Source: Candidatus Nitrosocosmicus arcticus | GTDB lineage: Archaea > Thermoproteota > Nitrososphaeria > Nitrososphaerales > Nitrososphaeraceae | Length of the DNA: 64,000 nucleotides | Direction of reading: 5' to 3' | Assembly (NCBI RefSeq): GCF_007826885.1 | Contig: NZ_ML675583.1 | Coordinates: 62,001 to 126,000 of the forward strand | In this document: piece after piece, positions 1-64,000 of the stretch | How the letters are laid out: every line of letters begins with the position of its first letter | How positions within the stretch are numbered: the stretch's first letter is position 1 | The notes under the pieces: model-generated | The model's database searches: none | Told to the model about the DNA's origin: nothing | What the model saw: only the letters and a program-made list of their open reading frames with translations | Made by a program: the position numbers and the translations under genes

Positions 1-626
1 TCTAGTTTTTCATCCATGGTAATATTTCCAGTGAATCTATCTCTATTTTTTTTTAACCCAATGAAAGAAGCATTCATGATCCCAGCCAACTCTTTTGCTC
101 TAGGAACTCCTCCAAGGTCTGGTGAAACAACAATAGGCTCCATTAAACTAAAATTGTTAATGGCATATTCTGCCAGTAAGGGTATAGAAGAAATATTAAA
201 AACATCATAATTGAAATAAGATAATGCCTTAGTACTGTGTATATCAACAGTTATCAGATTACGGGTTCCAAAATATTCAAACAGTTTTGCGATCATAGAT
301 ATGGTCACAAATTCGCCTTCCAGAAATATTCTATCTTGTCTAGCATAACCCATGTAAGGAATAACGGGGATAACTTCTGAAGCGCCAGAGTTATTACAAT
401 ATGACAGCATCATCAAGGTTTGTAAAAAATGCGAATCTACAGGAGGATAAGTGGATTGTACAACAATGCATTTTTTATTAAGTAAATTCGCATCAATTCT
501 TATTTTACTTTCTCCATCAGAAAAAGTACGTAATTCGACTCCGACGGGATTAACATTTAGACACGAAGCGATAGAATTCCCCAACTCTATTGAAGAAGGT
601 CCCGGCAATACGACTACATCTTTCAT
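1..626 (-). CDS. prs: Ribose-phosphate pyrophosphokinase (PRPP synthetase), 3' end outside window
   Basis: Makes PRPP from ribose 5-phosphate and ATP in the cytoplasm for purine, pyrimidine, histidine and tryptophan synthesis. I read this frame directly from the reverse strand; it is open from an ATG at 626 to the window edge, giving about 208 N-terminal residues of a protein usually near 290-310. Recognisable family features are the start MKDVVVLPGPSS, the RQDR motif followed by GEFVTISMIAKLFE, the TVDIHS segment and the VSPDLGG stretch near the edge. The C-terminal PRPP-binding loop is not in the window. Family assignment is firm; catalytic completeness cannot be judged. Confidence 0.93.
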   Translation of the reverse strand, partial: MKDVVVLPGPSSIELGNSIASCLNVNPVGVELRTFSDGESKIRIDANLLNKKCIVVQSTYPPVDSHFLQTLMMLSYCNNSGASEVIPVIPYMGYARQDRIFLEGEFVTISMIAKLFEYFGTRNLITVDIHSTKALSYFNYDVFNISSIPLLAEYAINNFSLMEPIVVSPDLGGVPRAKELAGIMNASFIGLKKNRDRFTGNITMDEKL

Positions 627-932
627 GACATGATTGAAATAATATGAGAATCTTAAAAATGTTGAACTATGAATGATATCATTTATTAAATATAATTAAA
701 TCTCCACAATAGATCAATTGGATTGATAGAATTGATATGTATCTGCGATTTGTTATCAATATTCACAAAAATATAGTATCGAAAAGCGATAAAGGATAAG
801 GCAAGATCGAGAGAATTTCCATGGTCAGGAATATGATTAAAAATTATTTACCACTTCATGTAATAAATATAGAGATCAATTTGATGTAATTATGTATCAA
901 TACGAAATCATATTGTGCAATAAATATAAGGG
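627..932. other. Intergenic region, no gene seen
   Basis: AT-rich spacer between prs and the hydantoinase-type gene. No convincing reading frame, tRNA or repeat was found. It should hold the prs promoter: the stretch 683-700 (on the reverse strand rich in TTTAATTATATTTAATAAAT) is TATA-like but lies some 60-75 bases from the prs start. Confidence 0.5.
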
Positions 933-3047
933 CTATTGCTTAATAATTAGCAAGACCTCAGAATCAATTTTATCCAACTGTTCTCTAATGGCTTGAATTA
1001 CTTGTTCGTTCGCGTTTAGGCTAGAAAAATCCAATAATTGAAACCCATCAACCAATTGAACATTTGGAGATAGATCAGAATTTGAGGAAAATTTGGAGAT
1101 GATCGATGGGAGATCTGCAGACATTTTGGCTGAAAAGCTATGTATCAATTTGCCATTATCCAATGAGAGGCGCACTCTTCCAAATTTATCTAATATCAAT
1201 ATAGATTGCATTCTTGTTTTAAAGAATAATTTTTTTTTCTGATATGTATTAGTAAAAATACAATAATTTCCTAGTTTATGTTCCAAAGTAATATCGCCAT
1301 CATGATGGAATAAATCTTTTGCAATCTCTACTAATTCTTCTTGTTTTAACTCTCTAGAACTGATATTATTCAAGTCTAGAGCAACATTACCGATAACAGT
1401 GACTCTCAAAATTGAACGATCGCTTATATATTCCGATTGAACGGATAGTGAATCTGGAGCCGCATTTTTTCTAATAGCTACATCTTTAATCTCCGTTATT
1501 AATTGAGTAACATCTTCAGGAGTAGGATTATTAATGGTTTTCTCTTTCTCTTCATAAATCATTCCCGTGGCTACACCTATAGATGAAATGACATCGGCGT
1601 AATCTGCCTTTTTGTATTCAAAACTGAGTTTCTTAGCAACAAGTGGTACCAAAACGGAAGCACCGCCGCCTCCTCCAATAACTACAATTCTGTTCTTTGA
1701 TAATTTGTACTCTTTTACCATTGGAATGATATAATCAGATATCTTTGAAACAGAAATATCTAAAACTTGTCTAGTAATTGGCTCAGGGGACATTCCCATA
1801 TAGGTAGCCAACTTCGTAAATGCAATCCTAGCTGAATCCACATTTCCATATGCATTATCATCCTTAGGGATGAGACCTAATGCATTTGCGGCACATGTAT
1901 TGGTGATCCCGTATGCTTTTCCTCCAGGAACTTTGATACTAATGTAGTCATTTGGATCATTATTCAATGGACTAATAGGTACAATTTCACCCTTTATCAA
2001 TTCGCCAGGATCGGCAAAACAAGAATATTCTAATCCTGCAATATGTGAGGATCGAGGACCAACATCAATAATCTTTCTCTTTGATGAAAGCCTCAATAAA
2101 GACCCCCCAGCAACCCCACATATTCGTACATCAAGTGATCTTATGCAAGTTGGATGTTCCATTATGTTCACATAACGCATTTCAGGCTTTCCATCCTTAA
2201 TTATACTAATATTAGTTGAAGTACCGCCAACTTCAATAAATATACCTTCTAAAACCTGCAAAAAAAGTAAAGCCCCTACAACACTTGCAGCTGGACCTGA
2301 AAGCACTGTTATTATAGGCTTATGCAAAAATGAATCCAATGTGGTTACACCACCATCACCTTTCATTATCATTACAGGTACATCTATGCCTAACTTATTG
2401 ACTGCAGATTTAACAAAATTTGCTGTACTTGTGGCTTTTGGAAGAATGCTAGCATTAATTGTTGCTGTCAAAGTTCTAATCTCTAACCCATAAATTCCAG
2501 TTAATTCATGCCCGGCAGTACAAGGAAGTTTAGAATGCTTCATTACAAATAATTCGTTACTTGGATCATCAACTCCGAAAGCCTCACTAACGACTATTGA
2601 TTGAGCTCCCTCGGAAACCAACTTCTCCATGGATTTTTCGATCCCAGGTTCTTCTAAATATTTAGAGGTATCCAAAAAAGTATAACAGGTTCTTAGAAAT
2701 TTATTAGAATTTAGGGATATATCTTTAATGTGAGTTCTTTTCACGACATTTGTTTTTTCCATTCCTACGCCCATTCCAATAATGCCAACTTTTGATACGT
2801 CTCCTTCAAGAAAGGCATTGACAGCTTGGGTAGTACTATGAGAAATTAACTCTATTTCTTCCCGGTCTATATTGCACATCTTAATTAATGAGGATAAGGC
2901 GTTAACGATACCGACAGAAACACCCCCTTCTATAGAGTGTGTGGTTGAAACAGATTTTTTTCCAAGTATTTTTTTTTCAATTACGTCAATAGCTACGGCT
3001 TTGGTAAAAGTGCCGCCTACATCTATTCCGATCCTAATTTTTTTCAT
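933..3047 (-). CDS. Hydantoinase/oxoprolinase (HyuA-like) family protein
   Basis: Member of the ASKHA-fold hydantoinase/5-oxoprolinase family, which uses ATP to open lactam or hydantoin rings or, in relatives, drives carboxylations. The N-terminus carries the phosphate-binding IDVGGTFTKA (about residues 8-17); a second glycine motif GGTSTN lies near residue 275 and GGGGGAS near 456. At 704 residues it matches HyuA-type subunits, but no HyuB partner is visible nearby. The substrate is unknown. It is followed 85 bases upstream in coordinates by nothing co-directional; its downstream end is close to prs, and the racemase homologue lies just before it on the same strand, so the two may be co-transcribed. 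The ATG start is supported by the immediate glycine-rich motif. Confidence 0.85.
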   Translation of the reverse strand: MKKIRIGIDVGGTFTKAVAIDVIEKKILGKKSVSTTHSIEGGVSVGIVNALSSLIKMCNIDREEIELISHSTTQAVNAFLEGDVSKVGIIGMGVGMEKTNVVKRTHIKDISLNSNKFLRTCYTFLDTSKYLEEPGIEKSMEKLVSEGAQSIVVSEAFGVDDPSNELFVMKHSKLPCTAGHELTGIYGLEIRTLTATINASILPKATSTANFVKSAVNKLGIDVPVMIMKGDGGVTTLDSFLHKPIITVLSGPAASVVGALLFLQVLEGIFIEVGGTSTNISIIKDGKPEMRYVNIMEHPTCIRSLDVRICGVAGGSLLRLSSKRKIIDVGPRSSHIAGLEYSCFADPGELIKGEIVPISPLNNDPNDYISIKVPGGKAYGITNTCAANALGLIPKDDNAYGNVDSARIAFTKLATYMGMSPEPITRQVLDISVSKISDYIIPMVKEYKLSKNRIVVIGGGGGASVLVPLVAKKLSFEYKKADYADVISSIGVATGMIYEEKEKTINNPTPEDVTQLITEIKDVAIRKNAAPDSLSVQSEYISDRSILRVTVIGNVALDLNNISSRELKQEELVEIAKDLFHHDGDITLEHKLGNYCIFTNTYQKKKLFFKTRMQSILILDKFGRVRLSLDNGKLIHSFSAKMSADLPSIISKFSSNSDLSPNVQLVDGFQLLDFSSLNANEQVIQAIREQLDKIDSEVLLIIKQ

Positions 3048-3132
3048 ACCTTTTGTTCACTCGCTTTCATAGAAACCAGAAAAACGTTTCTTTCATACAT
3101 TCTAACTAATTTAAATGTTACCACATCCAAGG

Positions 3133-3930
3133 TTACATTTGTAGCGAGACATCAAATATTATTTCTTTAAATCCCATATATCGAAGAATTGACTGAAAGT
3201 TTTTTTTATCTGCAGAAACAAGAATTTCGAGCTTTCCTTTGCTATTCTTACTCAAGTCTCCGGCATATTTGAGATAATTCTTCACATCTTTTGCAACTTC
3301 AAATGAAGAATTGATGAACTTAATGGAAGGCAAAATAGATTCAATATAATTTTTAACAAATGGTAAATGGGTGCTACCCAATGCAATAACATCAATTGTG
3401 TTATCAATATTTGAATCAATTATTTCTCGGATTTTATCATAGGTGAATTTCTGATCAAATAAAAATGATCCACTTTCAACTAGATTAATAATCTCTGAAG
3501 AATCTACCTTATCCACAAAAATCTGTTGAGGTATTTCTCTTTTTATCAAGTAATTAAACTCTTTGCTATCAAGTGTACCTTTTGATGCCATTATTGCTAT
3601 GTGTTTGTTCCTACTCATGTTTATTGTCTTATCAAGCGGTAGTTTTGTTGAAATAATAGCTGTCGAAAAATTGTTTTTAATTTCATCATAAATTTGAACA
3701 GATGGGGTATTTGATGCCATTACTATTAGTTTTGGCTGATATTTCTCCAAAAATTTAATGGATTTTAGTATTATTGACTTTAATTCACTCTTTGTCTTAT
3801 TTCCATATGGAAAATTCTTTTTATCTGCAAAATACAAAATGTTCTCAGATGGAATAATCTTCCTCAATTCTCTTACAACAGATAGTGAACCCAATCCTGA
3901 ATCAAAAACCGCAATTGGCCTATATAGCAT
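3133..3930 (-). CDS. Glutamate/aspartate racemase homologue with both catalytic Cys replaced by Ser
   Basis: The fold family is clear: AVFDSGLGSLSVV near the start, YFADKKNFPYGNK around residue 34-46, and LGSTHLPF near 185. In MurI the two acid/base cysteines sit in ACNTA and GCTH; here the equivalent sites read ASNTP (codon TCA) and GSTH (codon AGC). Both thiols are therefore gone, so cofactor-independent racemisation by the usual two-thiol mechanism is unlikely. Archaea lack peptidoglycan, so a MurI role is not expected anyway. Length (265 aa) is normal and the frame is intact, arguing for a retained, altered function. It precedes the HyuA-like gene on the same strand with an 85-base gap. 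Confidence 0.85.
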   Translation of the reverse strand: MLYRPIAVFDSGLGSLSVVRELRKIIPSENILYFADKKNFPYGNKTKSELKSIILKSIKFLEKYQPKLIVMASNTPSVQIYDEIKNNFSTAIISTKLPLDKTINMSRNKHIAIMASKGTLDSKEFNYLIKREIPQQIFVDKVDSSEIINLVESGSFLFDQKFTYDKIREIIDSNIDNTIDVIALGSTHLPFVKNYIESILPSIKFINSSFEVAKDVKNYLKYAGDLSKNSKGKLEILVSADKKNFQSILRYMGFKEIIFDVSLQM

Positions 3931-3974
3931 ATCTAACAGTATTTAATAAAGAGGTAAAAATGTTTGAAATGTAA

Positions 3975-4442
3975 TTATTTTCCAATACAACAATTACCCT
4001 CAGGGATATGATACCCATGGGGACAGATCTTTGGATGTTTTAACAAGGTGCATAGTGCATCGGTAAAAATTTCTTTCATATGATGTTCAATGCCACAAAC
4101 CATCTCTTCATCTACATCGATTTTTAAGGCATCTTTCATAAGTACTTCTAACAGTCGAGTGTTCCGTATCATTTTTTTCCCAATGTTCTCACCCTCTTTT
4201 GTAAGCGTCACTATAGAACCTTTTTTATAATCAATTAAAAGAGAATCATTTAACTTATGAAGCATTTGAACCACGGATGGTTGTGTAACATTTAAAATTT
4301 TGGCTATGGAGCTAACCTTTAACTCTTGGCCATTTTCTAAAATAGACCACATTGCCTTCAAATACATTTCGACATGCTCGGCTTCTGCGGTGCCTACATA
4401 CAATTGCTCTGGGAGTCCAGAATTTTTTGAATAAACAGTCAA
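3975..4442 (-). CDS. DtxR/MntR-family metal-dependent transcriptional regulator
   Basis: A 155-residue iron- or manganese-sensing repressor. The N-terminal winged helix spans about residues 20-85 (VSSIAKILNVTQPSVVQML is the recognition region), followed by the dimerisation/metal-binding helices with CGIEHHMKEIF, and a C-terminal HPKICPHG...CC segment typical of DtxR proteins. The SH3-like third domain of long DtxR proteins is absent, as in MntR/archaeal short forms. Translation starts at a TTG at 4442. Two palindromes of DtxR-box type sit upstream of the next gene (4911-4941), and another lies before the FTR1 permease, making this the likely regulator of both. Confidence 0.9.
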   Translation of the reverse strand: MTVYSKNSGLPEQLYVGTAEAEHVEMYLKAMWSILENGQELKVSSIAKILNVTQPSVVQMLHKLNDSLLIDYKKGSIVTLTKEGENIGKKMIRNTRLLEVLMKDALKIDVDEEMVCGIEHHMKEIFTDALCTLLKHPKICPHGYHIPEGNCCIGK

Positions 4443-4547
4443 TGTATATGATTACACGGTATTATTTTTTAACTTTATTGATTCAAAATTAATTGAGTAA
4501 AAAAGTTAAAGGTAAATTCATTCATTTTTAATAGAGCGTCAATAGAC

Positions 4548-4910
4548 TTAATCCGAGACAGAATGATGCAAGTTTCGTTCGTTTTTCTTAAATTGTAAAA
4601 GGACCTGTTTATTGTTCAATACCAATTCTACTGACTGGATTTTACTTTTGTAAAAGACAACCTTTTTTCCTTTTTCATTTATCACAATTCTATCTATAAA
4701 TAGCAGTCCAAGATCCTTGAGTTTTTTTATTTTTTTGTATGTTGAGCTAACAGGCAAGTCATTTTCCTTGCAAATTTCGAAAACGGTTTTGGAATCTTCA
4801 ATGGTAGACATTACAATCTTGTAAGAAAATCCATCAAATAATTCCTTCAATAGAATTGGAGCATTCTTATCTTCGTGATTCAATAAATATTGTTGATCAG
4901 ATAACATCAT
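4548..4910 (-). CDS. Winged helix-turn-helix transcriptional regulator
   Basis: A 120-residue protein with an ArsR/MarR-like winged-helix core: an FEICKENDLPVSSTYKKIKKL helix-turn-helix around residues 45-65 followed by a beta wing containing DRIVINEKGKKVVFYKS. No metal-binding cysteines are present, so it is not a classic ArsR sensor. Its ATG directly abuts a perfect TTAGG-N4-CCTAA palindrome, with a second copy and a TATA box (TTTAAATA, 4942-4949) just beyond. This places it under probable DtxR-type control as a second-tier iron regulator. Its own targets are unknown. Confidence 0.8.
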   Translation of the reverse strand: MMLSDQQYLLNHEDKNAPILLKELFDGFSYKIVMSTIEDSKTVFEICKENDLPVSSTYKKIKKLKDLGLLFIDRIVINEKGKKVVFYKSKIQSVELVLNNKQVLLQFKKNERNLHHSVSD

Positions 4911-4949
4911 TTAGGCTACCCTAATTGTTAGGATAACCTAATATTTAAA
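4911..4949 (-). promoter_or_regulatory. Promoter with two DtxR-like operators
   Basis: Read on the reverse strand: TATA box TTTAAATA (4942-4949), then TTAGGTTATCCTAA (4928-4941), three bases, then TTAGGGTAGCCTAA (4911-4924), which touches the ATG at 4910. Both 14-mers fit TTAGG-N4-CCTAA exactly and are offset by 17 bp, so dimers would cover the expected transcription start. The arms match the core of the bacterial DtxR/IdeR box. The regulator encoded next door (3975-4442) is the obvious ligand, by inference. Confidence 0.75.
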
Positions 4950-5043
4950 CGGTGTTATATTGTTCAAGTTTACTCTGAGAATTTAGACCTATTGTAATTT
5001 TTTCAGATTGTGCATAGTCTATGGCTCCTATTTCAAAAAATGG
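4945..5043 (-). pseudogene. Relic of a secreted-protein gene (paralogue of 12773-13234)
   Basis: A short frame encodes AQSEKITIGLNS, almost the same as AQSLEKITIGLNS at the mature N-terminus of the secreted protein at 12773-13234. The DNA agrees over about 26 bases with one mismatch (4979-5004 against roughly 13091-13116) and again over ATTGTGCA. There is a stop directly upstream and no start or signal peptide, and similarity is lost after about a dozen codons. It looks like a decayed partial duplicate; chance is unlikely but the piece is short. Confidence 0.5.
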
Positions 5044-5229
5044 TTAAAAATTATCGCAATATTTAGATAATTCGAAAGAGCACCAGTATGATAAAACATA
5101 TTTTAACTGTGTCATTTCGAAATTAGTTTTTTTGTTGTTTGATTAAAGATATTGTTTCCTAGTGCTAGGATACAGACTTTAATATCTAAACAGGTAATTA
5201 TTACGAACAAAAATGGGTAGCAGGGCTCG

Positions 5230-6894
5230 CTAATTTACAACAATCTCACCAACCATCGATGGATGGTAAACGCAGTAATAATCAAAAGTACCCTTATTAT
5301 CAAATTTTAAGGTGAACGCTTGTTTTGAAAGTATAGCGTCTGAATCAAATAATTGACCCTCATCGGGATCGCCGTCTGATCCGGAAGTAGTGGTATGTGA
5401 TACGGTATCTGCATTATACCATGTAATTGTCTCACCCGAGTTTATAGTAATTGGATTTGGTGCGTATGAGTTATCACCGCTGATACCGTTAATTGTTACC
5501 AGGACGGAATCTTTAGGTACAACACTAGATTGTGTTAATGGAGATTGAGCTTTTGGAACGGTACTTTGTGAGGTGGGCAATATTTTGTACAAATCCCCTG
5601 TAAAGCTTAGGACATACATATACCCGTCAGGGCCTACCTGAATATCGGTAATTCCACCGAAACCTTGTCCAAATGTAATAGGAATACTTTCAAAGGTATT
5701 ATCCACTTTTTTATCCGCTAATGCAGCTGCACCCCCTACATACGTGTTATTTATGTCAATATCATCACGTGCCTCATTCAAAGTAAATCTATATAAATTG
5801 CCATTATTAATGTCACCCACAAACATATTATTTTCATATTCTTTGCCCAACTTATCTGAATTCAAAAACTTTAGTGCAGTCGGACCAATAGGAATATGCC
5901 AAGCAAACTTGGGTTCGGCATATTTTCCGTTTCCAAAACTCACGAGATCGCTTGGAGTTGCCCCGTTACCCAATAGATCATCGTTAGAGAATCCCTGAAT
6001 TAACGACCAGCCACTATTAAAGCCAGGAAAAACCAGGTTAATCTCATCGCCTGCTGTAGGACCATTCTCTGTATCCCATAAGTTACCTGTCAGCGGATCA
6101 AAATCGATACCGAAGCTATTCCTAATACCCATTGCATAGTAAACACCTAAAGGTAAGTCAGCACCAAAGATTGGTTCATCATCAACTAATCCACCGTCTT
6201 GAGTAATTCTGAGAACGCCGCCTAATCCATTAGGTGCTGGACCATTTCCTATATTTTGTGCTTGAGTCCTATGGCCTCCAACTTCCCCCATTATCATATA
6301 GACGTTATTGTCTGGTCCAATCGTGACTTTACCTCCATTATGATCAGTTCGATTAAGATTATTTGGAATTGCAGTCAAATCCAAAAGGAGGACAGGGTCT
6401 ATTAATTTACCATCTACATACTGATAACGATACAGTCTATTTCCTAACGGGTCAACATTATTGGAAACGTCACTACCATCCTCATTATTTCCAGATTCAG
6501 TGTAGGATAAGAAAACAAAAGTTTTTCCATCCAAGTGTGTTGAAGCAGCAATCCCTAATAGTCCACGTTCGATTTTTGCAGCCACCGATAGATCAAGTAA
6601 GGGATTAGCTTGTACCTGACCATCGAGTACCCTCATAACCCTCCCAGTGTTTTTTTCAGTAACCAATAAATCATTATTTCCCACAAAAGTCATGCTAGTT
6701 GGAAATGTCAAATCGGAAGTAACTTTTTCAACGGTTAGACTATCATCATTGATTGTAGACCCGTCTGGAGAGGGTTGAGCTTTAGAGTAAGCACCATAAG
6801 AAAAATAAACGGAAGAATAGCTTGAAGAGAATAGTATTAAAATAATAGTGAAAAAATAAAGCAACAGTTTAATGTTATACATAAGTTTTATCAA
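5230..6894 (-). CDS. Secreted PQQ-type sugar dehydrogenase fused to a C-terminal cupredoxin
   Basis: A 554-residue extracytoplasmic protein. A signal peptide covers about residues 1-33. Residues ~55-440 form the six-bladed glucose/sorbosone dehydrogenase propeller (DLTFPTSMTFVGNNDLLVTE, GLLGIAAS, DHNGGKVTIGPDN, GDEINLVFPG). After a Gln/Ser/Pro linker, residues ~460-554 form a plastocyanin-like domain with type 1 copper ligands H500, C541, H544 and M547 (CVYHPSM). In the family, sugars are oxidised with PQQ; the attached cupredoxin could pass electrons directly to the copper-based chain. Whether this organism has PQQ and which sugar is used cannot be seen. Monocistronic by spacing. Confidence 0.88.
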   Translation of the reverse strand: MIKLMYNIKLLLYFFTIILILFSSSYSSVYFSYGAYSKAQPSPDGSTINDDSLTVEKVTSDLTFPTSMTFVGNNDLLVTEKNTGRVMRVLDGQVQANPLLDLSVAAKIERGLLGIAASTHLDGKTFVFLSYTESGNNEDGSDVSNNVDPLGNRLYRYQYVDGKLIDPVLLLDLTAIPNNLNRTDHNGGKVTIGPDNNVYMIMGEVGGHRTQAQNIGNGPAPNGLGGVLRITQDGGLVDDEPIFGADLPLGVYYAMGIRNSFGIDFDPLTGNLWDTENGPTAGDEINLVFPGFNSGWSLIQGFSNDDLLGNGATPSDLVSFGNGKYAEPKFAWHIPIGPTALKFLNSDKLGKEYENNMFVGDINNGNLYRFTLNEARDDIDINNTYVGGAAALADKKVDNTFESIPITFGQGFGGITDIQVGPDGYMYVLSFTGDLYKILPTSQSTVPKAQSPLTQSSVVPKDSVLVTINGISGDNSYAPNPITINSGETITWYNADTVSHTTTSGSDGDPDEGQLFDSDAILSKQAFTLKFDNKGTFDYYCVYHPSMVGEIVVN

Positions 6895-7079
6895 CAGAAA
6901 AATAAAGCATGAATTAATTAAAAGGTTACGTAGTATTGTTTTTAAAGATATTCACCAAAAATAAGAGATTTAATGTACTCAAGTAGGAATTCATCTAATT
7001 ATTAATGGAAAATCAACATTTAATTTAGAAATTATGAATAATGCTAAATAGGACCATTGAAAACCTCTTTTGAGAACAA

Positions 7080-7718
7080 TTGCAGATAATCGATCTAACG
7101 CTGGAAATTGATGAATATATTCAAGTTTTTCCGCATTCACCAAACGTCAGTATTTTACAATGGTCAAATTTCGACAACCACAAATATGCTTCAGAAGTAT
7201 TGTTTTCTAGTACCCATGTAGGCACACATGTGGATGCTCCTTATCACTTTCACAAGCATGGCATTACAGTAGAAAAAATTTCTCTTAACAGGCTGATAAT
7301 TAACGAAAACTTAAAGGTGTTAAAAATTGAAAAAGAAGATGACGAAAAGATCGAAGTTAGTGATCTAAGAAATCATAACATTATGAAGAATGATACTATC
7401 TTAATCAACACAAATTGGGTATTGAACAGATCTTTAGATAAATATTTCTATAAAAACCCAGGACTATCAGAAGCAGCCGCAAAATATCTGGCAGAAGCCG
7501 AGATAAATCTAGTAGGAATTGATGGTCCCAGTATTGATCCCGCTACTGATCATGACTTTAATTCGCACAGAATTTTTAGCACTAATGACATTCCAATCAT
7601 AGAAAATCTGATAAACCTAGACGAGCTACTTGATAAAAAATTTACTTTTGTGGCATTGCCATTAAAATTAAAGGACTGTTCTGGCTCACCAATAAGAGCA
7701 CTTGCCATAATAGCTTGA
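7080..7718 (+). CDS. Cyclase-family metal-dependent hydrolase (kynurenine formamidase-like)
   Basis: A 212-residue member of the cyclase (KynB-like) family, whose members hydrolyse formylkynurenine, isatin or related amides with a Mn/Zn centre. The signature HVGTHVDAPYHF lies at about residues 45-56 and supplies the His and Asp ligands; GIDGPSIDP near residue 145 and an H-DFNSHR segment follow. Start is TTG at 7080, giving the family-typical MQIIDLTL beginning. The substrate is not determinable; no tryptophan-catabolism genes are nearby. It is divergent from the PQQ/cupredoxin gene across 185 bases. Confidence 0.85.
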   Translation: MQIIDLTLEIDEYIQVFPHSPNVSILQWSNFDNHKYASEVLFSSTHVGTHVDAPYHFHKHGITVEKISLNRLIINENLKVLKIEKEDDEKIEVSDLRNHNIMKNDTILINTNWVLNRSLDKYFYKNPGLSEAAAKYLAEAEINLVGIDGPSIDPATDHDFNSHRIFSTNDIPIIENLINLDELLDKKFTFVALPLKLKDCSGSPIRALAIIA

Positions 7719-8110
7719 ATGAATCACAAAAGTATCCAACAGCAAAGATTTTGAAATCAGTCGAATCAATTACCTCGATTCGTTATGGATTCATGATAAG
7801 ATACTGAATAAATTTCATAAAGCTCAAGGATGTGAAATGAATGAGCAAATTGGAGAAATTTTTTAGTTCTATGTACCTAGTATATATTTAAAGTCGACCC
7901 ATTGACACACAGAACTCTTCTAACATTAATAGTTAAATCACAAACCCTGATCCATAAAACCCAGGTCAACAACACTGTTCATATTTTAGGAGAACATTCG
8001 TGTTGAATTTGTTTTTGCAACGGTATGAGACAAATTCACTTTTCTATGGTTTAAGAATTAAAAGCCTGACAACTGAAAATAGGAAATAGGATGATCCATG
8101 TGCATAGATT
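7719..8110. other. Intergenic region between convergent genes
   Basis: About 390 bases with no convincing gene. It contains a TATA-like run TATATATTTAAAG near 7883-7895, but no reading frame of credible size follows it. Flanking genes converge here, so a promoter for an unannotated small RNA is possible but unsupported. Confidence 0.4.
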
Positions 8111-9217
8111 TTAACAAATGCTTTTTTTATTCTTAGATTTTGTATTACTGATTAGGCCAACCAGTCTATAACCATATTCAAAATTATGTTTAACATGATT
8201 AATTCCATGAGTCAAATGCGGTTCGAATTTACCATCCAAAATGTTTTCTATGTAAAATTGAACCTTTTTGATTGAAATTTGTGAATGCCTGATTTGTTTA
8301 TCAGTTAAGGAACGACCAAGTTCGGATTCAATTTCTGTTTTAAAATCTTTTAATTCAATGAGCTTACCATATCGAAGAACTTTATTATAATTATTACAAA
8401 TGTCATGTATCTTTTGTAGTTCTTTCTTAGGTAATACAGATAAAGATTTTTTGACTTGATCAGGATCTCTCTGAACAATTTGTGTTAATCTTAATACCAT
8501 TTCATCTGTCATGTAACCAGTGTTTACTAATTCAGAGGCATAGGACTGACTATTGTCTCGTTTAATATCAGTGTAGGTTTTTTTCATAGCAGAAGGCATC
8601 CTAACAGTATTTTGATTATCAATAGGTTCGTTTGAATTTTTAACAGATTTTCCTGGCAAAAATTGTAGTTCTTTTGATGGATAAGAATAAGCATGCTCCA
8701 TCAAGGATGATTTTTTGGATTCATAGTAAGTCTTTAACTGAAAAAGAGATACCTTTTTGCCATCTAAATCTGACTTGAAAAATATTATAGAAAGGACATC
8801 TACTAGTAAGCTAGGAAACTGAATTTTCACGTTTTTATCAAAAGTATCATAGGTATGAAGGAAGTCATTACAAATTTCAAAAACAACATTGTCGAAAGTA
8901 GACAAAGTAAATGGAATAGAATTAACCTGTTTTTTTATCAAATGATCTATCAAAAACTTGTATGACATAATAAAAAAATCATATACGTCGCTCTTTTGTA
9001 ATACAAAGGTATTTTTTTGTATGACAAAAGTTATCGTTTTCAATAAAATCATATATGGATTTACAACCTTAACCTCTGGAAACAAGGTTTGAAAATCCTT
9101 CATTATAGTAATTAAATAATCATCATCATTTTCTAAATTATCAAGCCAATTAATCCCAAGTTCCTTATAACTTTTCGTAAACAGAACATTGAAATCAATA
9201 TTTGAGTCGCTATACAT
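8111..9217 (-). CDS. Hypothetical protein, 368 aa
   Basis: I do not recognise this protein. It is Lys/Asp/Asn-rich and predominantly helical, without signal peptide, transmembrane helix or cysteine motif. The N-terminal ~180 residues are hydrophobic-helical; the middle (about 185-225) is a low-complexity Ser/Asn/Lys linker; the C-terminal third contains KKELQKIHDICNNYNKVLRY and a lysine-rich tail. Base use resembles its neighbours. It stands alone between converging and same-strand genes. A cytoplasmic lineage-specific protein is the best description. Confidence 0.65.
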   Translation of the reverse strand: MYSDSNIDFNVLFTKSYKELGINWLDNLENDDDYLITIMKDFQTLFPEVKVVNPYMILLKTITFVIQKNTFVLQKSDVYDFFIMSYKFLIDHLIKKQVNSIPFTLSTFDNVVFEICNDFLHTYDTFDKNVKIQFPSLLVDVLSIIFFKSDLDGKKVSLFQLKTYYESKKSSLMEHAYSYPSKELQFLPGKSVKNSNEPIDNQNTVRMPSAMKKTYTDIKRDNSQSYASELVNTGYMTDEMVLRLTQIVQRDPDQVKKSLSVLPKKELQKIHDICNNYNKVLRYGKLIELKDFKTEIESELGRSLTDKQIRHSQISIKKVQFYIENILDGKFEPHLTHGINHVKHNFEYGYRLVGLISNTKSKNKKSIC

Positions 9218-9312
9218 TTTTAGACATGGTATATGGTATTTTTTTGTTATTAAACATTAGAAAATAATGTAGGTAAAGAAAATTATATTAAAATGTTATC
9301 TAAATAAATATT

Positions 9313-9981
9313 CTAGTTATTTTTTTTGTGGTCATCGTCAAAATTACCGTCAGGATTATCGATAGCCCAGGGAAACCATTTGCCAATTATTTTGGCCCAA
9401 TCAAATTTAAATGTAAAAAATAATACCACAGCTAATATTAATACAGTTATTAGAGGAACTAAAATAGTTGAATATTCATTACTAGAATCCGTAACAACAA
9501 GGAATCTATCCATTATTGGTCGGCCCAGAAATACGGTGCCCCACACAATTGTTGCACCTAGGAAAAACTTGCCTGCGAATGTAAATAGAGCAAATCTAGA
9601 CGGACTGTATTTGGCAATTCCTAGAGGAATATATACCAGATCATCTGGTATGGGAGTTAAAGCGGCCACAAAAACCCCTATGCCACCATATTTGCTTAAT
9701 ACTTTCTGAAGAGGAAGCATTCGTGTTTTTGTCTTTTTACTTAGAATGTTCCTACCATAATAGCTTGCAATAAAGATTATTGTTTTTGCCAGAACTGCCC
9801 CCATAGTACTCAACAAAACAATTAGGTTTGGGTCCAGACTTTTATCTAGAGCTGAAGTGACTAAGACTGGAAAATAAGGGACTGGAATGAATGGAATAAT
9901 ACTACCTATAAAGCTGATTAAAAATATACCAATGTAACCTGAACTGCTGTAAAAAGAATATAGGTCCGGTATATCGATCAA
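9313..9981 (-). CDS. DedA/VTT-domain membrane protein
   Basis: A 222-residue integral membrane protein of the SNARE-associated/VTT family. Hydrophobic segments occur at about residues 15-40, 52-73, 98-118, 130-155 and 170-190. The family hallmarks are the re-entrant IPFIPVPYFPVLV near residue 30 and TPIPDDLVYIPLG near residue 112. DedA proteins are thought to act in lipid scrambling/undecaprenyl-type carrier recycling or proton-coupled transport. Start is TTG at 9981. It lies 85 bases after the FTR1 gene on the same strand, so co-transcription with iron uptake is possible. Confidence 0.82.
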   Translation of the reverse strand: MIDIPDLYSFYSSSGYIGIFLISFIGSIIPFIPVPYFPVLVTSALDKSLDPNLIVLLSTMGAVLAKTIIFIASYYGRNILSKKTKTRMLPLQKVLSKYGGIGVFVAALTPIPDDLVYIPLGIAKYSPSRFALFTFAGKFFLGATIVWGTVFLGRPIMDRFLVVTDSSNEYSTILVPLITVLILAVVLFFTFKFDWAKIIGKWFPWAIDNPDGNFDDDHKKNN

Positions 9982-10066
9982 ACAAAAGAATATTAAATTA
10001 ACAAATATAACTACTTTATCAATTTTATCAATTTTTTATAATAAGTATAGTAAATATTAGAAGTCT

Positions 10067-12493
10067 TTATCCTCCCTTTTGTACCTTCTTATCTTTGTCT
10101 CCCACGGACTTTCTCATTGAAGCTATAACTTGTTGACGCCTAGGTTGAATAATTAGAATATACAGTGAGCCGGCCAAGTATATCGCTAGTAATATGACTT
10201 GTCCCAAAACAGTTTCTAAAGTTGGATGGATCCCAGTCATAGTTGCCACATTAATATCGAATCTAGGAATTATACTCAGCAGATGAGTGGTTGGAATCCA
10301 TCCGAGCTCTTGGAATTCACGTAAAGCATTACCCAAGAATGTTATCGACATAAAAGCTCCAACTCCCATTGTAAGTCCAAACAAAACCCTTAAAGGTAAT
10401 TTCTTTCCCAGTTTTCTAATTATAAAGACGACTGCAATTATTACAGCCATGCCCACTATTAAACCTGCAAGTACGTATAACTCCATATATTTTGCAAAAG
10501 AAAATAGAGCTTGATAAAACAAGACTGTTTCGAAGCCTTCTCGATACACAGTAAAGAAAGACAGCAAAACAAATACCATAAAACTACCAGTAGTCGTAGC
10601 TTGCCAGACTTTAGCTTTAACAAATTCAATCCATTTCTTAGTTTCAATCTTGTTTAGAACCCAGAAGCTAACCCAGAATAACACAGCTACTGCAGAAATG
10701 CCAGCAATAGCCTCAATAAGTTCTCTTTGTGCACCAGATATTTCTATTATGAATTCAGCAATAACCCATGTTACAGCAGTCAGTGCAATAGCAAGCGCAA
10801 CTCCAGCGTATACGTGCTTTTTGTACTTTTCATTTCGTGATGCCTCCAAGTATGTCAAAATGGCACCGAGTATCAAGGCAGCCTCCAAACCTTCTCTAAA
10901 AATTATTGAAAATGATGAAGAGAATGCAATAGCAGGTGCAACTACCCCGATACCCGAAACAAACCGTTCGGATTCATCTAATCCACTTTTAAGTTCGGCA
11001 ATCTTAGAAACGACTTGATCGGGTGGAGCATTTGAAGTAATTAGGTTACGGAATTCAGCAAATTTGATTTCCATGTCAAGGGTAAAATCTGGATCAATCG
11101 GTCTCAAAGGTATTTCAATATTTTCATAACTGTCAAGATAAGCTGATCTAGCGGTTGCCAGTGCCTGAGAGGAATCATTTTGATTATAGACAGCTATCAC
11201 CTCATCCAGTTTAACTCTGATTGTATCTATGTCGTTACGAACCTGGCCCTTGAAATCTTCCGAGGTTTCGCCCATGGAACGTCTTTCACCGGTGTAAATT
11301 CCAAACCCCTGTTTTAGAGAATCAATATTGGCAGTATTCGTAACAAAAGAAGATGGTATTGTAAAATTATTGTTTGACTGTGCACCACTGGCAGTACTCA
11401 GCAACTGTTTGGAAATTTCTAGATCATCTTTTATGTTAGAAATGTAAGCCTCAATGTCAGCAAGTGAAGTTTGATTTTTGATTAGAGCACGTAGATTTTC
11501 TCTCATATTTGTTTCTATTTGCAACATTAGGGTGGAATTTACCTCTTCGATTGGGGCTTCTAAATATTCATAGTTATCCAAGTAGGCAGCAGATACATTT
11601 TTGTCTGCAGCAAGGTAATTACCATTTTGAATGGAGGAAATTGCATTATCTAACAGAATATCTATGTTATCATAATAGACTTGGAGAGATGGATCAACTT
11701 TGCTAGTTGTGCTTTGCATACGAATATTATTAGATTCGTTCAAATCATTCTCTATTGCGGAAACTATTGTTGAAAACTCTTGCGTATTATCACTCTTGGA
11801 ATCTATTATTGTATTCAAATCTGTGATAAAATATTCTATCTCTTTAGACTTTGCATCAGTCATATTTGGCTTTAATATTTCAAAAATTGTATTTGATTGA
11901 TTTACCAATCCTCTTGTATTCTCATAATCGATCATGGCAAAGTTTGCAGCATTAGTGTCAGCAATTTTTGAAGAGTTCAAGTATAACCCATATGAATTAT
12001 GGGCGTCTCTTAATAGATAGGACATGGTTTGAGATTCAAGAATGGAAAAATCTTGTGCAGAAAGCGTATTTTTCAGTTTTGAATAAAAATCGTCAATTAT
12101 GTTTTTGGAATCAATTATTTCAGTCAGAATAATAGGAGAATCAGGAGTAGAGCGAATTTGCAACGGAATATCGGTTAGTTTATTTTCTAAATTTGTGGTC
12201 AATTCTCCATCAATAGAAATGGCAACGGGCTTAATGGATGGGAAGATTATGGAGTGAGGAATATAAGCGTGTTCAAATAAAAGAGAATTATTATTAGTAT
12301 TTATTTTATTTAATAGGATATCAATTTGCGCATCCATTCTATTTAGATTGATATTCAAAAGCAATAGATCCTCATTTGATATTGCAAGATTCTCAATGGA
12401 AGTAGAATATTGGGCTAGAACATTATTGACAGACGAAAATAAGATATTTACTATCAGCAAAAGTAGGATAAAAGTTACAAGTAGGTTTACCAC
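10067..12493 (-). CDS. FTR1-family iron permease with large extracytoplasmic domain
   Basis: High-affinity iron permease related to yeast Ftr1 and bacterial EfeU. An N-terminal signal (residues ~1-27) is followed by about 480 extracytoplasmic residues that contain repeated helical modules, two with the signature AYLDNYEYLE and AYLDSYENIE, rich in acidic residues. The C-terminal ~290 residues hold the membrane domain with the two essential motifs REGLE (near residue 529) and REGFE (near 648). The tail is basic and cytoplasmic. No multicopper ferroxidase is adjacent. A DtxR-like palindrome at 12570-12583 lies upstream, so expression is probably iron-responsive. Confidence 0.9.
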   Translation of the reverse strand: MVNLLVTFILLLLIVNILFSSVNNVLAQYSTSIENLAISNEDLLLLNINLNRMDAQIDILLNKINTNNNSLLFEHAYIPHSIIFPSIKPVAISIDGELTTNLENKLTDIPLQIRSTPDSPIILTEIIDSKNIIDDFYSKLKNTLSAQDFSILESQTMSYLLRDAHNSYGLYLNSSKIADTNAANFAMIDYENTRGLVNQSNTIFEILKPNMTDAKSKEIEYFITDLNTIIDSKSDNTQEFSTIVSAIENDLNESNNIRMQSTTSKVDPSLQVYYDNIDILLDNAISSIQNGNYLAADKNVSAAYLDNYEYLEAPIEEVNSTLMLQIETNMRENLRALIKNQTSLADIEAYISNIKDDLEISKQLLSTASGAQSNNNFTIPSSFVTNTANIDSLKQGFGIYTGERRSMGETSEDFKGQVRNDIDTIRVKLDEVIAVYNQNDSSQALATARSAYLDSYENIEIPLRPIDPDFTLDMEIKFAEFRNLITSNAPPDQVVSKIAELKSGLDESERFVSGIGVVAPAIAFSSSFSIIFREGLEAALILGAILTYLEASRNEKYKKHVYAGVALAIALTAVTWVIAEFIIEISGAQRELIEAIAGISAVAVLFWVSFWVLNKIETKKWIEFVKAKVWQATTTGSFMVFVLLSFFTVYREGFETVLFYQALFSFAKYMELYVLAGLIVGMAVIIAVVFIIRKLGKKLPLRVLFGLTMGVGAFMSITFLGNALREFQELGWIPTTHLLSIIPRFDINVATMTGIHPTLETVLGQVILLAIYLAGSLYILIIQPRRQQVIASMRKSVGDKDKKVQKGG

Positions 12494-12569
12494 ATTCTTT
12501 TACCTCGCATATATGCGCTAAAAATAGGATTAGAGTGACCTACTAGACATGGTGTTAATACTATTAACA

Positions 12570-12583
12570 TTAGGCTTCCCTAA
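12570..12583 (-). promoter_or_regulatory. DtxR-like operator upstream of the FTR1 gene
   Basis: TTAGGCTTCCCTAA is a perfect TTAGG-N4-CCTAA palindrome, the same pattern found twice at 4911-4941. It lies 77-90 bases before the FTR1 start. A TATA-like GTTTAAAT (12599-12606, reverse strand) lies further upstream, so the operator would fall near the transcription start. The rest of 12494-12772 shows no gene. Confidence 0.7.
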
Positions 12584-12772
12584 TTTTATTGGATATGCAA
12601 TTTAAACATTCTTTGTTAAATTTACTATTTTTGACATAGCATGATTAAAGTTATTTCAATAATTCATCAAAATTTTTAATTAATGTATAAAAGTAGTATT
12701 ATGAAATAAATATAATTAGTAATACTTTGTGGAAAATACAGTAAAATAATAAAAAGTAAAAAAATGGTTAAA

Positions 12773-13234
12773 TCAAAGAGTTAATGCAACGTCCGAAGAT
12801 AATGGATTTGATAGTGTTTCAGTCTTATTCAAATCAGTTAGAGTGACATTTGTCTTTACACTTGTTAGAGAAGGGTCAGCGAAGGAAGTAGCAAATTGAA
12901 TAATTCCCGATTCAGTTATTGTAAAGCCGTTTGGATAGGATGAGGTCTTTAATAGAGTTCCATTAGGTGCAAACACCTGCATGACTCCGTTAATAGTGGA
13001 ATCTACTAGCGAAAGATCCTTGGTTTGATAGTCAACCAAAAGTTTTACTTGATTAAGGGATGGATTGGAAGTTAACGGTCCGAAGGTAGCAGAATTTAGA
13101 CCTATCGTAATTTTTTCTAATGATTGTGCATTTATGCCATTAAATGAATAGGCACCAAAAAGTAACAAAGTAGCAGCAAACAGAGTTGCAGAAAGCAGCA
13201 CAATTCTTTTGTGATTTGCTAATGAATTAAACAT
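12773..13234 (-). CDS. Small secreted protein of unknown function
   Basis: I choose the ATG at 13234 because it starts a normal signal peptide (MFNSLANHKR, then a hydrophobic stretch to GINAQ, about residue 36); an upstream in-frame ATG at 13291 would translate a TATA-like region. The mature part (~115 aa) is Thr/Ser/Leu-rich and probably all-beta: LVDYQTKDLSLVDSTINGVM, then FAPNGTLLKTSSYPNGF. No cysteines or metal motifs are seen. A degenerate copy of its N-terminal region exists at 4945-5043. Function unknown. Confidence 0.7.
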   Translation of the reverse strand: MFNSLANHKRIVLLSATLFAATLLLFGAYSFNGINAQSLEKITIGLNSATFGPLTSNPSLNQVKLLVDYQTKDLSLVDSTINGVMQVFAPNGTLLKTSSYPNGFTITESGIIQFATSFADPSLTSVKTNVTLTDLNKTETLSNPLSSDVALTL

Positions 13235-13356
13235 CAATTTAAAATTTAATATAATACTATAAAAACAATATGTTAAGATATAACTATACATTTTACTAAA
13301 ATAATTTATATAAAAATAAAATTTGATTTTATGAAGATAAAAAGTTAAAGGTGAGA

Positions 13357-14586
13357 TTATTTATTTTCATAAGCCACCTCCTGGTGATACGAAATATCCA
13401 GACCCAAGTCCTCTTCTTCTTCCTTCGCTCTAATCCCTATAGCATAGTCTATAAGCTTCAAGATTACAAATGTTCCAACAAATCCCATTAATGCACCAAC
13501 TCCAACTCCTAAAGCCTGGATTGGTAACTGCATTGGATTTCCATATAGCCAACCGTTTGGACCGATTGGATTAATGGCCTGCGTTGCAAATAGACCTATC
13601 CACAAACTGCCAACTATCCCAGTAATTCCGTGAACAGAGCTTACATCCAAAACATCATCAATCTTTAATCTCTCCTTTATCAATACAATTCCGTAATAGG
13701 ATGCAAAGCCCAATACTATACCTAATATGAATGCCCATTGGCCCGTGATGAAACCCGCAGTTGGAGTAATTCCAGCCAACCCAGAAATTGCACCATTTAT
13801 TGCTGCACTAACGGTAGGCTTTCCAGTCCTCTTCCAACTTAGTAGTATCCAAACAAGTGCACAAGTACATGCTCCCATTTGCGTTGCAAGTAGAGCACTC
13901 GCTGCAAGGGCACCTGATGCCAGAGCACTACCTGCGTTGAAACCAAACCATCCTAGCCACAGAAGAGTAGCTCCTATGGCCGCAAGCGGAAGATTATGAG
14001 GCACCATGATTTCCGGACCAAATCCTTTTCGTCTACCCAAGACCAACGCCGAGGCTAGAGCCGCCATACCCGCACTTGTGTGGATAACTATACCTCCTGC
14101 AAAATCAAAGACTCCTAACTTTGCCAGCCAACCGCCACCCCATATCCAATGGGCGAGCGGGTAGTAAATTACTAGGCTCCATACAATTATGAAAATGAAA
14201 AAGGCACTCCATTTCATACGTTCTGCAAAAGCTCCAGTAATTAACAGAGGAGTTATGACTGCGAACATCATTTGGTAAGCACCGAAGTTAACTCCAGGTA
14301 TTGTAGCGGCCCAAGAAACCGAATCGCTAAATGGTACATTGTTAAAGAAAAACCATGAAAGATCTCCTATAATTCCATTAACATCCGGTGCAAACACTAA
14401 CGTGAAGCCAACTATAAACCAAAGGGTTGATAGTAAAGCCATTCCCGTCATAGTCTGCATAATAACGGACAAAGAATTTTTCAATCTGATTAACCCTGCT
14501 TCAAAAAAGCCTAGAGCAGGGGTCATCAAAAATACTAATCCAGTGCAGATTAACATCCACGTCGTATCACCAGTATCTATTGCCAA
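13357..14586 (-). CDS. amt: Ammonium transporter (Amt/MEP/Rh family)
   Basis: A 409-residue polytopic membrane protein importing ammonium, the energy substrate and nitrogen source of ammonia oxidisers. Family features include the N-terminal ALGFFEAGLIR, the DFAGGIVIHTSAG motif near residue 150 and SSVHGITGIVGSLW near residue 315 with the twin pore histidines (H in IHTSAG and SVHG). The C-terminal cytoplasmic tail is short and acidic (EEEEDLGLD). Start is TTG at 14586. A TATA-like CTTTATAAT at 14610-14618 lies about 25 bases upstream, suggesting an almost leaderless transcript. No GlnK gene is adjacent. Confidence 0.96.
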   Translation of the reverse strand: MAIDTGDTTWMLICTGLVFLMTPALGFFEAGLIRLKNSLSVIMQTMTGMALLSTLWFIVGFTLVFAPDVNGIIGDLSWFFFNNVPFSDSVSWAATIPGVNFGAYQMMFAVITPLLITGAFAERMKWSAFFIFIIVWSLVIYYPLAHWIWGGGWLAKLGVFDFAGGIVIHTSAGMAALASALVLGRRKGFGPEIMVPHNLPLAAIGATLLWLGWFGFNAGSALASGALAASALLATQMGACTCALVWILLSWKRTGKPTVSAAINGAISGLAGITPTAGFITGQWAFILGIVLGFASYYGIVLIKERLKIDDVLDVSSVHGITGIVGSLWIGLFATQAINPIGPNGWLYGNPMQLPIQALGVGVGALMGFVGTFVILKLIDYAIGIRAKEEEEDLGLDISYHQEVAYENK

Positions 14587-14958
14587 CGGTCACAAAAGGT
14601 TTACAGTAGATTATAAAGTTTTTCCTTTTTTACTTAAAAATTTTAAGTAAAACGAATAGATTAATAAAATTATCATAAAATTTTGATTTTTTGATAAACA
14701 GATTTGAACGCATAGAATTATTAAGGTTCTAATTTTGATTCGTTCGAATGCCTGATCATTTGTGTTGACTTAAGATACAAGTAATTAGTTGTCAAAACGG
14801 TAATATATGAGTAAAGAAAAAATTTTGCGATTGCAATACTTCGCTTCAGTCTACTTCATTTAAAATAATGAGAAATTAAATCTGATAATAATAGTTCTGA
14901 CTAACTTAACTTAACTCTAAAAAACAAAAAAATGATAAATTATTTTTCTTTTTCTTAC
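14587..14958. other. Intergenic region with amt promoter
   Basis: About 370 bases. The TATA-like element of amt (14610-14618, reverse strand) lies at its left end. The remainder is AT-rich with an imperfect hairpin-forming stretch near 14710-14750 (GAACGCATAG...ATTCGTTCG). No gene is supported. Confidence 0.5.
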
Positions 14959-15282
14959 TTACTGAAATTTAAAGTTCTTCCAAAAGTTCATGAATTCCAT
15001 ATTCTTTCCATCAAAAGGTCCCTTATCTGTCAATTGAGATTGAGTTTCAAAAGGTCCCTTATCTGTCAATTGAGTATTGTTACTTGTGGAATTTTCAGAT
15101 AAAGCTGTATGACAGGTTTGAGCATTATTACAGGTTGTTACAACACAGGTATCGTTTCTACAATTTTTTTCGTAATATGTAGAAGTACTATTATTGCTAT
15201 TAAGCGAATATCCATAAGGAACTTGGACTACGGAAAACCCAATAACAAGTATTAGCATAAAAATAAGATAAGCGTTCATCAA
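14959..15282 (-). CDS. Small secreted protein with duplicated LTDKGPF motif
   Basis: A 107-residue protein with a signal peptide (residues ~1-26). The mature part has four cysteines in CRNDTCVVTTCNNAQTC, suggesting disulphides or metal binding, a Ser/Asn/Thr-rich stretch, and a direct repeat QLTDKGPF-Q/x-LTDKGPF produced by a duplicated ~25-base segment (15012-15036 and 15051-15075). Homology is not recognised. Likely an exported or surface-associated protein; being small it could also be a mis-called frame, but the signal peptide and Cys pattern argue for a gene. Confidence 0.6.
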   Translation of the reverse strand: MMNAYLIFMLILVIGFSVVQVPYGYSLNSNNSTSTYYEKNCRNDTCVVTTCNNAQTCHTALSENSTSNNTQLTDKGPFETQSQLTDKGPFDGKNMEFMNFWKNFKFQ

Positions 15283-15402
15283 CTAAAATTACTATTCATC
15301 ATATTTCTAAATTTTGATACAATCTTAAAGCCGATTACTTACTAAGTATTAACAATAAGAAAACAAAAAAATATTATACATAAAATATCATTAAAATAAA
15401 AT

Positions 15403-16434
15403 ATGAAAGCCCTTTTCTTTAACAAGCCCGGCATCGAAAATTTGATCTTTAGTGATTACCAATTACCAGATATAAGAGATGATGAAATCCTAGTAGAAAC
15501 TAAGTGTACTAGTGTCAATCCCATTGATTATTATACTGTAACCGGAATACACGGAGTAAACGGTCCAGCAATGAAGATAAATCCATATCCTCATATTGCC
15601 GGCTCTGAAATTGCTGGGACTATAAAAAGCAAAGGCGAAAGAGTAAACAATACAATTAGAGAAGGCGACAGGGTTATAATATATAACAGAGTATTTGACG
15701 GAATATGTAAATATTGTAAAAATAATCATCAAATGCTTTGTGAAAATGGTGGAATGATAGGTATTTCAAGGAACGGCGGATTTGCAGAATATGTAATAGT
15801 TCCTCAACAAAATATCATAAAAATTCCTGATGGACTAGACTGGGAACTTGCCTGTGGTTTACCAATAGCCGGCTTAACAGCCTACAACGCAATACAAGAA
15901 TCAAGACTTAAATCAGAAGAAAAGCTTGTGGTATTTGGCGGTTCTGGCAATACAGGTCTTTTCTGCACCCAGATTGGCAAGCTTATTGATGCTATAACAA
16001 TATCACTTTCCTCTAAACCATGGATTAAGGAATATGGTGCGGACTATGTTTTACCAATTGACGAAAACCTCAGAGAAAAAATACTAGAGATTACAAATGG
16101 AACTATGGCGGACGTAGTCATAAATTCACTTGGAGAAAACACGTGGGCAAAAGGAATGGATATAGTTGGAAAACTGGGAAGAATAATTACATTTGGTGTA
16201 CTCACTGGTGGTAACTTATTCATAGATGGCAGATTATTGTATAATAAGCAAATTACAATTAAAGGTACTACTGGAGGATCTGTTGAAGGTTTACTAAATC
16301 TCATAGAGATGACAAAAGAGCAGAGCATTAGAACCAAAATTTGGAAAAGATATTCTTTGGAGGATTCAAAAATAGCCATAGAAAAGATTTTTGACAAGAA
16401 CAGAGAAGGAAGGATCATTATAGAAAACTATTAA
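15403..16434 (+). CDS. Zinc-binding MDR-family alcohol dehydrogenase-like protein
   Basis: A 343-residue medium-chain dehydrogenase/reductase. The N-terminal GroES-like part has GSEIAGTI near residue 67; the structural zinc lobe survives as CKYCKNNHQMLC (about residues 103-114), which has only three of the usual four cysteines. The nucleotide-binding motif is GGSGNTG near residue 185. The catalytic zinc Cys near residue 40 is not evident (SVNPIDYY), so it may act as a quinone/enoyl-type reductase rather than a classic zinc alcohol dehydrogenase. Substrate unknown; it stands alone between small secreted-protein genes. Confidence 0.85.
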   Translation: MKALFFNKPGIENLIFSDYQLPDIRDDEILVETKCTSVNPIDYYTVTGIHGVNGPAMKINPYPHIAGSEIAGTIKSKGERVNNTIREGDRVIIYNRVFDGICKYCKNNHQMLCENGGMIGISRNGGFAEYVIVPQQNIIKIPDGLDWELACGLPIAGLTAYNAIQESRLKSEEKLVVFGGSGNTGLFCTQIGKLIDAITISLSSKPWIKEYGADYVLPIDENLREKILEITNGTMADVVINSLGENTWAKGMDIVGKLGRIITFGVLTGGNLFIDGRLLYNKQITIKGTTGGSVEGLLNLIEMTKEQSIRTKIWKRYSLEDSKIAIEKIFDKNREGRIIIENY

Positions 16435-16585
16435 TGAATTTTAGTTACGAATCTCCGGTCGTATTATAGTATTTAATAAACACTAGACAAAACATCATCT
16501 TATTTTATAATTAAAATCATAATGATATATTCTAAATTACTAACTAAGGTATTACTTTTATAATAAGAAAATTTATTGATAGTAT

Positions 16586-16894
16586 ATGAATAATCTAGGC
16601 AAGTTATCCGTTGTAATGATAGCTATTTTCGTAGCAGGTAATTCCATTTATCCAGTTAGTCAACTGGTAAATGCACAATTGGATATTTTAGAGACACCTA
16701 CAAATCCAAATAACACCTCAACAACAACGACAACAGCAACTCCAAAAGCCGTGGACACCGACAAAAGTGCAAAGATAAAAGAAGCATTAGCTAACATATT
16801 TGAAATATATCAAGCTCTTGCAGAAAAGGGCGATGTAGATTCTTTGCTAAAGCTAAATACTATAGAGAGAATATTGCTAGAATTATTGAGATAA
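16586..16894 (+). CDS. Small secreted protein
   Basis: A 102-residue protein with a clear signal peptide ending near residue 31 (VSQLVNAQ), a Thr-rich linker (STTTTTATPKAV) and a C-terminal amphipathic helical part (IKEALANIFEIYQALAEKGD...LLKLNTIERILLELL). No known domain is recognised. The gene converges on nirK, ending 83 bases from it. A small exported helical protein of unknown role. Confidence 0.65.
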   Translation: MNNLGKLSVVMIAIFVAGNSIYPVSQLVNAQLDILETPTNPNNTSTTTTTATPKAVDTDKSAKIKEALANIFEIYQALAEKGDVDSLLKLNTIERILLELLR

Positions 16895-16977
16895 CATAAT
16901 AACTTTAATTTTTTTTATTTTAATATAACAATAATTTTTCAGGTTTTATAATTAGTTAAATGCTAAAAAAAAGTGGT

Positions 16978-18204
16978 TTATGTTGTGGATGAGGTGTTTT
17001 GACCGTTCCATGCTAGTGGAGTACCAAGCATGTATGGTTTTACATTCACCGGAATGCTGTTTTCACCAGTTGGTGGAATTGCATTGGATGGATTTGAATC
17101 ATCGGTTAAGCCTAATAAGTTGCTTGTACCATTGTCTGGGCCATCAACTACAACTAAACCTGCTTGACCTTTGAATAATTGTGAGTAGTCATGGTTTACA
17201 AAGGCGTAAACTCCTGGTTGGTCAAATACTACATCAACAATTGCATCATTAGATCCACCTACTGTGTAGGTTTGTTTACCTATTCCGCTAACTATGCTAC
17301 CATCAGTGACTCTGTCAAGCATTTCACCTACAATGTGGAAGTTAGTTGGAAGGTCACCGTGATTAAGCAAGAAGAATCTTACGTGGTCACCTTGTTTAAA
17401 GAACAGTGTTGTTGCATTTGCGGTCTTGGTAATTACTGGATCATATCCAAATGGAATACCATTTATCCATGAAGCAGTTGGAGCGTGTGCGAACATTGCT
17501 GCGGCGTCATATTGGCCTGATGGGTCTAAGTAATATTCTGAGAATTGGAATGCAACTTCTTTAGCATCTGCATCTACATCTGCTGTTGTTATTGCATTAG
17601 TACCATTCTCTACTGCTACACCTTCATAACCAGTATAACCAACTTGTGGATCTACAATTACACCACCAACCATTCCTTGGAATACGTGTTGGTCCATTGT
17701 CAATACTGCATTACCTTCACAGTGATATTTGAAGAATCCTGGTTGACTTGCAACAAAGCTGTATTGCTTAGAATCACTTACATTAATTGGACCAAAGTTT
17801 GGAACTGCACTTAATGTGGATGCATGATGATCCAAGCTATGAATTAATGTGTTATTTGGGTGGTTGATTATGTTAATGTTCAATACATCACCTTGAGTGA
17901 CACGTACAGTTGGTCCTGGGATAGTACCATTCCATGTTAATGCGGCTATACTTTGACCACCTGGTAATGTGAGATTCTTCTCTACAGCAACAAATGTTAC
18001 ATTCTTCACTGGGGCTTCACTTTCAGATGCCTCTTCAGTAGAGATTTGTTGGAAGGATCCGCCCATAACTAAATTCATATCGGCTAATGTTAATTGACCT
18101 TGATCATTTGATATTGCAAATGATTTCATGTTGATGCCAGGAAGTAAAACTAATCCGGACATCAGAACAGCTGATAAAGCAAAAATTGCTAATGTACTCT
18201 TCAT
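16978..18204 (-). CDS. nirK: Copper nitrite reductase (thaumarchaeal NirK-type multicopper oxidase)
   Basis: A 408-residue exported two-domain cupredoxin enzyme reducing nitrite to NO, or acting with hydroxylamine/NO in ammonia oxidation. A signal peptide precedes the mature protein (~residue 30). All key residues are visible: type 1 copper ligands H122, C162, H173, M178; type 2 ligands H127 and H161 plus a His in VNHDY near residue 334; the catalytic Asp (D125 in HSLDHH) and the second-sphere His in FHIVGE near residue 280. The gene is less AT-rich than its neighbours, consistent with high expression. A strong TATA box (TTATATAAAA) lies at 18253-18262. Confidence 0.93.
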   Translation of the reverse strand: MKSTLAIFALSAVLMSGLVLLPGINMKSFAISNDQGQLTLADMNLVMGGSFQQISTEEASESEAPVKNVTFVAVEKNLTLPGGQSIAALTWNGTIPGPTVRVTQGDVLNINIINHPNNTLIHSLDHHASTLSAVPNFGPINVSDSKQYSFVASQPGFFKYHCEGNAVLTMDQHVFQGMVGGVIVDPQVGYTGYEGVAVENGTNAITTADVDADAKEVAFQFSEYYLDPSGQYDAAAMFAHAPTASWINGIPFGYDPVITKTANATTLFFKQGDHVRFFLLNHGDLPTNFHIVGEMLDRVTDGSIVSGIGKQTYTVGGSNDAIVDVVFDQPGVYAFVNHDYSQLFKGQAGLVVVDGPDNGTSNLLGLTDDSNPSNAIPPTGENSIPVNVKPYMLGTPLAWNGQNTSSTT

Positions 18205-18638
18205 TGAGATAAATTAGATAGAAGATATTCTTAAACCTTTTGGACATAAGAATTTTATATAACATTTTATCTAATGCGAAATATTGATTAATATTTGTAA
18301 TAAAATGAATAATATTTACTGTCAACCGCAAAGAATGTAAATCTTTAACAAAACTTCGACCACTTGTTTGATTATCAAATTCTTATTGAAATAATTAAGA
18401 ATTTTGTAATATTTATTGAAAATCTCAAACAATTCGGAATATTATCTAGGAATTATGAATATTATAGTGCCAGTGCTAGCTATTCCGAGGTATGGCTGAT
18501 ATTACCAGGCCTTCCATTTTAGAATGTTGAAGGAAAGGAGAAAAATCTACTTCGGAAATAGTAAGAGACAATTCAAAAAACCTGACGTCGAGTAACATAG
18601 TATGGATATCTTTAATACCTTTTTTGACTGTACATTGA
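18205..18638. other. Intergenic region with nirK promoter
   Basis: About 430 bases. The nirK TATA box (TTATATAAAA, reverse strand, 18253-18262) implies a leader of roughly 25-30 bases. The remainder contains an imperfect palindromic block near 18440-18500 (ATTCGGAATATT and CTATTCCGAGG). No protein or RNA gene is supported. Confidence 0.55.
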
Positions 18639-18971
18639 TTGGAAAGGAAAGATAAAAAAAGCTTGTCTGGAAAATCTCAAATATCTGAGAAGGAAACTGC
18701 TTTGTCTACTCTTGATTTTGGTACAATGGAGTTTATGAAATGGTTAATAGCAAAAGATACAAATTCTGGAGATACTTTGATTGTCGTCAAAGATTTCCTT
18801 GTTAATAAATATGTAATTTTATTTGATAGAAGTATTTTAAGAGATGTTATAGTTGGTTACAGAGAGTGTATGCCTTGGTGTATGACTTGCAATACGGATG
18901 ATTGTGGTCATGTTGGATTTGCAATTTGCTTGAAGCAAGATTATGATAGAGATGACCAAGTGATTTTTTAA
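18639..18971 (+). CDS. Hypothetical Cys-rich protein, 110 aa
   Basis: Not recognised as a named family. The distinctive part is CMPWCMTCNTDDCGHVGFAIC (residues ~82-102 minus ends), five cysteines plus a histidine, which looks like a zinc or iron-sulfur site. The N-terminal 30 residues are polar and charged; residues 35-75 form a mixed beta/helical core (TLIVVKDFLVNKYVILF). Start is a TTG at 18639; a downstream ATG near 18726 would remove the charged N-terminus. It lies head-to-head with nirK and tail-to-tail with the decayed antiporter. Confidence 0.6.
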   Translation: MERKDKKSLSGKSQISEKETALSTLDFGTMEFMKWLIAKDTNSGDTLIVVKDFLVNKYVILFDRSILRDVIVGYRECMPWCMTCNTDDCGHVGFAICLKQDYDRDDQVIF

Positions 18972-19030
18972 GATATCTCGGGTAGATGTGAACAAAAATG
19001 TTATAAATTTATTTTGATTCATAAATTTAC

Positions 19031-20220
19031 TTAAGATGTTGGTTTGTCTGAACTTTCATCTGAATTGGATGATTCGTGTTGTTGGTGCTGATCTCCTTTG
19101 TCTTTATCCTGTCCTTTTACAAATCTTTCTGTAAATTTCCATCCATATTTAATAACGTATGGAGATATGAATGTGGTGATGATTGTCATTGTCCCTGCCA
19201 TTGGTAATATAATTGGACTTGCTGCTCCAACATCTATTCCACCCTTTGCTACTACTAGTGCTATTTCACCTCCCGAAGATAATCCCAGCGCAGTTCTTGT
19301 TGAAGTAGTATTGTTTATTTTTTGAAGCATAGATGAAATATAAACGGTCATGAATTTTGCAGTTATTGAAACGGTTATCAGTATCAATGCAGGGACTATA
19401 AATTGAGGGATTAGTGCAAAGTCCATCAGCACCCCTTTGGATACAAAGAATAACGCTGCAAAAATATCTTTAACAGGGGTGGCTAGAACACTAGTTACTG
19501 AATGAGATCTTGACTCTGCAACAAGAACCCCTGCAAAAAAGCTCCGGCAGCTATTGATATTCCCAATTGGAAAGATGGAAAAGCAAAACGAAAGCACCCC
19601 CTACAGCAGCTACATTTAATACATCATGTTGGCTGGTCCTTGCAACAACATCCATTAATTTGGGAACTATTTTTGAACCCACTATTAAAACACCTGCAAT
19701 AAATCCTATTGTTATTTCTATTGATATCACAATTTCACTGAGAGATATGTTACCACTAACTCCTGTGGATTAGAATATAGTAACAGAGAGATGATAATAA
19801 TTTGTTCAATAATGACAGTACCCAAGATTAAGGTTGCTGCCTCTGCTTTCATCATATTAAGCTCGCTTAAAACTCTCATCACAATAACAGTGCTTGTTAC
19901 TTATATTGCAAGTGCTATGAAGAGGCTAACGTAAAATCCTAATCCTAGACCTTGTGTTAAAAAAAACCAATGGTTAAAGTTGCCAGCGCTTTGGTGGAAG
20001 CAATAATGATTGCTTTTCTCCCTATCGTTTTTAATTTTTGTACTGGAAATTCCATCCCCACAGTAAAAAGCAATAGTATTACACCCATCTCAGTAAACAG
20101 ATTAAGGACATCGAGATTAAGAATTAAGCTAAATGGTGGACTATCCAGTCCAATTATAATACCCGCAACAATGAAACCAATAGCTATGGGCTGCCTTAAC
20201 CTGTAAAAAAACTAGAGTCA
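19031..20220 (-). pseudogene. Frameshifted CPA2 (Kef-type) cation/proton antiporter
   Basis: Reading the reverse strand across three frames reconstructs a CPA2 antiporter: LRQPIAIGFIVAGIIIG and FTEMGVILLLFTVGMEF (20215-19970), then STVIVMRVLSELN...LGTVII (19895-19790), ISLSEIVISIEITIGFIAG (19755 on), GAFVLLF and FQLGISIAAGAF (~19590-19530), and AGVLVAES to the C-terminus (19530-19031). At least four frameshifts, several at homopolymers, and an in-frame TAA at 19901-19903 separate them. The N-terminal helix is also missing a start. Downstream of the last shift 160 residues remain open. Most likely a recent pseudogene; sequencing error would have to have hit this gene only. Confidence 0.85.
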
Positions 20221-20462
20221 TTAAAGAAGCTCAAGCCATGCGCTTATTACTCTTTTCTTGATGGCGGATGGAACCTTTTGACCCATTAGAACATTAATCT
20301 ATAAATATTCACACATAATTAAAGAACTCCATTACAGCACAAAAAGACGACGGAGCAAAAATATGGTATTTGACCATCATTTCAATGAATATTAGAAATA
20401 AGGCCAAAATGCACTTATTCATAAGTTGGATACAATTGACACCAATACTCAAAGATTGTAAG

Positions 20463-21242
20463 TTATACTTTCAAGACATTTTTATTCTTTAATATATATT
20501 TATGAATCAAAGATCCATACTGGATAGCTTTTTTAGGATGCATGGCTGCTTCTTTTGGAACACCAATTCTCATTGCAACCTCTCGCAAAATATGTTTTCT
20601 TATCAAATCATCTGGGCCCTTTATTTTATATTCCAGAGGGATTTTTTTTGCATATTTAATAAATGCTCTTGATAGAAATGGCTGGTATGAACATATTTTC
20701 AGTTCTGCCATCACATATGAAATTTCTCTCATCATGTGATCTTCATTGGTTAATTTTTCTTCCATGTAAGCGGTTACAGACTCCTTACCATTTTGATAAT
20801 ACGATCTATAGCGATCGTATCCACAAAACAACTCATCAAAACCATTAGCTGTTAGGAAAGAATGCCCCAATTCATGACGTTTTATGATTTTACTAATCTG
20901 AAAAAAAGCAATACAGTTTTCAATGTGTGAAAGAACATTACAAGAAAATTTTGCTTTTACAAACTTAATGTCATCTAGGATATCCTCCTCCTTAATTTCA
21001 TAAACTATGTGATTCATTGATAAAGAGAGAGAGTGGGAAATAGATTTAGAAAACATAATGTCATGGGAATTGGCAAAACCAATTGTTACTAGGTGGACTT
21101 GTTTATCCAAATCTTTACAAATTTTTGCCAATAGAGAACTATCAACCCCTCCAGAAAATGCAATCACGACTTTATCAGAATGTTTTATGAATTCTTCAAC
21201 CGTAGAATACAAATATTGGGTTAATTCGTCGGATATGAGCAC
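20463..21242 (-). CDS. Asparagine-synthase-like ATP pyrophosphatase without glutaminase domain
   Basis: A 259-residue stand-alone synthetase domain. The PP-loop motif FSGGVDSSLLAK is at about residues 29-40 and the asparagine-synthase motif ANGFDELFCGYDRY near residue 130; the conserved lysine region KKAIQYGS lies near the C-terminus. The N-terminal Cys-amidotransferase domain of AsnB is absent, so it would need free ammonium or a partner. I start at the GTG at 21242; coding-like sequence (YKYIRDNPNVKV) continues upstream without an accepted start codon. It may be a true asparagine synthetase or an amide-forming relative; it is divergent from the PTPS-like gene. Confidence 0.8.
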   Translation of the reverse strand: MLISDELTQYLYSTVEEFIKHSDKVVIAFSGGVDSSLLAKICKDLDKQVHLVTIGFANSHDIMFSKSISHSLSLSMNHIVYEIKEEDILDDIKFVKAKFSCNVLSHIENCIAFFQISKIIKRHELGHSFLTANGFDELFCGYDRYRSYYQNGKESVTAYMEEKLTNEDHMMREISYVMAELKICSYQPFLSRAFIKYAKKIPLEYKIKGPDDLIRKHILREVAMRIGVPKEAAMHPKKAIQYGSLIHKYILKNKNVLKV

Positions 21243-21311
21243 TTTTACGTTTGGGTTATCTCGAATATATTTGTAATAATTATAATAGAGAGAAGATAAC
21301 TAAAAATAGAT

Positions 21312-22097
21312 TTGGATAAAGATCTGAAATACATCGGTCAAAGCAAAAAATTAATCAAGAATAGAACAGGATATTCAATCTCAAAACTATTGGAGTTTCT
21401 AGAAATAGAATATAATTACGATAATGTTTTAAATGATTCAGAATTAAGTATAGATTTTAAAATTGGAGATAAGTTCATTAAAATAATTGAAAACGATAAT
21501 GACATGAATGAATTTAAAATCATTCAAGAAAGATTCCCATTTGTAGATATGATTGCCATAGGGAGATCGTCTTACCTAGGCAAAATAAATGAGATGCATA
21601 ACATCTTCCTATTTGACAAAGAAAGCAAACAAGTTGGATCTATATTTATCGAGGACCCATCTTTATCATTTGATTATGCTCACATATTACCGCTGGTCGA
21701 AAAGTGTTCAATAATTCATGGTCACACATCTACGGTCATGGTAGAAATTATAGGTGAAATGAAAAATAATCTAGTGATCGACTTCTCTGAGGCTAAAAAA
21801 TTAATAAAAGAAGCGTTATATCAAATCGATCATAAATTTTTTATTAATAGAAAATATTTAAAGAAGGAAGATAAGGATCACTTTTTTATTGAATTTGATG
21901 GTCCTAAAGGATATTTTGATTTAAAAGTTCCAAAGTACACAACTTATCTTTTAGAAGGCGAGGCGACTGTAGAAAATCTTTCTACAGAAATAATAAGAAT
22001 GCTAGCAGATAAAATGCCCGAGAATGTGCAGGCACTTGGTGTATATATATACGAGGGAGTCAATAAAGGCGCTCATATTCTTTCCTATATCCGATAA
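21312..22097 (+). CDS. 6-pyruvoyl-tetrahydropterin synthase/QueD-family protein with N-terminal extension
   Basis: The C-terminal ~150 residues match the PTPS/QueD fold: FDYAHILPL supplies the first zinc His, KCSIIHGHT the catalytic Cys and two zinc His, then VIDFSEAKKLIKEAL and DHKFFIN, and ATVENLSTEI near the end. Family members make tetrahydropterins or 6-carboxytetrahydropterin for archaeosine/queuosine. The first ~110 residues, with IGDKFIKIIENDND and FPFVDMIAIGRSSYL, are an extension not seen in ordinary 120-150-residue QueD. Start is TTG at 21312, about 70 bases from the divergent asparagine-synthase-like gene, so a shared promoter region is likely. Confidence 0.83.
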   Translation: MDKDLKYIGQSKKLIKNRTGYSISKLLEFLEIEYNYDNVLNDSELSIDFKIGDKFIKIIENDNDMNEFKIIQERFPFVDMIAIGRSSYLGKINEMHNIFLFDKESKQVGSIFIEDPSLSFDYAHILPLVEKCSIIHGHTSTVMVEIIGEMKNNLVIDFSEAKKLIKEALYQIDHKFFINRKYLKKEDKDHFFIEFDGPKGYFDLKVPKYTTYLLEGEATVENLSTEIIRMLADKMPENVQALGVYIYEGVNKGAHILSYIR

Positions 22098-22274
22098 ATG
22101 CCAATAATGAGTAAAATTCTGACACCTTCATTTCGATAGCACCATATTCTAAAACTATTCGATTCGGACTAAATCTAAAATTCTATTTGGATGTTATAGA
22201 TGTTACAGAACTTTCATTGGACTAAGCTAGGAAGGTTAATAACTAATTAATTAATGAGTATTACAAATTAAAAG

Positions 22275-24647
22275 TTGAGTTCAAAGATTACAGAAAAGAT
22301 ATGGTCGTCAGATATTGAGAAAAAGATCATAGAAGATTGGAAAGTTAATAATGTTTATGACAACGTTAAAACTAATCAGAGTAAAGATAAATATTTTGTT
22401 ATAGATACGCCCCCTCCCTATCCATCTGGAAGACCGTGGCACATTGGTGCAGCTGCTCACTATTCGCAGATCGATATGATATCAAGAGTTGCCCGCTTAA
22501 AGGGCTATAAAGTTATTTTTCCGATTGGCGTGGATCGTAATGGTATTCCTGTAGAAATCCATACAGAAAAAAAATACAAGATCAGAATGAGAAATACAGA
22601 AAGAAAAGAATTTTTGAAGTTATGCAAGCTAACGCTTGACGATACTGAAAGTGAATTTATAGAAATTCTAGAAAGCCTGGGTTTAAGTGCGAATTTCAAA
22701 CAGAAATACCAGACCGATTCTCCGGATTTCAGAGCTTTTACTCAGTCAACATTTATAGAAATGTGGAATAGGGGATTAGTATATGTTGGAAATAGACCAA
22801 ACAACTACTGTATTGATTGTGGTACCACAATAGCAGATGCAGAAATCATATATGAAGATATTGAGACTAAATTAGTTTATATAAAATTTTTCTTAGAGAA
22901 TAATAACGAATTCATCGTAATTGCCACTACCCGACCAGAACTTCTATTTGCATGTCAAGCGGTAATTGTGAATCCAGATGATGAGAGATATAAAGAAATG
23001 CAAGGGAAGACTTTGAGAATCCCGATCTTTAATGGAGAAGTAAAAATAAGACCACATCACTCTGCTAACAAAAGCTTTGGATCTGGAGCAGTTATGATTT
23101 GCAGTTATGGTGACCTAAACGATGTTCAATTATTCAGAGAAATGGGACTGACGGAAATTAAATCCATTGATTTGAATGGAAAAACAACAGAATTTGCCGG
23201 GATGTTTTCCAATCTACGTATAAAAGAAGCAAGAAGTAAAATAATAGACGAGCTAGAAAAGCAAGGGTTAGTAGAAAAGATTGAAAATATTTCTCATAGA
23301 ACTCCCCTTTGTGAAAGAAGTAAAACCCAGATTGAAATTATTTCTTTGGAAGATTACTATTTAAAACAAGTTGATTTTAAGTCAAATTTGTTAGAACAGT
23401 CTAAAGAAATAAAATTCTATCCAGAAATGCATAGACAAATCCTATTAAATTGGATAAATTCAATTGCCATAGACTGGCCGATCTCAAGAAGAAGGTTTTA
23501 TGGAACTGAAATTCCGATATGGTATTGTACAAGATGTAGAAAACCAAACCTTCCTGAACCTGGAAAATATTATAGACCTTGGGATGAAACCCCACCATTT
23601 GATAAGTGTAAATCGTGTAATAATGATAAGTTTGAAGGAGAAAAGAAGATTTTCGATACATGGATGGATTCGAGCATAACTCCGCTTTATATTACGAAAT
23701 TTTACAAAAATAAAGAAATTTTTAATAAAATCTACCCTGTCTCCATTAGACCTCAAGGAAAAGATATTGTAAGGACATGGCTTTACTATACTCTTTTAAG
23801 ATGCTTGTATCTTACGAACCAAATTCCATGGCATAGTGCATGGATAATGGGATACGGAGTTGATGAAAAAGGGGAGAAAATGAGTAAAAGTAAAGGAAAT
23901 GTAGTTGATCCTCTCCCAATTATTAAAAAATATGGTGCTGATGCATTTAGATTTTGGTCTGCGAGTGAGACAAATGTTGGGTATGATTTTAGATGTTCGG
24001 AGCAAAAAATACAAAGTGCACAAAAATTCTTATCGAAATTGTGGAACATTGGAAGATTCATATCTAATTTCGAAATAATTGATGAAAACAATAAACCCCA
24101 AGAACTAAAAGCGACTGATAAATGGATTTTATCAGAACTCGCAAGCATGACCAAAAAATGTCTCGAAGGTTATGAAGAATTAAATTTTTTCATCCCCGCT
24201 AATGCATTGAGAGAATTTACATGGAATATTTTTGCGTCCCATTATATTGAAATGATAAAAAGTAGAGCGTATAACAATGAATCAGAAGAAGAAAGGAAAT
24301 CAGCTCTTTATACAATTCATAAATGTTTTAGAACCATATTGCTTTTGTTAGAACCGATTTCTCCATTCGTTACGTATGAGTTGTGGAAGAAGATCTATGA
24401 GGACGGAGAGATAGTTTCGGAGCAAAAAAAAATTCCCTTTGTAGAGAAAGAATACGATGCCCTTGTTTCATCTACACCTCACATTATCAAATTCAATTCA
24501 GAAATATGGAATAAGAAGAAGGAAACTCTTTCTAGTGTTACAAATAAGCCGCTTTCCTTAAAAGACCCTATAAAAGCAAAGATACCCGACGAACTGGAGT
24601 TATTTAAGGAAGATTTAATATTAATGCATAATATAATAGTAGAGTAA
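22275..24647 (+). CDS. valS: Valyl-tRNA synthetase
   Basis: A 790-residue class I synthetase charging tRNA-Val. Motifs in order: DTPPPYPSG and HIGA (HIGH motif, residues 56-59), the editing CP1 domain with ATTRPELLFACQAVIVNP around residue 215, zinc-ribbon cysteines CTRCRK and CKSCN around residues 420-455, DTWMDSSITPLY near residue 465 (diagnostic of ValS), the KMSKS loop at about 535-539, and the anticodon-binding helical bundle at the C-terminus. Length fits archaeal ValS. Translation starts at TTG 22275. Neighbours are unrelated; nothing suggests disruption. Confidence 0.95.
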   Translation: MSSKITEKIWSSDIEKKIIEDWKVNNVYDNVKTNQSKDKYFVIDTPPPYPSGRPWHIGAAAHYSQIDMISRVARLKGYKVIFPIGVDRNGIPVEIHTEKKYKIRMRNTERKEFLKLCKLTLDDTESEFIEILESLGLSANFKQKYQTDSPDFRAFTQSTFIEMWNRGLVYVGNRPNNYCIDCGTTIADAEIIYEDIETKLVYIKFFLENNNEFIVIATTRPELLFACQAVIVNPDDERYKEMQGKTLRIPIFNGEVKIRPHHSANKSFGSGAVMICSYGDLNDVQLFREMGLTEIKSIDLNGKTTEFAGMFSNLRIKEARSKIIDELEKQGLVEKIENISHRTPLCERSKTQIEIISLEDYYLKQVDFKSNLLEQSKEIKFYPEMHRQILLNWINSIAIDWPISRRRFYGTEIPIWYCTRCRKPNLPEPGKYYRPWDETPPFDKCKSCNNDKFEGEKKIFDTWMDSSITPLYITKFYKNKEIFNKIYPVSIRPQGKDIVRTWLYYTLLRCLYLTNQIPWHSAWIMGYGVDEKGEKMSKSKGNVVDPLPIIKKYGADAFRFWSASETNVGYDFRCSEQKIQSAQKFLSKLWNIGRFISNFEIIDENNKPQELKATDKWILSELASMTKKCLEGYEELNFFIPANALREFTWNIFASHYIEMIKSRAYNNESEEERKSALYTIHKCFRTILLLLEPISPFVTYELWKKIYEDGEIVSEQKKIPFVEKEYDALVSSTPHIIKFNSEIWNKKKETLSSVTNKPLSLKDPIKAKIPDELELFKEDLILMHNIIVE

Positions 24648-24685
24648 AAAATTTAAAAAAAGAAGGTAAATAAGCTGAATGGGTG

Positions 24686-25054
24686 TTAAGCCTTATTTCC
24701 ACTAACTATATCTAAAATATCTTCTGCTAAATCAATTGTGTTTTGAGACTCTAGGTTAGGCTCTAAAGTAATCAACAACATTTTCTTATCTAAGTAAAAC
24801 GTTAGCAGTGATAACTTCTCACGCTCTACATATACAAAACGAGCTTTACCCATAGTATCGTCAAACCTTTCTCTCATAGACTTTCTAAGAGCAGTATGAG
24901 TCAAGTACAATTCTTCGCTTGGTTGATCAACAATAGAATCAATTCCGTGACGCATTCCACCAACTATCAAAGAGCCGGTTTCATCAATTAATCCAGCATA
25001 GCGGATACCGTCGTTTAACTCAAAAATAGTATCAATTATTTTTTGGTAGTCCAT
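24686..25054 (-). CDS. Small thaumarchaeal-type protein (paralogue of 33572-33946)
   Basis: A 122-residue soluble protein. The pattern (an N-terminal helix, then IRYAGLIDETGSLIVGG, a central helix TALRKSMRERF, then RFVYVEREKLSLLTFYLDKKMLLITLEP) resembles a Roadblock/longin-like alpha-beta fold. The protein at 33572-33946 has the same layout (ILFSGVIEKSGHLN...LKILIIPVKEHVLFLVI), so they are paralogues. I believe it belongs to a conserved thaumarchaeal DUF but cannot name a function. The gene converges on valS. Confidence 0.75.
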   Translation of the reverse strand: MDYQKIIDTIFELNDGIRYAGLIDETGSLIVGGMRHGIDSIVDQPSEELYLTHTALRKSMRERFDDTMGKARFVYVEREKLSLLTFYLDKKMLLITLEPNLESQNTIDLAEDILDIVSGNKA

Positions 25055-25314
25055 AAATAAATAGAATAGGTCACTATTTATTGAATGTTAAGATTATCTT
25101 TATGTTTATTTCAATACAATCCAAAAAACATTTTTATTCGAATATATAGAAATAGCAAAAACTTTGTAATTATGAAGATCTTATTATAAGCAAATCGCCT
25201 TAATCTTATTAACCTATAACGAATGAAAGACACAATCTTCTATGATTTTTTCGTTAATTAAAGTATGAGGAAGAAAAGTATAGAAGAAAAGTATAGATGT
25301 TGAAGAATGATGGA

Positions 25315-27306
25315 TTAGTTTGCAGCTATTTCCCTCACACTCAGGTTCTTTATATCGACGTTTGAAGTTCCGTCCCATCGGAATGTAGTAACGGGTCCTC
25401 CCCATGAAATTAATTCGTCGGGGCTCCCACCACATCTATCACCATCCTCACCGAATCCACCGCTATCTGTATAACCAAACACTTTCTTCCATTGACCATT
25501 ATTGTTTTCATCGACCCAGTTTTCGAGTTTTACAGCAGGCTCGCCATTTACGACAGTGTTAAACATGATAGCTTTATACCCTATCCATTTATCTTCGATA
25601 GAACCTATGTTTTTCTGGGCAGGTGTAAATGAGTAACCACCTGAATGCCATTGTTCTTTAGCGAAACGAGAACGTCCATCTTTGAACAAGCCTCCTTTAT
25701 AAGAGGTCCCTTCACAGGGTTCACCTGAGGTATGATGACCACCACGAGAATACCATGTTAAATCAAAATCAGAATCTGAAGCTGAATTGATTTTAACATA
25801 TCCGGTTATTTCCAAATTCCTCCAATCATTTACGGCTTGCATGTATCCCTTAGCTGACATGGATTTTTGATCATAAGTAGCAATATCACCTTGGTGATAC
25901 CCAGAACTAGTCATTACATTCATCCTAACCTTATCAGATGTTACCTTATATGATCCATCAGCATTTTTCTTCAAGGTCAGTTTGGGATCAAACCTATTGT
26001 CAGAAGACGGATTATTCATATTCATGAACCATTTTTCGCCGTTTGGTTTGTCAGGATAAAGTTTCTTTATACCAAAGACATCTGTTTGGTTGTTTGGGTC
26101 TGGACCTGGACCTGGACCTGGGTCTGGACCTGGGTCTGGACCTGGACCTGGGTCTGGACCCGGTGAGGAAGATTTAGAAAATGCCCGGATCTCAGCTATA
26201 GAAGCCCAGTCATTTTCGGTATTACCATTTACAGCAACCTTGATGTACTTTGCTGTCAAATTAGAGTCTTGAATCAGATAACGTTCATGTGAGTTGGTCT
26301 GTCCACTGCTCTTCCCTTCAAATAGAGACGTAAAGGTGGTACCATCCTCAGAGGTAGATAAGATAAAGTCATTTATCCTAACGTCTCCTCGGTGCCATGC
26401 AATATCTACAGCACAAAGTACATCATTTTTCTCAAGCTCTATTTGAATATAAGAGCCTGATCCATAGTTTGACCATCTGGTGTTGAAGTTATTGTCAAGC
26501 ACGTTTTGCGGTCCGTTACCATCATCACCATTAGCACCTACTCTAGTAACCTTATCTTGAATACAGCCTGCAGGCAGTTGGCCGGGGTTGGGGTCTGGAC
26601 CTGGACCTGGATCTGTTGATGAAGATTTAGAAAATGCCCGGATCTCAGCTATAGAAGCCCAGTCATTTTCGGTATTACCATTTACAGTAACTCTAATATA
26701 TTTAGCATGCAAAGTGGGATCATTAACCACATAAGGTTCATATGAATTAGTATCACTGCTGGACTTGCCAGAAAAGAGAGGAGTAAAGGTTAAGCCATCC
26801 GTGGAGGTCGAAATCATAAAGTCATTTATCCTAACGTCTCCTCGGTGCCATGCAATATCTACAGCACAAAGTACATCATTTTTCTCAAGCTCTATTTGAA
26901 TATAAGAGCCTGATCCATAGTTTGACCACCTAGTATTAAATTTATTGTCAAGCACGTTTTGAGGTACATTGTTACCATCTTGACCACTAGCACCTATTCT
27001 AGTAACCTTATCTTGAATACAGCCTGCAGCCAATTGTTGACTGGGGCTGAGGCTTGGCGTAGGCGTAGCAGCGGGTGTAGCAGCGGGTGTGGGGGTAGGT
27101 GCGGGTGCTGGATCAGGATTTGACAAAGGCCAAGGCCAAGAATTTCCACCGTTTCCTGGCGATGGTGCCCCGTCTAGATATCCACCTATTATATCATTGA
27201 TGTTCACACTAGCATGTGCATTGATGACAAGATTGGATAATCCAGGTGTAGAAAGAATTAATGTTAACGCTAGAAAAACATATAAAAAGTTATTATATTT
27301 TTTCAT
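25315..27306 (-). CDS. Large secreted protein with two discoidin (F5/8 type C) domains
   Basis: About 663 residues. I choose the ATG at 27306: it begins a good signal peptide (MKKYNNFLYVFLALTLILS), and the upstream in-frame ATG lies inside the GGAGGT ribosome-binding site. After an Ala/Pro/Thr-rich linker come two nearly identical carbohydrate-binding F5/8 type C domains (each CIQDKVTRIGA...NFNTRWSNYGSGSYIQIELE), joined by PDPGPG-repeat linkers, then a ~250-residue C-terminal domain (DLTWYSRGGHHTSG, WIGYKAIMFNT) that may be a lectin/lyase-type beta sandwich. Likely binds or processes extracellular polysaccharide. No cell-wall anchor is visible. Confidence 0.85.
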   Translation of the reverse strand: MKKYNNFLYVFLALTLILSTPGLSNLVINAHASVNINDIIGGYLDGAPSPGNGGNSWPWPLSNPDPAPAPTPTPAATPAATPTPSLSPSQQLAAGCIQDKVTRIGASGQDGNNVPQNVLDNKFNTRWSNYGSGSYIQIELEKNDVLCAVDIAWHRGDVRINDFMISTSTDGLTFTPLFSGKSSSDTNSYEPYVVNDPTLHAKYIRVTVNGNTENDWASIAEIRAFSKSSSTDPGPGPDPNPGQLPAGCIQDKVTRVGANGDDGNGPQNVLDNNFNTRWSNYGSGSYIQIELEKNDVLCAVDIAWHRGDVRINDFILSTSEDGTTFTSLFEGKSSGQTNSHERYLIQDSNLTAKYIKVAVNGNTENDWASIAEIRAFSKSSSPGPDPGPGPDPGPDPGPGPGPDPNNQTDVFGIKKLYPDKPNGEKWFMNMNNPSSDNRFDPKLTLKKNADGSYKVTSDKVRMNVMTSSGYHQGDIATYDQKSMSAKGYMQAVNDWRNLEITGYVKINSASDSDFDLTWYSRGGHHTSGEPCEGTSYKGGLFKDGRSRFAKEQWHSGGYSFTPAQKNIGSIEDKWIGYKAIMFNTVVNGEPAVKLENWVDENNNGQWKKVFGYTDSGGFGEDGDRCGGSPDELISWGGPVTTFRWDGTSNVDIKNLSVREIAAN

Positions 27307-27316
27307 TTGTACACTT

Positions 27317-27322
27317 ACCTCC
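27317..27322 (-). promoter_or_regulatory. Shine-Dalgarno GGAGGT deciding the start at 27306
   Basis: On the reverse strand GGAGGT is followed by ten bases and ATG at 27306. A strong SD is unusual in this window, where many starts look leaderless. It overlaps an upstream in-frame ATG, which is therefore probably not used. Confidence 0.7.
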
Positions 27323-27624
27323 ATTTAAAATTGTATTTATTTGTAAACTCAAATCAATTTCGATAAGTAATAGTGCATTATGTATGCTCATTCCAAGAAT
27401 TTAGGAGAATGTCATATTTATGGGACGCTTGTTTTTACTATCAAAGAAAAACAATGTAGTTAGTTATGAAAGTATGATGATCAAGATTTTTTGTTTAAAT
27501 TATACTATCAATATTTTACTATTTTTTAAGACATAAGAAGAGATAATTAAATAAAATTATATGAATTTTTATTACAAATTAAAACATATTTCATAAATAT
27601 TACCAAGCGTAATATAAATTAGAA
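27323..27624. other. AT-rich divergent promoter region
   Basis: About 300 bases between two divergent secreted-protein genes. Very AT-rich near 27535-27615 with TATA-like runs; no gene or repeat seen. Confidence 0.45.
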
Positions 27625-28551
27625 TTGTTTCAATATATTAAGATTAAAAATGTTGTAATCATAAGTGCATTTATTGTCTTTATTATTAGTTCTTCGACAT
27701 CATTTGGTTTAAATAATAAGATTCTTGCAGCCCCCACAGACATACCGAAAGTCAGTTTTAATCATAATGGAGGCATAACGGATCTCAGCCCAACAATAAC
27801 TGTGAAAGATAAGACAATGACCAAAGTCGGACAACCAGGGGATGAAAACGAAATGGAGTATAAGTCATTAATCTACGCTATAAACAGAGGAGATAAAGTA
27901 TCGTTTAACTTTGAAGATGAGCCCTCTCAAGTTGATGCTTTTCTCATAGATTACGAAACCGACTATAGTACATTATGGGCCCTAGAAAAAACGCCAACTG
28001 GTGAGTTTATTGCCAATACCCCCTCACCTGGTCTTTACAATCTAGATGTACATGCTATATATCCAGACGGAGAATATGTGTCATATTCTAAGTTACTCAA
28101 CGTTGTAGATAACAATCTAAATCTTCTAAGTTTAACTCCTCAAAACAATCAGTGTGGCAATGAGATAACATTAGATAAGTTAACTGCAAGTGGCAATCCC
28201 GCTACAAGCATTTTGAACCAAGTAATTAACCAGCCATTAATCAAAGAGTTGTCATTTGGGATTATCGACGAATTGAACGTTCAATTAAACAATGTCAAGA
28301 ATATTTGTGGAATTCAATTAGGGCTCAAAAATGCACAAAATGATATCCATTTCTTTGCAGTACAGAGTTCAAGTGACGGATCACAATATTCGGACCCAGT
28401 GGTTTTTGCAAACACAGGATTCAGCGGTGAATTACCAGAAGTATACATATACCCATCATCCGTAGAAGCCAAATTCTTAAAATTAGTTCCTCTTGGAAGT
28501 ACAATGGAAAAAGGTTTAGGAATTACTGACTTTAAGTTATTTGGCCAGTAA
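27625..28551 (+). CDS. Secreted protein with C-terminal discoidin-like domain
   Basis: A 308-residue exported protein; start TTG at 27625 begins a signal peptide ending near residue 35 (ILAAPTD). Residues ~40-160 look like an Ig-like/beta-sandwich domain (NRGDKVSFNFEDEPSQVDAF; GLYNLDVHAIYPDGEYVSY). Residues ~165-308 resemble a divergent F5/8 type C domain: an N-rich start, a central GIQLGLKNAQNDIHFFAVQSS strand pair and a final AKFLKLVPLGS...GITDFKLFG. It is divergent from the two-discoidin protein, suggesting a shared surface or matrix role. Confidence 0.72.
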   Translation: MFQYIKIKNVVIISAFIVFIISSSTSFGLNNKILAAPTDIPKVSFNHNGGITDLSPTITVKDKTMTKVGQPGDENEMEYKSLIYAINRGDKVSFNFEDEPSQVDAFLIDYETDYSTLWALEKTPTGEFIANTPSPGLYNLDVHAIYPDGEYVSYSKLLNVVDNNLNLLSLTPQNNQCGNEITLDKLTASGNPATSILNQVINQPLIKELSFGIIDELNVQLNNVKNICGIQLGLKNAQNDIHFFAVQSSSDGSQYSDPVVFANTGFSGELPEVYIYPSSVEAKFLKLVPLGSTMEKGLGITDFKLFGQ

Positions 28552-28605
28552 TGCATGGTTTAAGATATAAATAAATAAATAATCTTCTTTTTTTGAATTT
28601 TAATT

Positions 28606-29076
28606 CTATATTTGAATTATAAAATCGATTTCTACTGGAGAATTCAATGGTAAACTATTTACTCCAACAGCTACTCTAGAGTGCCTGCCTAGGTCTCCAA
28701 ACACATCAATAAGGAAATCCGAAGCTCCATTAATGACTTTTGGATGATCTGTGAAAGCATCATCACAGTTGACATAGCCTGTTATTTTGACTATTCTTTT
28801 TACCTTATCTAAGTCGCCAATTAGGCTCTTAAGAATAGAGAAGGCGTTTAAACAACAAATTTTACAGGCTAGTTGAGCATCCTCAATTGAAATTTGTTTG
28901 CCTACTTTACCTCTAAATTTCAGGTCGTTTGCTGGAGAATTTATGTCGATTGGAAGTTGACCTGAAATAAAAACTAGACCGTTGACATTTACTATCGGGA
29001 CGTACGAACCTAATGCTTTTGGTTTTCCAATTGGAATAACAAGATTCAAAGATTCTATTTTTTTTTCCGGTATCAT
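28606..29076 (-). CDS. RidA/YjgF-family enamine/imine deaminase
   Basis: A 156-residue RidA-type protein, hydrolysing reactive enamines/imines from PLP enzymes or a related role. Visible features: PIGKPKALGSYVPIV, GLVFISGQLPID near residue 35, LDKVKRIVKITGYV near residue 92 and the signature SRVAVGVNSLPLNSPVEID at the C-terminus, including the Arg that binds the substrate carboxylate. It is about 25 residues longer than minimal RidA. It is head-to-head with the cupredoxin gene at 29160. Confidence 0.88.
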   Translation of the reverse strand: MIPEKKIESLNLVIPIGKPKALGSYVPIVNVNGLVFISGQLPIDINSPANDLKFRGKVGKQISIEDAQLACKICCLNAFSILKSLIGDLDKVKRIVKITGYVNCDDAFTDHPKVINGASDFLIDVFGDLGRHSRVAVGVNSLPLNSPVEIDFIIQI

Positions 29077-29159
29077 GTTTAAATATTCTATAATTAGAAT
29101 TAAAAGGTTAACTTTTGTATTCAGTAACCTTTTTAATATCTTTGACTTTTGTTGTAATT

Positions 29160-29843
29160 ATGTCAAAGGAGGGCGACCTTCCAAAACTTCCAATCAAAAA
29201 CAGGAAAATAGGTACTACAGGAATCTCTCTTATTGTGATAGGTTTATCATTGTTATCTATCTATATATTGTGGGCATCATTTGGCTATATTGGTCCTTCG
29301 TTCTCATCTGATGTTTTGAATTTGCAACAATCAACTTTAAGAGCCCAATATCACTTACCGGAAGAACCAGTTGTTACAGATCCTGCAGTATTACAAACCC
29401 CACCTTCACTTCGTCAGTTTTTGACAGACAATGCAACTAGTAGTCCGACCAATGCAACTAGTAGTCCGACCAATGCAACTAGTAGTCCGACCAATGCAAC
29501 TAGTAGTCCGACCAATGCAACAGATCAAGCTTCAGGTAATACTCAAGTATCAATAGTCCCCGGAGCATCTACTTTGACCGATACGGCATACAGTCCAAAT
29601 CCCGTCGAAGTCACTGTTGGTCAAACTGTAGTCTGGACAAACGATGATTCCGCATTTCATACTGTGACATCTGGACCCGCCGGTGCAGCAGATGCTGGGA
29701 AGGTATTTGATTCAGGTCTAACTGGTCCAACAGCATTGACTAGTAAAGGAAAAACCTTTGAGCATACATTCGATACAGCAGGTGAATATCCTTATTTTTG
29801 TACCTTACATCCAGCGATGGTTGGTACTGTGATGGTAAACTAA
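29160..29843 (+). CDS. Membrane-anchored cupredoxin (plastocyanin-like)
   Basis: A 227-residue blue copper protein from the ATG at 29160; an upstream in-frame TTG (29115) overlaps the TATA-like promoter and is less likely. A single N-terminal transmembrane helix (residues ~20-45) anchors it outside the cytoplasm. A linker with four exact NATSSPT repeats precedes the cupredoxin domain, whose type 1 copper ligands are H167, C214, H217 and M220 (CTLHPAM). Its domain closely resembles the one fused to the PQQ dehydrogenase at 5230-6894. Probably an electron carrier in the copper-based respiratory system. Confidence 0.9.
   Translation: MSKEGDLPKLPIKNRKIGTTGISLIVIGLSLLSIYILWASFGYIGPSFSSDVLNLQQSTLRAQYHLPEEPVVTDPAVLQTPPSLRQFLTDNATSSPTNATSSPTNATSSPTNATSSPTNATDQASGNTQVSIVPGASTLTDTAYSPNPVEVTVGQTVVWTNDDSAFHTVTSGPAGAADAGKVFDSGLTGPTALTSKGKTFEHTFDTAGEYPYFCTLHPAMVGTVMVN
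29430..29521 (+). repeat. 21-base tandem repeat encoding NATSSPT
   Basis: Four exact copies of a 21-base unit (29430-29513) followed by a partial fifth. The unit is a multiple of three, so copy number changes alter only the linker length of the cupredoxin at 29160-29843. Asn-X-Ser/Thr sequons make it a plausible N-glycosylated stalk. Confidence 0.95.
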
Positions 29844-30194
29844 AACAAAAAAGTCATTTTAATTTGTCTTTGTAGATGGAATAAAAGACTGTAGCTGTTT
29901 CCATCAGATTTGTTAATTGTTTATGGTGATGGAAACAATTCATCTTTACTCCAAATATGGGTAAATTACAACAAAGATAATTCCCACCGGAAGAGTTCTC
30001 AATATGAATTTGAAAAGGGAGCAAAAGAATGGAAAAGAATAGAATTGAACAGGAAATTTGAGTCATGCGTTCTCTGCTAATCCGTGACTAAAGAGATACC
30101 TATTTTATCTAATTACAATATTCTCTTATCAGAATAGAGCAGGACAAAAGTGATGATTAGTACATAATAAATATAATCATGTATCTTCAGAGTC
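29844..30194. other. Intergenic region
   Basis: About 350 bases. A 70-codon reverse-strand frame (29854-30066) exists but has no recognisable features or context, so I leave it out. A promoter for the downstream gene is expected close to 30165-30185 (AATAAATATAATC). Confidence 0.4.
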
Positions 30195-32306
30195 ATGGAT
30201 AATCGTTTTGACAATGCAAAACCCAATTCGTTGATCAAAGAAAACAGTCCGTATCTACTACAACATGCTTATAATCCAGTTAACTGGTTGCCTTGGAATG
30301 ACGATTCTATCAATTTGGCAAAAAGAGAAGACAAACCAATCTTTCTCAGCATAGGATATAGTTCATGTCATTGGTGTCATGTAATGGCACATGAGTCGTT
30401 TGAAGATACCGAAGTTGCAAAAACCATGAATGAAAAATTTATTAACATAAAGGTCGACAGAGAGGAAAGACCAGATATAGATGACATATATCAAAGAGCA
30501 TGTCAACTAGTAAATGGTAATGGTGGCTGGCCATTATCGGTATTTTTGACGCCTGATCTCAAGCCATTTTATGTAGGTACATATTTTCCAAAAGATAGCA
30601 GATATGGTATGCCGGGTTTTACTGAAATTTTAAATCAACTTTCTCAGGCCTATTCCCATAAAAAAAGCGATATAAATAAAACCACGTCGGAATTTGTAGA
30701 AGCCCTGATAAACACATCAAAAGATATTTTGAACAACAAAAATGTAGAAATTGACAAAACAGTTCTGGACGAATCTGCACTAAATTTATTGCAAATGGCA
30801 GACTTTATTCATGGAGGTTTTGGGATCTCCCCTAAATTTCCTAACGTATCTAATCTATTATTTTTGCTTCGTTACTACGATATATCAGGTATTGAAAAAT
30901 TCAAGGACTTCGTAACTCTAACAAGTGAAAAAATGATCTTTGGGGGGATACATGATCACCTAGGAGGTGGATTCTCGAGATATTCGACCGATCAAAAATG
31001 GCTAGTGCCCCATTTTGAAAAAATGTTGTACGATAATGCATTATTGGTTATTTTGTTTTGTGAAATGTATCAAATAACCAAGGAAAAAATATTTAGAGAT
31101 ACTGTTGAAAAAACCTTGGATTATATTTTACGTGTGCTTACAAATAAGGAAGGAATTTTCCTTTCAGCTGAAGATGCAGATTCTGACGGAGAAGAGGGAA
31201 AATTTTATGTATGGTCTAAGAGAGAGATCACCTCAATCATTCAAACTCCTTTACACCAAAATATCTTCTGCGAATACTTTGATATAACAGAAGTAGGGAA
31301 TTTTGAAGGGAAAAACATATTAAATATCAAAACCTCCGTCGAACATCTAGCAAGAAAGTATGGATTAGATGTGAAGGAGGTTAAGAACATTATCGCCGTA
31401 AATTCTACAAAGCTTTTTGATATCAGAGAGAAAAGGATAAAACCTCAAAAAGATGATAAAACAATTTTATCGTGGAATGCACTAGCTGTATCTGCTTTTA
31501 TCAAAGGTTATAAGATAACGGGTAATAAAGAATATTTAAAAACTGTACTAACCGCAGTGGACGTCATCGAAACAAAGGTAAAGTCCAAGGAAGGATATTT
31601 ATGCAGGATTTATAAACAAGATAAAGCCAAAATACTTGCTTATTTGGATGATTATGCTTTTTACATAAATTCTCTTTTGGATCTATTTGAGGTAAAATCA
31701 GATCCAAGGTTCATTGAACTAGCATCTTATTATACAGATGTTTTGATAAAGCATTTTTGGGACGGACAAGAAAATAATTTTTATTATTCTTCCGATATGC
31801 ATGAATCTATTCTCACTAAAACCAAAGTCTTGTATGATTTGGCTTTGCCAAGCGGAAATTCGGTTTCAATATCAAATTTGATCCGTCTTCATCACATAAC
31901 AGGGAAAAACAATTACTTGGACATGGCTGAGAAAATGATGAAAGGTTCTATATCATCCGCGTTAGATAATCCATTTGGTTTTGGTTGGTTATTATCATCG
32001 ACATATCTATATGTTAAAAAACCAACGGAAATAACCATTTTTTCAAAAGGTAATAAATCGGATATGATTGATGAAATGAATAAGATGTATGTTCCAAATG
32101 GCATTTTTTCTATTCTACATGAGGACAATGCCTCAGAAAAGTTAGATAAATACGATTTGTTCAAGAATAACTCACTGATTAAAGAAAAACCTGCCAGCGA
32201 TTTTGCAATAATATGTAAAGACTTTACTTGTTCGCCCCCATTAACCAATGTGGAAAAAATAAGGGATATTTTGTCTTCAAATTCATCAAAGGAAAGGATT
32301 AAATAA
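30195..32306 (+). CDS. YyaL/SSP411-type protein (thioredoxin-like domain plus alpha/alpha barrel)
   Basis: A 703-residue member of the DUF255/YyaL family (relatives: human SPATA20). The first ~170 residues form a thioredoxin-like domain with the family-typical [15 protein letters not shown], then [14 protein letters not shown] (CxxC at about residues 56-59), [10 protein letters not shown] and [14 protein letters not shown]. The rest is an (alpha/alpha)6-like barrel with [22 protein letters not shown] and [16 protein letters not shown]. Biochemical function is not established; the cytoplasmic location and CxxC suggest redox or glycan-related chemistry. Length fits the family. Confidence 0.92.
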
Positions 32307-32327
32307 TTTTTTTATAATTATATCACA

Positions 32328-33137
32328 GTGTCAATTCTTACACAATTCAGATTTTTTTTTATCATTGGAATAATTATTTTGAGTTTGGGATCAGTTTCTA
32401 ATCTGGATGTTTTTGGTCAAATGGAACAAACATCCAATAATTTTGATAAAGCAAAGTCATCTAGTGATGAGGCGATTTCTCTAATTGATTCTTTGAAAGG
32501 ATCATCCTTACTTGATTCGGTAGTTGAAGGTATGCAAAATTTTTCTTTTGCGATATCAAACCAATCAGATAATAACGACGATGAGATTTCGCAAACATTA
32601 GATAGTGCTTTAAATTATCTTGGACCGAATAATACTGCATCAAATATTACAACTGTTTCTCCGGATAAAAGCAATATTACCATATCAGACAACAATAACA
32701 ATTTAACCAGCGATGATAATATTACTAATAATAATAATAGTAACAATAATATAGAAAATATGCAATCTATGATGATACTGCCCTACCCTATGACTATTTC
32801 TTCAAAGGATTACATTCCGCTATATAGTTCAATGCCATTGAAAATTTTGAATGGAAACATCCTAGCAAAACTTCCGTGTAATTCAACTAATCCATTATTA
32901 CAAATCGTAGGCACTTCTGCCGATAACAACGTGTTTCCCATTCAGATGAATCTTGTGTCTAACTTTTCAAAATTAGGGAGCATGTGTATGTACCAGTCAA
33001 TAATTCCCAATGATTTATCCAATCTTCTATATTCACATACTATAACTAATATTTATTTATACAATCCACTTGACTTCTCACTCGAAGTTCCCACAACAAC
33101 TTCCATTTTCATTGGAATACATAAATTGATAGAGTGA
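32328..33137 (+). CDS. Secreted Asn/Ser-rich protein
   Basis: A 269-residue protein starting at GTG 32328, 21 bases after the YyaL-type gene and probably co-transcribed. A signal peptide runs to about residue 31. Residues ~35-95 are polar and helical; ~105-145 is an Asn/Asp/Ser low-complexity linker with many N-X-S/T sites; ~150-269 is a compact, possibly beta-rich domain (PYPMTISSKDYIPLYSSMPLKILNG) with two cysteines. Not recognised as a named family. Confidence 0.68.
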   Translation: MSILTQFRFFFIIGIIILSLGSVSNLDVFGQMEQTSNNFDKAKSSSDEAISLIDSLKGSSLLDSVVEGMQNFSFAISNQSDNNDDEISQTLDSALNYLGPNNTASNITTVSPDKSNITISDNNNNLTSDDNITNNNNSNNNIENMQSMMILPYPMTISSKDYIPLYSSMPLKILNGNILAKLPCNSTNPLLQIVGTSADNNVFPIQMNLVSNFSKLGSMCMYQSIIPNDLSNLLYSHTITNIYLYNPLDFSLEVPTTTSIFIGIHKLIE

Positions 33138-33144
33138 TCATTTT

Positions 33145-33453
33145 CTAGATCGAATACATTATCCCACCAGAGACAATAGGAATAGATTCTAAGTTCGATA
33201 AATCCTTTATACGAGCGATAATGGCATTGAACCAAAGACTATCGATGCCTTGACTCCAAATTGTTATCTTTTTATATTCCCTTTCTTTCCCCTGATGAAA
33301 AAAACCTTTGCAATCTTCGACGGTCATGTTATTATATTTTTGACTAATTTCTTCAATAGCTAAATTTGCTTCTGATGGCAAATACAATATAGTCAGAGTG
33401 GGATATGGAATTGTATCCGCAGAAGTAGATGATGATGATGCATCGTTAGCCAT
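33145..33453 (-). CDS. Hypothetical protein, 102 aa
   Basis: Ser/Thr/Asp-rich N-terminus followed by a compact alpha/beta part (TLTILYLPSEANLAIEEISQKYN, then KKITIWSQGIDSLWFNAIIARIKDL). No family recognised. It converges on the secreted-protein gene with seven bases between stops, and is divergent from the paralogue at 33572. Intact frame with an ATG and neighbour-like base use support a real gene. Confidence 0.55.
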   Translation of the reverse strand: MANDASSSSTSADTIPYPTLTILYLPSEANLAIEEISQKYNNMTVEDCKGFFHQGKEREYKKITIWSQGIDSLWFNAIIARIKDLSNLESIPIVSGGIMYSI

Positions 33454-33571
33454 GGTTATATTATGTTTTAGACTTATATGATGATTTCGTTGAAATATTT
33501 AGAATATGTTGAGACCATAAATGATTGAAAATTCATAAAAGGCTATATGTTTATTATTTTAATATAACAAC

Positions 33572-33946
33572 ATGAAGGCTGATCAATTCACAAAAAGCAT
33601 ACTAGATTTAGATAATGATATTTTATTCAGTGGAGTTATTGAAAAATCCGGACATTTAAATATCAGTAATCAAAGGGATTCTCTTGACAAACATCTAAAA
33701 GGAAGAAATGCGGAACTGATTATTTCTGAATCTGCATATGCAGTTGATTTAAGGAAAGCGTTCACTACATCATTTGGAAGTTTAAACTCCATTTGTTATC
33801 AATATAGTTCACTAAAAATATTAATTATTCCAGTCAAAGAACATGTATTATTCTTAGTAATCAACAAAAATGTTAAAGCAGACGATTTGACTCAGAAAGT
33901 TTACAATATTATTAATTCAACCAAAGAACTGGATTTATATTCTTAA
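33572..33946 (+). CDS. Small thaumarchaeal-type protein (paralogue of 24686-25054)
   Basis: A 124-residue protein with the same layout as the protein at 24686-25054: short N-terminal helix, LFSGVIEKSGHLN, a central helix AVDLRKAFTTSFG and hydrophobic strands LKILIIPVKEHVLFLVI. A Roadblock/longin-like fold is inferred from pattern only. The stop codon lies in the first unit of a 52-base tandem duplication (33937-34042). Function unknown. Confidence 0.72.
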   Translation: MKADQFTKSILDLDNDILFSGVIEKSGHLNISNQRDSLDKHLKGRNAELIISESAYAVDLRKAFTTSFGSLNSICYQYSSLKILIIPVKEHVLFLVINKNVKADDLTQKVYNIINSTKELDLYS

Positions 33947-34042
33947 AGAGGTCGTTATGATTGAATAAGAAATAACTTGATTTTGTTGATATTCTTAAAG
34001 AGGTCGTTATGATTGAATAAGAAATAACTTGATTTTGTTGAT
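33937..34042 (+). repeat. 52-base tandem duplication over a gene 3' end
   Basis: Two exact 52-base copies, 33937-33988 and 33989-34040, plus two further matching bases. The first copy contains the last codons and stop of the gene at 33572-33946; the second lies in the spacer. It looks like a recent slippage or unequal-crossover event. Confidence 0.95.
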
Positions 34043-34063
34043 AGTTATTTAAAAAAACATAAA

Positions 34064-34414
34064 TTATTCTTTATGGTTCTTTTGCTGTGACCAAAAATCT
34101 AACAACCTAAAATATGAGGAAGTTGCTTCTTTCATGGTATGAAGATATGCCTCTCGTAATTGTTCCCATATCAGATAATAATTAAGATTATTTTCCAAAT
34201 TTTTCTCTACATTTCCTTGTTTCCCATCGAGCCTGCTTGAATTAAAGTTATTTGTAACCGAGGAATCATTTTGTGGTTCTTGTAGAACAGTCTTTTCTTC
34301 TGCTTCTCGTTTGGTTTTTTCTTCTGCTTCTCGTTTGGTTTTTTCTTCTGCTTCTCGTTTGGTTTTTTCTTCTGCTTCTTTATTGGGTATTACATAACCT
34401 TTTGGAAGTGTCAT
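34064..34414 (-). CDS. Small protein with KREAEEKT repeats
   Basis: A 116-residue protein. After MTLPKGYVIPN comes an uninterrupted charged helix made of EAEEKTKR units (residues ~12-42), likely a single alpha-helix or coiled coil, then a polar linker and a C-terminal segment NNLNYYLIWEQLREAYLHTMKEATSSYFRLLDFW that is amphipathic. The latter is reminiscent of phasin-like or oligomerising helices, but I cannot assign a family. Monocistronic. Confidence 0.6.
   Translation of the reverse strand: MTLPKGYVIPNKEAEEKTKREAEEKTKREAEEKTKREAEEKTVLQEPQNDSSVTNNFNSSRLDGKQGNVEKNLENNLNYYLIWEQLREAYLHTMKEATSSYFRLLDFWSQQKNHKE
34293..34381 (-). repeat. 24-base tandem repeat encoding EAEEKTKR
   Basis: Three exact copies of a 24-base unit (34293-34364) plus a partial copy. 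Being in frame, expansions only lengthen the charged helix of the protein at 34064-34414. Confidence 0.95.
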
Positions 34415-34471
34415 AGTTACAGTGACACAAGAGAAGATTAATGTTTTTCTAAGATTCTTAAGATAATTAAT

Positions 34472-35230
34472 TCAAATTAATGCGATTATAGAATCAAAAT
34501 TTTTTTTTGACTTGTCCATTTTATAGCTTGATAATAGATTTAAGAATTCGACTCTCTTTTTATCATAATTAACAAATTTGTTTATTTGATCTGATATAAT
34601 ACCTTTGAAAATTAACCCTTGAAATGCGGATGTAACATTATTAACTTTTCTGATGCAACTAGCACTTTCAAAATCTACTATGGTGCACTTTGAACCACAA
34701 TGAGAAATTATTACATGATTATCTAACTTATTTAGTTGACCATGATCTATGTGTAGTTTATCTAGGGTGTAACATTGAGTCAAAATATTAATGATGATTT
34801 TTCGTACCAAGTCTAAGTTCATTTTTGATTTTAAGAACCAGTTTCTTGCGGACAAACCTTCGATGAACTCCATTAAAAGAGCATTTTTTGTATAAGAGTA
34901 AACCTTGGGGCCCAAATTATTCCTATTTATACTCTGGTAAAATTCAAATTCATTTTTCATACCGGTTCTACACGAGTCAATTCTCTTAATTTTTAGTGCC
35001 ATGGTTTTACTATGTATATTTTGAACTTTTAACACCAATCCTTCGCTCCCTTTCCCCAAAATCCTAATAGCATTTAAAAGAGTATTACCTTCCAGAATTA
35101 CAAATTTTAGATTTAACGATCTAAGTTCACCCAACCTAGAATAATAATCAGAGGCACTAAATCTGGGATAACATAATAAATCGATCAAATTAGCTGATGA
35201 TAAAATAAATTTGTTAGAATACTCTTCCAT
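34472..35230 (-). CDS. Archaeal Ser/Thr protein kinase-like protein (COG2112 type)
   Basis: A 252-residue atypical kinase. The glycine-rich loop reads LGKGSEGLVLKV (residues ~58-69), the ATP-anchoring Lys is in MALKIKRI, the hinge is ALLMEFIEG, the catalytic-loop equivalent is HIDHGQLNKLDNHVII and the metal-binding DFG is DFE (IVDFESAS). HGQLN and DFES are the hallmarks of the predicted archaeal kinases of COG2112. It overlaps the start... of its upstream neighbour's end (cca, 35214-35230) by 17 bases, so the two are translationally linked. Substrate unknown; a link to tRNA metabolism is inference from context. Confidence 0.85.
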   Translation of the reverse strand: MEEYSNKFILSSANLIDLLCYPRFSASDYYSRLGELRSLNLKFVILEGNTLLNAIRILGKGSEGLVLKVQNIHSKTMALKIKRIDSCRTGMKNEFEFYQSINRNNLGPKVYSYTKNALLMEFIEGLSARNWFLKSKMNLDLVRKIIINILTQCYTLDKLHIDHGQLNKLDNHVIISHCGSKCTIVDFESASCIRKVNNVTSAFQGLIFKGIISDQINKFVNYDKKRVEFLNLLSSYKMDKSKKNFDSIIALI

Positions 35231-36614
35231 CCGTATATAATAATTCAGAAACAGTATTTTTTATATGTTCATCCAAAGAAGGATTTTGATCCAGGGTATA
35301 TATTTTGAAGGATCGAAAAAAATCATTCTTCAACCCTCTAGGGATCCCTATTAAATCAGGTTTATTCGTGAGAACAAATTCCAGATAATCTTTTGCGTTA
35401 GTGAATTCTCTAAAAAGAAGGCACCTAGTTCTAGAGTCATTGTCTAACCATTTTAATGGAGAGCGATCGTTAATCTCTATAAATTTTTCTACGTCATGTA
35501 ATCTAAATATTTCAGGACCTATTTTGAAAGATAATTTAGAAATTGTTAGAGATTCATATAATAAAGCAATAACACAAACTTTTTCCTTTTCATGCACATT
35601 ACATTGATATTTCAATATTCTAAAACCATATGATTCGACAAATTTACATATGGACCTTGTCATTTTCTTAAGCTGCCCCCAGATGACATCAGATGGTCTA
35701 TCACTATATTTGAATTCAATTACCAGAATGAAAGGAGACAATAAATATTTGAGATCATTGTCTGGGCGAGATATCGGTTCCTCTCGAAAATAATTATTGC
35801 CAGGATTTACTAAAAACTTTCTTGAACTCTGGATTAGAGTCGCGACTGAGCGATATGAAATAGCACTGCCTAAATTTCTATTTTCATCAATTGGATCTAG
35901 TATTACTAGAAAACTATCAAAAATCCTCTTATGTTTTTCCTGTTCGTGATCGGGTTTCGTGATTATAATAACTGAGTTGTCATTACAGTATGTAGAAAAA
36001 AAATGGATAGTCGATAAAAAAGATCCAAATTTTAAAATCAGGACTTCACATACATATCCGCTAAACCCTTCTATAGAAATCTCAGCTCCATAAATTTTTA
36101 GAGATTTCAAAAACTTCTTAAGTACTCTCACTTGATTTTTCTTTTCCTGGTTCAAATTACTGATTACATAAGAGGTATGGAATGGGGAACGGTCAGCTGC
36201 ACTTTTCCAATCCCCGAAGGAGACATCAAAGCACGGGACAATGTTAAATTTAACCCCGTCAACATAAGCTTCTACATAAGGATGATCTGCATACCTAAGA
36301 TACGGAGAGTATTCCTTTAGAGCTTGCATTCCAATTAGCTTTCCGTAATCTTCAAAATGACCATAATCAACTTCATTCTTAAATTTGATAAAAATATCAA
36401 TATCGGCTTCGTTTTTAAGCCAAGTTCCTTTAGCAAAAGAGCCACCGAACACGATTTCCTTTATCTTAGAGCCAAGTTTATATTCAGAAACACAAGATTC
36501 AAGTTTATTCTTCACCTTGTTAGCCATAGCATGAAGATTAATTTCTTCTTCTGATGTAGGAGTACATTCCTTTAATATTCCTTCGATTAATTTATCGATA
36601 CTAGGATTACTCAT
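35214..36614 (-). CDS. cca: Archaeal (class I) CCA-adding enzyme
   Basis: Adds or repairs the 3' CCA of tRNAs. The 466-residue protein has the class I nucleotidyltransferase signature FGGSFAKGTWLKNEADIDIFIKF (split here: GGSFAKGT and DIDIF, residues ~59-78), a central domain with YVEAYVDGVKFNIVPCFDV (third carboxylate) and the C-terminal body/tail domains. Length is normal for the archaeal enzyme. It sits five bases after thpR and overlaps the kinase-like gene, forming a three-gene RNA-related operon. Confidence 0.95.
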   Translation of the reverse strand: MSNPSIDKLIEGILKECTPTSEEEINLHAMANKVKNKLESCVSEYKLGSKIKEIVFGGSFAKGTWLKNEADIDIFIKFKNEVDYGHFEDYGKLIGMQALKEYSPYLRYADHPYVEAYVDGVKFNIVPCFDVSFGDWKSAADRSPFHTSYVISNLNQEKKNQVRVLKKFLKSLKIYGAEISIEGFSGYVCEVLILKFGSFLSTIHFFSTYCNDNSVIIITKPDHEQEKHKRIFDSFLVILDPIDENRNLGSAISYRSVATLIQSSRKFLVNPGNNYFREEPISRPDNDLKYLLSPFILVIEFKYSDRPSDVIWGQLKKMTRSICKFVESYGFRILKYQCNVHEKEKVCVIALLYESLTISKLSFKIGPEIFRLHDVEKFIEINDRSPLKWLDNDSRTRCLLFREFTNAKDYLEFVLTNKPDLIGIPRGLKNDFFRSFKIYTLDQNPSLDEHIKNTVSELLYTDGRVF

Positions 36615-36619
36615 TTCTT

Positions 36620-37201
36620 TTACGCTTGTGCGTTAATGGTAAACAAATCAGAATATATAGGACCATCTGCTGTCAGCATGCTTTGTTTTAATTTAATTTG
36701 GTTTATCTCATCTTTAAATAGATCAAATTGAAAATTAGGATCAAAAGATATACGACCCTTAAAATGTCGATTTATACGAAAAATTGTAAGATGAGGGACG
36801 TATACAGATTTTTCTTCACTAGAATTGTGTTGTGTTTCCTTCCCGTAGCCAATATCTTTCTCCAGCAATTTTGAAATTGCATCAAAAAGGTCATTTAATT
36901 TTTTAGAACTTTGATTATCCAGCCCCAACCAGATAACCCTAGGTTCAGAGTTTTTTGGAAAACAGCCTATGTTAGCGAATCTAATCTCAAATGGATCAAA
37001 AGTTAAACTTTCCAAATTGGAGATAATTTCCCTTACTTCAAAATCGGTCTTTTCCCCCAAAAACATCATTGTCAAGTGAAGATTATACTTGTTGATGAGT
37101 CTAACATAATGGCGGTCAAATTCATATTCTTTCATAATTTGATTCTGAATATGGATTATTTTCTCAACCCTTGGAATATCTATTGCAACAAATATACGCA
37201 T
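36620..37201 (-). CDS. thpR: RNA 2',3'-cyclic phosphodiesterase (ThpR/LigT-like)
   Basis: A 193-residue 2H phosphoesterase, acting on 2',3'-cyclic phosphate RNA ends or tRNA-splicing intermediates. The two catalytic HxT motifs are HLTMMFLG near residue 42 and HLTIFRI near residue 138. MRIFVAIDIP is the typical start. It is the first gene of the thpR-cca-kinase cluster, with five bases before cca. Given the many tRNA introns in this genome, a role near tRNA splicing is plausible but inferred. Confidence 0.92.
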   Translation of the reverse strand: MRIFVAIDIPRVEKIIHIQNQIMKEYEFDRHYVRLINKYNLHLTMMFLGEKTDFEVREIISNLESLTFDPFEIRFANIGCFPKNSEPRVIWLGLDNQSSKKLNDLFDAISKLLEKDIGYGKETQHNSSEEKSVYVPHLTIFRINRHFKGRISFDPNFQFDLFKDEINQIKLKQSMLTADGPIYSDLFTINAQA

Positions 37202-37298
37202 GAATACAATCAGATGAAGTTCTAACTATATTAATTCTCAATAATCAAAGTAATCAAAAAATAAATATTGATAGAATGTTCACAGATTAGATTAGAGG

Positions 37299-37898
37299 TT
37301 GTCGGTTCTAAACCAATTTATAATTTGCTTAACAGGAATGCCTGGTGCAGGAAAATCGACAGTTGCTACTTTCCTCCAAAGTAAAGGATTTCATCTAATA
37401 ACTATGGGTGACGTAATAAGGGAAAAAGCGGTAGAAAACAACTTGCCGATGGATGATAAGAGTCTTGGAGATTTGATGAAAAATTTAAGAAAGCATCACG
37501 GAAATGAAGTTGTTGCAAGGTTAGTGATGGAGAAGATTAAAAAATTGGAAAATGCTAATTTTATTGTAGTAGATGGAATTAGAAGTTATGAGGAGTATTT
37601 GGTATTAAAAAACATAGGTTTTGTAAAGTTATTGGCTATTCATGCATCATCAAGTATTAGATATGACCATATAAAATTACGAGACAGGTCTGATACACCA
37701 TCAAATCATGAAAAGTTTTTACAAAGAGATGAACGAGAAATGAGTGTAGGCATAAGCAAAGCAATAGCTCTCGCGGACGAATCGATATCAAATAATGACC
37801 TATCTTTGATCGAGCTTAAAAATCACGTAGAAGTAATTATTAAAAAGTGGTCAGATGAGTATAATAGCCGGAAGCAAAAAAACATTCTTACCACGTAG
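37299..37898 (+). CDS. UPF0200-family P-loop kinase (dephospho-CoA kinase-like)
   Basis: A 199-residue nucleoside/CoA-kinase-like ATPase. Walker A is GMPGAGKST (residues ~13-21); ITMGDVIREKAVEN follows as in archaeal UPF0200 proteins; VVDGIRSYEEY near residue 92 is the Walker B-like segment and LRDRSDTPSNHEKFLQRDERE the lid. Start TTG at 37299. In many archaea this gene is paired or fused with UPF0201, which follows here after seven bases. Substrate uncertain. Confidence 0.88.
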   Translation: MSVLNQFIICLTGMPGAGKSTVATFLQSKGFHLITMGDVIREKAVENNLPMDDKSLGDLMKNLRKHHGNEVVARLVMEKIKKLENANFIVVDGIRSYEEYLVLKNIGFVKLLAIHASSSIRYDHIKLRDRSDTPSNHEKFLQRDEREMSVGISKAIALADESISNNDLSLIELKNHVEVIIKKWSDEYNSRKQKNILTT

Positions 37899-37905
37899 AA
37901 CAAAA

Positions 37906-38292
37906 ATGGAACATGAAAGTATAGAAGTTATTGCTATAACTCCAATTAATTTGACCGAAGACGTACAAAAAGTGGCTTTTGCTGTCAAAAACGTATTACC
38001 AGATTCAGAACTAGTGATAAGAAAGAATAATTTGTATATCAAGATGAATAATTTTAATGGTTTGAGAAAAATAAAAGACAAGATAAGGTCAAAAAAAACA
38101 TTGGCTGTTTTACAGAGAATTTTGTATAATAATTACAACATGCAAAGTACTTGGTTTTTACTAAATAAACAGGCTGCATTTTCAGACGTGGTGGTATTAG
38201 TAGAAAACGAAAATGAATCCCCCTTGGGACCCATAAAAATAACTGTAAACGGCTGCGAATTAGAAAGAATTAATGAATGGTTTGAGAAATAG
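37906..38292 (+). CDS. UPF0201-family RNA-binding-like protein
   Basis: I start at the ATG 37906 (MEHESIEV), seven bases after the UPF0200 stop; an upstream in-frame ATG (37855) would overlap it by 44 bases. The 128-residue product matches UPF0201: VIAITPINLTEDVQKV, a central IRSKKTLAVLQRILYNN and the end SPLGPIKITVNG. The fold resembles ribosomal L5/RNA-binding proteins. The pairing with UPF0200 is conserved in archaea; the biological role is unknown. Confidence 0.85.
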   Translation: MEHESIEVIAITPINLTEDVQKVAFAVKNVLPDSELVIRKNNLYIKMNNFNGLRKIKDKIRSKKTLAVLQRILYNNYNMQSTWFLLNKQAAFSDVVVLVENENESPLGPIKITVNGCELERINEWFEK

Positions 38293-38309
38293 AGGAAAAA
38301 ATAAAACAC

Positions 38310-39188
38310 TCACTCTGCTGAAAGGTCCCAGTAGGTAGCATCTTTAAATTCGGTTTTGGGTTTTCCAAGAGATTTCCATTCCTTAAATGATTTGGGATAT
38401 AGCTTCACGTTTGAAATTCCAGCTGTCTTTAAGGCAAAAAAAGCCAATCCCGACAACGTTCCGACGCTTCCACAGTAAGTAATTATCTCATTGTTTAAGT
38501 CAATACCCCTATTTTCCATGAATCGTTTAAGTTCAGAAGGATTTCTTAAAATGGAATTTTCCGAGCGCAACATGGTGTATGGAATATTCTTTGAATTAGG
38601 AATATGTTCTGTTAAAAAATTCAATCTTTCTCGAGAATCAATTATGATCTTATTTTTATCATTTTGTGCATTTTCTATATATTCAGCATCTGCAAATATA
38701 GAATAATCGATATCAACAGAATGTGAAACTTTAGAATATTTATTAGACTTTCTTTCAATTTCTAAACCTAATTTTTTCCAATTATCATAGGTAACTTCCA
38801 ATAACGCAACATTTCTGTGCCCAACAAACTTAAATGACCACGCTACCCTTGACGCTAGTGCACCAAATGTATCATCATAAATGACTACTAAAGTATCATC
38901 CGATATACCGAGGTTATTTAAAATCTTAATTATAGACTCAGGGTCATCGTTGGATAATAATTCAGCTAGTGGTAAAGAAACGGCCGTCTTTATATGACCT
39001 TTCAAATATTCGTCTCTTTTTCTAACATCCACAACTCTAACTTTATTTTTTTTTATTAGAGTTCTTAGAGTATCAATATCACATACAAGGTTCAAAGAAG
39101 GTGTTGATGGAGGTTTTGCTTTTACACGTTTGTTTACTACCTTTATATCATTTTTTTTTCGGTTTATTGGTTTGTTCAAGCAGCACAT
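38310..39188 (-). CDS. Two-domain rhodanese-type sulfurtransferase
   Basis: A 292-residue thiosulfate/3-mercaptopyruvate sulfurtransferase. The first rhodanese domain (~33-155, KVRVVDVRKRDEYLKGHIKTAV) is structural; the second (~170-285) carries the active Cys in YCGSVGTLSG, closer to the mercaptopyruvate-type CGSGVT than to the thiosulfate-type loop. A basic N-terminal tail of ~20 residues precedes it. Its start overlaps the end of the sulfite/nitrite reductase gene by 13 bases, so it belongs to a sulfur-assimilation operon. Confidence 0.9.
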   Translation of the reverse strand: MCCLNKPINRKKNDIKVVNKRVKAKPPSTPSLNLVCDIDTLRTLIKKNKVRVVDVRKRDEYLKGHIKTAVSLPLAELLSNDDPESIIKILNNLGISDDTLVVIYDDTFGALASRVAWSFKFVGHRNVALLEVTYDNWKKLGLEIERKSNKYSKVSHSVDIDYSIFADAEYIENAQNDKNKIIIDSRERLNFLTEHIPNSKNIPYTMLRSENSILRNPSELKRFMENRGIDLNNEIITYCGSVGTLSGLAFFALKTAGISNVKLYPKSFKEWKSLGKPKTEFKDATYWDLSAE

Positions 39189-41020
39189 TCGCCTCTAGCA
39201 GTTTTTGCGACAAAATTAGAATCGGTTCCATAATCTTTGTAAAAATCAGGTGCGGCGGAAAACGCAGGTAATTCAATTATAGGTAAAAGTAGCTTCTTCA
39301 TATCATCTACATTCTTAATTTCGCCAGCTCCATTTCCATTTGAAATTTTGTAAATCCATTCATTTAATTTTTCATCACCTTTCCTTTCTTTCTTGAAATG
39401 TTCAAATATTTTAAGAACTACATCCATCACCTTTTTAGCTGGAACACGCATGATTGCCTTGCCCAATTCACCATTTTCGCCAGTACTACCCGCAAAAAGC
39501 ATTGTATAGATGGGAACCATGGATGTTCCAATCCTAGTAGCACCTCCATAGAAACCGATAGTTGCGACTTCATGCTGTCCGCAAGAATTAGGACATCCAC
39601 TAATTTTGATAGTAGAATCAACATAGTCTTTATCTAAATCAATATTCAGTTCCAAAAATTTACTTTGGATTTCCTTTGCAAGCCTATGAGAATTGGTAAT
39701 AGCTAGATTACATGATGTAGTTCCAGAACAACCTACTGTAGATACAATTGTATTTGCACCCGGATTTCCTAATCCATTGCCAGATAGTTTTTGGAAAACT
39801 TTTGGTAATTGATCTGCTTTTATATATCTGACCAGAAAGTTTTGTTGAGGAGTATTTCGGGCTTTTTTTTCTAACGAAAATTCCCTGATACATTCTGCAA
39901 GAATCCGTAACTGACTAGAGGTGATATCGCCTGCACCTAAGGTTATATACACACTGTAATAACCAGACTGTTTCTGAGCAACAACATTGGTATTTAGCCA
40001 TCTAGTGTATGGCGTGTCTGCAGAATTGGAATTTATTACTGGTAATTTAATTTTACTCTTAGTAGAGGCTGAGGAAATTGAAGTATTATTCAGATCTCCA
40101 GTATTCAAAAAACCATCGTATGATTTTCTCGTGGGTATAGAAATTGTTGCTTCAACCACAATTCGTTCCTTCAATAATAAGCCCTGAAATTTTTCCCATC
40201 CGATTTCGTTGACCAAATAACGCATTCTATTTCTTGCAAGATTTTCTCTATTTCCTAGTCTGTCATAAAGTCGAATTGTAGCTATAGAAGTAGATAAAAG
40301 CCTAGATTCGGGAGTAAACTCCTCTAATAAATGAGCTATAAATGAGGCAGCGCCTAAGCCACCTCCCAAATACACCCGGAATCCCTTTACTCCATCACGG
40401 ATTGTAGGAACGAGGCCTACGTCGGCTATCCTTACATAACCATGTTCTGGGCAGCAAGAAAAATTAAATTTAAATTTTCTGGGAAGATTCTGACAAATAG
40501 GATTTCTTAGGAAAAACCTCGCTATTGCTTTAGCGTAAGGAGTAGTATCAAATGGTTCATTAGGACATACTCCTGCAAAATGACTGCACATTACATTTCT
40601 AATGGTATTACCGCAAGCTTCCCTAGAAGTAAGTCCTACTTCAGCTAAACCGCGAAATACTTCACTTACATCTTCTAATTGCACCCAGTGCAATTGAATA
40701 TTTTGTCTGGTAGATACATGAGCAGATCCGATTGAGAATGATTCTGATAGACTGGCAATCTTTTCAAGTTGGGTTGGCGTGATATCACCACCTGGAACCT
40801 TTATTCTTATCATACTAAATTCACTATTTAATCTAGAGCCATATGCACCGTTTTGAAGTCTAAAGCGCCTAAATTCATCTGCATTCAATTTATCTTGACG
40901 ATATAGCTTTACCTTATTAGCAAAATATTCGGATTCTTCTGCTAAACCCCATTTTTCATTAGTCTCAAGTTCTTTATTTTTCGATGAAGAAAGAACATCA
41001 TAATCAATAGATTTTGCCAA
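39176..41020 (-). CDS. Siroheme [4Fe-4S] sulfite/nitrite reductase
   Basis: A 614-residue ferredoxin-dependent reductase converting sulfite to sulfide (or nitrite to ammonia). The two cysteine motifs binding the coupled siroheme/4Fe-4S centre are CSGTTSC (~428-434) and CPNSC (~474-478). Duplicated ferredoxin-like halves are recognisable (MIRIKVPGGDITPTQL and YYSVYITLGAGDITSSQL). The operon partner is a sulfurtransferase, which favours assimilatory sulfite reduction. The N-terminus near residue 110 (STRQNIQLHWVQL) carries the siroheme-phosphate arginines. Length is normal. Confidence 0.92.
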   Translation of the reverse strand: MAKSIDYDVLSSSKNKELETNEKWGLAEESEYFANKVKLYRQDKLNADEFRRFRLQNGAYGSRLNSEFSMIRIKVPGGDITPTQLEKIASLSESFSIGSAHVSTRQNIQLHWVQLEDVSEVFRGLAEVGLTSREACGNTIRNVMCSHFAGVCPNEPFDTTPYAKAIARFFLRNPICQNLPRKFKFNFSCCPEHGYVRIADVGLVPTIRDGVKGFRVYLGGGLGAASFIAHLLEEFTPESRLLSTSIATIRLYDRLGNRENLARNRMRYLVNEIGWEKFQGLLLKERIVVEATISIPTRKSYDGFLNTGDLNNTSISSASTKSKIKLPVINSNSADTPYTRWLNTNVVAQKQSGYYSVYITLGAGDITSSQLRILAECIREFSLEKKARNTPQQNFLVRYIKADQLPKVFQKLSGNGLGNPGANTIVSTVGCSGTTSCNLAITNSHRLAKEIQSKFLELNIDLDKDYVDSTIKISGCPNSCGQHEVATIGFYGGATRIGTSMVPIYTMLFAGSTGENGELGKAIMRVPAKKVMDVVLKIFEHFKKERKGDEKLNEWIYKISNGNGAGEIKNVDDMKKLLLPIIELPAFSAAPDFYKDYGTDSNFVAKTARGECAA

Positions 41021-41161
41021 TGTTAACTATATTGTGTTTAACAAACCTTATATTTTTTATGGAATATGCTTATTTGACATATATTGAGCAATTTTCGGAA
41101 TCATTCACTAATTCAAATTTAGAAAAACTTATAGTTACAATTAAAAAACCTATAATAAGGT

Positions 41162-41289
41162 GGGGTCGTAGCGAAGCCAGGCATCGCAACGGGCTCCAGA
41201 TCAAATAATGGGCAATTATTGAAGAAACCCGTGGATCAGGGGTTCAAATAATATAAGTACATATATTAGAACAATTCCCTTCGGCCCCA
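41162..41289 (+). tRNA. trnW: tRNA-Trp (CCA) with two introns
   Basis: Exons 41162-41199, 41227-41247 and 41275-41289 join to a 74-base tRNA: acceptor GGGGTCG/CGGCCCC, D-stem GCGA/TCGC, anticodon stem ACGGG/CCCGT with loop CTCCAGA (anticodon CCA), T-stem AGGGG/CCCTT, discriminator A. Intron 1 (41200-41226, 27 bases) is at the canonical 37/38 site; the flanking CTCC/GAAG helix has one mismatch but both 3-base bulges fit. Intron 2 (41248-41274, 27 bases) lies in the T-loop; GTTC/GAAC forms the 4-bp helix, with bulges AAA and AAT and a perfect 7-bp inner hairpin (TAATATA/TATATTA). Confidence 0.93.
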
Positions 41290-41375
41290 TCTCCCCCCAA
41301 TCATTCTTGAGTTTACACACAATTACAAATAGACTAGATTTTACGGATTAGAAGGAATCATGGATAATACTATAA

Positions 41376-41639
41376 TTAACAAAAATTAGCAACATAAATT
41401 ATTACATATATAGGCTCTGTTTCATCATCGGGTGTTGAAAATGGGTGTTTAGTTTTGGGTGGTGAAATTTTAGGAAGTGAAGGTAAGGGAAAAAAATTGA
41501 TGTTGTCATACGAGCCCCATCTGTTTCCAGATAAATCAAAAACCGTAATACGTAGTCCTTTACAAGTGTGTAAAGTGTATTCTTCCTCTATGAATACTCC
41601 ATTACATATAAAACATTTAACAATATTTTGATTAGTCAT
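41376..41639 (-). CDS. Small zinc-finger-like protein of the accessory island
   Basis: An 87-residue protein whose N-terminus has CFICNGVFIEEEYTLHTC, a CxxC...HxC arrangement that could bind zinc. The rest is Pro/Lys-rich and ends in a hydrophobic stretch YVIIYVANFC. Its start overlaps the end of the 149-residue gene by eight bases, so it is the third gene of the RHH operon. No family recognised. Confidence 0.6.
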   Translation of the reverse strand: MTNQNIVKCFICNGVFIEEEYTLHTCKGLRITVFDLSGNRWGSYDNINFFPLPSLPKISPPKTKHPFSTPDDETEPIYVIIYVANFC

Positions 41640-42081
41640 TTTTAGGTTTTTCCGTAGTAGATAGTTTCATTGAGAATGGTCCATAGGTTGTTCCATTTTG
41701 AGGTGGTTGCGTCTTGTTTTTCATCATTTGTTCTTGAATCAGTCTTAATACATCAAGACCGCCGCTCATTACAGACATGAAATACACACTGAGAGAAGAC
41801 ATTACCGCTAATGGCATTTTTATTTCTCCTACCATTTCCCATGTAATATTGTCCAGCCCCCACCCCTCAGAGAATTTTGGTATAGGATGAGAAGTCAACA
41901 AAGTCAGTGTAGCCGTTTGGGTACCATGGTCTATAGCTACCATTGCATTATCGATATGAACGGTACTAAATTGTTGTGGCAGTATAAGGTTTGAGTTCAT
42001 TTTCACATGTTTTGTGGTTACAGCGTTACCATATTCTTGAGGGTTCTCTTCATTGTTTTCTTTATTCGTCTCATCACTCAT
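41632..42081 (-). CDS. Hypothetical protein, 149 aa (possibly DUF3467-like)
   Basis: Middle gene of the RHH operon; its ATG overlaps the RHH stop (ATGA, 42078-42081). The first ~25 residues are acidic and Asn-rich. The core (STVHIDNAMVAIDHGTQTATLTLL, then WEMVGEIKMPLAVMSSLSVYFMSVM) is beta-rich followed by a helix and vaguely recalls DUF3467, whose members pair with regulators, but this is weak. The tail is Lys/Thr/Pro-rich. Function unknown. Confidence 0.6.
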   Translation of the reverse strand: MSDETNKENNEENPQEYGNAVTTKHVKMNSNLILPQQFSTVHIDNAMVAIDHGTQTATLTLLTSHPIPKFSEGWGLDNITWEMVGEIKMPLAVMSSLSVYFMSVMSGGLDVLRLIQEQMMKNKTQPPQNGTTYGPFSMKLSTTEKPKND

Positions 42082-42287
42082 AGCTTTCCACCTCTGAGTT
42101 TACCTCCTCTTAGATTATTAGCAGACACGCTTTCCTTGCCTATCTCTTTTCTTAATGCATGTTCAACCATTTCAGATAAGTCAATGTTTCTGTTTATAGC
42201 TTCAATCTTTGCCTCTTTCCATAAATTTGAGTCAATTTTAATTGAAGTAGGTACTCTTCCCTTTGAATCGGGTGTTTTTTCTACCAT
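42078..42287 (-). CDS. Ribbon-helix-helix (Arc/CopG-type) DNA-binding protein
   Basis: A 69-residue protein. Residues ~12-50 follow the RHH pattern: a beta strand TSIKID, helix NLWKEAKIEAINRN, the turn with IDLSEMVEHALRKEI. The C-terminus has a small repeat RGGKLRGGKL. It should bind DNA as a dimer of dimers on short repeated sites. Its ATG faces an array of TAGTAGTAT elements shared with the divergent transposase gene, the probable operator. It leads a three-gene overlapping operon. Confidence 0.8.
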   Translation of the reverse strand: MVEKTPDSKGRVPTSIKIDSNLWKEAKIEAINRNIDLSEMVEHALRKEIGKESVSANNLRGGKLRGGKL

Positions 42288-42305
42288 ACTAAGATTATAT
42301 AGTTA

Positions 42306-42384
42306 TAGTAGTATATAAATAATATAGTATAAACCACTAAATGTAAATACTACTATGTTTATACTACTGGTGGTATAGTAGTAT
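42306..42384. promoter_or_regulatory. Array of TAGTAGTAT elements between the RHH gene and the transposase
   Basis: TAGTAGTAT occurs at 42306-42314 and 42376-42384 (plus) and as ATACTACTA at 42347-42355 (minus), with ATACTACT at 42361-42368; a shorter ATAGTAT lies at 42324-42330. The last two full elements form an inverted pair that overlaps the transposase start codon (42383). This is the kind of site RHH proteins bind; regulation of both divergent units is inferred. Confidence 0.65.
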
Positions 42385-43483
42385 GAGCAATAACCAAATA
42401 TATTTTAGAATGGAAAGAGGACTTTTAATCTCACAAGAAGGCTCTATCATCAAGAATACCGAGAATAGTTTTACCGTCCGTTCTCAAACCTTTACGGACA
42501 AGCGATATGAAGTCCAAGTCTTAGAATCTATTGGGGTTTGTAGTTGTCCAGACTTTGAGTACCGAAAGATAGAGTGCTGTAAGCATATCTATGGTGTAAA
42601 ATTGTGGCTTGAAAACCAACCTAAAATCTTTGCAGAGGATGCAATCAAGTGCGACCAGTGCGGTTCAATCAGGGTTATGAAATACGGTCTTTACAAGGAG
42701 AAACAGGTATACAAGTGTAAGGACTGTCAGCACAAATTCAAAGAGCCATCACTGTTAAAGGGATTAAAGTTCGACCCCGAAATCGTTACCTTTGCTTTAG
42801 ACCTTTACTTCTCTGGACTGTCACTAAGAAAGGTAGCTAGAAATCTAAACGACCACTTTGAGTTAGACCTTAGCTTCTCAACCGTCTATTCATGGATACA
42901 AAAATACATCCCTAGAATATCAGAAAATGTTAACAGTCTAATCCCTCAATTGTCAAATCAGTGGCATGTTGACGAGCTTTTCGTAAAGATGAAGGACGGC
43001 GAAACAAGTAAGGGACAAAGCGGATTAGCTTACCTCTGGAATGTAATGGATAGGGAATCAAGATTCTTGATTGCTTCTAAATTGTCTGAAAAAAGGGATA
43101 CTAATGGAGCTATCCAAGCCTTCAATGAAGCCATCAAAAACAGTCATGGTAACAAACCTCAAACTATCTACACTGATGCATTAAGGGCTTATAGAGAAGG
43201 TGTTAAGCAAGTTTTTGGACAGCAGACAGACCACGTTGCCAAGTGTGGTATCAATAAGCCTCATGCCAACAATAATCGAATTGAAAGGCTAAACGGCACA
43301 TTGAGAGAAAGAGTAAAAGTACAGAGAGGGTGGAAAAGCCACAAGTCAGCAATTGCAGAGGGTCAACGCATTTACTATAACTTTGTCAAGCCACATGAAG
43401 CATTAGGGGGTAAGACGCCTGCGGAGCAAGCAGGAATAATAGATAAAAAGAATAGTAAAGATAAATGGAAGAATATTTTATGA
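42383..43483 (+). CDS. DDE transposase with N-terminal SWIM and zinc-ribbon domains
   Basis: A 366-residue protein. Residues ~35-75 form a SWIM zinc finger (CSCPDFEYRKIECCKH), ~86-115 a zinc ribbon (CDQCGS...CKDCQ), and ~135-345 an IS6-like DDE integrase with WHVDELFVK, TDALRAYREG and NRIERLNGTLRERVK giving the D-D-E triad. An HTH-like segment GLSLRKVARNL precedes the catalytic core. G+C is visibly higher than in neighbours (about 45 % in a sampled 100-base piece), suggesting acquisition. I could not identify terminal inverted repeats, so the element boundaries are unknown. Confidence 0.87.
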   Translation: MSNNQIYFRMERGLLISQEGSIIKNTENSFTVRSQTFTDKRYEVQVLESIGVCSCPDFEYRKIECCKHIYGVKLWLENQPKIFAEDAIKCDQCGSIRVMKYGLYKEKQVYKCKDCQHKFKEPSLLKGLKFDPEIVTFALDLYFSGLSLRKVARNLNDHFELDLSFSTVYSWIQKYIPRISENVNSLIPQLSNQWHVDELFVKMKDGETSKGQSGLAYLWNVMDRESRFLIASKLSEKRDTNGAIQAFNEAIKNSHGNKPQTIYTDALRAYREGVKQVFGQQTDHVAKCGINKPHANNNRIERLNGTLRERVKVQRGWKSHKSAIAEGQRIYYNFVKPHEALGGKTPAEQAGIIDKKNSKDKWKNIL

Positions 43484-43587
43484 TTTTTATTCATAAGTAA
43501 ACGTTTAAAAGTCTTTTTTGGTTATATTATTATTAGAAGAAGGAACCGCCATCGTGCCATCCTTTTTCTATAAAAAACCTTTCAGGT

Positions 43588-43614
43588 AGAGAGTGACAGT
43601 TACACTCTCTTTTC
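43588..43614 (+). terminator. Hairpin with T-run after the transposase
   Basis: AGAGAGTG and CACTCTCT form an 8-bp stem around ACAGTTA, followed by TTTT. It lies about 100 bases after the transposase stop and just past the end of the DUF3800 gene, so it could end transcripts from either side. Confidence 0.55.
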
Positions 43615-43616
43615 TC

Positions 43617-44342
43617 TCATGATGGGTATATCTTCAATCCTCTGCCATTGATATTTCCTGTGCTATCACATCTAAATTTATTATATATTATGTTAAATTG
43701 AGTCATAAAGAAACTATCTTGCATTAGATACATTACTACACAATATGAGGCTGCATCAGCAATTTGAATTAAATTTCTCCATTTTGATATTGTGAATAAT
43801 GGTTCTTCTATAATACATTTTACGTCATGATAAGTGGTTCCATTAACTCTTATTGATTGAAAGTAGCTTCTGATTAATTCATCATGATTAGTAGATGAAA
43901 AATGGTCTGTAATTACTAATCCATTCTCCCATGTAAATCCTGATTGTCTTCGTAAATCTGCAACTCCCATATCTAATCTCTCTATCAAAAATTTCCAACA
44001 ATCTCTTTCTACCTCGTCAATTGGGTGTTTTGTTTGATATTTCTGTTTATCTATGACTACTGATACTAAATTAATATTTAACCTTGATATTAAACTATAA
44101 AATTCACCTAAAATTCGTAAGTTTAAGCCTTGATACTGATTTAAGTAACTAAATTCCCTATCCATTCGGTATATATTTCTAGTATGAATTTCAGTAATAC
44201 CAAATTGATTTTTAAAACAATTTATAGAAGTATCTATATCTTTCCAATCATATTCATTTATTATAATACCACTGAGACAAAAATATGAATCCCTATTACT
44301 GAGTTCTGGTTTGCCTGAATCATCGACATATATAAGATACAC
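43617..44342 (-). CDS. DUF3800-domain protein
   Basis: A 241-residue protein with the DUF3800 pattern: an N-terminal IYVDDSGKPEL (Asp-Asp/Glu-Ser-Gly), FCLSGIIINEYDW strand, a central VVIDKQKY and the C-terminal IQIADAASYCV that supplies another Asp. The family is RNase H-like and is common on mobile elements and in defence-associated loci; its activity is not proven. Start GTG at 44342. It converges on the transposase and shares the accessory island. Confidence 0.8.
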   Translation of the reverse strand: MYLIYVDDSGKPELSNRDSYFCLSGIIINEYDWKDIDTSINCFKNQFGITEIHTRNIYRMDREFSYLNQYQGLNLRILGEFYSLISRLNINLVSVVIDKQKYQTKHPIDEVERDCWKFLIERLDMGVADLRRQSGFTWENGLVITDHFSSTNHDELIRSYFQSIRVNGTTYHDVKCIIEEPLFTISKWRNLIQIADAASYCVVMYLMQDSFFMTQFNIIYNKFRCDSTGNINGRGLKIYPS

Positions 44343-44433
44343 TGTTTTGTAGATTTATTATTGGTATTTTAATCCTTTACCACCCATTTTTAAACACCCA
44401 AAATTAACACCGAAGGAATGGACAGAACAAAAA

Positions 44434-44751
44434 TTAGTTGTTCCTCTTGAAGCTAAAATAACAAGAATGACATCGATCTTTACCATAAATAACGCCATCT
44501 TTACCACATTCAGAGCATTTTTTCTCATTATCAACAGTAGAATCCAAGGATTTTATCTTTTGAATACATTTGTCACACAATGGAGCATCCAAATTATGAC
44601 TAGATATGAAGACGTCTCCACATTGTGAACATCTGAAACTATAAATTTTTCCTCTAGGTTTCCATTTCTTGAATGGATTAGCTGTAAAAGTGTAAAATAT
44701 TTTTCTAAATGGATTGGCCATAAAGTATATAATATTTATGCAATCAGACAT
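44434..44751 (-). CDS. Small double zinc-ribbon protein
   Basis: A 105-residue protein with two zinc-ribbon-like modules: CSQCGDVF...CDKC and CSECGKDGV...CHSC. The N-terminus contains a short duplicated motif ANPFRKIFYTFTANPFKKW. A second in-frame ATG (44721, MANPFRK) is an alternative start, although a TATA-like stretch just upstream of it leaves this open. Probably a nucleic-acid- or protein-binding adaptor; no family name can be given. Confidence 0.62.
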   Translation of the reverse strand: MSDCINIIYFMANPFRKIFYTFTANPFKKWKPRGKIYSFRCSQCGDVFISSHNLDAPLCDKCIQKIKSLDSTVDNEKKCSECGKDGVIYGKDRCHSCYFSFKRNN

Positions 44752-44806
44752 TTTAATTTAATGGCATAGGGAATTCAAGAAAGGATGCCATAAATCAAAC
44801 AGAGAA

Positions 44807-45076
44807 CTACAAACTTCTATATAGTTGTCTATTCCCAATACGGATAAAAAAAACTCCTGAGGAAATCAATATCAAAGAAATAAATAAAAATAAAGGATTT
44901 ATCATTTGTCTAAGATATTCAGGTGCACTTGAAAGATAATTGCAGTTCTCCGCACAAATCTTTGTAACGGGAAACAGAAGTAAAATCAATCCAAATAAAA
45001 TCAACATAGCGATTCCAGCAGTAGAGATGAGAGCACCTAGTTTTATCATACGACGATATCTCAATGAAGTATCCAT
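44807..45076 (-). CDS. Small two-helix membrane protein
   Basis: An 89-residue protein with two hydrophobic helices (residues ~13-35 and ~57-77) separated by a short loop with two Cys (KICAENCNYLS) and basic ends. The topology and size fit many archaeal orphan membrane proteins. It lies 20 bases after the 199-residue gene on the same strand, so both may be co-transcribed. Function unknown. Confidence 0.6.
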   Translation of the reverse strand: MDTSLRYRRMIKLGALISTAGIAMLILFGLILLLFPVTKICAENCNYLSSAPEYLRQMINPLFLFISLILISSGVFFIRIGNRQLYRSL

Positions 45077-45096
45077 CTAACAATCTTGCCTAAATT

Positions 45097-45696
45097 CTAA
45101 TATTCAAGTTTGGATGAATCTATAGTAACGTATTTGTATTCACCATTTTTTGAAACTCTATTGAATTGTTTGTTATAATATAAAAAAGGAACATCATCCT
45201 TCGTGTGAAGGTCCCAAATTTTATGGACTTGATCGAAATACACTTTTCTTTTTTTTATTTTGCGTCTAATTAGTTCATGACATAATATATGAGATATTTT
45301 TGCACAGTTATTGTCAGCAAAGAACTTTTCATTTTTGAAATCTGAAGAAAAAACTTTGGGTCTCAACCAAGTGGCTTGTCCAAAATTCTCACCATGATAT
45401 ACATCCATACGACAATCCGACCACAAAGGCCCAAAATAAGTAAGATAGAAATGAAATATGGAGAAACCCCTTTCTCGATGATCTCTTAATAGATAGGCGA
45501 GATTGATCCTATCAAATAGTCTTCCAGGAATCACCGGTAAGATATCTACCTCCACAGACAAATCTTCTTTAAACTCATGTTTAATCCACCACTGAAAAAA
45601 TCGCACCATTGAAGAAACATAATCCCAATCTTCTTGATACCGTTTCTTCCATTCTTCATTTTTTGATACATAAATAAAAAAAAGCCTATCTTGCAA
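45097..45696 (-). CDS. Hypothetical protein with HExxR-like motif
   Basis: A 199-residue protein starting at TTG 45696. It is rich in aromatic residues (RFFQWWIKHEF, FHFYLTYFGPLW). ISHILCHELIRRK near residue 140 resembles, but does not match, the HExxH zinc-protease motif. The N-terminus FFIYVSKNEEW could be a beta strand of an alpha/beta domain. No family recognised. It is at the right edge of the accessory island, divergent from the glyoxalase-like gene. Confidence 0.55.
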   Translation of the reverse strand: MQDRLFFIYVSKNEEWKKRYQEDWDYVSSMVRFFQWWIKHEFKEDLSVEVDILPVIPGRLFDRINLAYLLRDHRERGFSIFHFYLTYFGPLWSDCRMDVYHGENFGQATWLRPKVFSSDFKNEKFFADNNCAKISHILCHELIRRKIKKRKVYFDQVHKIWDLHTKDDVPFLYYNKQFNRVSKNGEYKYVTIDSSKLEY

Positions 45697-45805
45697 TAAT
45701 AACTACACATCATACATCAATAAAATTTTTGACACGTTAAAAGTCTACGTAAAACACATTTGCATACAAAAAGTTCATAATTTAGAAGTAATATAGACAA
45801 ATTAG

Positions 45806-46213
45806 ATGTCATTTAGAAAATTAGGTGCTGTAATACTTTTAGTTTCAGATATGAATAAATCTATTCAATTCTATAGAGAAACTCTAAATTTGCCATTAAA
45901 GAAAGAATCTGACGAATGGACAGAATTTTTCAATAAAGAAACGGTATTGGCATTGCATCCGGTTAAACGTAAGGAGAACTTGAAATCGGGCCAACACATT
46001 CTGATTGGTTTTTCTGCAAGTGATTTTGATAACACAGTAAATAAACTAAAAGAGAAAGGAGTAGTTTTCTTTAAAAATCCTAAGGAAGAAGGTTTTGGAA
46101 AGCATGCAATAATAGAAGATCCGGATGGTCACCTAATTTCAATTGTAAAATTAAAAAGCAACCAAAATGAAGATGATGGATTTGATTTTTTGGGATTAGT
46201 TGGTGCAGAATAG
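45806..46213 (+). CDS. Glyoxalase/VOC-superfamily protein
   Basis: A 135-residue vicinal-oxygen-chelate protein made of two beta-alpha-beta-beta-beta modules. Module one: KLGAVILLVSDMNKSIQFYRETLNLPL; module two: HILIGFSASDFDNTVNKLKEKGVVF ending in HAIIEDPDGHLISIV. Putative metal ligands are the Glu in TEFFNKE, His in HILIGF and His/Glu near DPDGH. Members range from glyoxalase I to dioxygenases and resistance proteins; no substrate can be assigned. Confidence 0.85.
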   Translation: MSFRKLGAVILLVSDMNKSIQFYRETLNLPLKKESDEWTEFFNKETVLALHPVKRKENLKSGQHILIGFSASDFDNTVNKLKEKGVVFFKNPKEEGFGKHAIIEDPDGHLISIVKLKSNQNEDDGFDFLGLVGAE

Positions 46214-46340
46214 ATAAATCATTCTCTTTTATATAAACAAAGAACGATATAATGTAACAATTGGCATATAGCAAAATAGTATTTAGCTTAGAATACGATA
46301 TCAAATATTCTACAAAAACCATAGGCTATAGTAATCAACA

Positions 46341-46380
46341 TATCAAAGGATATCAAAGGATATCAAAGGATATCAAAGGA
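46341..46380 (+). repeat. 10-base tandem repeat (TATCAAAGGA x4)
   Basis: Four exact copies in the spacer between the VOC gene and the FAD oxidase gene. No spacer structure, so not a CRISPR. It may be a mutable microsatellite. Confidence 0.95.
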
Positions 46381-46417
46381 TTTTAAAAAAGAAAGGAAGC
46401 AATATCGATGGATCGAA

Positions 46418-47908
46418 TTATGGGATTTTTTTACCGGGATTTAGTAAGTTTAGTGGATCAAATGACTTTTTGAGATAACTAAAATATGAATAAACGAAAT
46501 TATTGTATACATTCTTTATGAAAGGAGTTCTAGATATTCCATCACCGTGTTCTGCTGTGATAGTTCCACGATATTCAAATATTTTTTTGAAAATCTTGTA
46601 AGTAATGTTTTCCAGAATCCTCGCTTGTTTTGAATGAAGTTGATCGTCGGAATTATTATGATTATCTAAAATGGGACGTGTGTGAAGATTTCCATTACCT
46701 ATATGACCGTATATGACATATTGTAGATCATATTTGTTATAAAGTGATAAAAGATAAATAACATATTCATGAAGATGTTCGATTGAGACCGCAGTATCCT
46801 CAATTATAGTAAATTGTTTCCTGTTTCCCAAGGTATTCTTTATAGCCATGTTCAATGCATTTTTCCTTGAGTGCCATAAATTATTTATTGATACTATGTC
46901 GTGAGCATGTTCTACAATCGTGCCGTCAGGATATATGTTGCTTTTTAGCAAATCGTGTATGTTAGATATTTTGTCCCGAAATTGATAAAAATATTCTACA
47001 AATAACAAACAACCATTCTCATTTAACGTATTCAATTTAATTGAAGAATCCATAACGGAATAGTCCAAAAGTTCAACAGCTACAGGCACAGTGGAGAGGA
47101 TTTTCTTGGTATATAAACAAGCGGACAAGACATCCGAAAAATACACTAAGAAGAGAGATCTGAAAAGGGGTAGATCCAATATCTTGAATCGAAGAGAATC
47201 GAAAATTGATAATGTTCCCTCTGAAGCTGCAAAAATATTTTGAGGTTTGAATTCGGGATCAAAAATAGAATCCAATCTATACCCACATGAATTCTTGCTG
47301 ACATCAGGATAAAATGAAGCCAATTTATCATGAACAGAAATTAGGGGTGATAGAATTTTTTTTAATCTACTATCACAAATACCATTTTCAGCAAAACCTT
47401 CCTCTCCGTTTGGATAGATAATGTCAACATGATCCAAATATCTAAGTACACTTCCGTATCCCAAACCATGTGGTCCAGAAGAATTATTGGAAACCATCCC
47501 TCCAATGGTGCAATAATTACTACTTGCGGGATCAGGTGGTAGAAACTTGTTTTGTTTTTTTAATTCTTTATCCAAGACACCCTTAACTACACCAGGCTGA
47601 ACGCTTACAGTGCCAAACTGAATATCTAAATCAAGAATCTTGTTCATGTATTTAGTAAAATCTAAAATTAATCCATTGGAAAGGCTTTGACCAAGTAAAC
47701 TTGTGCCTGCACCACGACAAGCAACAGATAAACCATTTTTGCTAGCATAGTTCAAAGACGTTACTACATCCGCCTTATCTTTAGGGAAACATACTAATTC
47801 AGGGTAAATTTGATGATAGCTTGAATCTACAGAATAATAATCTCTAATCCAGGATTCATTAGAAATATCACCGCTATAGGAAAGCTTTAGTTCATCAAAC
47901 GCGTTCAT
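46418..47908 (-). CDS. FAD-binding oxidase (glycolate oxidase/D-lactate dehydrogenase GlcD-like)
   Basis: A 496-residue PCMH-type flavoprotein oxidising a 2-hydroxy acid. The FAD-binding domain has CRGAGTSLLGQSL (residues ~60-72), PGVVKGVLDKEL and PPDPASSNYCTIGGMVSNNSSG (P-loop, ~130-150). The C-terminal substrate domain carries YVIYGHIGNGNLHTRPILD and the final ITAEHGDGISRT, with the histidines typical of the family. No iron-sulfur partner subunit is adjacent. It follows the MetAP gene on the same strand after 71 bases. Confidence 0.9.
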   Translation of the reverse strand: MNAFDELKLSYSGDISNESWIRDYYSVDSSYHQIYPELVCFPKDKADVVTSLNYASKNGLSVACRGAGTSLLGQSLSNGLILDFTKYMNKILDLDIQFGTVSVQPGVVKGVLDKELKKQNKFLPPDPASSNYCTIGGMVSNNSSGPHGLGYGSVLRYLDHVDIIYPNGEEGFAENGICDSRLKKILSPLISVHDKLASFYPDVSKNSCGYRLDSIFDPEFKPQNIFAASEGTLSIFDSLRFKILDLPLFRSLFLVYFSDVLSACLYTKKILSTVPVAVELLDYSVMDSSIKLNTLNENGCLLFVEYFYQFRDKISNIHDLLKSNIYPDGTIVEHAHDIVSINNLWHSRKNALNMAIKNTLGNRKQFTIIEDTAVSIEHLHEYVIYLLSLYNKYDLQYVIYGHIGNGNLHTRPILDNHNNSDDQLHSKQARILENITYKIFKKIFEYRGTITAEHGDGISRTPFIKNVYNNFVYSYFSYLKKSFDPLNLLNPGKKIP

Positions 47909-47979
47909 TGTTAACTCTATACTACCAAAGGATATAATATTTAACTATCAAGTTTAGAAAAGAACAAAGGATTGAAAAA

Positions 47980-48873
47980 CTATTTTGTAATTACATGACT
48001 CAGATTCTCCAATATAAAGACTGTATGTTCCGCCTGAGATACAACTTTGTTATTACCCTCAACAAGAATAGGATAAGATCTAATATTCTTCTTCTTAATA
48101 AGATATTCCAACATTTCACGAGCTTTAGATTCAGCGAAATCATTCACTAGCCAACGTACCGCAAATGGAAGTGTCTTAAATCTATTCCATAAATATATGA
48201 TGAATTCATCTGTGTCCTTATTTTTAGTAGGTTTTCTTGATACTAGTGAAAAAATATTTCTTATCTTACCCTCATAAACTATGCCTAGTCCATCTTTAGT
48301 TGTTACAAATGGTTCTATTGCGTAGGCCTGATTAGGCATTAGTGAAAATGAAGGTCCATAAGTCTTAATGTTAGGGATAGATTTTCCGGCATGTATGACA
48401 TACTGTTCTAAAGAGTGTCCACTAAGATTTTGAATCGGTTTTAAACCATTATGTGTTATGGTATTCTCAATTGTTTTTCCAATTTCACTTGATTTAGTAG
48501 CACACTTTGCAATCTTGGTAGCTTCATGTAATGACAATTCTGCTATTTTTATTAGTTGATCATATTTTGAATCATATGAAATAGTAACTGCGGTATCTGC
48601 AACATAACCGTCGATATGTACACCTAAATCAATTTTAACAATGTCAGTATCTTTTATCACAATTTGATCGTCTGGTTCAGCAGTATAATGAGCAGCTATT
48701 TCATTCAAACTAATATTAACAGGAAAAGCAGGTTGACCACCGCGCTCATTTATTTCGCTCTCGATAGAATCACATATTTCATAAAGTGTCCTACCGACAT
48801 GATTTTTTTTTCTAGCGTTTTCTCTAACTTGAGCAGCTATTTGACCTGCACGAATATAATTATCTAGAGACAT
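47980..48873 (-). CDS. map: Methionine aminopeptidase, type II
   Basis: Removes initiator methionine. In this 297-residue archaeal/eukaryal-type enzyme the five metal ligands can be placed: Asp in KIDLGVHIDGY, Asp in VADTAV, His in SGHSLEQYVIH, Glu in AIEPF and the C-terminal Glu in QAEHTVFI. GGQPAFPVNIS near residue 40 and the helical insert RFKTLPFAVRWLV (~225-270) identify type II. Start ATG at 48873. tRNA-Pro lies on the other strand upstream. Confidence 0.95.
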   Translation of the reverse strand: MSLDNYIRAGQIAAQVRENARKKNHVGRTLYEICDSIESEINERGGQPAFPVNISLNEIAAHYTAEPDDQIVIKDTDIVKIDLGVHIDGYVADTAVTISYDSKYDQLIKIAELSLHEATKIAKCATKSSEIGKTIENTITHNGLKPIQNLSGHSLEQYVIHAGKSIPNIKTYGPSFSLMPNQAYAIEPFVTTKDGLGIVYEGKIRNIFSLVSRKPTKNKDTDEFIIYLWNRFKTLPFAVRWLVNDFAESKAREMLEYLIKKKNIRSYPILVEGNNKVVSQAEHTVFILENLSHVITK

Positions 48874-48975
48874 AAATTAGAGATAATAACCCCCCACAAT
48901 ATAACAATAATGCAAATAATGATTTATATTAATTGAAACAAGATTAAAATTAGACAAAAAATTTCTCATTAGAAA

Positions 48976-49049
48976 GGGATCGTAGTCTAGCTTGGTAGGA
49001 TGCCAGCCTTGGGCGCTGGAGGTCGTCGGTTCAAATCCGGCCGGTCCCA
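48976..49049 (+). tRNA. trnP: tRNA-Pro (TGG), no intron
   Basis: A 74-base cloverleaf: acceptor GGGATCG/CGGTCCC, anticodon stem CCAGC/GCTGG with loop CTTGGGC (anticodon TGG), T-stem GTCGG/CCGGC with loop TTCAAAT, discriminator A. It is the only uninterrupted tRNA gene of the four in the window. No CCA is encoded, consistent with the CCA enzyme nearby. Confidence 0.96.
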
Positions 49050-49080
49050 TACTTAGTTAATAGGGAAAAAAAGAAAAAAA

Positions 49081-49485
49081 TTATACTCTTCTACCTCTAC
49101 GACCACCAGGTTTCCTAGTAGTATCATGAGGGACCGGTGTAACGTCATCTATTCTACCTATACGAAATCCAGCTCGAGCTAGGGCCCTTATAGCAGCCTG
49201 AGCACCGGGACCAGGAATTCTTGGTCCAACTCCACCTACTGCTCTTACGCGTATATGGAGTGCATTAATACCCTTTGTTTTGGCAGCGTCAGCCGCAGAA
49301 ACTGCAGATTTCATAGCTGCATATGGAGACGATTCGTAACGATCTGCTGTTACGTGGCGTCCGCCTGAACTAATGGAAATAGTTTCTGCACCGCTTATGT
49401 CAGTTATATGGACTAAAGTATTATTATAACTACTAAAAATATGGGCTACCCCCCATTTATATTGAGTAATTTCCTCTTGTGACAT
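49081..49485 (-). CDS. rps11: Small-subunit ribosomal protein uS11
   Basis: A 134-residue platform protein of the 30S subunit. Conserved sequence includes [20 protein letters not shown], the [11 protein letters not shown] segment, [16 protein letters not shown] and the C-terminal [21 protein letters not shown]. Length is normal for archaea. It is not beside other ribosomal genes; thiL and glmM precede it on the same strand with a 39-base gap, possibly one transcript. Confidence 0.98.
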
Positions 49486-49524
49486 GAATGTAGAATTTTT
49501 TGAGTGTCACATTTAAAAACCTTC

Positions 49525-50553
49525 TTAAGTAAAATGCGTATACCCTTTGTTTTTAAGCAATTTCTTATTTCCGTCGGAAGTGAGAACAAATACTCTCCCA
49601 TTCCCACTAACTACTTTGCCGATAATATACAATTTTAGATGATGCAGTTTCAATACCTTAGAAATTTCCAATATATTTTTTTCTGATATTGTCCCCACTA
49701 TATTGTATTCCTCACCTCCATAAAACACTAGGTCGTGAAAATCAAGATTATTTATTGATAAAAATTCTTTCAATTTGGAAGGAATAGGAATCTTGTCTTC
49801 TTCTATTAGTAAATTCACTCCACTTTCCTTGGATAGCTCATATAGTGAAGAGGCAAGGCCATCGCTAGAATCCATGGATGAAGAAAAATAATTGGCAATA
49901 AATATTCCAAATTCATAAGAAGGGTAAGGTTTTAAGACAGAATCAACAGATCTTTTTCTAAAGTAACTATCGGGGCTCGGTAGATTATTCATTAGAATTT
50001 TTAATCCCGAAGAACTGTATCCGAAAATACCAGAAACAACCACATAGTCACCAATACATGCGCCATTTCTTCGCGGTATGTTTGCAATCGAAGATAAAGT
50101 TCCAAACATACAGCAATCAATTATGATTTCCTTAGATTCATTGATATCACCACCTATAATCTCTATTCCAAACTCTTCTGAAGCTAAAGATAAGCCATTA
50201 ATTAGTTTAGAAATTCCAGAGTTTTTTAATGATTTGGGTAATCCTAATGATATTAAAGCGGCTTTTGGCATTATTCCTTTTGAAACCAGATCACTCACAC
50301 TAGAAACTACAGATTTTCGAGCTATTTGTTCAAATGTCATTTTGGGTGGGACATCAGTATGTTCAACTAACATATCACACGTAACCGCCAAAAATTTATC
50401 ATCATTAACTTCATTAGATGAAGAATTTAATGAATTTAAGGGTATGATTGATATATCATCCTTACCTATATATGGTTCCATATTTTTGTTACCAAATTTA
50501 GATACAATTAGATTCAGTATTTGTTTCTCATTAAATTTTTTCATAAATTTCAA
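49525..50553 (-). CDS. thiL: Thiamine-monophosphate kinase
   Basis: A 342-residue ATP-dependent enzyme making thiamine diphosphate. The PurM-like fold shows AVTCDMLVEHTDVP (metal-binding Asp), ARKSVVSSVSDLVSKGIMPKAALISLGLP, GGDINES, and in the C-terminal half SMDSSDGLASSLYEL and DLVFYGGEEYNIVG, all diagnostic of ThiL. A nearby ATG three codons in (M4) is an alternative start. It overlaps the end of glmM by 23 bases, so translation is likely coupled. Confidence 0.95.
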   Translation of the reverse strand: MKFMKKFNEKQILNLIVSKFGNKNMEPYIGKDDISIIPLNSLNSSSNEVNDDKFLAVTCDMLVEHTDVPPKMTFEQIARKSVVSSVSDLVSKGIMPKAALISLGLPKSLKNSGISKLINGLSLASEEFGIEIIGGDINESKEIIIDCCMFGTLSSIANIPRRNGACIGDYVVVSGIFGYSSSGLKILMNNLPSPDSYFRKRSVDSVLKPYPSYEFGIFIANYFSSSMDSSDGLASSLYELSKESGVNLLIEEDKIPIPSKLKEFLSINNLDFHDLVFYGGEEYNIVGTISEKNILEISKVLKLHHLKLYIIGKVVSGNGRVFVLTSDGNKKLLKNKGYTHFT

Positions 50554-51856
50554 TTATTTTATTATAAAATAATTTGTACATAGAATCTACTTTTTCTTTT
50601 GTTGATTCCAATGATATTCTAAGTGCATGTTCAGTATTTGAGAAACGTATCAGAATCCAAGAACTATCGTCCAGAATAAATTTCAAACCATCAGTATAAA
50701 TTACATCTGTTGAATAGGATTTTAATGAAGATAATATTTTTTCAAAGAGATATTTATTATCAATTTTAGGATCTATTGAATGCTTTGTTCGTATTTGTTT
50801 AAATTGTGAAGATAGATTCATACATTCATTAATTGTATTCTGATCTAATGAGCTGATAAGAACGCTCGCCAATAACCCATCCCTACAGGAAGTAAAGCTT
50901 GGCATAATGAATCCCCCGCTACTTCCTTCTCCACCTGATTGTGAATCGGTTTCAAACATCCTTTTTATCACATTTGATTCTCCCACTTTAGAGACAAAGA
51001 CTTGACCACCGTGATCATTGACATATTTTTCAATTGAGAGACTAGAGTCAAGACTAATGGTAAATCTTTTGAATCCGTTATTGCGTACAACGCCGGCAAT
51101 ACATAACAACAAGGTTGAATCAGGATTAAGTTGAATTCCTTCATTATTAACGATTACCAGTCGATCCCCATCCACATCAAATGCAAAACCAAAATTCAAC
51201 TTATTTATTTTAACTAATTCACATAATTCAACTAAAGGATCAGACGTCGGATCGGGACCACGAGAAGAAAACCCCAGCTTGTCATTTATTCCAAGATATT
51301 TTACATGATAGGAATCAAGCAACTGATTAGCATAATTGCATGCTGCCCCTCCTCCAAAATCAATACCAACATTGAAATCAACATTAGATTGATTTGGTTG
51401 CGGAATATAGTTTACTATATCGTTCAAATAGCTGGCATTAATTTTGAAATATTTGCCAATTTTATCATAATCTTGGATTTTCGTTCTTAATAGCTGATCT
51501 AAATCTTCCTCAAATAACCCTCTCCCCTTTATAAGCATCTTCAATCCATTCCAAGTTAGCGGATTATGTGATGCTGTAATCATTAAGGCACCAGAATATT
51601 TTCTGGATTCTCTAAATAAAACCGGTGTAGGTGCGATACCTAGATCATAAACATTAATCCCTTGTTCCAAAAGGCATCCGGTTACGACGTCTGTAATTAT
51701 CCCTCCTGATGGTCTACTATCTCTTGCAATTACACAAGTCAGTATATCATAATTATTTTTCAAATAAGATCCATAAACCCTAGAAAAACGGGCTATCTCT
51801 TGTATACTAAGGTCTTCTCTGAATATCCCCCTTATTCCTGAGATAGATATCTTCAC
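50531..51856 (-). CDS. glmM: Phosphoglucosamine/phosphomannomutase
   Basis: A 441-residue alpha-D-phosphohexomutase interconverting hexose 1- and 6-phosphates for UDP-GlcNAc or mannose donor synthesis. Four hallmark loops are visible: GIRGIF at the start, phosphoserine loop MITASHNP (~95-102), metal loop DVDGDRL (~230) and substrate loop GGEGSSGG (~318-325), plus the C-terminal phosphate-binding RFSNTEHALRIS. GlmM versus ManB specificity cannot be settled; the symbol is the likelier assignment. Overlaps thiL by 23 bases. Confidence 0.9.
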   Translation of the reverse strand: MKISISGIRGIFREDLSIQEIARFSRVYGSYLKNNYDILTCVIARDSRPSGGIITDVVTGCLLEQGINVYDLGIAPTPVLFRESRKYSGALMITASHNPLTWNGLKMLIKGRGLFEEDLDQLLRTKIQDYDKIGKYFKINASYLNDIVNYIPQPNQSNVDFNVGIDFGGGAACNYANQLLDSYHVKYLGINDKLGFSSRGPDPTSDPLVELCELVKINKLNFGFAFDVDGDRLVIVNNEGIQLNPDSTLLLCIAGVVRNNGFKRFTISLDSSLSIEKYVNDHGGQVFVSKVGESNVIKRMFETDSQSGGEGSSGGFIMPSFTSCRDGLLASVLISSLDQNTINECMNLSSQFKQIRTKHSIDPKIDNKYLFEKILSSLKSYSTDVIYTDGLKFILDDSSWILIRFSNTEHALRISLESTKEKVDSMYKLFYNKIIEIYEKI

Positions 51857-51917
51857 GAAAATAATGAGGTAGATGCAATAATTTATGTTAACTGGATTTA
51901 AGTAGAAAAGTAAAAGA

Positions 51918-52328
51918 TCAGGAGAAACGCGAACCTGTCAATAGCACTTCGCATTGTTCACAAATTCTTTTATCTATATTCGATTCAATACTATGGTGGA
52001 CATCACATATTATGAAAGTATATCGCATAAAGTTACATAGTTGAATAAATTTTGTCATCGTACTTGGAGAATAGGCATTATTTGTTGAAAGATCTTTGGA
52101 TATATCGTCTATCATTTTCATAACCTCAAAATTATCCTCTAGTTTAGCTACCAAGGAAAGATCACCTCGTGTTCCTCTAATGTAATTACTAACTGCCGCC
52201 TGAGTAATTCCAAGAAGTTTTCCCACAGTCTCTTCTTTTAGATCATAATCTCGAATTAATTTTTTAGACAAAATAGCACGAATAGCAGGAATCAAAGACT
52301 TGGATTCAATTTCAGAGGGTAATAACAT
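51918..52328 (-). CDS. Archaeal XRE-type HTH transcriptional regulator
   Basis: A 136-residue regulator. Residues ~30-58 hold the HTH: DLKEETVGKLLGITQAAVSNYIRG. The C-terminus carries CDVHH and CEQCEVLL, compatible with a zinc-binding site or [Fe-S] sensor. Archaeal COG2522-like proteins have the same layout. It lies 61 bases upstream of glmM on the same strand and may regulate the glmM-thiL-rps11 group, though no operator is evident. Confidence 0.8.
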   Translation of the reverse strand: MLLPSEIESKSLIPAIRAILSKKLIRDYDLKEETVGKLLGITQAAVSNYIRGTRGDLSLVAKLEDNFEVMKMIDDISKDLSTNNAYSPSTMTKFIQLCNFMRYTFIICDVHHSIESNIDKRICEQCEVLLTGSRFS

Positions 52329-52408
52329 AATAATAATTTCTAAATTTCTAATTATATAAAGATTTTTTAAAAATGAAAATAAGCAAAAAATAATTGGGTG
52401 ATATGGAT

Positions 52409-52702
52409 TTAGCCTTCTTCCCAGCCTTTACTAAATACACCGAATTTATGTAACGGAACTGGTTGGCCTGCAGTATATTCTAATGGTCTCATCCAGAATA
52501 TAGCATGAGTTGGACAAACACCTACACATGCACCGTCAGAAATACATCTCTCTGGATAAAAGACAAATGCTTTGCCTCTTTTCCAACCTTCAACAGGTTT
52601 AACACGAAGTACATCCGGACCTAATGCGGTACAAATTTCTACACAAAGCGCACACCCAATGCATCTTTGTTCATCAACATCTGGAAGTATAGCAATTGGC
52701 AT
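52409..52702 (-). CDS. Dicluster ferredoxin, probably [3Fe-4S][4Fe-4S]
   Basis: A 97-residue cytoplasmic electron carrier. The first cluster motif is complete, CIGCALCVEIC (C-x2-C-x2-C-x3-C), while the second reads CISDGACVGVCP, where Asp occupies the position of the second Cys. That pattern is known from archaeal 7Fe ferredoxins with a [3Fe-4S] centre. The C-terminal extension (FWMRPLEYTAGQPVPLHKFG) is conserved in thaumarchaeal versions as I recall them. It could donate electrons to the siroheme reductase or 2-oxoacid oxidoreductases. Confidence 0.9.
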   Translation of the reverse strand: MPIAILPDVDEQRCIGCALCVEICTALGPDVLRVKPVEGWKRGKAFVFYPERCISDGACVGVCPTHAIFWMRPLEYTAGQPVPLHKFGVFSKGWEEG

Positions 52703-52802
52703 CTAATAATTCACTACTCGTCTTGTAACGATAAAACTATTTAAACTATATGCCAATAACAAAACAGTGTTATACAAAAAGATAAAAACTAGATAATAAT
52801 AT

Positions 52803-53024
52803 CTATTTTTTAATCTGACGCATCACGTCTACTTGACCACTATGAAGCCAGTCTTTTAATTCTTCATGTGATGGTTTTGTATCATGTTTACCTTGAAGAT
52901 GAAGATGAAGTAATACATAATTTACCTGATTCAATAAAACCTTGTTTTCTTCATCACCCTTGCGAGCTTTTGCTTTTAATTCCTCCGGAACGGTTCCCCA
53001 CCATTCGTCAAATGATCTTACCAT
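52803..53024 (-). CDS. Small conserved protein, 73 aa
   Basis: A compact helical, charged protein (RSFDEWWGTVPEELKAKARKG, VNYVLLHLHLQGKHDTKPSHEELKDWLHSG in shortened form) without cysteines or transmembrane segments. Aromatic and charged residues are well distributed, which supports a real gene. I associate it with small conserved thaumarchaeal proteins but cannot name a family or function. Its neighbour is the ferredoxin gene on the same strand. Confidence 0.7.
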   Translation of the reverse strand: MVRSFDEWWGTVPEELKAKARKGDEENKVLLNQVNYVLLHLHLQGKHDTKPSHEELKDWLHSGQVDVMRQIKK

Positions 53025-53153
53025 TAAAAAATCAGCGCTAAGTTACTTTATAAGTATTTTGAAATATTAAACAGCGGATATAGAAATAAGCGTGAAAACA
53101 TCTTTAAATTACGACCTAGAAAATACATATAGCCTATAATCAGTTTTTAAGGT

Positions 53154-53969
53154 ATGCCCTTTTTGATTGATGATATTAATTACGCACAAAAGGAATTAAA
53201 CACTTTTAGATTTAGAACCTCGGCCATCAATGATGGGTCCATCCATGAGAGATTCATTTTTCCTTTTCTTTGTGGTTCATATTTCACATACAGAAAGGTA
53301 GACGTAGAAAGAATAACCTCAATAGCTAAGGCGGTATCAAAAGATCCAACTTACTTAGATGTTGGATGTGGTTATGGCGATTTCTTGGAAAAAATTATTC
53401 AACATTTACCTAATGCAGAAGGTATTGAAAAAAGCGCGGACATATTCTTCAAATTAGGAAGATATAAGCCAGATTATATAAAAATTGGTGATGCATATAA
53501 TGGAATAGATAAAAAATATGATCTAATATTTGTTGGATGGATGGAGCCTGGAGTGGATTACAGGGATAGAATTGCTGCAAGTACAGATGTAATAATTACA
53601 ACTTTGGATCAAGGTTTGAGCCTTGCAGCAGAGTTTGAGGGACATGGGTTTGAAAAAATCGCAAGTTGGATAACTCCATCCTGGGAGGATATCAATACAG
53701 AAATAACTAACAAGTATTATTCAAAAATATCAAATGGAACCATTGAATTACTAAAAGAGCTAAGGGGAGCGCACAATTTATGGTATATTTATTCTAAACC
53801 AAAATACAAAGACACCATAAAAGAAACATTAAGAAAATCTAGTAAAAAAGATTACAATAGGGATGTTTATGAGCATGAAAAAATCTTGGATGAATGTGGG
53901 TTTAGTTATAATGAAGTGCTCCCATCAAACCCCGATATTTGCTTGTGGAAAATAAATTTTGAAGAATAA
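53154..53969 (+). CDS. SAM-dependent methyltransferase, tandem copy 1
   Basis: A 271-residue class I methyltransferase with the SAM-binding motif LDVGCGYGDFL around residues 63-73 and an acidic motif II region (EKSADIFF). The segment from residue ~31 to ~228 is identical to copy 2, while the first 30 and last ~43 residues differ. Its stop overlaps the ATG of copy 2 by one base (TAATG). The substrate is unknown; the family signature is generic. An ATG at 53154 starts it. Confidence 0.85.
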   Translation: MPFLIDDINYAQKELNTFRFRTSAINDGSIHERFIFPFLCGSYFTYRKVDVERITSIAKAVSKDPTYLDVGCGYGDFLEKIIQHLPNAEGIEKSADIFFKLGRYKPDYIKIGDAYNGIDKKYDLIFVGWMEPGVDYRDRIAASTDVIITTLDQGLSLAAEFEGHGFEKIASWITPSWEDINTEITNKYYSKISNGTIELLKELRGAHNLWYIYSKPKYKDTIKETLRKSSKKDYNRDVYEHEKILDECGFSYNEVLPSNPDICLWKINFEE

Positions 53970-54641
53970 TGCCTCCAGAAATAAATGATTTAGGTGTTGC
54001 ATCAAATGCGTTAAAAGAGTTTAGAAAATACTCTATTTCGTCGCATCATGAGAGATTCATTTTTCCTTTTCTTTGTGGTTCATATTTCACATACAGAAAG
54101 GTAGACGTAGAAAGAATAACCTCAATAGCTAAGGCGGTATCAAAAGATCCAACTTACTTAGATGTTGGATGTGGTTATGGCGATTTCTTGGAAAAAATTA
54201 TTCAACATTTACCTAATGCAGAAGGTATTGAAAAAAGCGCGGACATATTCTTCAAATTAGGAAGATATAAGCCAGATTATATAAAAATTGGTGATGCATA
54301 TAATGGAATAGATAAAAAATATGATCTAATATTTGTTGGATGGATGGAGCCTGGAGTGGATTACAGGGATAGAATTGCTGCAAGTACAGATGTAATAATT
54401 ACAACTTTGGATCAAGGTTTGAGCCTTGCAGCAGAGTTTGAGGGACATGGGTTTGAAAAAATCGCAAGTTGGATAACTCCATCCTGGGAGGATATCAATA
54501 CAGAAATAACTAACAAGTATTATTCAAAAATATCAAATGGAACCATTGAATTACTAAAAGAGCTAAGGGGAGCGCACAATTTATGGTATATTTATTCTAA
54601 ACCAAAATACAAAGACACCATAAAAGAAACATTAAGAAAAT
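53244..54641 (+). repeat. 595-bp direct repeat spanning the two methyltransferase genes
   Basis: 53244-53838 and 54047-54641 (offset 803) read as identical throughout by eye, whereas sequence immediately outside both ends diverges. The edges fall inside coding sequence of both copies. Confidence 0.9.
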
Positions 54642-54781
54642 GTCTTAAACATGAATGCCAAAAAGAAATACACACATATGAATTTGAGGATGTTTTGGAT
54701 GACGCAGGATATGGATATTTAGAGAGCATTAAAACTAGTAATGAAGAGTATCTGTTGTGGAATATTGTTTTTACTATGTAA
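53969..54781 (+). CDS. SAM-dependent methyltransferase, tandem copy 2
   Basis: A 270-residue paralogue of the preceding gene, sharing the identical core (SAM motif LDVGCGYGDFL near residue 62) but with its own N-terminus (PPEINDLGVASNALKEF) and C-terminus (KHECQKEIHTYEFEDVLDDAGYGYL). The two tails are alignable at low identity (EKILDECGFSYNEV against EDVLDDAGYGYLES), so the copies are old duplicates whose centre was recently homogenised. One-base overlap with copy 1 suggests coupled translation, possibly a heterodimer. Confidence 0.85.
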   Translation: MPPEINDLGVASNALKEFRKYSISSHHERFIFPFLCGSYFTYRKVDVERITSIAKAVSKDPTYLDVGCGYGDFLEKIIQHLPNAEGIEKSADIFFKLGRYKPDYIKIGDAYNGIDKKYDLIFVGWMEPGVDYRDRIAASTDVIITTLDQGLSLAAEFEGHGFEKIASWITPSWEDINTEITNKYYSKISNGTIELLKELRGAHNLWYIYSKPKYKDTIKETLRKCLKHECQKEIHTYEFEDVLDDAGYGYLESIKTSNEEYLLWNIVFTM

Positions 54782-54825
54782 TAATGCAAAAAGACTAATA
54801 TGATAAATAAATTAAGTAATTTTCA

Positions 54826-56088
54826 TTGAAAGTTACAACGTTAGGAGCTGCCAAAGAAGTTGGAAGATCCGCATTCTTGATTAATTCAAATAATACAAAT
54901 ATTCTACTAGATTACGGAGTTCTTTTGAAGAAGGAACCTCTTTTCCCGATTCAAGTGAAGTCGAAGGATATTGATGCAGTAGTAATAACTCATGCACATC
55001 TGGATCATTCAGGATGCGCTCCATCCCTTTTTCTTGAACCAGATTCAAATTTAGAAGCTTTAGCAACGATGCCTACATTTGAACTCTCCGAGTTGCTAAT
55101 TCAAGATATGATAAAAATATCAGGCTTCTACCTACCTTTTCAGTACCATGATTTAGTGAACATGTTAAATCATGCGAGACATCTAGATTACAAGAGTAGT
55201 CACACCATAAGGGATACAAGCATTACTTTTCATGAATCGGGACACGTTATCGGCGGTGCAACAGTTTTAGTTGAATCAGATGGAAAAAAACTATTCTACA
55301 CCGGCGATATGAATACACGAGGCTCGAAGGTTCTGAGACCTGCCGACCTTGATGTAGGCGAAATCGATATGTTAATAATTGAGAGTACTTATTCCCAAGC
55401 AGAGCAGGTTCCCAGGGAACAATCTGAAAGGGAACTGGTAAAATTTGCAAAGGAAGTGGTCGAGAGGAATGGTATATTTTTTATACCTGCATTTTCAGTG
55501 GAAAGAGCCCAAGAAATTGCTTGCGTACTTAAAACATATAATTTTCCATACAAGATTGCTATGGATGGGATGGCATTAAAAACCAATGATATCATGCTCA
55601 GATATCCAAAGTATCTTAGAGACCCTCAGATGTTTAAGAGTTCAATTGAAGATGTTGAAAGAATAACAAGCTGGCAAAGAAGGAAAAGAGTAGTTAAAGA
55701 ACCCGGAGTAATAATTTCTCCAGCTGGTATGTTAGTTGGTGGTACAGCAGTTTTTTATGTAGAGGAAATATGCAAGAGTCAATACAATGGAATTGCTCTG
55801 GTTTCCTATCAAGGAGAAGGAACACCAGGAAGATCTTTACTCGATAAGAGACAAGTAACTTATAATGGAAGAACAATAAAATGTTTGGCAGAAGTAAACA
55901 GATTTGACTTTTCAGGACATAATAGTAGGACAGAATTATTTGAGATTTTGGACAAGGTGAAAGGAGACCCTCAAGTAATGACTGTTCATGGTGATAACCT
56001 ATCATGCACCAAATTTGCAGAAGAAATTGTTGAAAAGTATGGTTATAAGGCACATGCTCCAGATGCCGGTGAGATAACCACCGTTTAA
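54826..56088 (+). CDS. Archaeal beta-CASP metallo-beta-lactamase nuclease (aCPSF2-like)
   Basis: A 420-residue RNA-processing nuclease. The metallo-beta-lactamase core has THAHLDHSG (motif 2, residues ~56-63), HESGHVIGG, and FYTGDMN (motif 4); the beta-CASP part has PAFSVERAQE, SPAGMLVGG and the terminal VHGD. No N-terminal KH domains are present, so it matches the short KH-less aCPSF2 group rather than FttA/aCPSF1. Start is TTG at 54826, 44 bases after the methyltransferases. Likely endo- or 5'-3' exoribonuclease in RNA maturation. Confidence 0.9.
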   Translation: MKVTTLGAAKEVGRSAFLINSNNTNILLDYGVLLKKEPLFPIQVKSKDIDAVVITHAHLDHSGCAPSLFLEPDSNLEALATMPTFELSELLIQDMIKISGFYLPFQYHDLVNMLNHARHLDYKSSHTIRDTSITFHESGHVIGGATVLVESDGKKLFYTGDMNTRGSKVLRPADLDVGEIDMLIIESTYSQAEQVPREQSERELVKFAKEVVERNGIFFIPAFSVERAQEIACVLKTYNFPYKIAMDGMALKTNDIMLRYPKYLRDPQMFKSSIEDVERITSWQRRKRVVKEPGVIISPAGMLVGGTAVFYVEEICKSQYNGIALVSYQGEGTPGRSLLDKRQVTYNGRTIKCLAEVNRFDFSGHNSRTELFEILDKVKGDPQVMTVHGDNLSCTKFAEEIVEKYGYKAHAPDAGEITTV

Positions 56089-56145
56089 CTAAGAAAAGAA
56101 TACAAATTGCATATAACAGTAATCCTCCATAAAATTTTCTAGTAA

Positions 56146-57027
56146 TTGAATAGCCGATATACTCTCAATATTAATTCAACCATTAATAGTGGACAATCCT
56201 TTCTTTGGGAAAAAAGAGATAAATCATGGTATGGAATATATGAAGAATCGATATTAAAAATAACCGAATATGAAAACAATGGTGAAAAAACATATGAATA
56301 CGATTCTTTTCCTAAAATAGAGAACTGGCAACAACACGTTTTTAGATTCGATGACCAATACGATCAGATTATGAATGAAATTTCTGGGAAGGACATAATA
56401 ATAGACAATGTAACGAAAAAATATCCGGGATTACGAATCATGAGGCAAAGACCAATTCAATGTATAATATCATTTCTATGTTCTAGTAACAATAATATTC
56501 CAAGAATTCGACTGATATTGAGAAATCTCTCCAAGAAATTTGGAAAAAAAGTGGAATGGGATGGTAATGAATTTTATACATTTCCAAGTCTCAGAACGCT
56601 GCACACTACTTCTGGACCAGAACTCTTACTTTGTGGATTGGGATATAGATCAGAATTTGTAATAAAAACAGTAAAAGAAATTGTAAAACAGGAAACTGAT
56701 ATGGTAAAATTAGCAGAAATGGATTACGATAAAGCAAAACAAGAAATATTAAAGTTAAGTGGAGTTGGAGACAAAATAGCAGATTGTATATTATTATTTT
56801 CTTTAAACAAGTTAGAAGCATTTCCAATTGACACTTGGATTATAAAATTTTTCCAGAAAAAATTGAATCAAATCTTAGACGAAGATATGAAAATAAAGGA
56901 AAAGATTACTCCCAACCAATATAGAGTGCTATCAAAAAAAATTAGAGAACACTATGGAAGATATTCTGGATATGCCCAGCAATATCTCTACTATAGTATC
57001 AGAGAAGAGTATGGTAGAAAATGGTAG
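56146..57027 (+). CDS. ogg: 8-oxoguanine DNA glycosylase (Ogg1-like, HhH-GPD)
   Basis: A 293-residue base-excision-repair glycosylase/lyase. The N-terminal OGG domain begins with NSGQSFLWEK; the helix-hairpin-helix LSGVGDKIADC near residue 205 holds the catalytic Lys, and the GPD Asp is in FPIDTWIIKF near residue 225. The length fits archaeal Ogg1-type enzymes. Start TTG at 56146. It converges on the acidic-protein gene with 21 bases between stops. Confidence 0.9.
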   Translation: MNSRYTLNINSTINSGQSFLWEKRDKSWYGIYEESILKITEYENNGEKTYEYDSFPKIENWQQHVFRFDDQYDQIMNEISGKDIIIDNVTKKYPGLRIMRQRPIQCIISFLCSSNNNIPRIRLILRNLSKKFGKKVEWDGNEFYTFPSLRTLHTTSGPELLLCGLGYRSEFVIKTVKEIVKQETDMVKLAEMDYDKAKQEILKLSGVGDKIADCILLFSLNKLEAFPIDTWIIKFFQKKLNQILDEDMKIKEKITPNQYRVLSKKIREHYGRYSGYAQQYLYYSIREEYGRKW

Positions 57028-57048
57028 TAGGTTTAGGCTTCAATCTAT

Positions 57049-57807
57049 CTACTTATTTCTCTTTTTCTTATTATCGGCGGGTTTCTTTGAAGATTTAGAA
57101 GTTGATGTCCTAGAACTAGAGGGTGTATTTTTTGCTGTTTTGGCGGATGTCCTAGAACTAGAGGGTGTATTTTTTGCTGTTTTGGCGGATGTCCTAGAAC
57201 TAGAGGGTGTATTTTTTGCTGTTTTGGTTGTAACATTTTTCTCTATTTTTAGTATTCTTTTATTCATTTCCTTGAGTAAAGATTGAGTCTGTTTAATAGA
57301 TACGGACTGCTTTTCAATAGAATTGAGACCCTTTTGTAATGGTTGAGTTACTTTTTGTATCTTTTGAATCTCTTTAAACAGTCTATCCACATTCTTATTA
57401 ATGATCTCCAAGTTTTTAGTTATAGGAGTTAAATCAATATCCCTATGATCAGAACTCTTTTTCATCGTCTCCTTTCTATTTGTGCGATCTGATTTTCCCT
57501 CTTCCTCTTCATCCTCTTCATCTTCCTCCTCCTCTTCCTCCTCTTCATCCTCTTCATCCTCTTCATCCTCTTCCTCTTCATCATCCTCTTCTAATTCTAA
57601 TTCTTCTTCCTCTTCATCATCCTCTTCTAATTCTTTTTCTTCTTCTTTTTCTAATTCTTCTTTTTTATCTTCGTTATTATCTAAATTATCAGATTTTGGA
57701 GTGTCATCATCTGGAGATAGAACGCGATCATCAGCAGCTGCTATTATTTTCTCTTTTTTATTAATAACAATAGGAAAATATTGAATTTCTAAAGACATAT
57801 CAGACAT
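57049..57807 (-). CDS. Acidic low-complexity protein with coiled coil and basic repeat tail
   Basis: A 252-residue protein of three parts: residues ~40-105 are almost pure Glu/Asp; ~125-195 is a predicted coiled coil (EIINKNVDRLFKEIQKIQKV, LLKEMNKRILKIEKNV); the C-terminus has three 14-residue TAKNTPSSSRTSAK repeats and a KKPADNKKKRNK tail. The extreme charge separation suggests a nucleic-acid- or histone/chaperone-type role or an anchoring protein, but this is conjecture. No signal peptide. The complementary Ser-rich frame is a shadow. Confidence 0.7.
   Translation of the reverse strand: MSDMSLEIQYFPIVINKKEKIIAAADDRVLSPDDDTPKSDNLDNNEDKKEELEKEEEKELEEDDEEEEELELEEDDEEEEDEEDEEDEEEEEEEEDEEDEEEEGKSDRTNRKETMKKSSDHRDIDLTPITKNLEIINKNVDRLFKEIQKIQKVTQPLQKGLNSIEKQSVSIKQTQSLLKEMNKRILKIEKNVTTKTAKNTPSSSRTSAKTAKNTPSSSRTSAKTAKNTPSSSRTSTSKSSKKPADNKKKRNK
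57104..57229 (-). repeat. 42-base tandem repeat encoding TAKNTPSSSRTSAK
   Basis: Three copies at 57104, 57146 and 57188, identical except near the last end. In frame with the acidic protein; copy number may vary between strains. Confidence 0.92.
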
Positions 57808-57884
57808 ATCTATACAGTGAAATAAAATACCAAATATTAAAACTGATCTCTACAAAATATTACAAAGTAATAAAAAAATACTAG

Positions 57885-59228
57885 CTAACTTATTGGTTTC
57901 AATTCCTCCGTAAAAGTACTGTAAATAGACAATGCTTCTTCTTCGCTTTTCGCTCCCACAATCGTGGCAGCTCCACTGGTAAGGAAGCTAATAAGTAGTT
58001 GATTTTGAAAGGACACTGTTACGCCCAAATTGCCTTTTGATTTCAATATATATCCATTAGATTCGGCGATTTTCAAAATGTTTGATAAATCAACCTCGTT
58101 TGTAATTTGGGCCGGGGTAACAGTATACGTTCTCTTGCCTCGATCTCTTCCACATAATTCTTCTACCATTATAGATGGTATTTTGATATCTTTTTGTTCA
58201 ACATGTAATCCACAGGAAGGACATTCATCATGTCTATTCATTTGAATTTTATCAAAAACTAAATCATTTAGATCTACGTATAATAATTTATTGACTAATG
58301 ATGGTTGCTGTCCAATTGCGATTTTTACTGCTTCAGATACCTGAATTCCCGACACAAGATAAAGAATTGACGGATGTACTCCCTCAGTGCTACAAGTTGG
58401 CATTTCATCCTCAGACAATTCAGGAAAGATGCATCTAAGACAAGCACTCTGATGGGGGAGAATAGTACAGACTGAACCAACCATTCCAAGAGCTCCAGCA
58501 TAAATAAAGGGTATGCCTAGTCTTAAGCAAGCATCGTTTAGAGCATATCTAGCATCGATACTATCCAAAGCATCAATAACTATGTCATATCCTTTAATAA
58601 TTTTTTCAGCGGTAAATTTAGTAACAGAAATAGGAATAGCTTCTATTTTAACACTAGGATTCATTTTCTGTAAACGTTCTAAGGCAGCTTCAACTTTTAC
58701 CTTTCCTATATCTGCATCAGTGTACAAATGTTGTCTGTGAAGATTAGAGATCTCTATTACATCTCTGTCAACTATTCGAATCTCTCCTATTCCCATTCCA
58801 ACTAATTGAGCTAAAACCGGGTTTCCTATTCCTCCTGCACCGACAACACATATTTTTGTATCTTTGAGTTTTTCCATCCCGATATAGCCAATTTCCTCGA
58901 GCATAATTTGCCTCGAATATCTCAACATATCTTGATTGGTTATTTCAGCTCCACCGGCAACTGCGGGTAGAATATAAATAGAATCGCCTTCTTTCAAAAC
59001 TGAACCCATCCCTGCATTGTTAAAACGCATATTTTTTCCATTGATATAAATATTAATTAATGCTTTAGGCTTTCCATTAATGTCTATAACTCTACGTTTA
59101 AAATCATCACCCATAATACCGGATACAATGTTGAATGCTTCATCTAAAGTTGAAGCATCAATAGACATTTTTTTTTCTCCTGCGCCTTTGTTTAAAACTG
59201 ATGGAACAACAAATTCTATTGTGGTCAA
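57885..59228 (-). CDS. MoaD/ThiS-like domain fused to a MoeB/ThiF-type E1 enzyme
   Basis: A 447-residue fusion. Residues 1-93 form a beta-grasp ubiquitin-like domain ending in AVAGG (Gly92-Gly93), the position where MoaD proteins terminate. Residues ~100-345 form an E1/MoeB domain: VGAGGIGNPVLAQL (nucleotide loop), DRDVIEISNLHRQ, catalytic-type Cys in MPTCSTEGVHPS, and two zinc CxxC pairs (CLRC, CPSC). A ~95-residue C-terminal domain (TPAQITNEVDLSNILKIAES) is extra. Roles include molybdopterin or thiamine sulfur transfer and archaeal SAMP protein conjugation. Threonine synthase lies 42 bases upstream on the same strand. Confidence 0.9.
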   Translation of the reverse strand: MTTIEFVVPSVLNKGAGEKKMSIDASTLDEAFNIVSGIMGDDFKRRVIDINGKPKALINIYINGKNMRFNNAGMGSVLKEGDSIYILPAVAGGAEITNQDMLRYSRQIMLEEIGYIGMEKLKDTKICVVGAGGIGNPVLAQLVGMGIGEIRIVDRDVIEISNLHRQHLYTDADIGKVKVEAALERLQKMNPSVKIEAIPISVTKFTAEKIIKGYDIVIDALDSIDARYALNDACLRLGIPFIYAGALGMVGSVCTILPHQSACLRCIFPELSEDEMPTCSTEGVHPSILYLVSGIQVSEAVKIAIGQQPSLVNKLLYVDLNDLVFDKIQMNRHDECPSCGLHVEQKDIKIPSIMVEELCGRDRGKRTYTVTPAQITNEVDLSNILKIAESNGYILKSKGNLGVTVSFQNQLLISFLTSGAATIVGAKSEEEALSIYSTFTEELKPIS

Positions 59229-59270
59229 TTTATAATTAACACCGTAATTTTTCGATTTATATCCGTTTGT

Positions 59271-60497
59271 TCAATGCATCATTGCGGAAACTAACCTGAT
59301 ATCAGGTTTTACTGAACTAGGAGTAGGAAGAAGATCAGCAATAGATTCGGTAGCTTTAAGTCCGTTACCAGTAACATAACATACTATATTTTCGTCTTTA
59401 TCGATTTTATTTTCCTCTATTAGTTTCTTTAAAACACCTACTGCCACACCACCAGCAGGTTCGGTGAATATTCCTTCGGATTTTGCAAGCAATAAAATGG
59501 CATTCTTAATTTCAGAATCAGTAACTTTCTCCCCTATTCCATTAAATTGTCTTAGACGTTTTAGTACATATAATCCGTCACCAGGATCCCCTATTGCTAA
59601 GCTTTTTGCAACAGTCTTAGGTTTCTCCACGGGTATAATTTCATTAGATCTATTCTTATAAGCATCAACAATAGGTGCACATCCATTGGGTTGGGCAGCA
59701 ATTATCCTTAAATTAGAAATATCAGAAATTAATCCTAGATTCATTATTTCTTCAAATCCCTTACAAATGGCATTTAACATAGCTCCACTTCCTACTGGAA
59801 TTACTAGCACATCAGGTACGGTCCAATTCAATTGTTCCAATACTTCAAACGCTAGTGTTTTAGAGCCTTCGACGTAATATGGTCGCATATTTATATTTAC
59901 AATTCCATAACCATTAGAATCTCCAATTACTGAAGCAATCCTATTAGCATCGTCATAGGTACCATCTACCGCTACAAATTTGCCTCCATATGACAAAGCT
60001 TGTACGATTTTAACATCTTCTATGTCAGAGGGTGCGAAAATGTAACAAGGTAAATTTGCCTTTGCTGCATGAGCGGCAGTAGCAGATGCGAGATTTCCAG
60101 TAGATGCACAACCCACGGCAGATAAATTCATCTCTTTAGCTTTTGATACTGCAACCCCTGCTGGCCTATCCTTAAAAGAGAAAGTTGGATTTACAGAATC
60201 GTTTTTAATGTATAAATTTTTAAATCCGCCAAGACTATCACCCAAATTATCTGCTTTTTGCAACGGAGTGATCGAACCATTTAAACTGACTATATTTTTC
60301 TTGTCTTCTATCGGAAGAATTTCAAAATATCGCCAATAAGTTAAATCTGAACGACTTTCAAATGTATTCTTAGTAATGGTAGTATCTATTTTATAATGGA
60401 CATCTAACGGTCCAAAGCAATCCTCACAGATATATAAAAATCTTGGGGAATACTCTTTATTGCATTCTCTACATTTTAGTGCACTTATAATTCCCAT
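59271..60497 (-). CDS. thrC: Threonine synthase
   Basis: A 408-residue PLP enzyme converting O-phosphohomoserine to threonine. An N-terminal zinc ribbon (CRECNKEYSPRF...CEDC) precedes the fold II core; the PLP lysine is in FSFKDRPAGVA (~105-115), with STGNLASATAAHAAK and PVGSGAMLNAI following and TGNGLKATE at the C-terminus. It is followed by the MoaD-E1 fusion gene after 42 bases, which may reflect only a shared transcript. Confidence 0.95.
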   Translation of the reverse strand: MGIISALKCRECNKEYSPRFLYICEDCFGPLDVHYKIDTTITKNTFESRSDLTYWRYFEILPIEDKKNIVSLNGSITPLQKADNLGDSLGGFKNLYIKNDSVNPTFSFKDRPAGVAVSKAKEMNLSAVGCASTGNLASATAAHAAKANLPCYIFAPSDIEDVKIVQALSYGGKFVAVDGTYDDANRIASVIGDSNGYGIVNINMRPYYVEGSKTLAFEVLEQLNWTVPDVLVIPVGSGAMLNAICKGFEEIMNLGLISDISNLRIIAAQPNGCAPIVDAYKNRSNEIIPVEKPKTVAKSLAIGDPGDGLYVLKRLRQFNGIGEKVTDSEIKNAILLLAKSEGIFTEPAGGVAVGVLKKLIEENKIDKDENIVCYVTGNGLKATESIADLLPTPSSVKPDIRLVSAMMH

Positions 60498-60577
60498 TAT
60501 TTCTGAATACAGAAGAACAATATGATAGATAAATCTCTCTAAATAATATTTAGTATTACTTAACTATTAGGAATCAA

Positions 60578-60922
60578 TCAGCCTAATTCATTATGAAAAC
60601 ATGAACGATTTCCTGTATGGCAGACTGGTTTCATAGAATTAACCAGATATAATAATGCATCAGAATCACAATCAACCAATATTTTTTCTACTGGTTGAAT
60701 ATTCCCCGATTCTTCGCCTTTCATCCACAATCTATTATGAGAAGTACTCCAAAAATGGGCGTTTCCAGTTTCAACGGTTTTGGTTAAGGCGTACTTATTT
60801 GCATATCCAAGCATCAAAATATCTTTAGTTCTTATATCTTGAACCACTACAGGTATGATTCCATTTCGTTTTTCAAAATCGATTTTATCAATGGATTTTA
60901 ACAACCTGAAATATTGGATCAA
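60578..60922 (-). CDS. hisI: Phosphoribosyl-AMP cyclohydrolase
   Basis: The third step of histidine synthesis. This 114-residue stand-alone enzyme has VVVQDIRTKDILMLGYAN at the start, STSHNRLWMKGEESGN in the middle, the metal-binding DCDSDALLYLV near residue 85 and the terminal HTGNRSCFH. No HisE domain is fused. Other his genes are not in the window. Start TTG at 60922; divergent from tiaS. Confidence 0.94.
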   Translation of the reverse strand: MIQYFRLLKSIDKIDFEKRNGIIPVVVQDIRTKDILMLGYANKYALTKTVETGNAHFWSTSHNRLWMKGEESGNIQPVEKILVDCDSDALLYLVNSMKPVCHTGNRSCFHNELG

Positions 60923-61020
60923 AAAGGTATAAGAATTTTCTATCGTCCTAAAATTTACCCCTAAATCTTTGGGGTATTTTTATTAAATAGTATGAGATAC
61001 TCATTACAATAAAGACATAA

Positions 61021-62406
61021 TTGTTAATGAATAATTGGAATAAACCTAGTGACGAGAAAACTCTGCATATAGGATTTGATGATACTGATTCAATAAATGG
61101 AAGATGTACTACCCATCTATCTTATTTAATATCAAACATGTTAATAAGAAAATTTCAGGTAGAATTTGTTGATTTTCCACTCTTAATAAGACTAAATCCC
61201 AATGTTCCTCTTAAAACTAGAGGAAATGGTGCAGTTTGTTTAAGGATAAGAGGAAGAAATTATGAAAAAATCAAAGAGGAGATCACTCATACCATAGAGA
61301 ACTACTCCGAATTAGAAAACGGAGCCAATCCAGGTTTGGTTTTTTATGAAGGGAATGGCATTGGCAAAGACTTGACATCGTTTAGTGAAAGTGCTATGGA
61401 TACCATATTAAGTAAACAACTAGCCATAAAAATAGCTATTAAGAATAATATGCAATTCAGTATTTTTGGAAAAGGATATGGAATTGTAGGTGCACTAGCA
61501 GCAATAGGGTGTCTTTTAGAGTCGGATCACACATTTGAAACAATTGCATACAGAAGCAAAGAAAATATTGGAACTAACAGAAAAACGGATGACTTTAAAG
61601 TAAAAAAATTAAGCGAGGAATCATATCCATATACCTACAATAATTTCGACATTAAAAATAATAGAATACTTATTACTCCTCGTGGTCCTGACCCAGTGTT
61701 TTGCGGTATTAGAGGAGAAGACCCCTTAATAACCACATTATTTCTAAAAAACTTGTGTATCGAAGAAGAATTAGACGGCTATATGATATTCAGATCCAAT
61801 CAAGGAACGAATTTACATCTAGTCAAAGAGAAGAGTGGAACTAACATTAAACCATATACCGCAGGACGTATAACTTGTCAGGTTGCATCTAAACCATCCG
61901 TAATTAATGGTGGACATGTAATATTCAAAATAAAGGACGGGTTTGGTGGTATGTTACCCGTTGCGGTTTACCAACCTACAGGTCTGACAAAGATTGCAAG
62001 TATGTTAGTAATTGGAGATAGGATCGAGGTAGGATATGGTGCACATCTAAAATCAAATAATCAATTTACCCTCAACTTAGAATACCTCATAATCAAAGAA
62101 TTAGCAAGAGTATATAACATTAGAAATCCCGCTTGCGAGAAGTGCTTTAAGAATATGAAATCAGAGGGAAAGAATAAAGGATATCAATGTCACATTTGTA
62201 AAACAAGAATTAGAAATAGTGGAAAAATAAAGACGGAAAAAGATAGAAAACTGAAGTCTGGTCTATATATTCCGGAACCTATTGCGCATCGACATCTTAC
62301 CAAACCATCATCCAGATATGGTATGGAAAAGCGATTTAATAGTATGGAAATAAGTTATCTGTTAAGAAGTATAAAGTGGATAAAAGATAGCGGGGGGTTG
62401 ATTTGA
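61021..62406 (+). CDS. tiaS: tRNA(Ile2) 2-agmatinylcytidine synthetase
   Basis: Attaches agmatine to C34 of tRNA-Ile(CAU) so it reads AUA. The 461-residue protein opens with GFDDTDSINGRCTTHL, contains the kinase-like GKGYGIVGALAAIGCLLESDH and LITPRGPDPVFCGIRGEDP segments, an OB-fold (VINGGHVIFKIKDG) and a C-terminal zinc ribbon with CEKC and CHIC. TTG at 61021 and ATG at 61027 are both possible starts. Its last 19 bases overlap the 3' end of the tRNA-iMet gene on the other strand. Confidence 0.94.
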   Translation: MLMNNWNKPSDEKTLHIGFDDTDSINGRCTTHLSYLISNMLIRKFQVEFVDFPLLIRLNPNVPLKTRGNGAVCLRIRGRNYEKIKEEITHTIENYSELENGANPGLVFYEGNGIGKDLTSFSESAMDTILSKQLAIKIAIKNNMQFSIFGKGYGIVGALAAIGCLLESDHTFETIAYRSKENIGTNRKTDDFKVKKLSEESYPYTYNNFDIKNNRILITPRGPDPVFCGIRGEDPLITTLFLKNLCIEEELDGYMIFRSNQGTNLHLVKEKSGTNIKPYTAGRITCQVASKPSVINGGHVIFKIKDGFGGMLPVAVYQPTGLTKIASMLVIGDRIEVGYGAHLKSNNQFTLNLEYLIIKELARVYNIRNPACEKCFKNMKSEGKNKGYQCHICKTRIRNSGKIKTEKDRKLKSGLYIPEPIAHRHLTKPSSRYGMEKRFNSMEISYLLRSIKWIKDSGGLI

Positions 62407-62504
62407 ACTTACGGCTGGCTTTATAAGCACAGAAACCGCTCTGCGGGTTATGAGCCCGCCGGGATAACCTAGCCCCTAAAAAGGTCTGGCTTCCCCACCC
62501 CGCT
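62388..62504 (-). tRNA. Initiator tRNA-Met (CAT) with two non-canonical introns
   Basis: Exons 62504-62486, 62468-62434 and 62408-62388 join to 75 bases with the archaeal initiator acceptor AGCGGGG/CCCCGCT, anticodon stem GCGGG/CCCGC with loop CTCATAA, and T-stem GGTTG/CAACC. Intron 1 (62469-62485, 17 bases) sits in the D-loop: helix AGCC/GGCT, bulges AGA and AGG. Intron 2 (62409-62433, 25 bases) interrupts the T-stem at 52/53: helix GCGG/CCGT, bulges TTT and AAG. Both predicted cuts restore the stems exactly. There is no canonical 37/38 intron. The 3' end overlaps tiaS. Confidence 0.93.
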
Positions 62505-62943
62505 AAATAATATTGGTAATATAAGGAGTATATATACGGTATAGATGAATGGATTGGATCGAGACCAAGCAAAAGGCAAAGAGATTCATTTCCGGTCTTT
62601 TTATTTGCAGGATTATGTCTTGTTAGTTTATGATAAGCGGATCAAAATATTTGATATTTGTGTATTCTTCTAATTACAACATACAAAATTTTGAATAAAT
62701 AATACACAGTTAAGACGGTTAAAGTGTACTACAGACTAAATGTCGTGTTGCTCTTCTGAAAGATCTATTTGATAAGATTTCATAATAAATTAATTGGTTT
62801 ATCATTGTAACTTTTTCATCTTTCATGGCCAATTAATCACTACTACATCTGTTAAAGAGTAAATGATCATCTTTAAGTCGAACATTAAGTTTTAGGTAAT
62901 GAAAAAGACTGGATAAGAATAAAAAAAGAACTTAAGTTTCTAA
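62505..62943. other. Intergenic region between two tRNA genes
   Basis: About 440 AT-rich bases. The promoter of tRNA-iMet is expected at the left edge (TATATATACGG near 62529-62540 contains a TATA-like run). No protein gene, repeat or further tRNA seen. Confidence 0.45.
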
Positions 62944-63061
62944 TGCGGGAGATGGGATTTGAACCCACGGACCCCTAAGAGATGAGGTTTCTCAATTGTC
63001 CTGGTTTCTGAGCATCGTGTTTCAACATCTCACGCCTTTGACCAGGCTTGGCAACTCCCGC
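62944..63061 (-). tRNA. tRNA-Leu (CAG) with two introns
   Basis: Exons 63061-63029, 63013-63007 and 62988-62944 join to an 85-base class II tRNA: acceptor GCGGGAG/CTCCCGC, anticodon stem TGAGG/CCTCA, loop CTCAGAA (anticodon CAG), 14-base variable arm, T-stem GTGGG/CCCAT, discriminator A (as in Leu). Intron 1 (63014-63028, 15 bases) splits the anticodon stem at 30/31: helix CGTG/CACG, bulges AGA and ATG. Intron 2 (62989-63006, 18 bases) is at 37/38: helix CTCA/TGAG, bulges GAA and AAA. Without removing both, no Leu anticodon appears. Confidence 0.9.
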
Positions 63062-63112
63062 ATAAAATATTTTTAAAAACCCCAACATATATTCTAATAA
63101 AAAATGAAAAGA

Positions 63113-64000
63113 TTATTCCATATCAGCTCCACCAACAAGATTTACGAAAATATCATCTAATGTGATCGGAGATACAGAAAATGACAAATTATTACGAACC
63201 AAAATATCAGATATTTCCCTTAGATTATGCTCAAAAGTAAATAATCTTATAGAGTCAGAACTCATGCTAATTGTTTTCCCAAAAGAATTAATGAAGTTTT
63301 TTAAATCATAAACATTATAATCCTTTGATATGTTGATGTCAATTCTTATTTGATAATTTAGAGTATTTCTTAAATCGTTCATGTTGCCTTTAGAAACGAC
63401 TCTACCTTCATCAATAATGAATATAGAATCAGACAACATTTCGGCTTCATCCATATAATGAGTAGTTAATACAATGGTTATTCCCTTATTTTTCCAATCT
63501 TTTATAATAGACCACACCTGTCGTCGTGATACTGGATCTAAACCTATAGTAGGTTCATCCAAAAACAGCAAAGGTGATTCAGTTGCCATGGCCATCCCAA
63601 CCAATATTTTCTGTTTCATTCCTCCCGATAGATTCAATGCAGGAATATCTTTTGCAGAAAAAAGATCAAGTCTTTGTAATATGTCAGAGGTTTTCTGCGA
63701 TGCGAACTCTTTCTTTTCGCCTCGTATCCTCAACCAATTATAAATATGATCCCACGGAGTTAATGCGCGTAAAGGTCTCCCTTCCTGTGGAACTATAGAA
63801 ATTTTTTGGCGTATTTTTTCTGGAGACTTGAGTATATCGTCACCGAATACTAACACCTTTCCTGATGTGGGTAACAATTGAGTAGAACAAATACGTATAA
63901 AGGTAGTTTTTCCGGCACCATTTCTTCCCAATAACGTAGATATCTTTCCTTCTTCGATTTGTAAAGAGATATCATTTAATGCCTTTTTATTGGAATTTTT
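63113..64000 (-). CDS. ABC transporter ATP-binding protein, 5' end outside window
   Basis: Nucleotide-binding subunit of an ABC-2-type exporter or drug/lipid transporter. The frame is open to the window edge, so the true start is outside; the codons before LLGRNGAGKTT (Walker A) read ALNDISLQIEEGKI. Further motifs: Q-loop VPQEG, signature LSGGMKQK, Walker B LLFLDEPTIGLD and H-loop TTHYMDEAE. The C-terminal ~80 residues are the DUF4162-like extension typical of NatA/CcmA-type subunits. The permease gene would be expected beyond either end and is not visible. Confidence 0.93.
   Translation of the reverse strand, partial: KNSNKKALNDISLQIEEGKISTLLGRNGAGKTTFIRICSTQLLPTSGKVLVFGDDILKSPEKIRQKISIVPQEGRPLRALTPWDHIYNWLRIRGEKKEFASQKTSDILQRLDLFSAKDIPALNLSGGMKQKILVGMAMATESPLLFLDEPTIGLDPVSRRQVWSIIKDWKNKGITIVLTTHYMDEAEMLSDSIFIIDEGRVVSKGNMNDLRNTLNYQIRIDINISKDYNVYDLKNFINSFGKTISMSSDSIRLFTFEHNLREISDILVRNNLSFSVSPITLDDIFVNLVGGADME

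Follow-up and report, generated by a model that had tools for sequence, protein, structure and literature searches.

The sole initiator tRNA-Met gene of the Candidatus Nitrosocosmicus lineage is almost certainly interrupted by two bulge-helix-bulge (BHB) introns, located at positions 18/19 and 52/53 of the tRNA, which are predicted to be removed by splicing. In the 64,000-nucleotide stretch of Ca. N. arcticus DNA that was analysed (the window), this archaeal initiator gene occupies the minus strand at 62504..62388, and a cloverleaf is obtained only once segments of 17 and 25 nucleotides are removed. Splicing itself we infer from features that were observed directly: the sequence and structure of the gene, its conservation and co-variation among relatives, its single copy in the assembly, and the genes for the enzymes.

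Read along the minus strand, the gene consists of AGCGGGGTGGGGAAGCCAG (exon 1), ACCTTTTTAGGGGCTAG (intron 1), GTTATCCCGGCGGGCTCATAACCCGCAGAGCGGTT (exon 2), TCTGTGCTTATAAAGCCAGCCGTAA (intron 2) and GTTCAAATCAACCCCCCGCTA (exon 3). Exon 1 (62486..62504, positions 1-18), the sequence of which is identical across most family members, supplies the 5' strand of the acceptor stem (AGCGGGG), the 5' strand of the D-stem (GGGA) and the start of the D-loop (AGCCAG); it is followed by the 17-nt intron 1 (62469..62485), which lies in the D-loop at 18/19. Exon 2 (62434..62468, positions 19-52) holds the remainder of the D-arm, the anticodon arm GCGGG-CTCATAA-CCCGC with the CAU anticodon at 62452..62450, the variable loop and the T-stem strand GGTT. 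The 25-nt intron 2 (62409..62433) then divides the T-stem at 52/53, and exon 3 (62388..62408, positions 53-73) provides G53, the T-loop TTCAAAT, CAACC, the 3' strand of the acceptor stem (CCCCGCT) and A73, with no CCA encoded at its end. Archaeal initiators are marked by an A1:U72 pair and by three G:C pairs closing the anticodon stem; both marks are present here, with AGCGGGG pairing to CCCCGCT and three G:C pairs adjoining the anticodon loop (29-31:39-41). Given the CAU anticodon, these marks and the cloverleaf, the predicted product is an archaeal initiator tRNA-Met, for which charging with methionine and binding of aIF2 are likewise predictions.

Each intron is embedded in a BHB motif in which every predicted cut (^) falls after the second base of the bulge. 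For intron 1, the central helix pairs A14-G15-C16-C17 with GGCT, the 5' and 3' bulges are AG^A and AG^G, and the inner helix is CCT:AGG. For intron 2, the central helix pairs G47-C48-G49-G50 with CCGT, one of the four pairs being G-U, the bulges are TT^T and AA^G, and the inner helix is CTG:CAG; because its outer helix is weak, intron 2 was classed as a relaxed BHB (HBh' type). When the introns were removed in silico, the resulting 75-mer folded into a clean cloverleaf (ViennaRNA) and was identified by ARAGORN as tRNA-Met(CAT); no call was obtained for the unspliced gene or for either singly spliced form. By itself an ARAGORN call discriminates poorly: when 17-nt and 25-nt segments were deleted at arbitrary places, 209 of the 1,851 distinct products were also called tRNA-Met. 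Given this permissiveness, a strict stem test was used in its place as the test of uniqueness; when the 25-nt deletion was tried at 23 placements, a perfect T-stem resulted at just one. At intron 1, cuts made one or two bases earlier yield the same product (17_54, 18_54 and 19_54) and are inseparable by sequence, and the BHB geometry favours 18/19 among them. The original prediction had held that the gene folds only after removal of 17- and 25-base segments, flanked by 4-bp helices with 3-base bulges cut after the second base, and had placed the exon junctions at 62486/62468 and 62434/62408; the folding results and both motifs bear this out, and the junctions, recomputed from the sequence, agree to the base.

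Comparison with relatives provided what we regard as decisive evidence against a chance arrangement. The pattern GGGCTCATAACCC was found in 62 of 70 genomes of the family (Nitrososphaeraceae), and near-identical initiator genes are present in three Candidatus Nitrosocosmicus records (L176, L220 and L230). Among 57 parsed family initiator genes, 47 contain both a D-loop and a T-arm intron (the latter at 52/53 in 45 genes and in the T-loop in two), and 10 contain a T-arm intron only; in L035 and L063 the T-arm intron is in the T-loop, not the T-stem. Most members of one genus (g6) have no D-loop intron, the empty site reading AGCCAG followed directly by GTTATCCC, and in several of these the T-stem intron is replaced by a T-loop intron. 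The predicted mature 75-mer is identical in 34 genomes from six genera, and the intron sequences and lengths differ.

Pairing within the introns was assessed on 57 distinct D-loop introns (related families included) and 42 distinct T-stem introns, in which the central helix was complete (4/4) in 44 and 41 cases, respectively. Over the first three pairs of the inner helix, 139 of 171 cells were paired in the D-loop introns, against a shuffle mean of 92 (sd 5), and 123 of 126 in the T-stem introns, against a shuffle mean of 102 (sd 2.3), relatedness being ignored in both comparisons; sliding the D-loop register by +2 still left a fairly high 123 of 171 cells paired. The inner helix of the T-stem introns reaches up to 11 bp, with pairing kept between wholly different sequences, and is a single pair in a few introns (ungapped count). 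Compensatory changes were observed in the intron helices of relatives.

The anticodon arm has one exact match in the genome to which the window belongs (22 contigs, 98.3% complete), and two one-mismatch matches (L032 and L033) have surroundings that are not tRNA-like. Searches of the whole assembled genome (98.3% complete, so that a copy in an assembly gap would escape them), allowing up to one mismatch in the anticodon arm or up to three in the 5' exon, revealed no second initiator, and thus no sign of the intact copy elsewhere that the original prediction had thought worth looking for. The other CAU tRNAs, L003 and L004, begin with GGGCCCA and GCCGGGG, respectively, are without A1:U72 and are intronless; they are, by these sequence features, elongator-type or Ile2-type genes and not initiators. 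One initiator match each was found in three congeners (G006-G008, with contigs of 2.8, 3.0 and 3.4 Mb), and the initiator was single-copy throughout the family searched, an extra match in G042 (L070) having no initiator sequence around it.

These results bear directly on the reading of the locus as a decayed initiator pseudogene whose work is done by an intact copy elsewhere. Such decay would explain why the locus goes undetected by ARAGORN and by the Rfam tRNA model at gathering score; against it, the family-wide single copy and the conservation of the exons letter for letter make a pseudogene exceedingly improbable, and an intact copy elsewhere was rejected by the whole-genome pattern searches. 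Because both tools miss the gene, annotations may lack an initiator. Of almost negligible probability is the alternative that an unusual mature tRNA keeps the two segments, its D- and T-arms being enlarged by them: with its segment present, the T-stem is unable to form where it normally would, BHB geometry and co-varying helices are found in both segments, one or both are missing in relatives at exactly these junctions, and the splicing enzymes are encoded.

It is also conceivable that the introns, besides being spliced, serve a separate function, such as regulating the supply of initiator or providing stable circular RNAs. Archaeal tRNA introns are known to circularise, and those described here are retained family-wide even though loss is possible. 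We consider such a function highly improbable, however, given that the loops and lengths drift freely with only the splicing helices kept, that the D-loop intron is missing in most of one genus, and that some members exchange the T-stem intron for one in the T-loop.

Predicted splicing of both introns finds its counterpart in the gene content of the genome, which includes two tRNA endonuclease paralogues, L126 (alpha) and L127 (beta), and an RtcB ligase gene. In L126 (L126:1231-1785), which matches the catalytic subunits of Crenarchaea (2cv8, E 5.8e-46; Aeropyrum 3p1z), the Tyr, His and Lys sites read VY, DHAPF and VKKQF, respectively, so that all three catalytic residues are present. The N-terminal segment GYYGKPLGISKPK of L126, which may be the Crenarchaea-specific loop region near the active site, aligns with Aeropyrum GYYGQPLDVEKPR and is also common to Sulfolobus. 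In L127 (L127:1126-1815) the catalytic His is missing from the aligned site. One apparently catalytic and one degenerate paralogue, together with RtcB, fit the expectation for a broad-specificity (alpha-beta)2 enzyme. Thaumarchaeota have alpha2beta2 endonucleases (PMC4090602), and relaxed BHB introns are efficiently removed only by (alpha-beta)2 and epsilon2 enzymes (PMC6379350). In the pathway we propose, the two-subunit (alpha-beta)2 endonuclease would cleave behind the second base of every bulge and RtcB would join the exons; processing of the ends and addition of CCA would give one tRNA of 75 nt plus CCA. For each start of translation, the cell would then need both splicing events.

The gene adds one more case to a known type of archaeal tRNA intron, here common to a whole family, and is not new in kind because splicing-dependent initiators and non-canonical introns of Thaumarchaeota are already known. 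The tRNAscan-SE 2.0 survey reports 107 non-canonical introns in Thaumarchaeota genomes, with a maximum of three introns per archaeal tRNA gene (PMC8450103). The introns described here resemble those in their position outside 37/38, their shortness, their BHB or relaxed BHB form, their occurrence as several per gene, and their clade; no difference in kind is apparent, and the initiator gene is not singled out in the passages of the survey consulted (PMC8450103). The initiator tRNA of Thermofilum pendens, which is permuted, joined at 59/60 and carries an intron at 37/38 (PMC3218864), likewise needs two BHB splicing reactions to mature, as predicted here, although that gene is circularly permuted whereas the present one has normal order and sites at 18/19 and 52/53. 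The split initiator tRNA of Nanoarchaeum equitans, joined at 37/38 (PMC3218864, Table 1), similarly makes initiation dependent on tRNA splicing, which in our case would be the cis-splicing of two introns rather than the trans-splicing of two transcripts. Genes with two or three BHB introns at varying sites, served by an (alpha-beta)2 endonuclease, are also known in Thermoproteales (Pyrobaculum), in another lineage and in other tRNAs (PMC4033280, PMC4390854). Our literature search found nothing specific on initiator introns in Nitrososphaera or Nitrosocosmicus. The interest of the present case lies in a family of ammonia-oxidising soil archaea in which the only initiator tRNA would need to be spliced twice.

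The presence of two non-canonical BHB introns in the initiator, with none at 37/38, which the original prediction had called striking, is upheld by sequence, structure and relatives alike; the epithet is not, as this is the usual arrangement within the family (47/57), other tRNAs here also bear introns, and to lack a 37/38 intron is a clade-specific trait, with an additional intron at that site in many relatives. Across the order, four intron sites are used, and an initiator contains between none and three introns. Within the survey of order and class, some are intronless (e.g. several Nitrosopumilus) and others have a D-loop intron only, D-loop plus 37/38 introns, or T-stem or T-loop introns; three introns (D-loop, 37/38 and T-loop) are found in L149, L151, L155, L160 and L168. 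With these five included, three apparent introns each were noted in the initiator genes L143, L149, L151, L152, L155, L160, L168, L174, L217 and L286 of other Nitrososphaeria lineages, the D-loop, 37/38, variable/T-stem and T-loop sites being combined differently. This order-wide mosaic is more interesting than the single gene, and close relatives with differing intron sets offer a good case for studying gain, loss and movement of tRNA introns. It is very unlikely, in our estimation, that ammonia-oxidising archaea control translation through the splicing of their sole initiator and that intron gain, loss and shift across the order reflect selection and not drift; such selection might, for example, favour escape from tRNA-cleaving toxins or integrating elements.

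At least 15 of the 40 Rfam tRNA matches in the genome exceed intronless length, and some tRNAs apparently contain two introns. In the window, a tRNA-Trp(CCA) gene (41162-41289, plus strand) apparently has introns in the anticodon loop and T-loop, and a Leu-type tRNA of 118 bases (63061-62944, minus strand), approximately 440 bases upstream of the initiator gene, has an apparent anticodon-loop intron. Elsewhere, a tRNA-like sequence of 63 bases (L289, G000:C2:84359-84421) has acceptor, D- and T-arms without an anticodon arm and is probably a remnant. A TiaS-like gene (tRNA-Ile2 agmatidine synthetase; 61021-62406, plus strand; NCBIfam NF040849, E 1.5e-98, below the cut-off) converges on the initiator gene from the opposite strand, the two overlapping by 19 bases at the 3' end of the tRNA gene. 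Two tandem, adjoining ORFs of 271 and 270 aa (53154-54781, plus strand) with a methyltransferase-like motif (GCGYGDF) are identical over a long core and differ at both ends, suggesting recent duplication or gene conversion, and an intact-looking transposase gene lies at 42383-43483 (plus strand), its closest model being the IS6 family, just below the cut-off.
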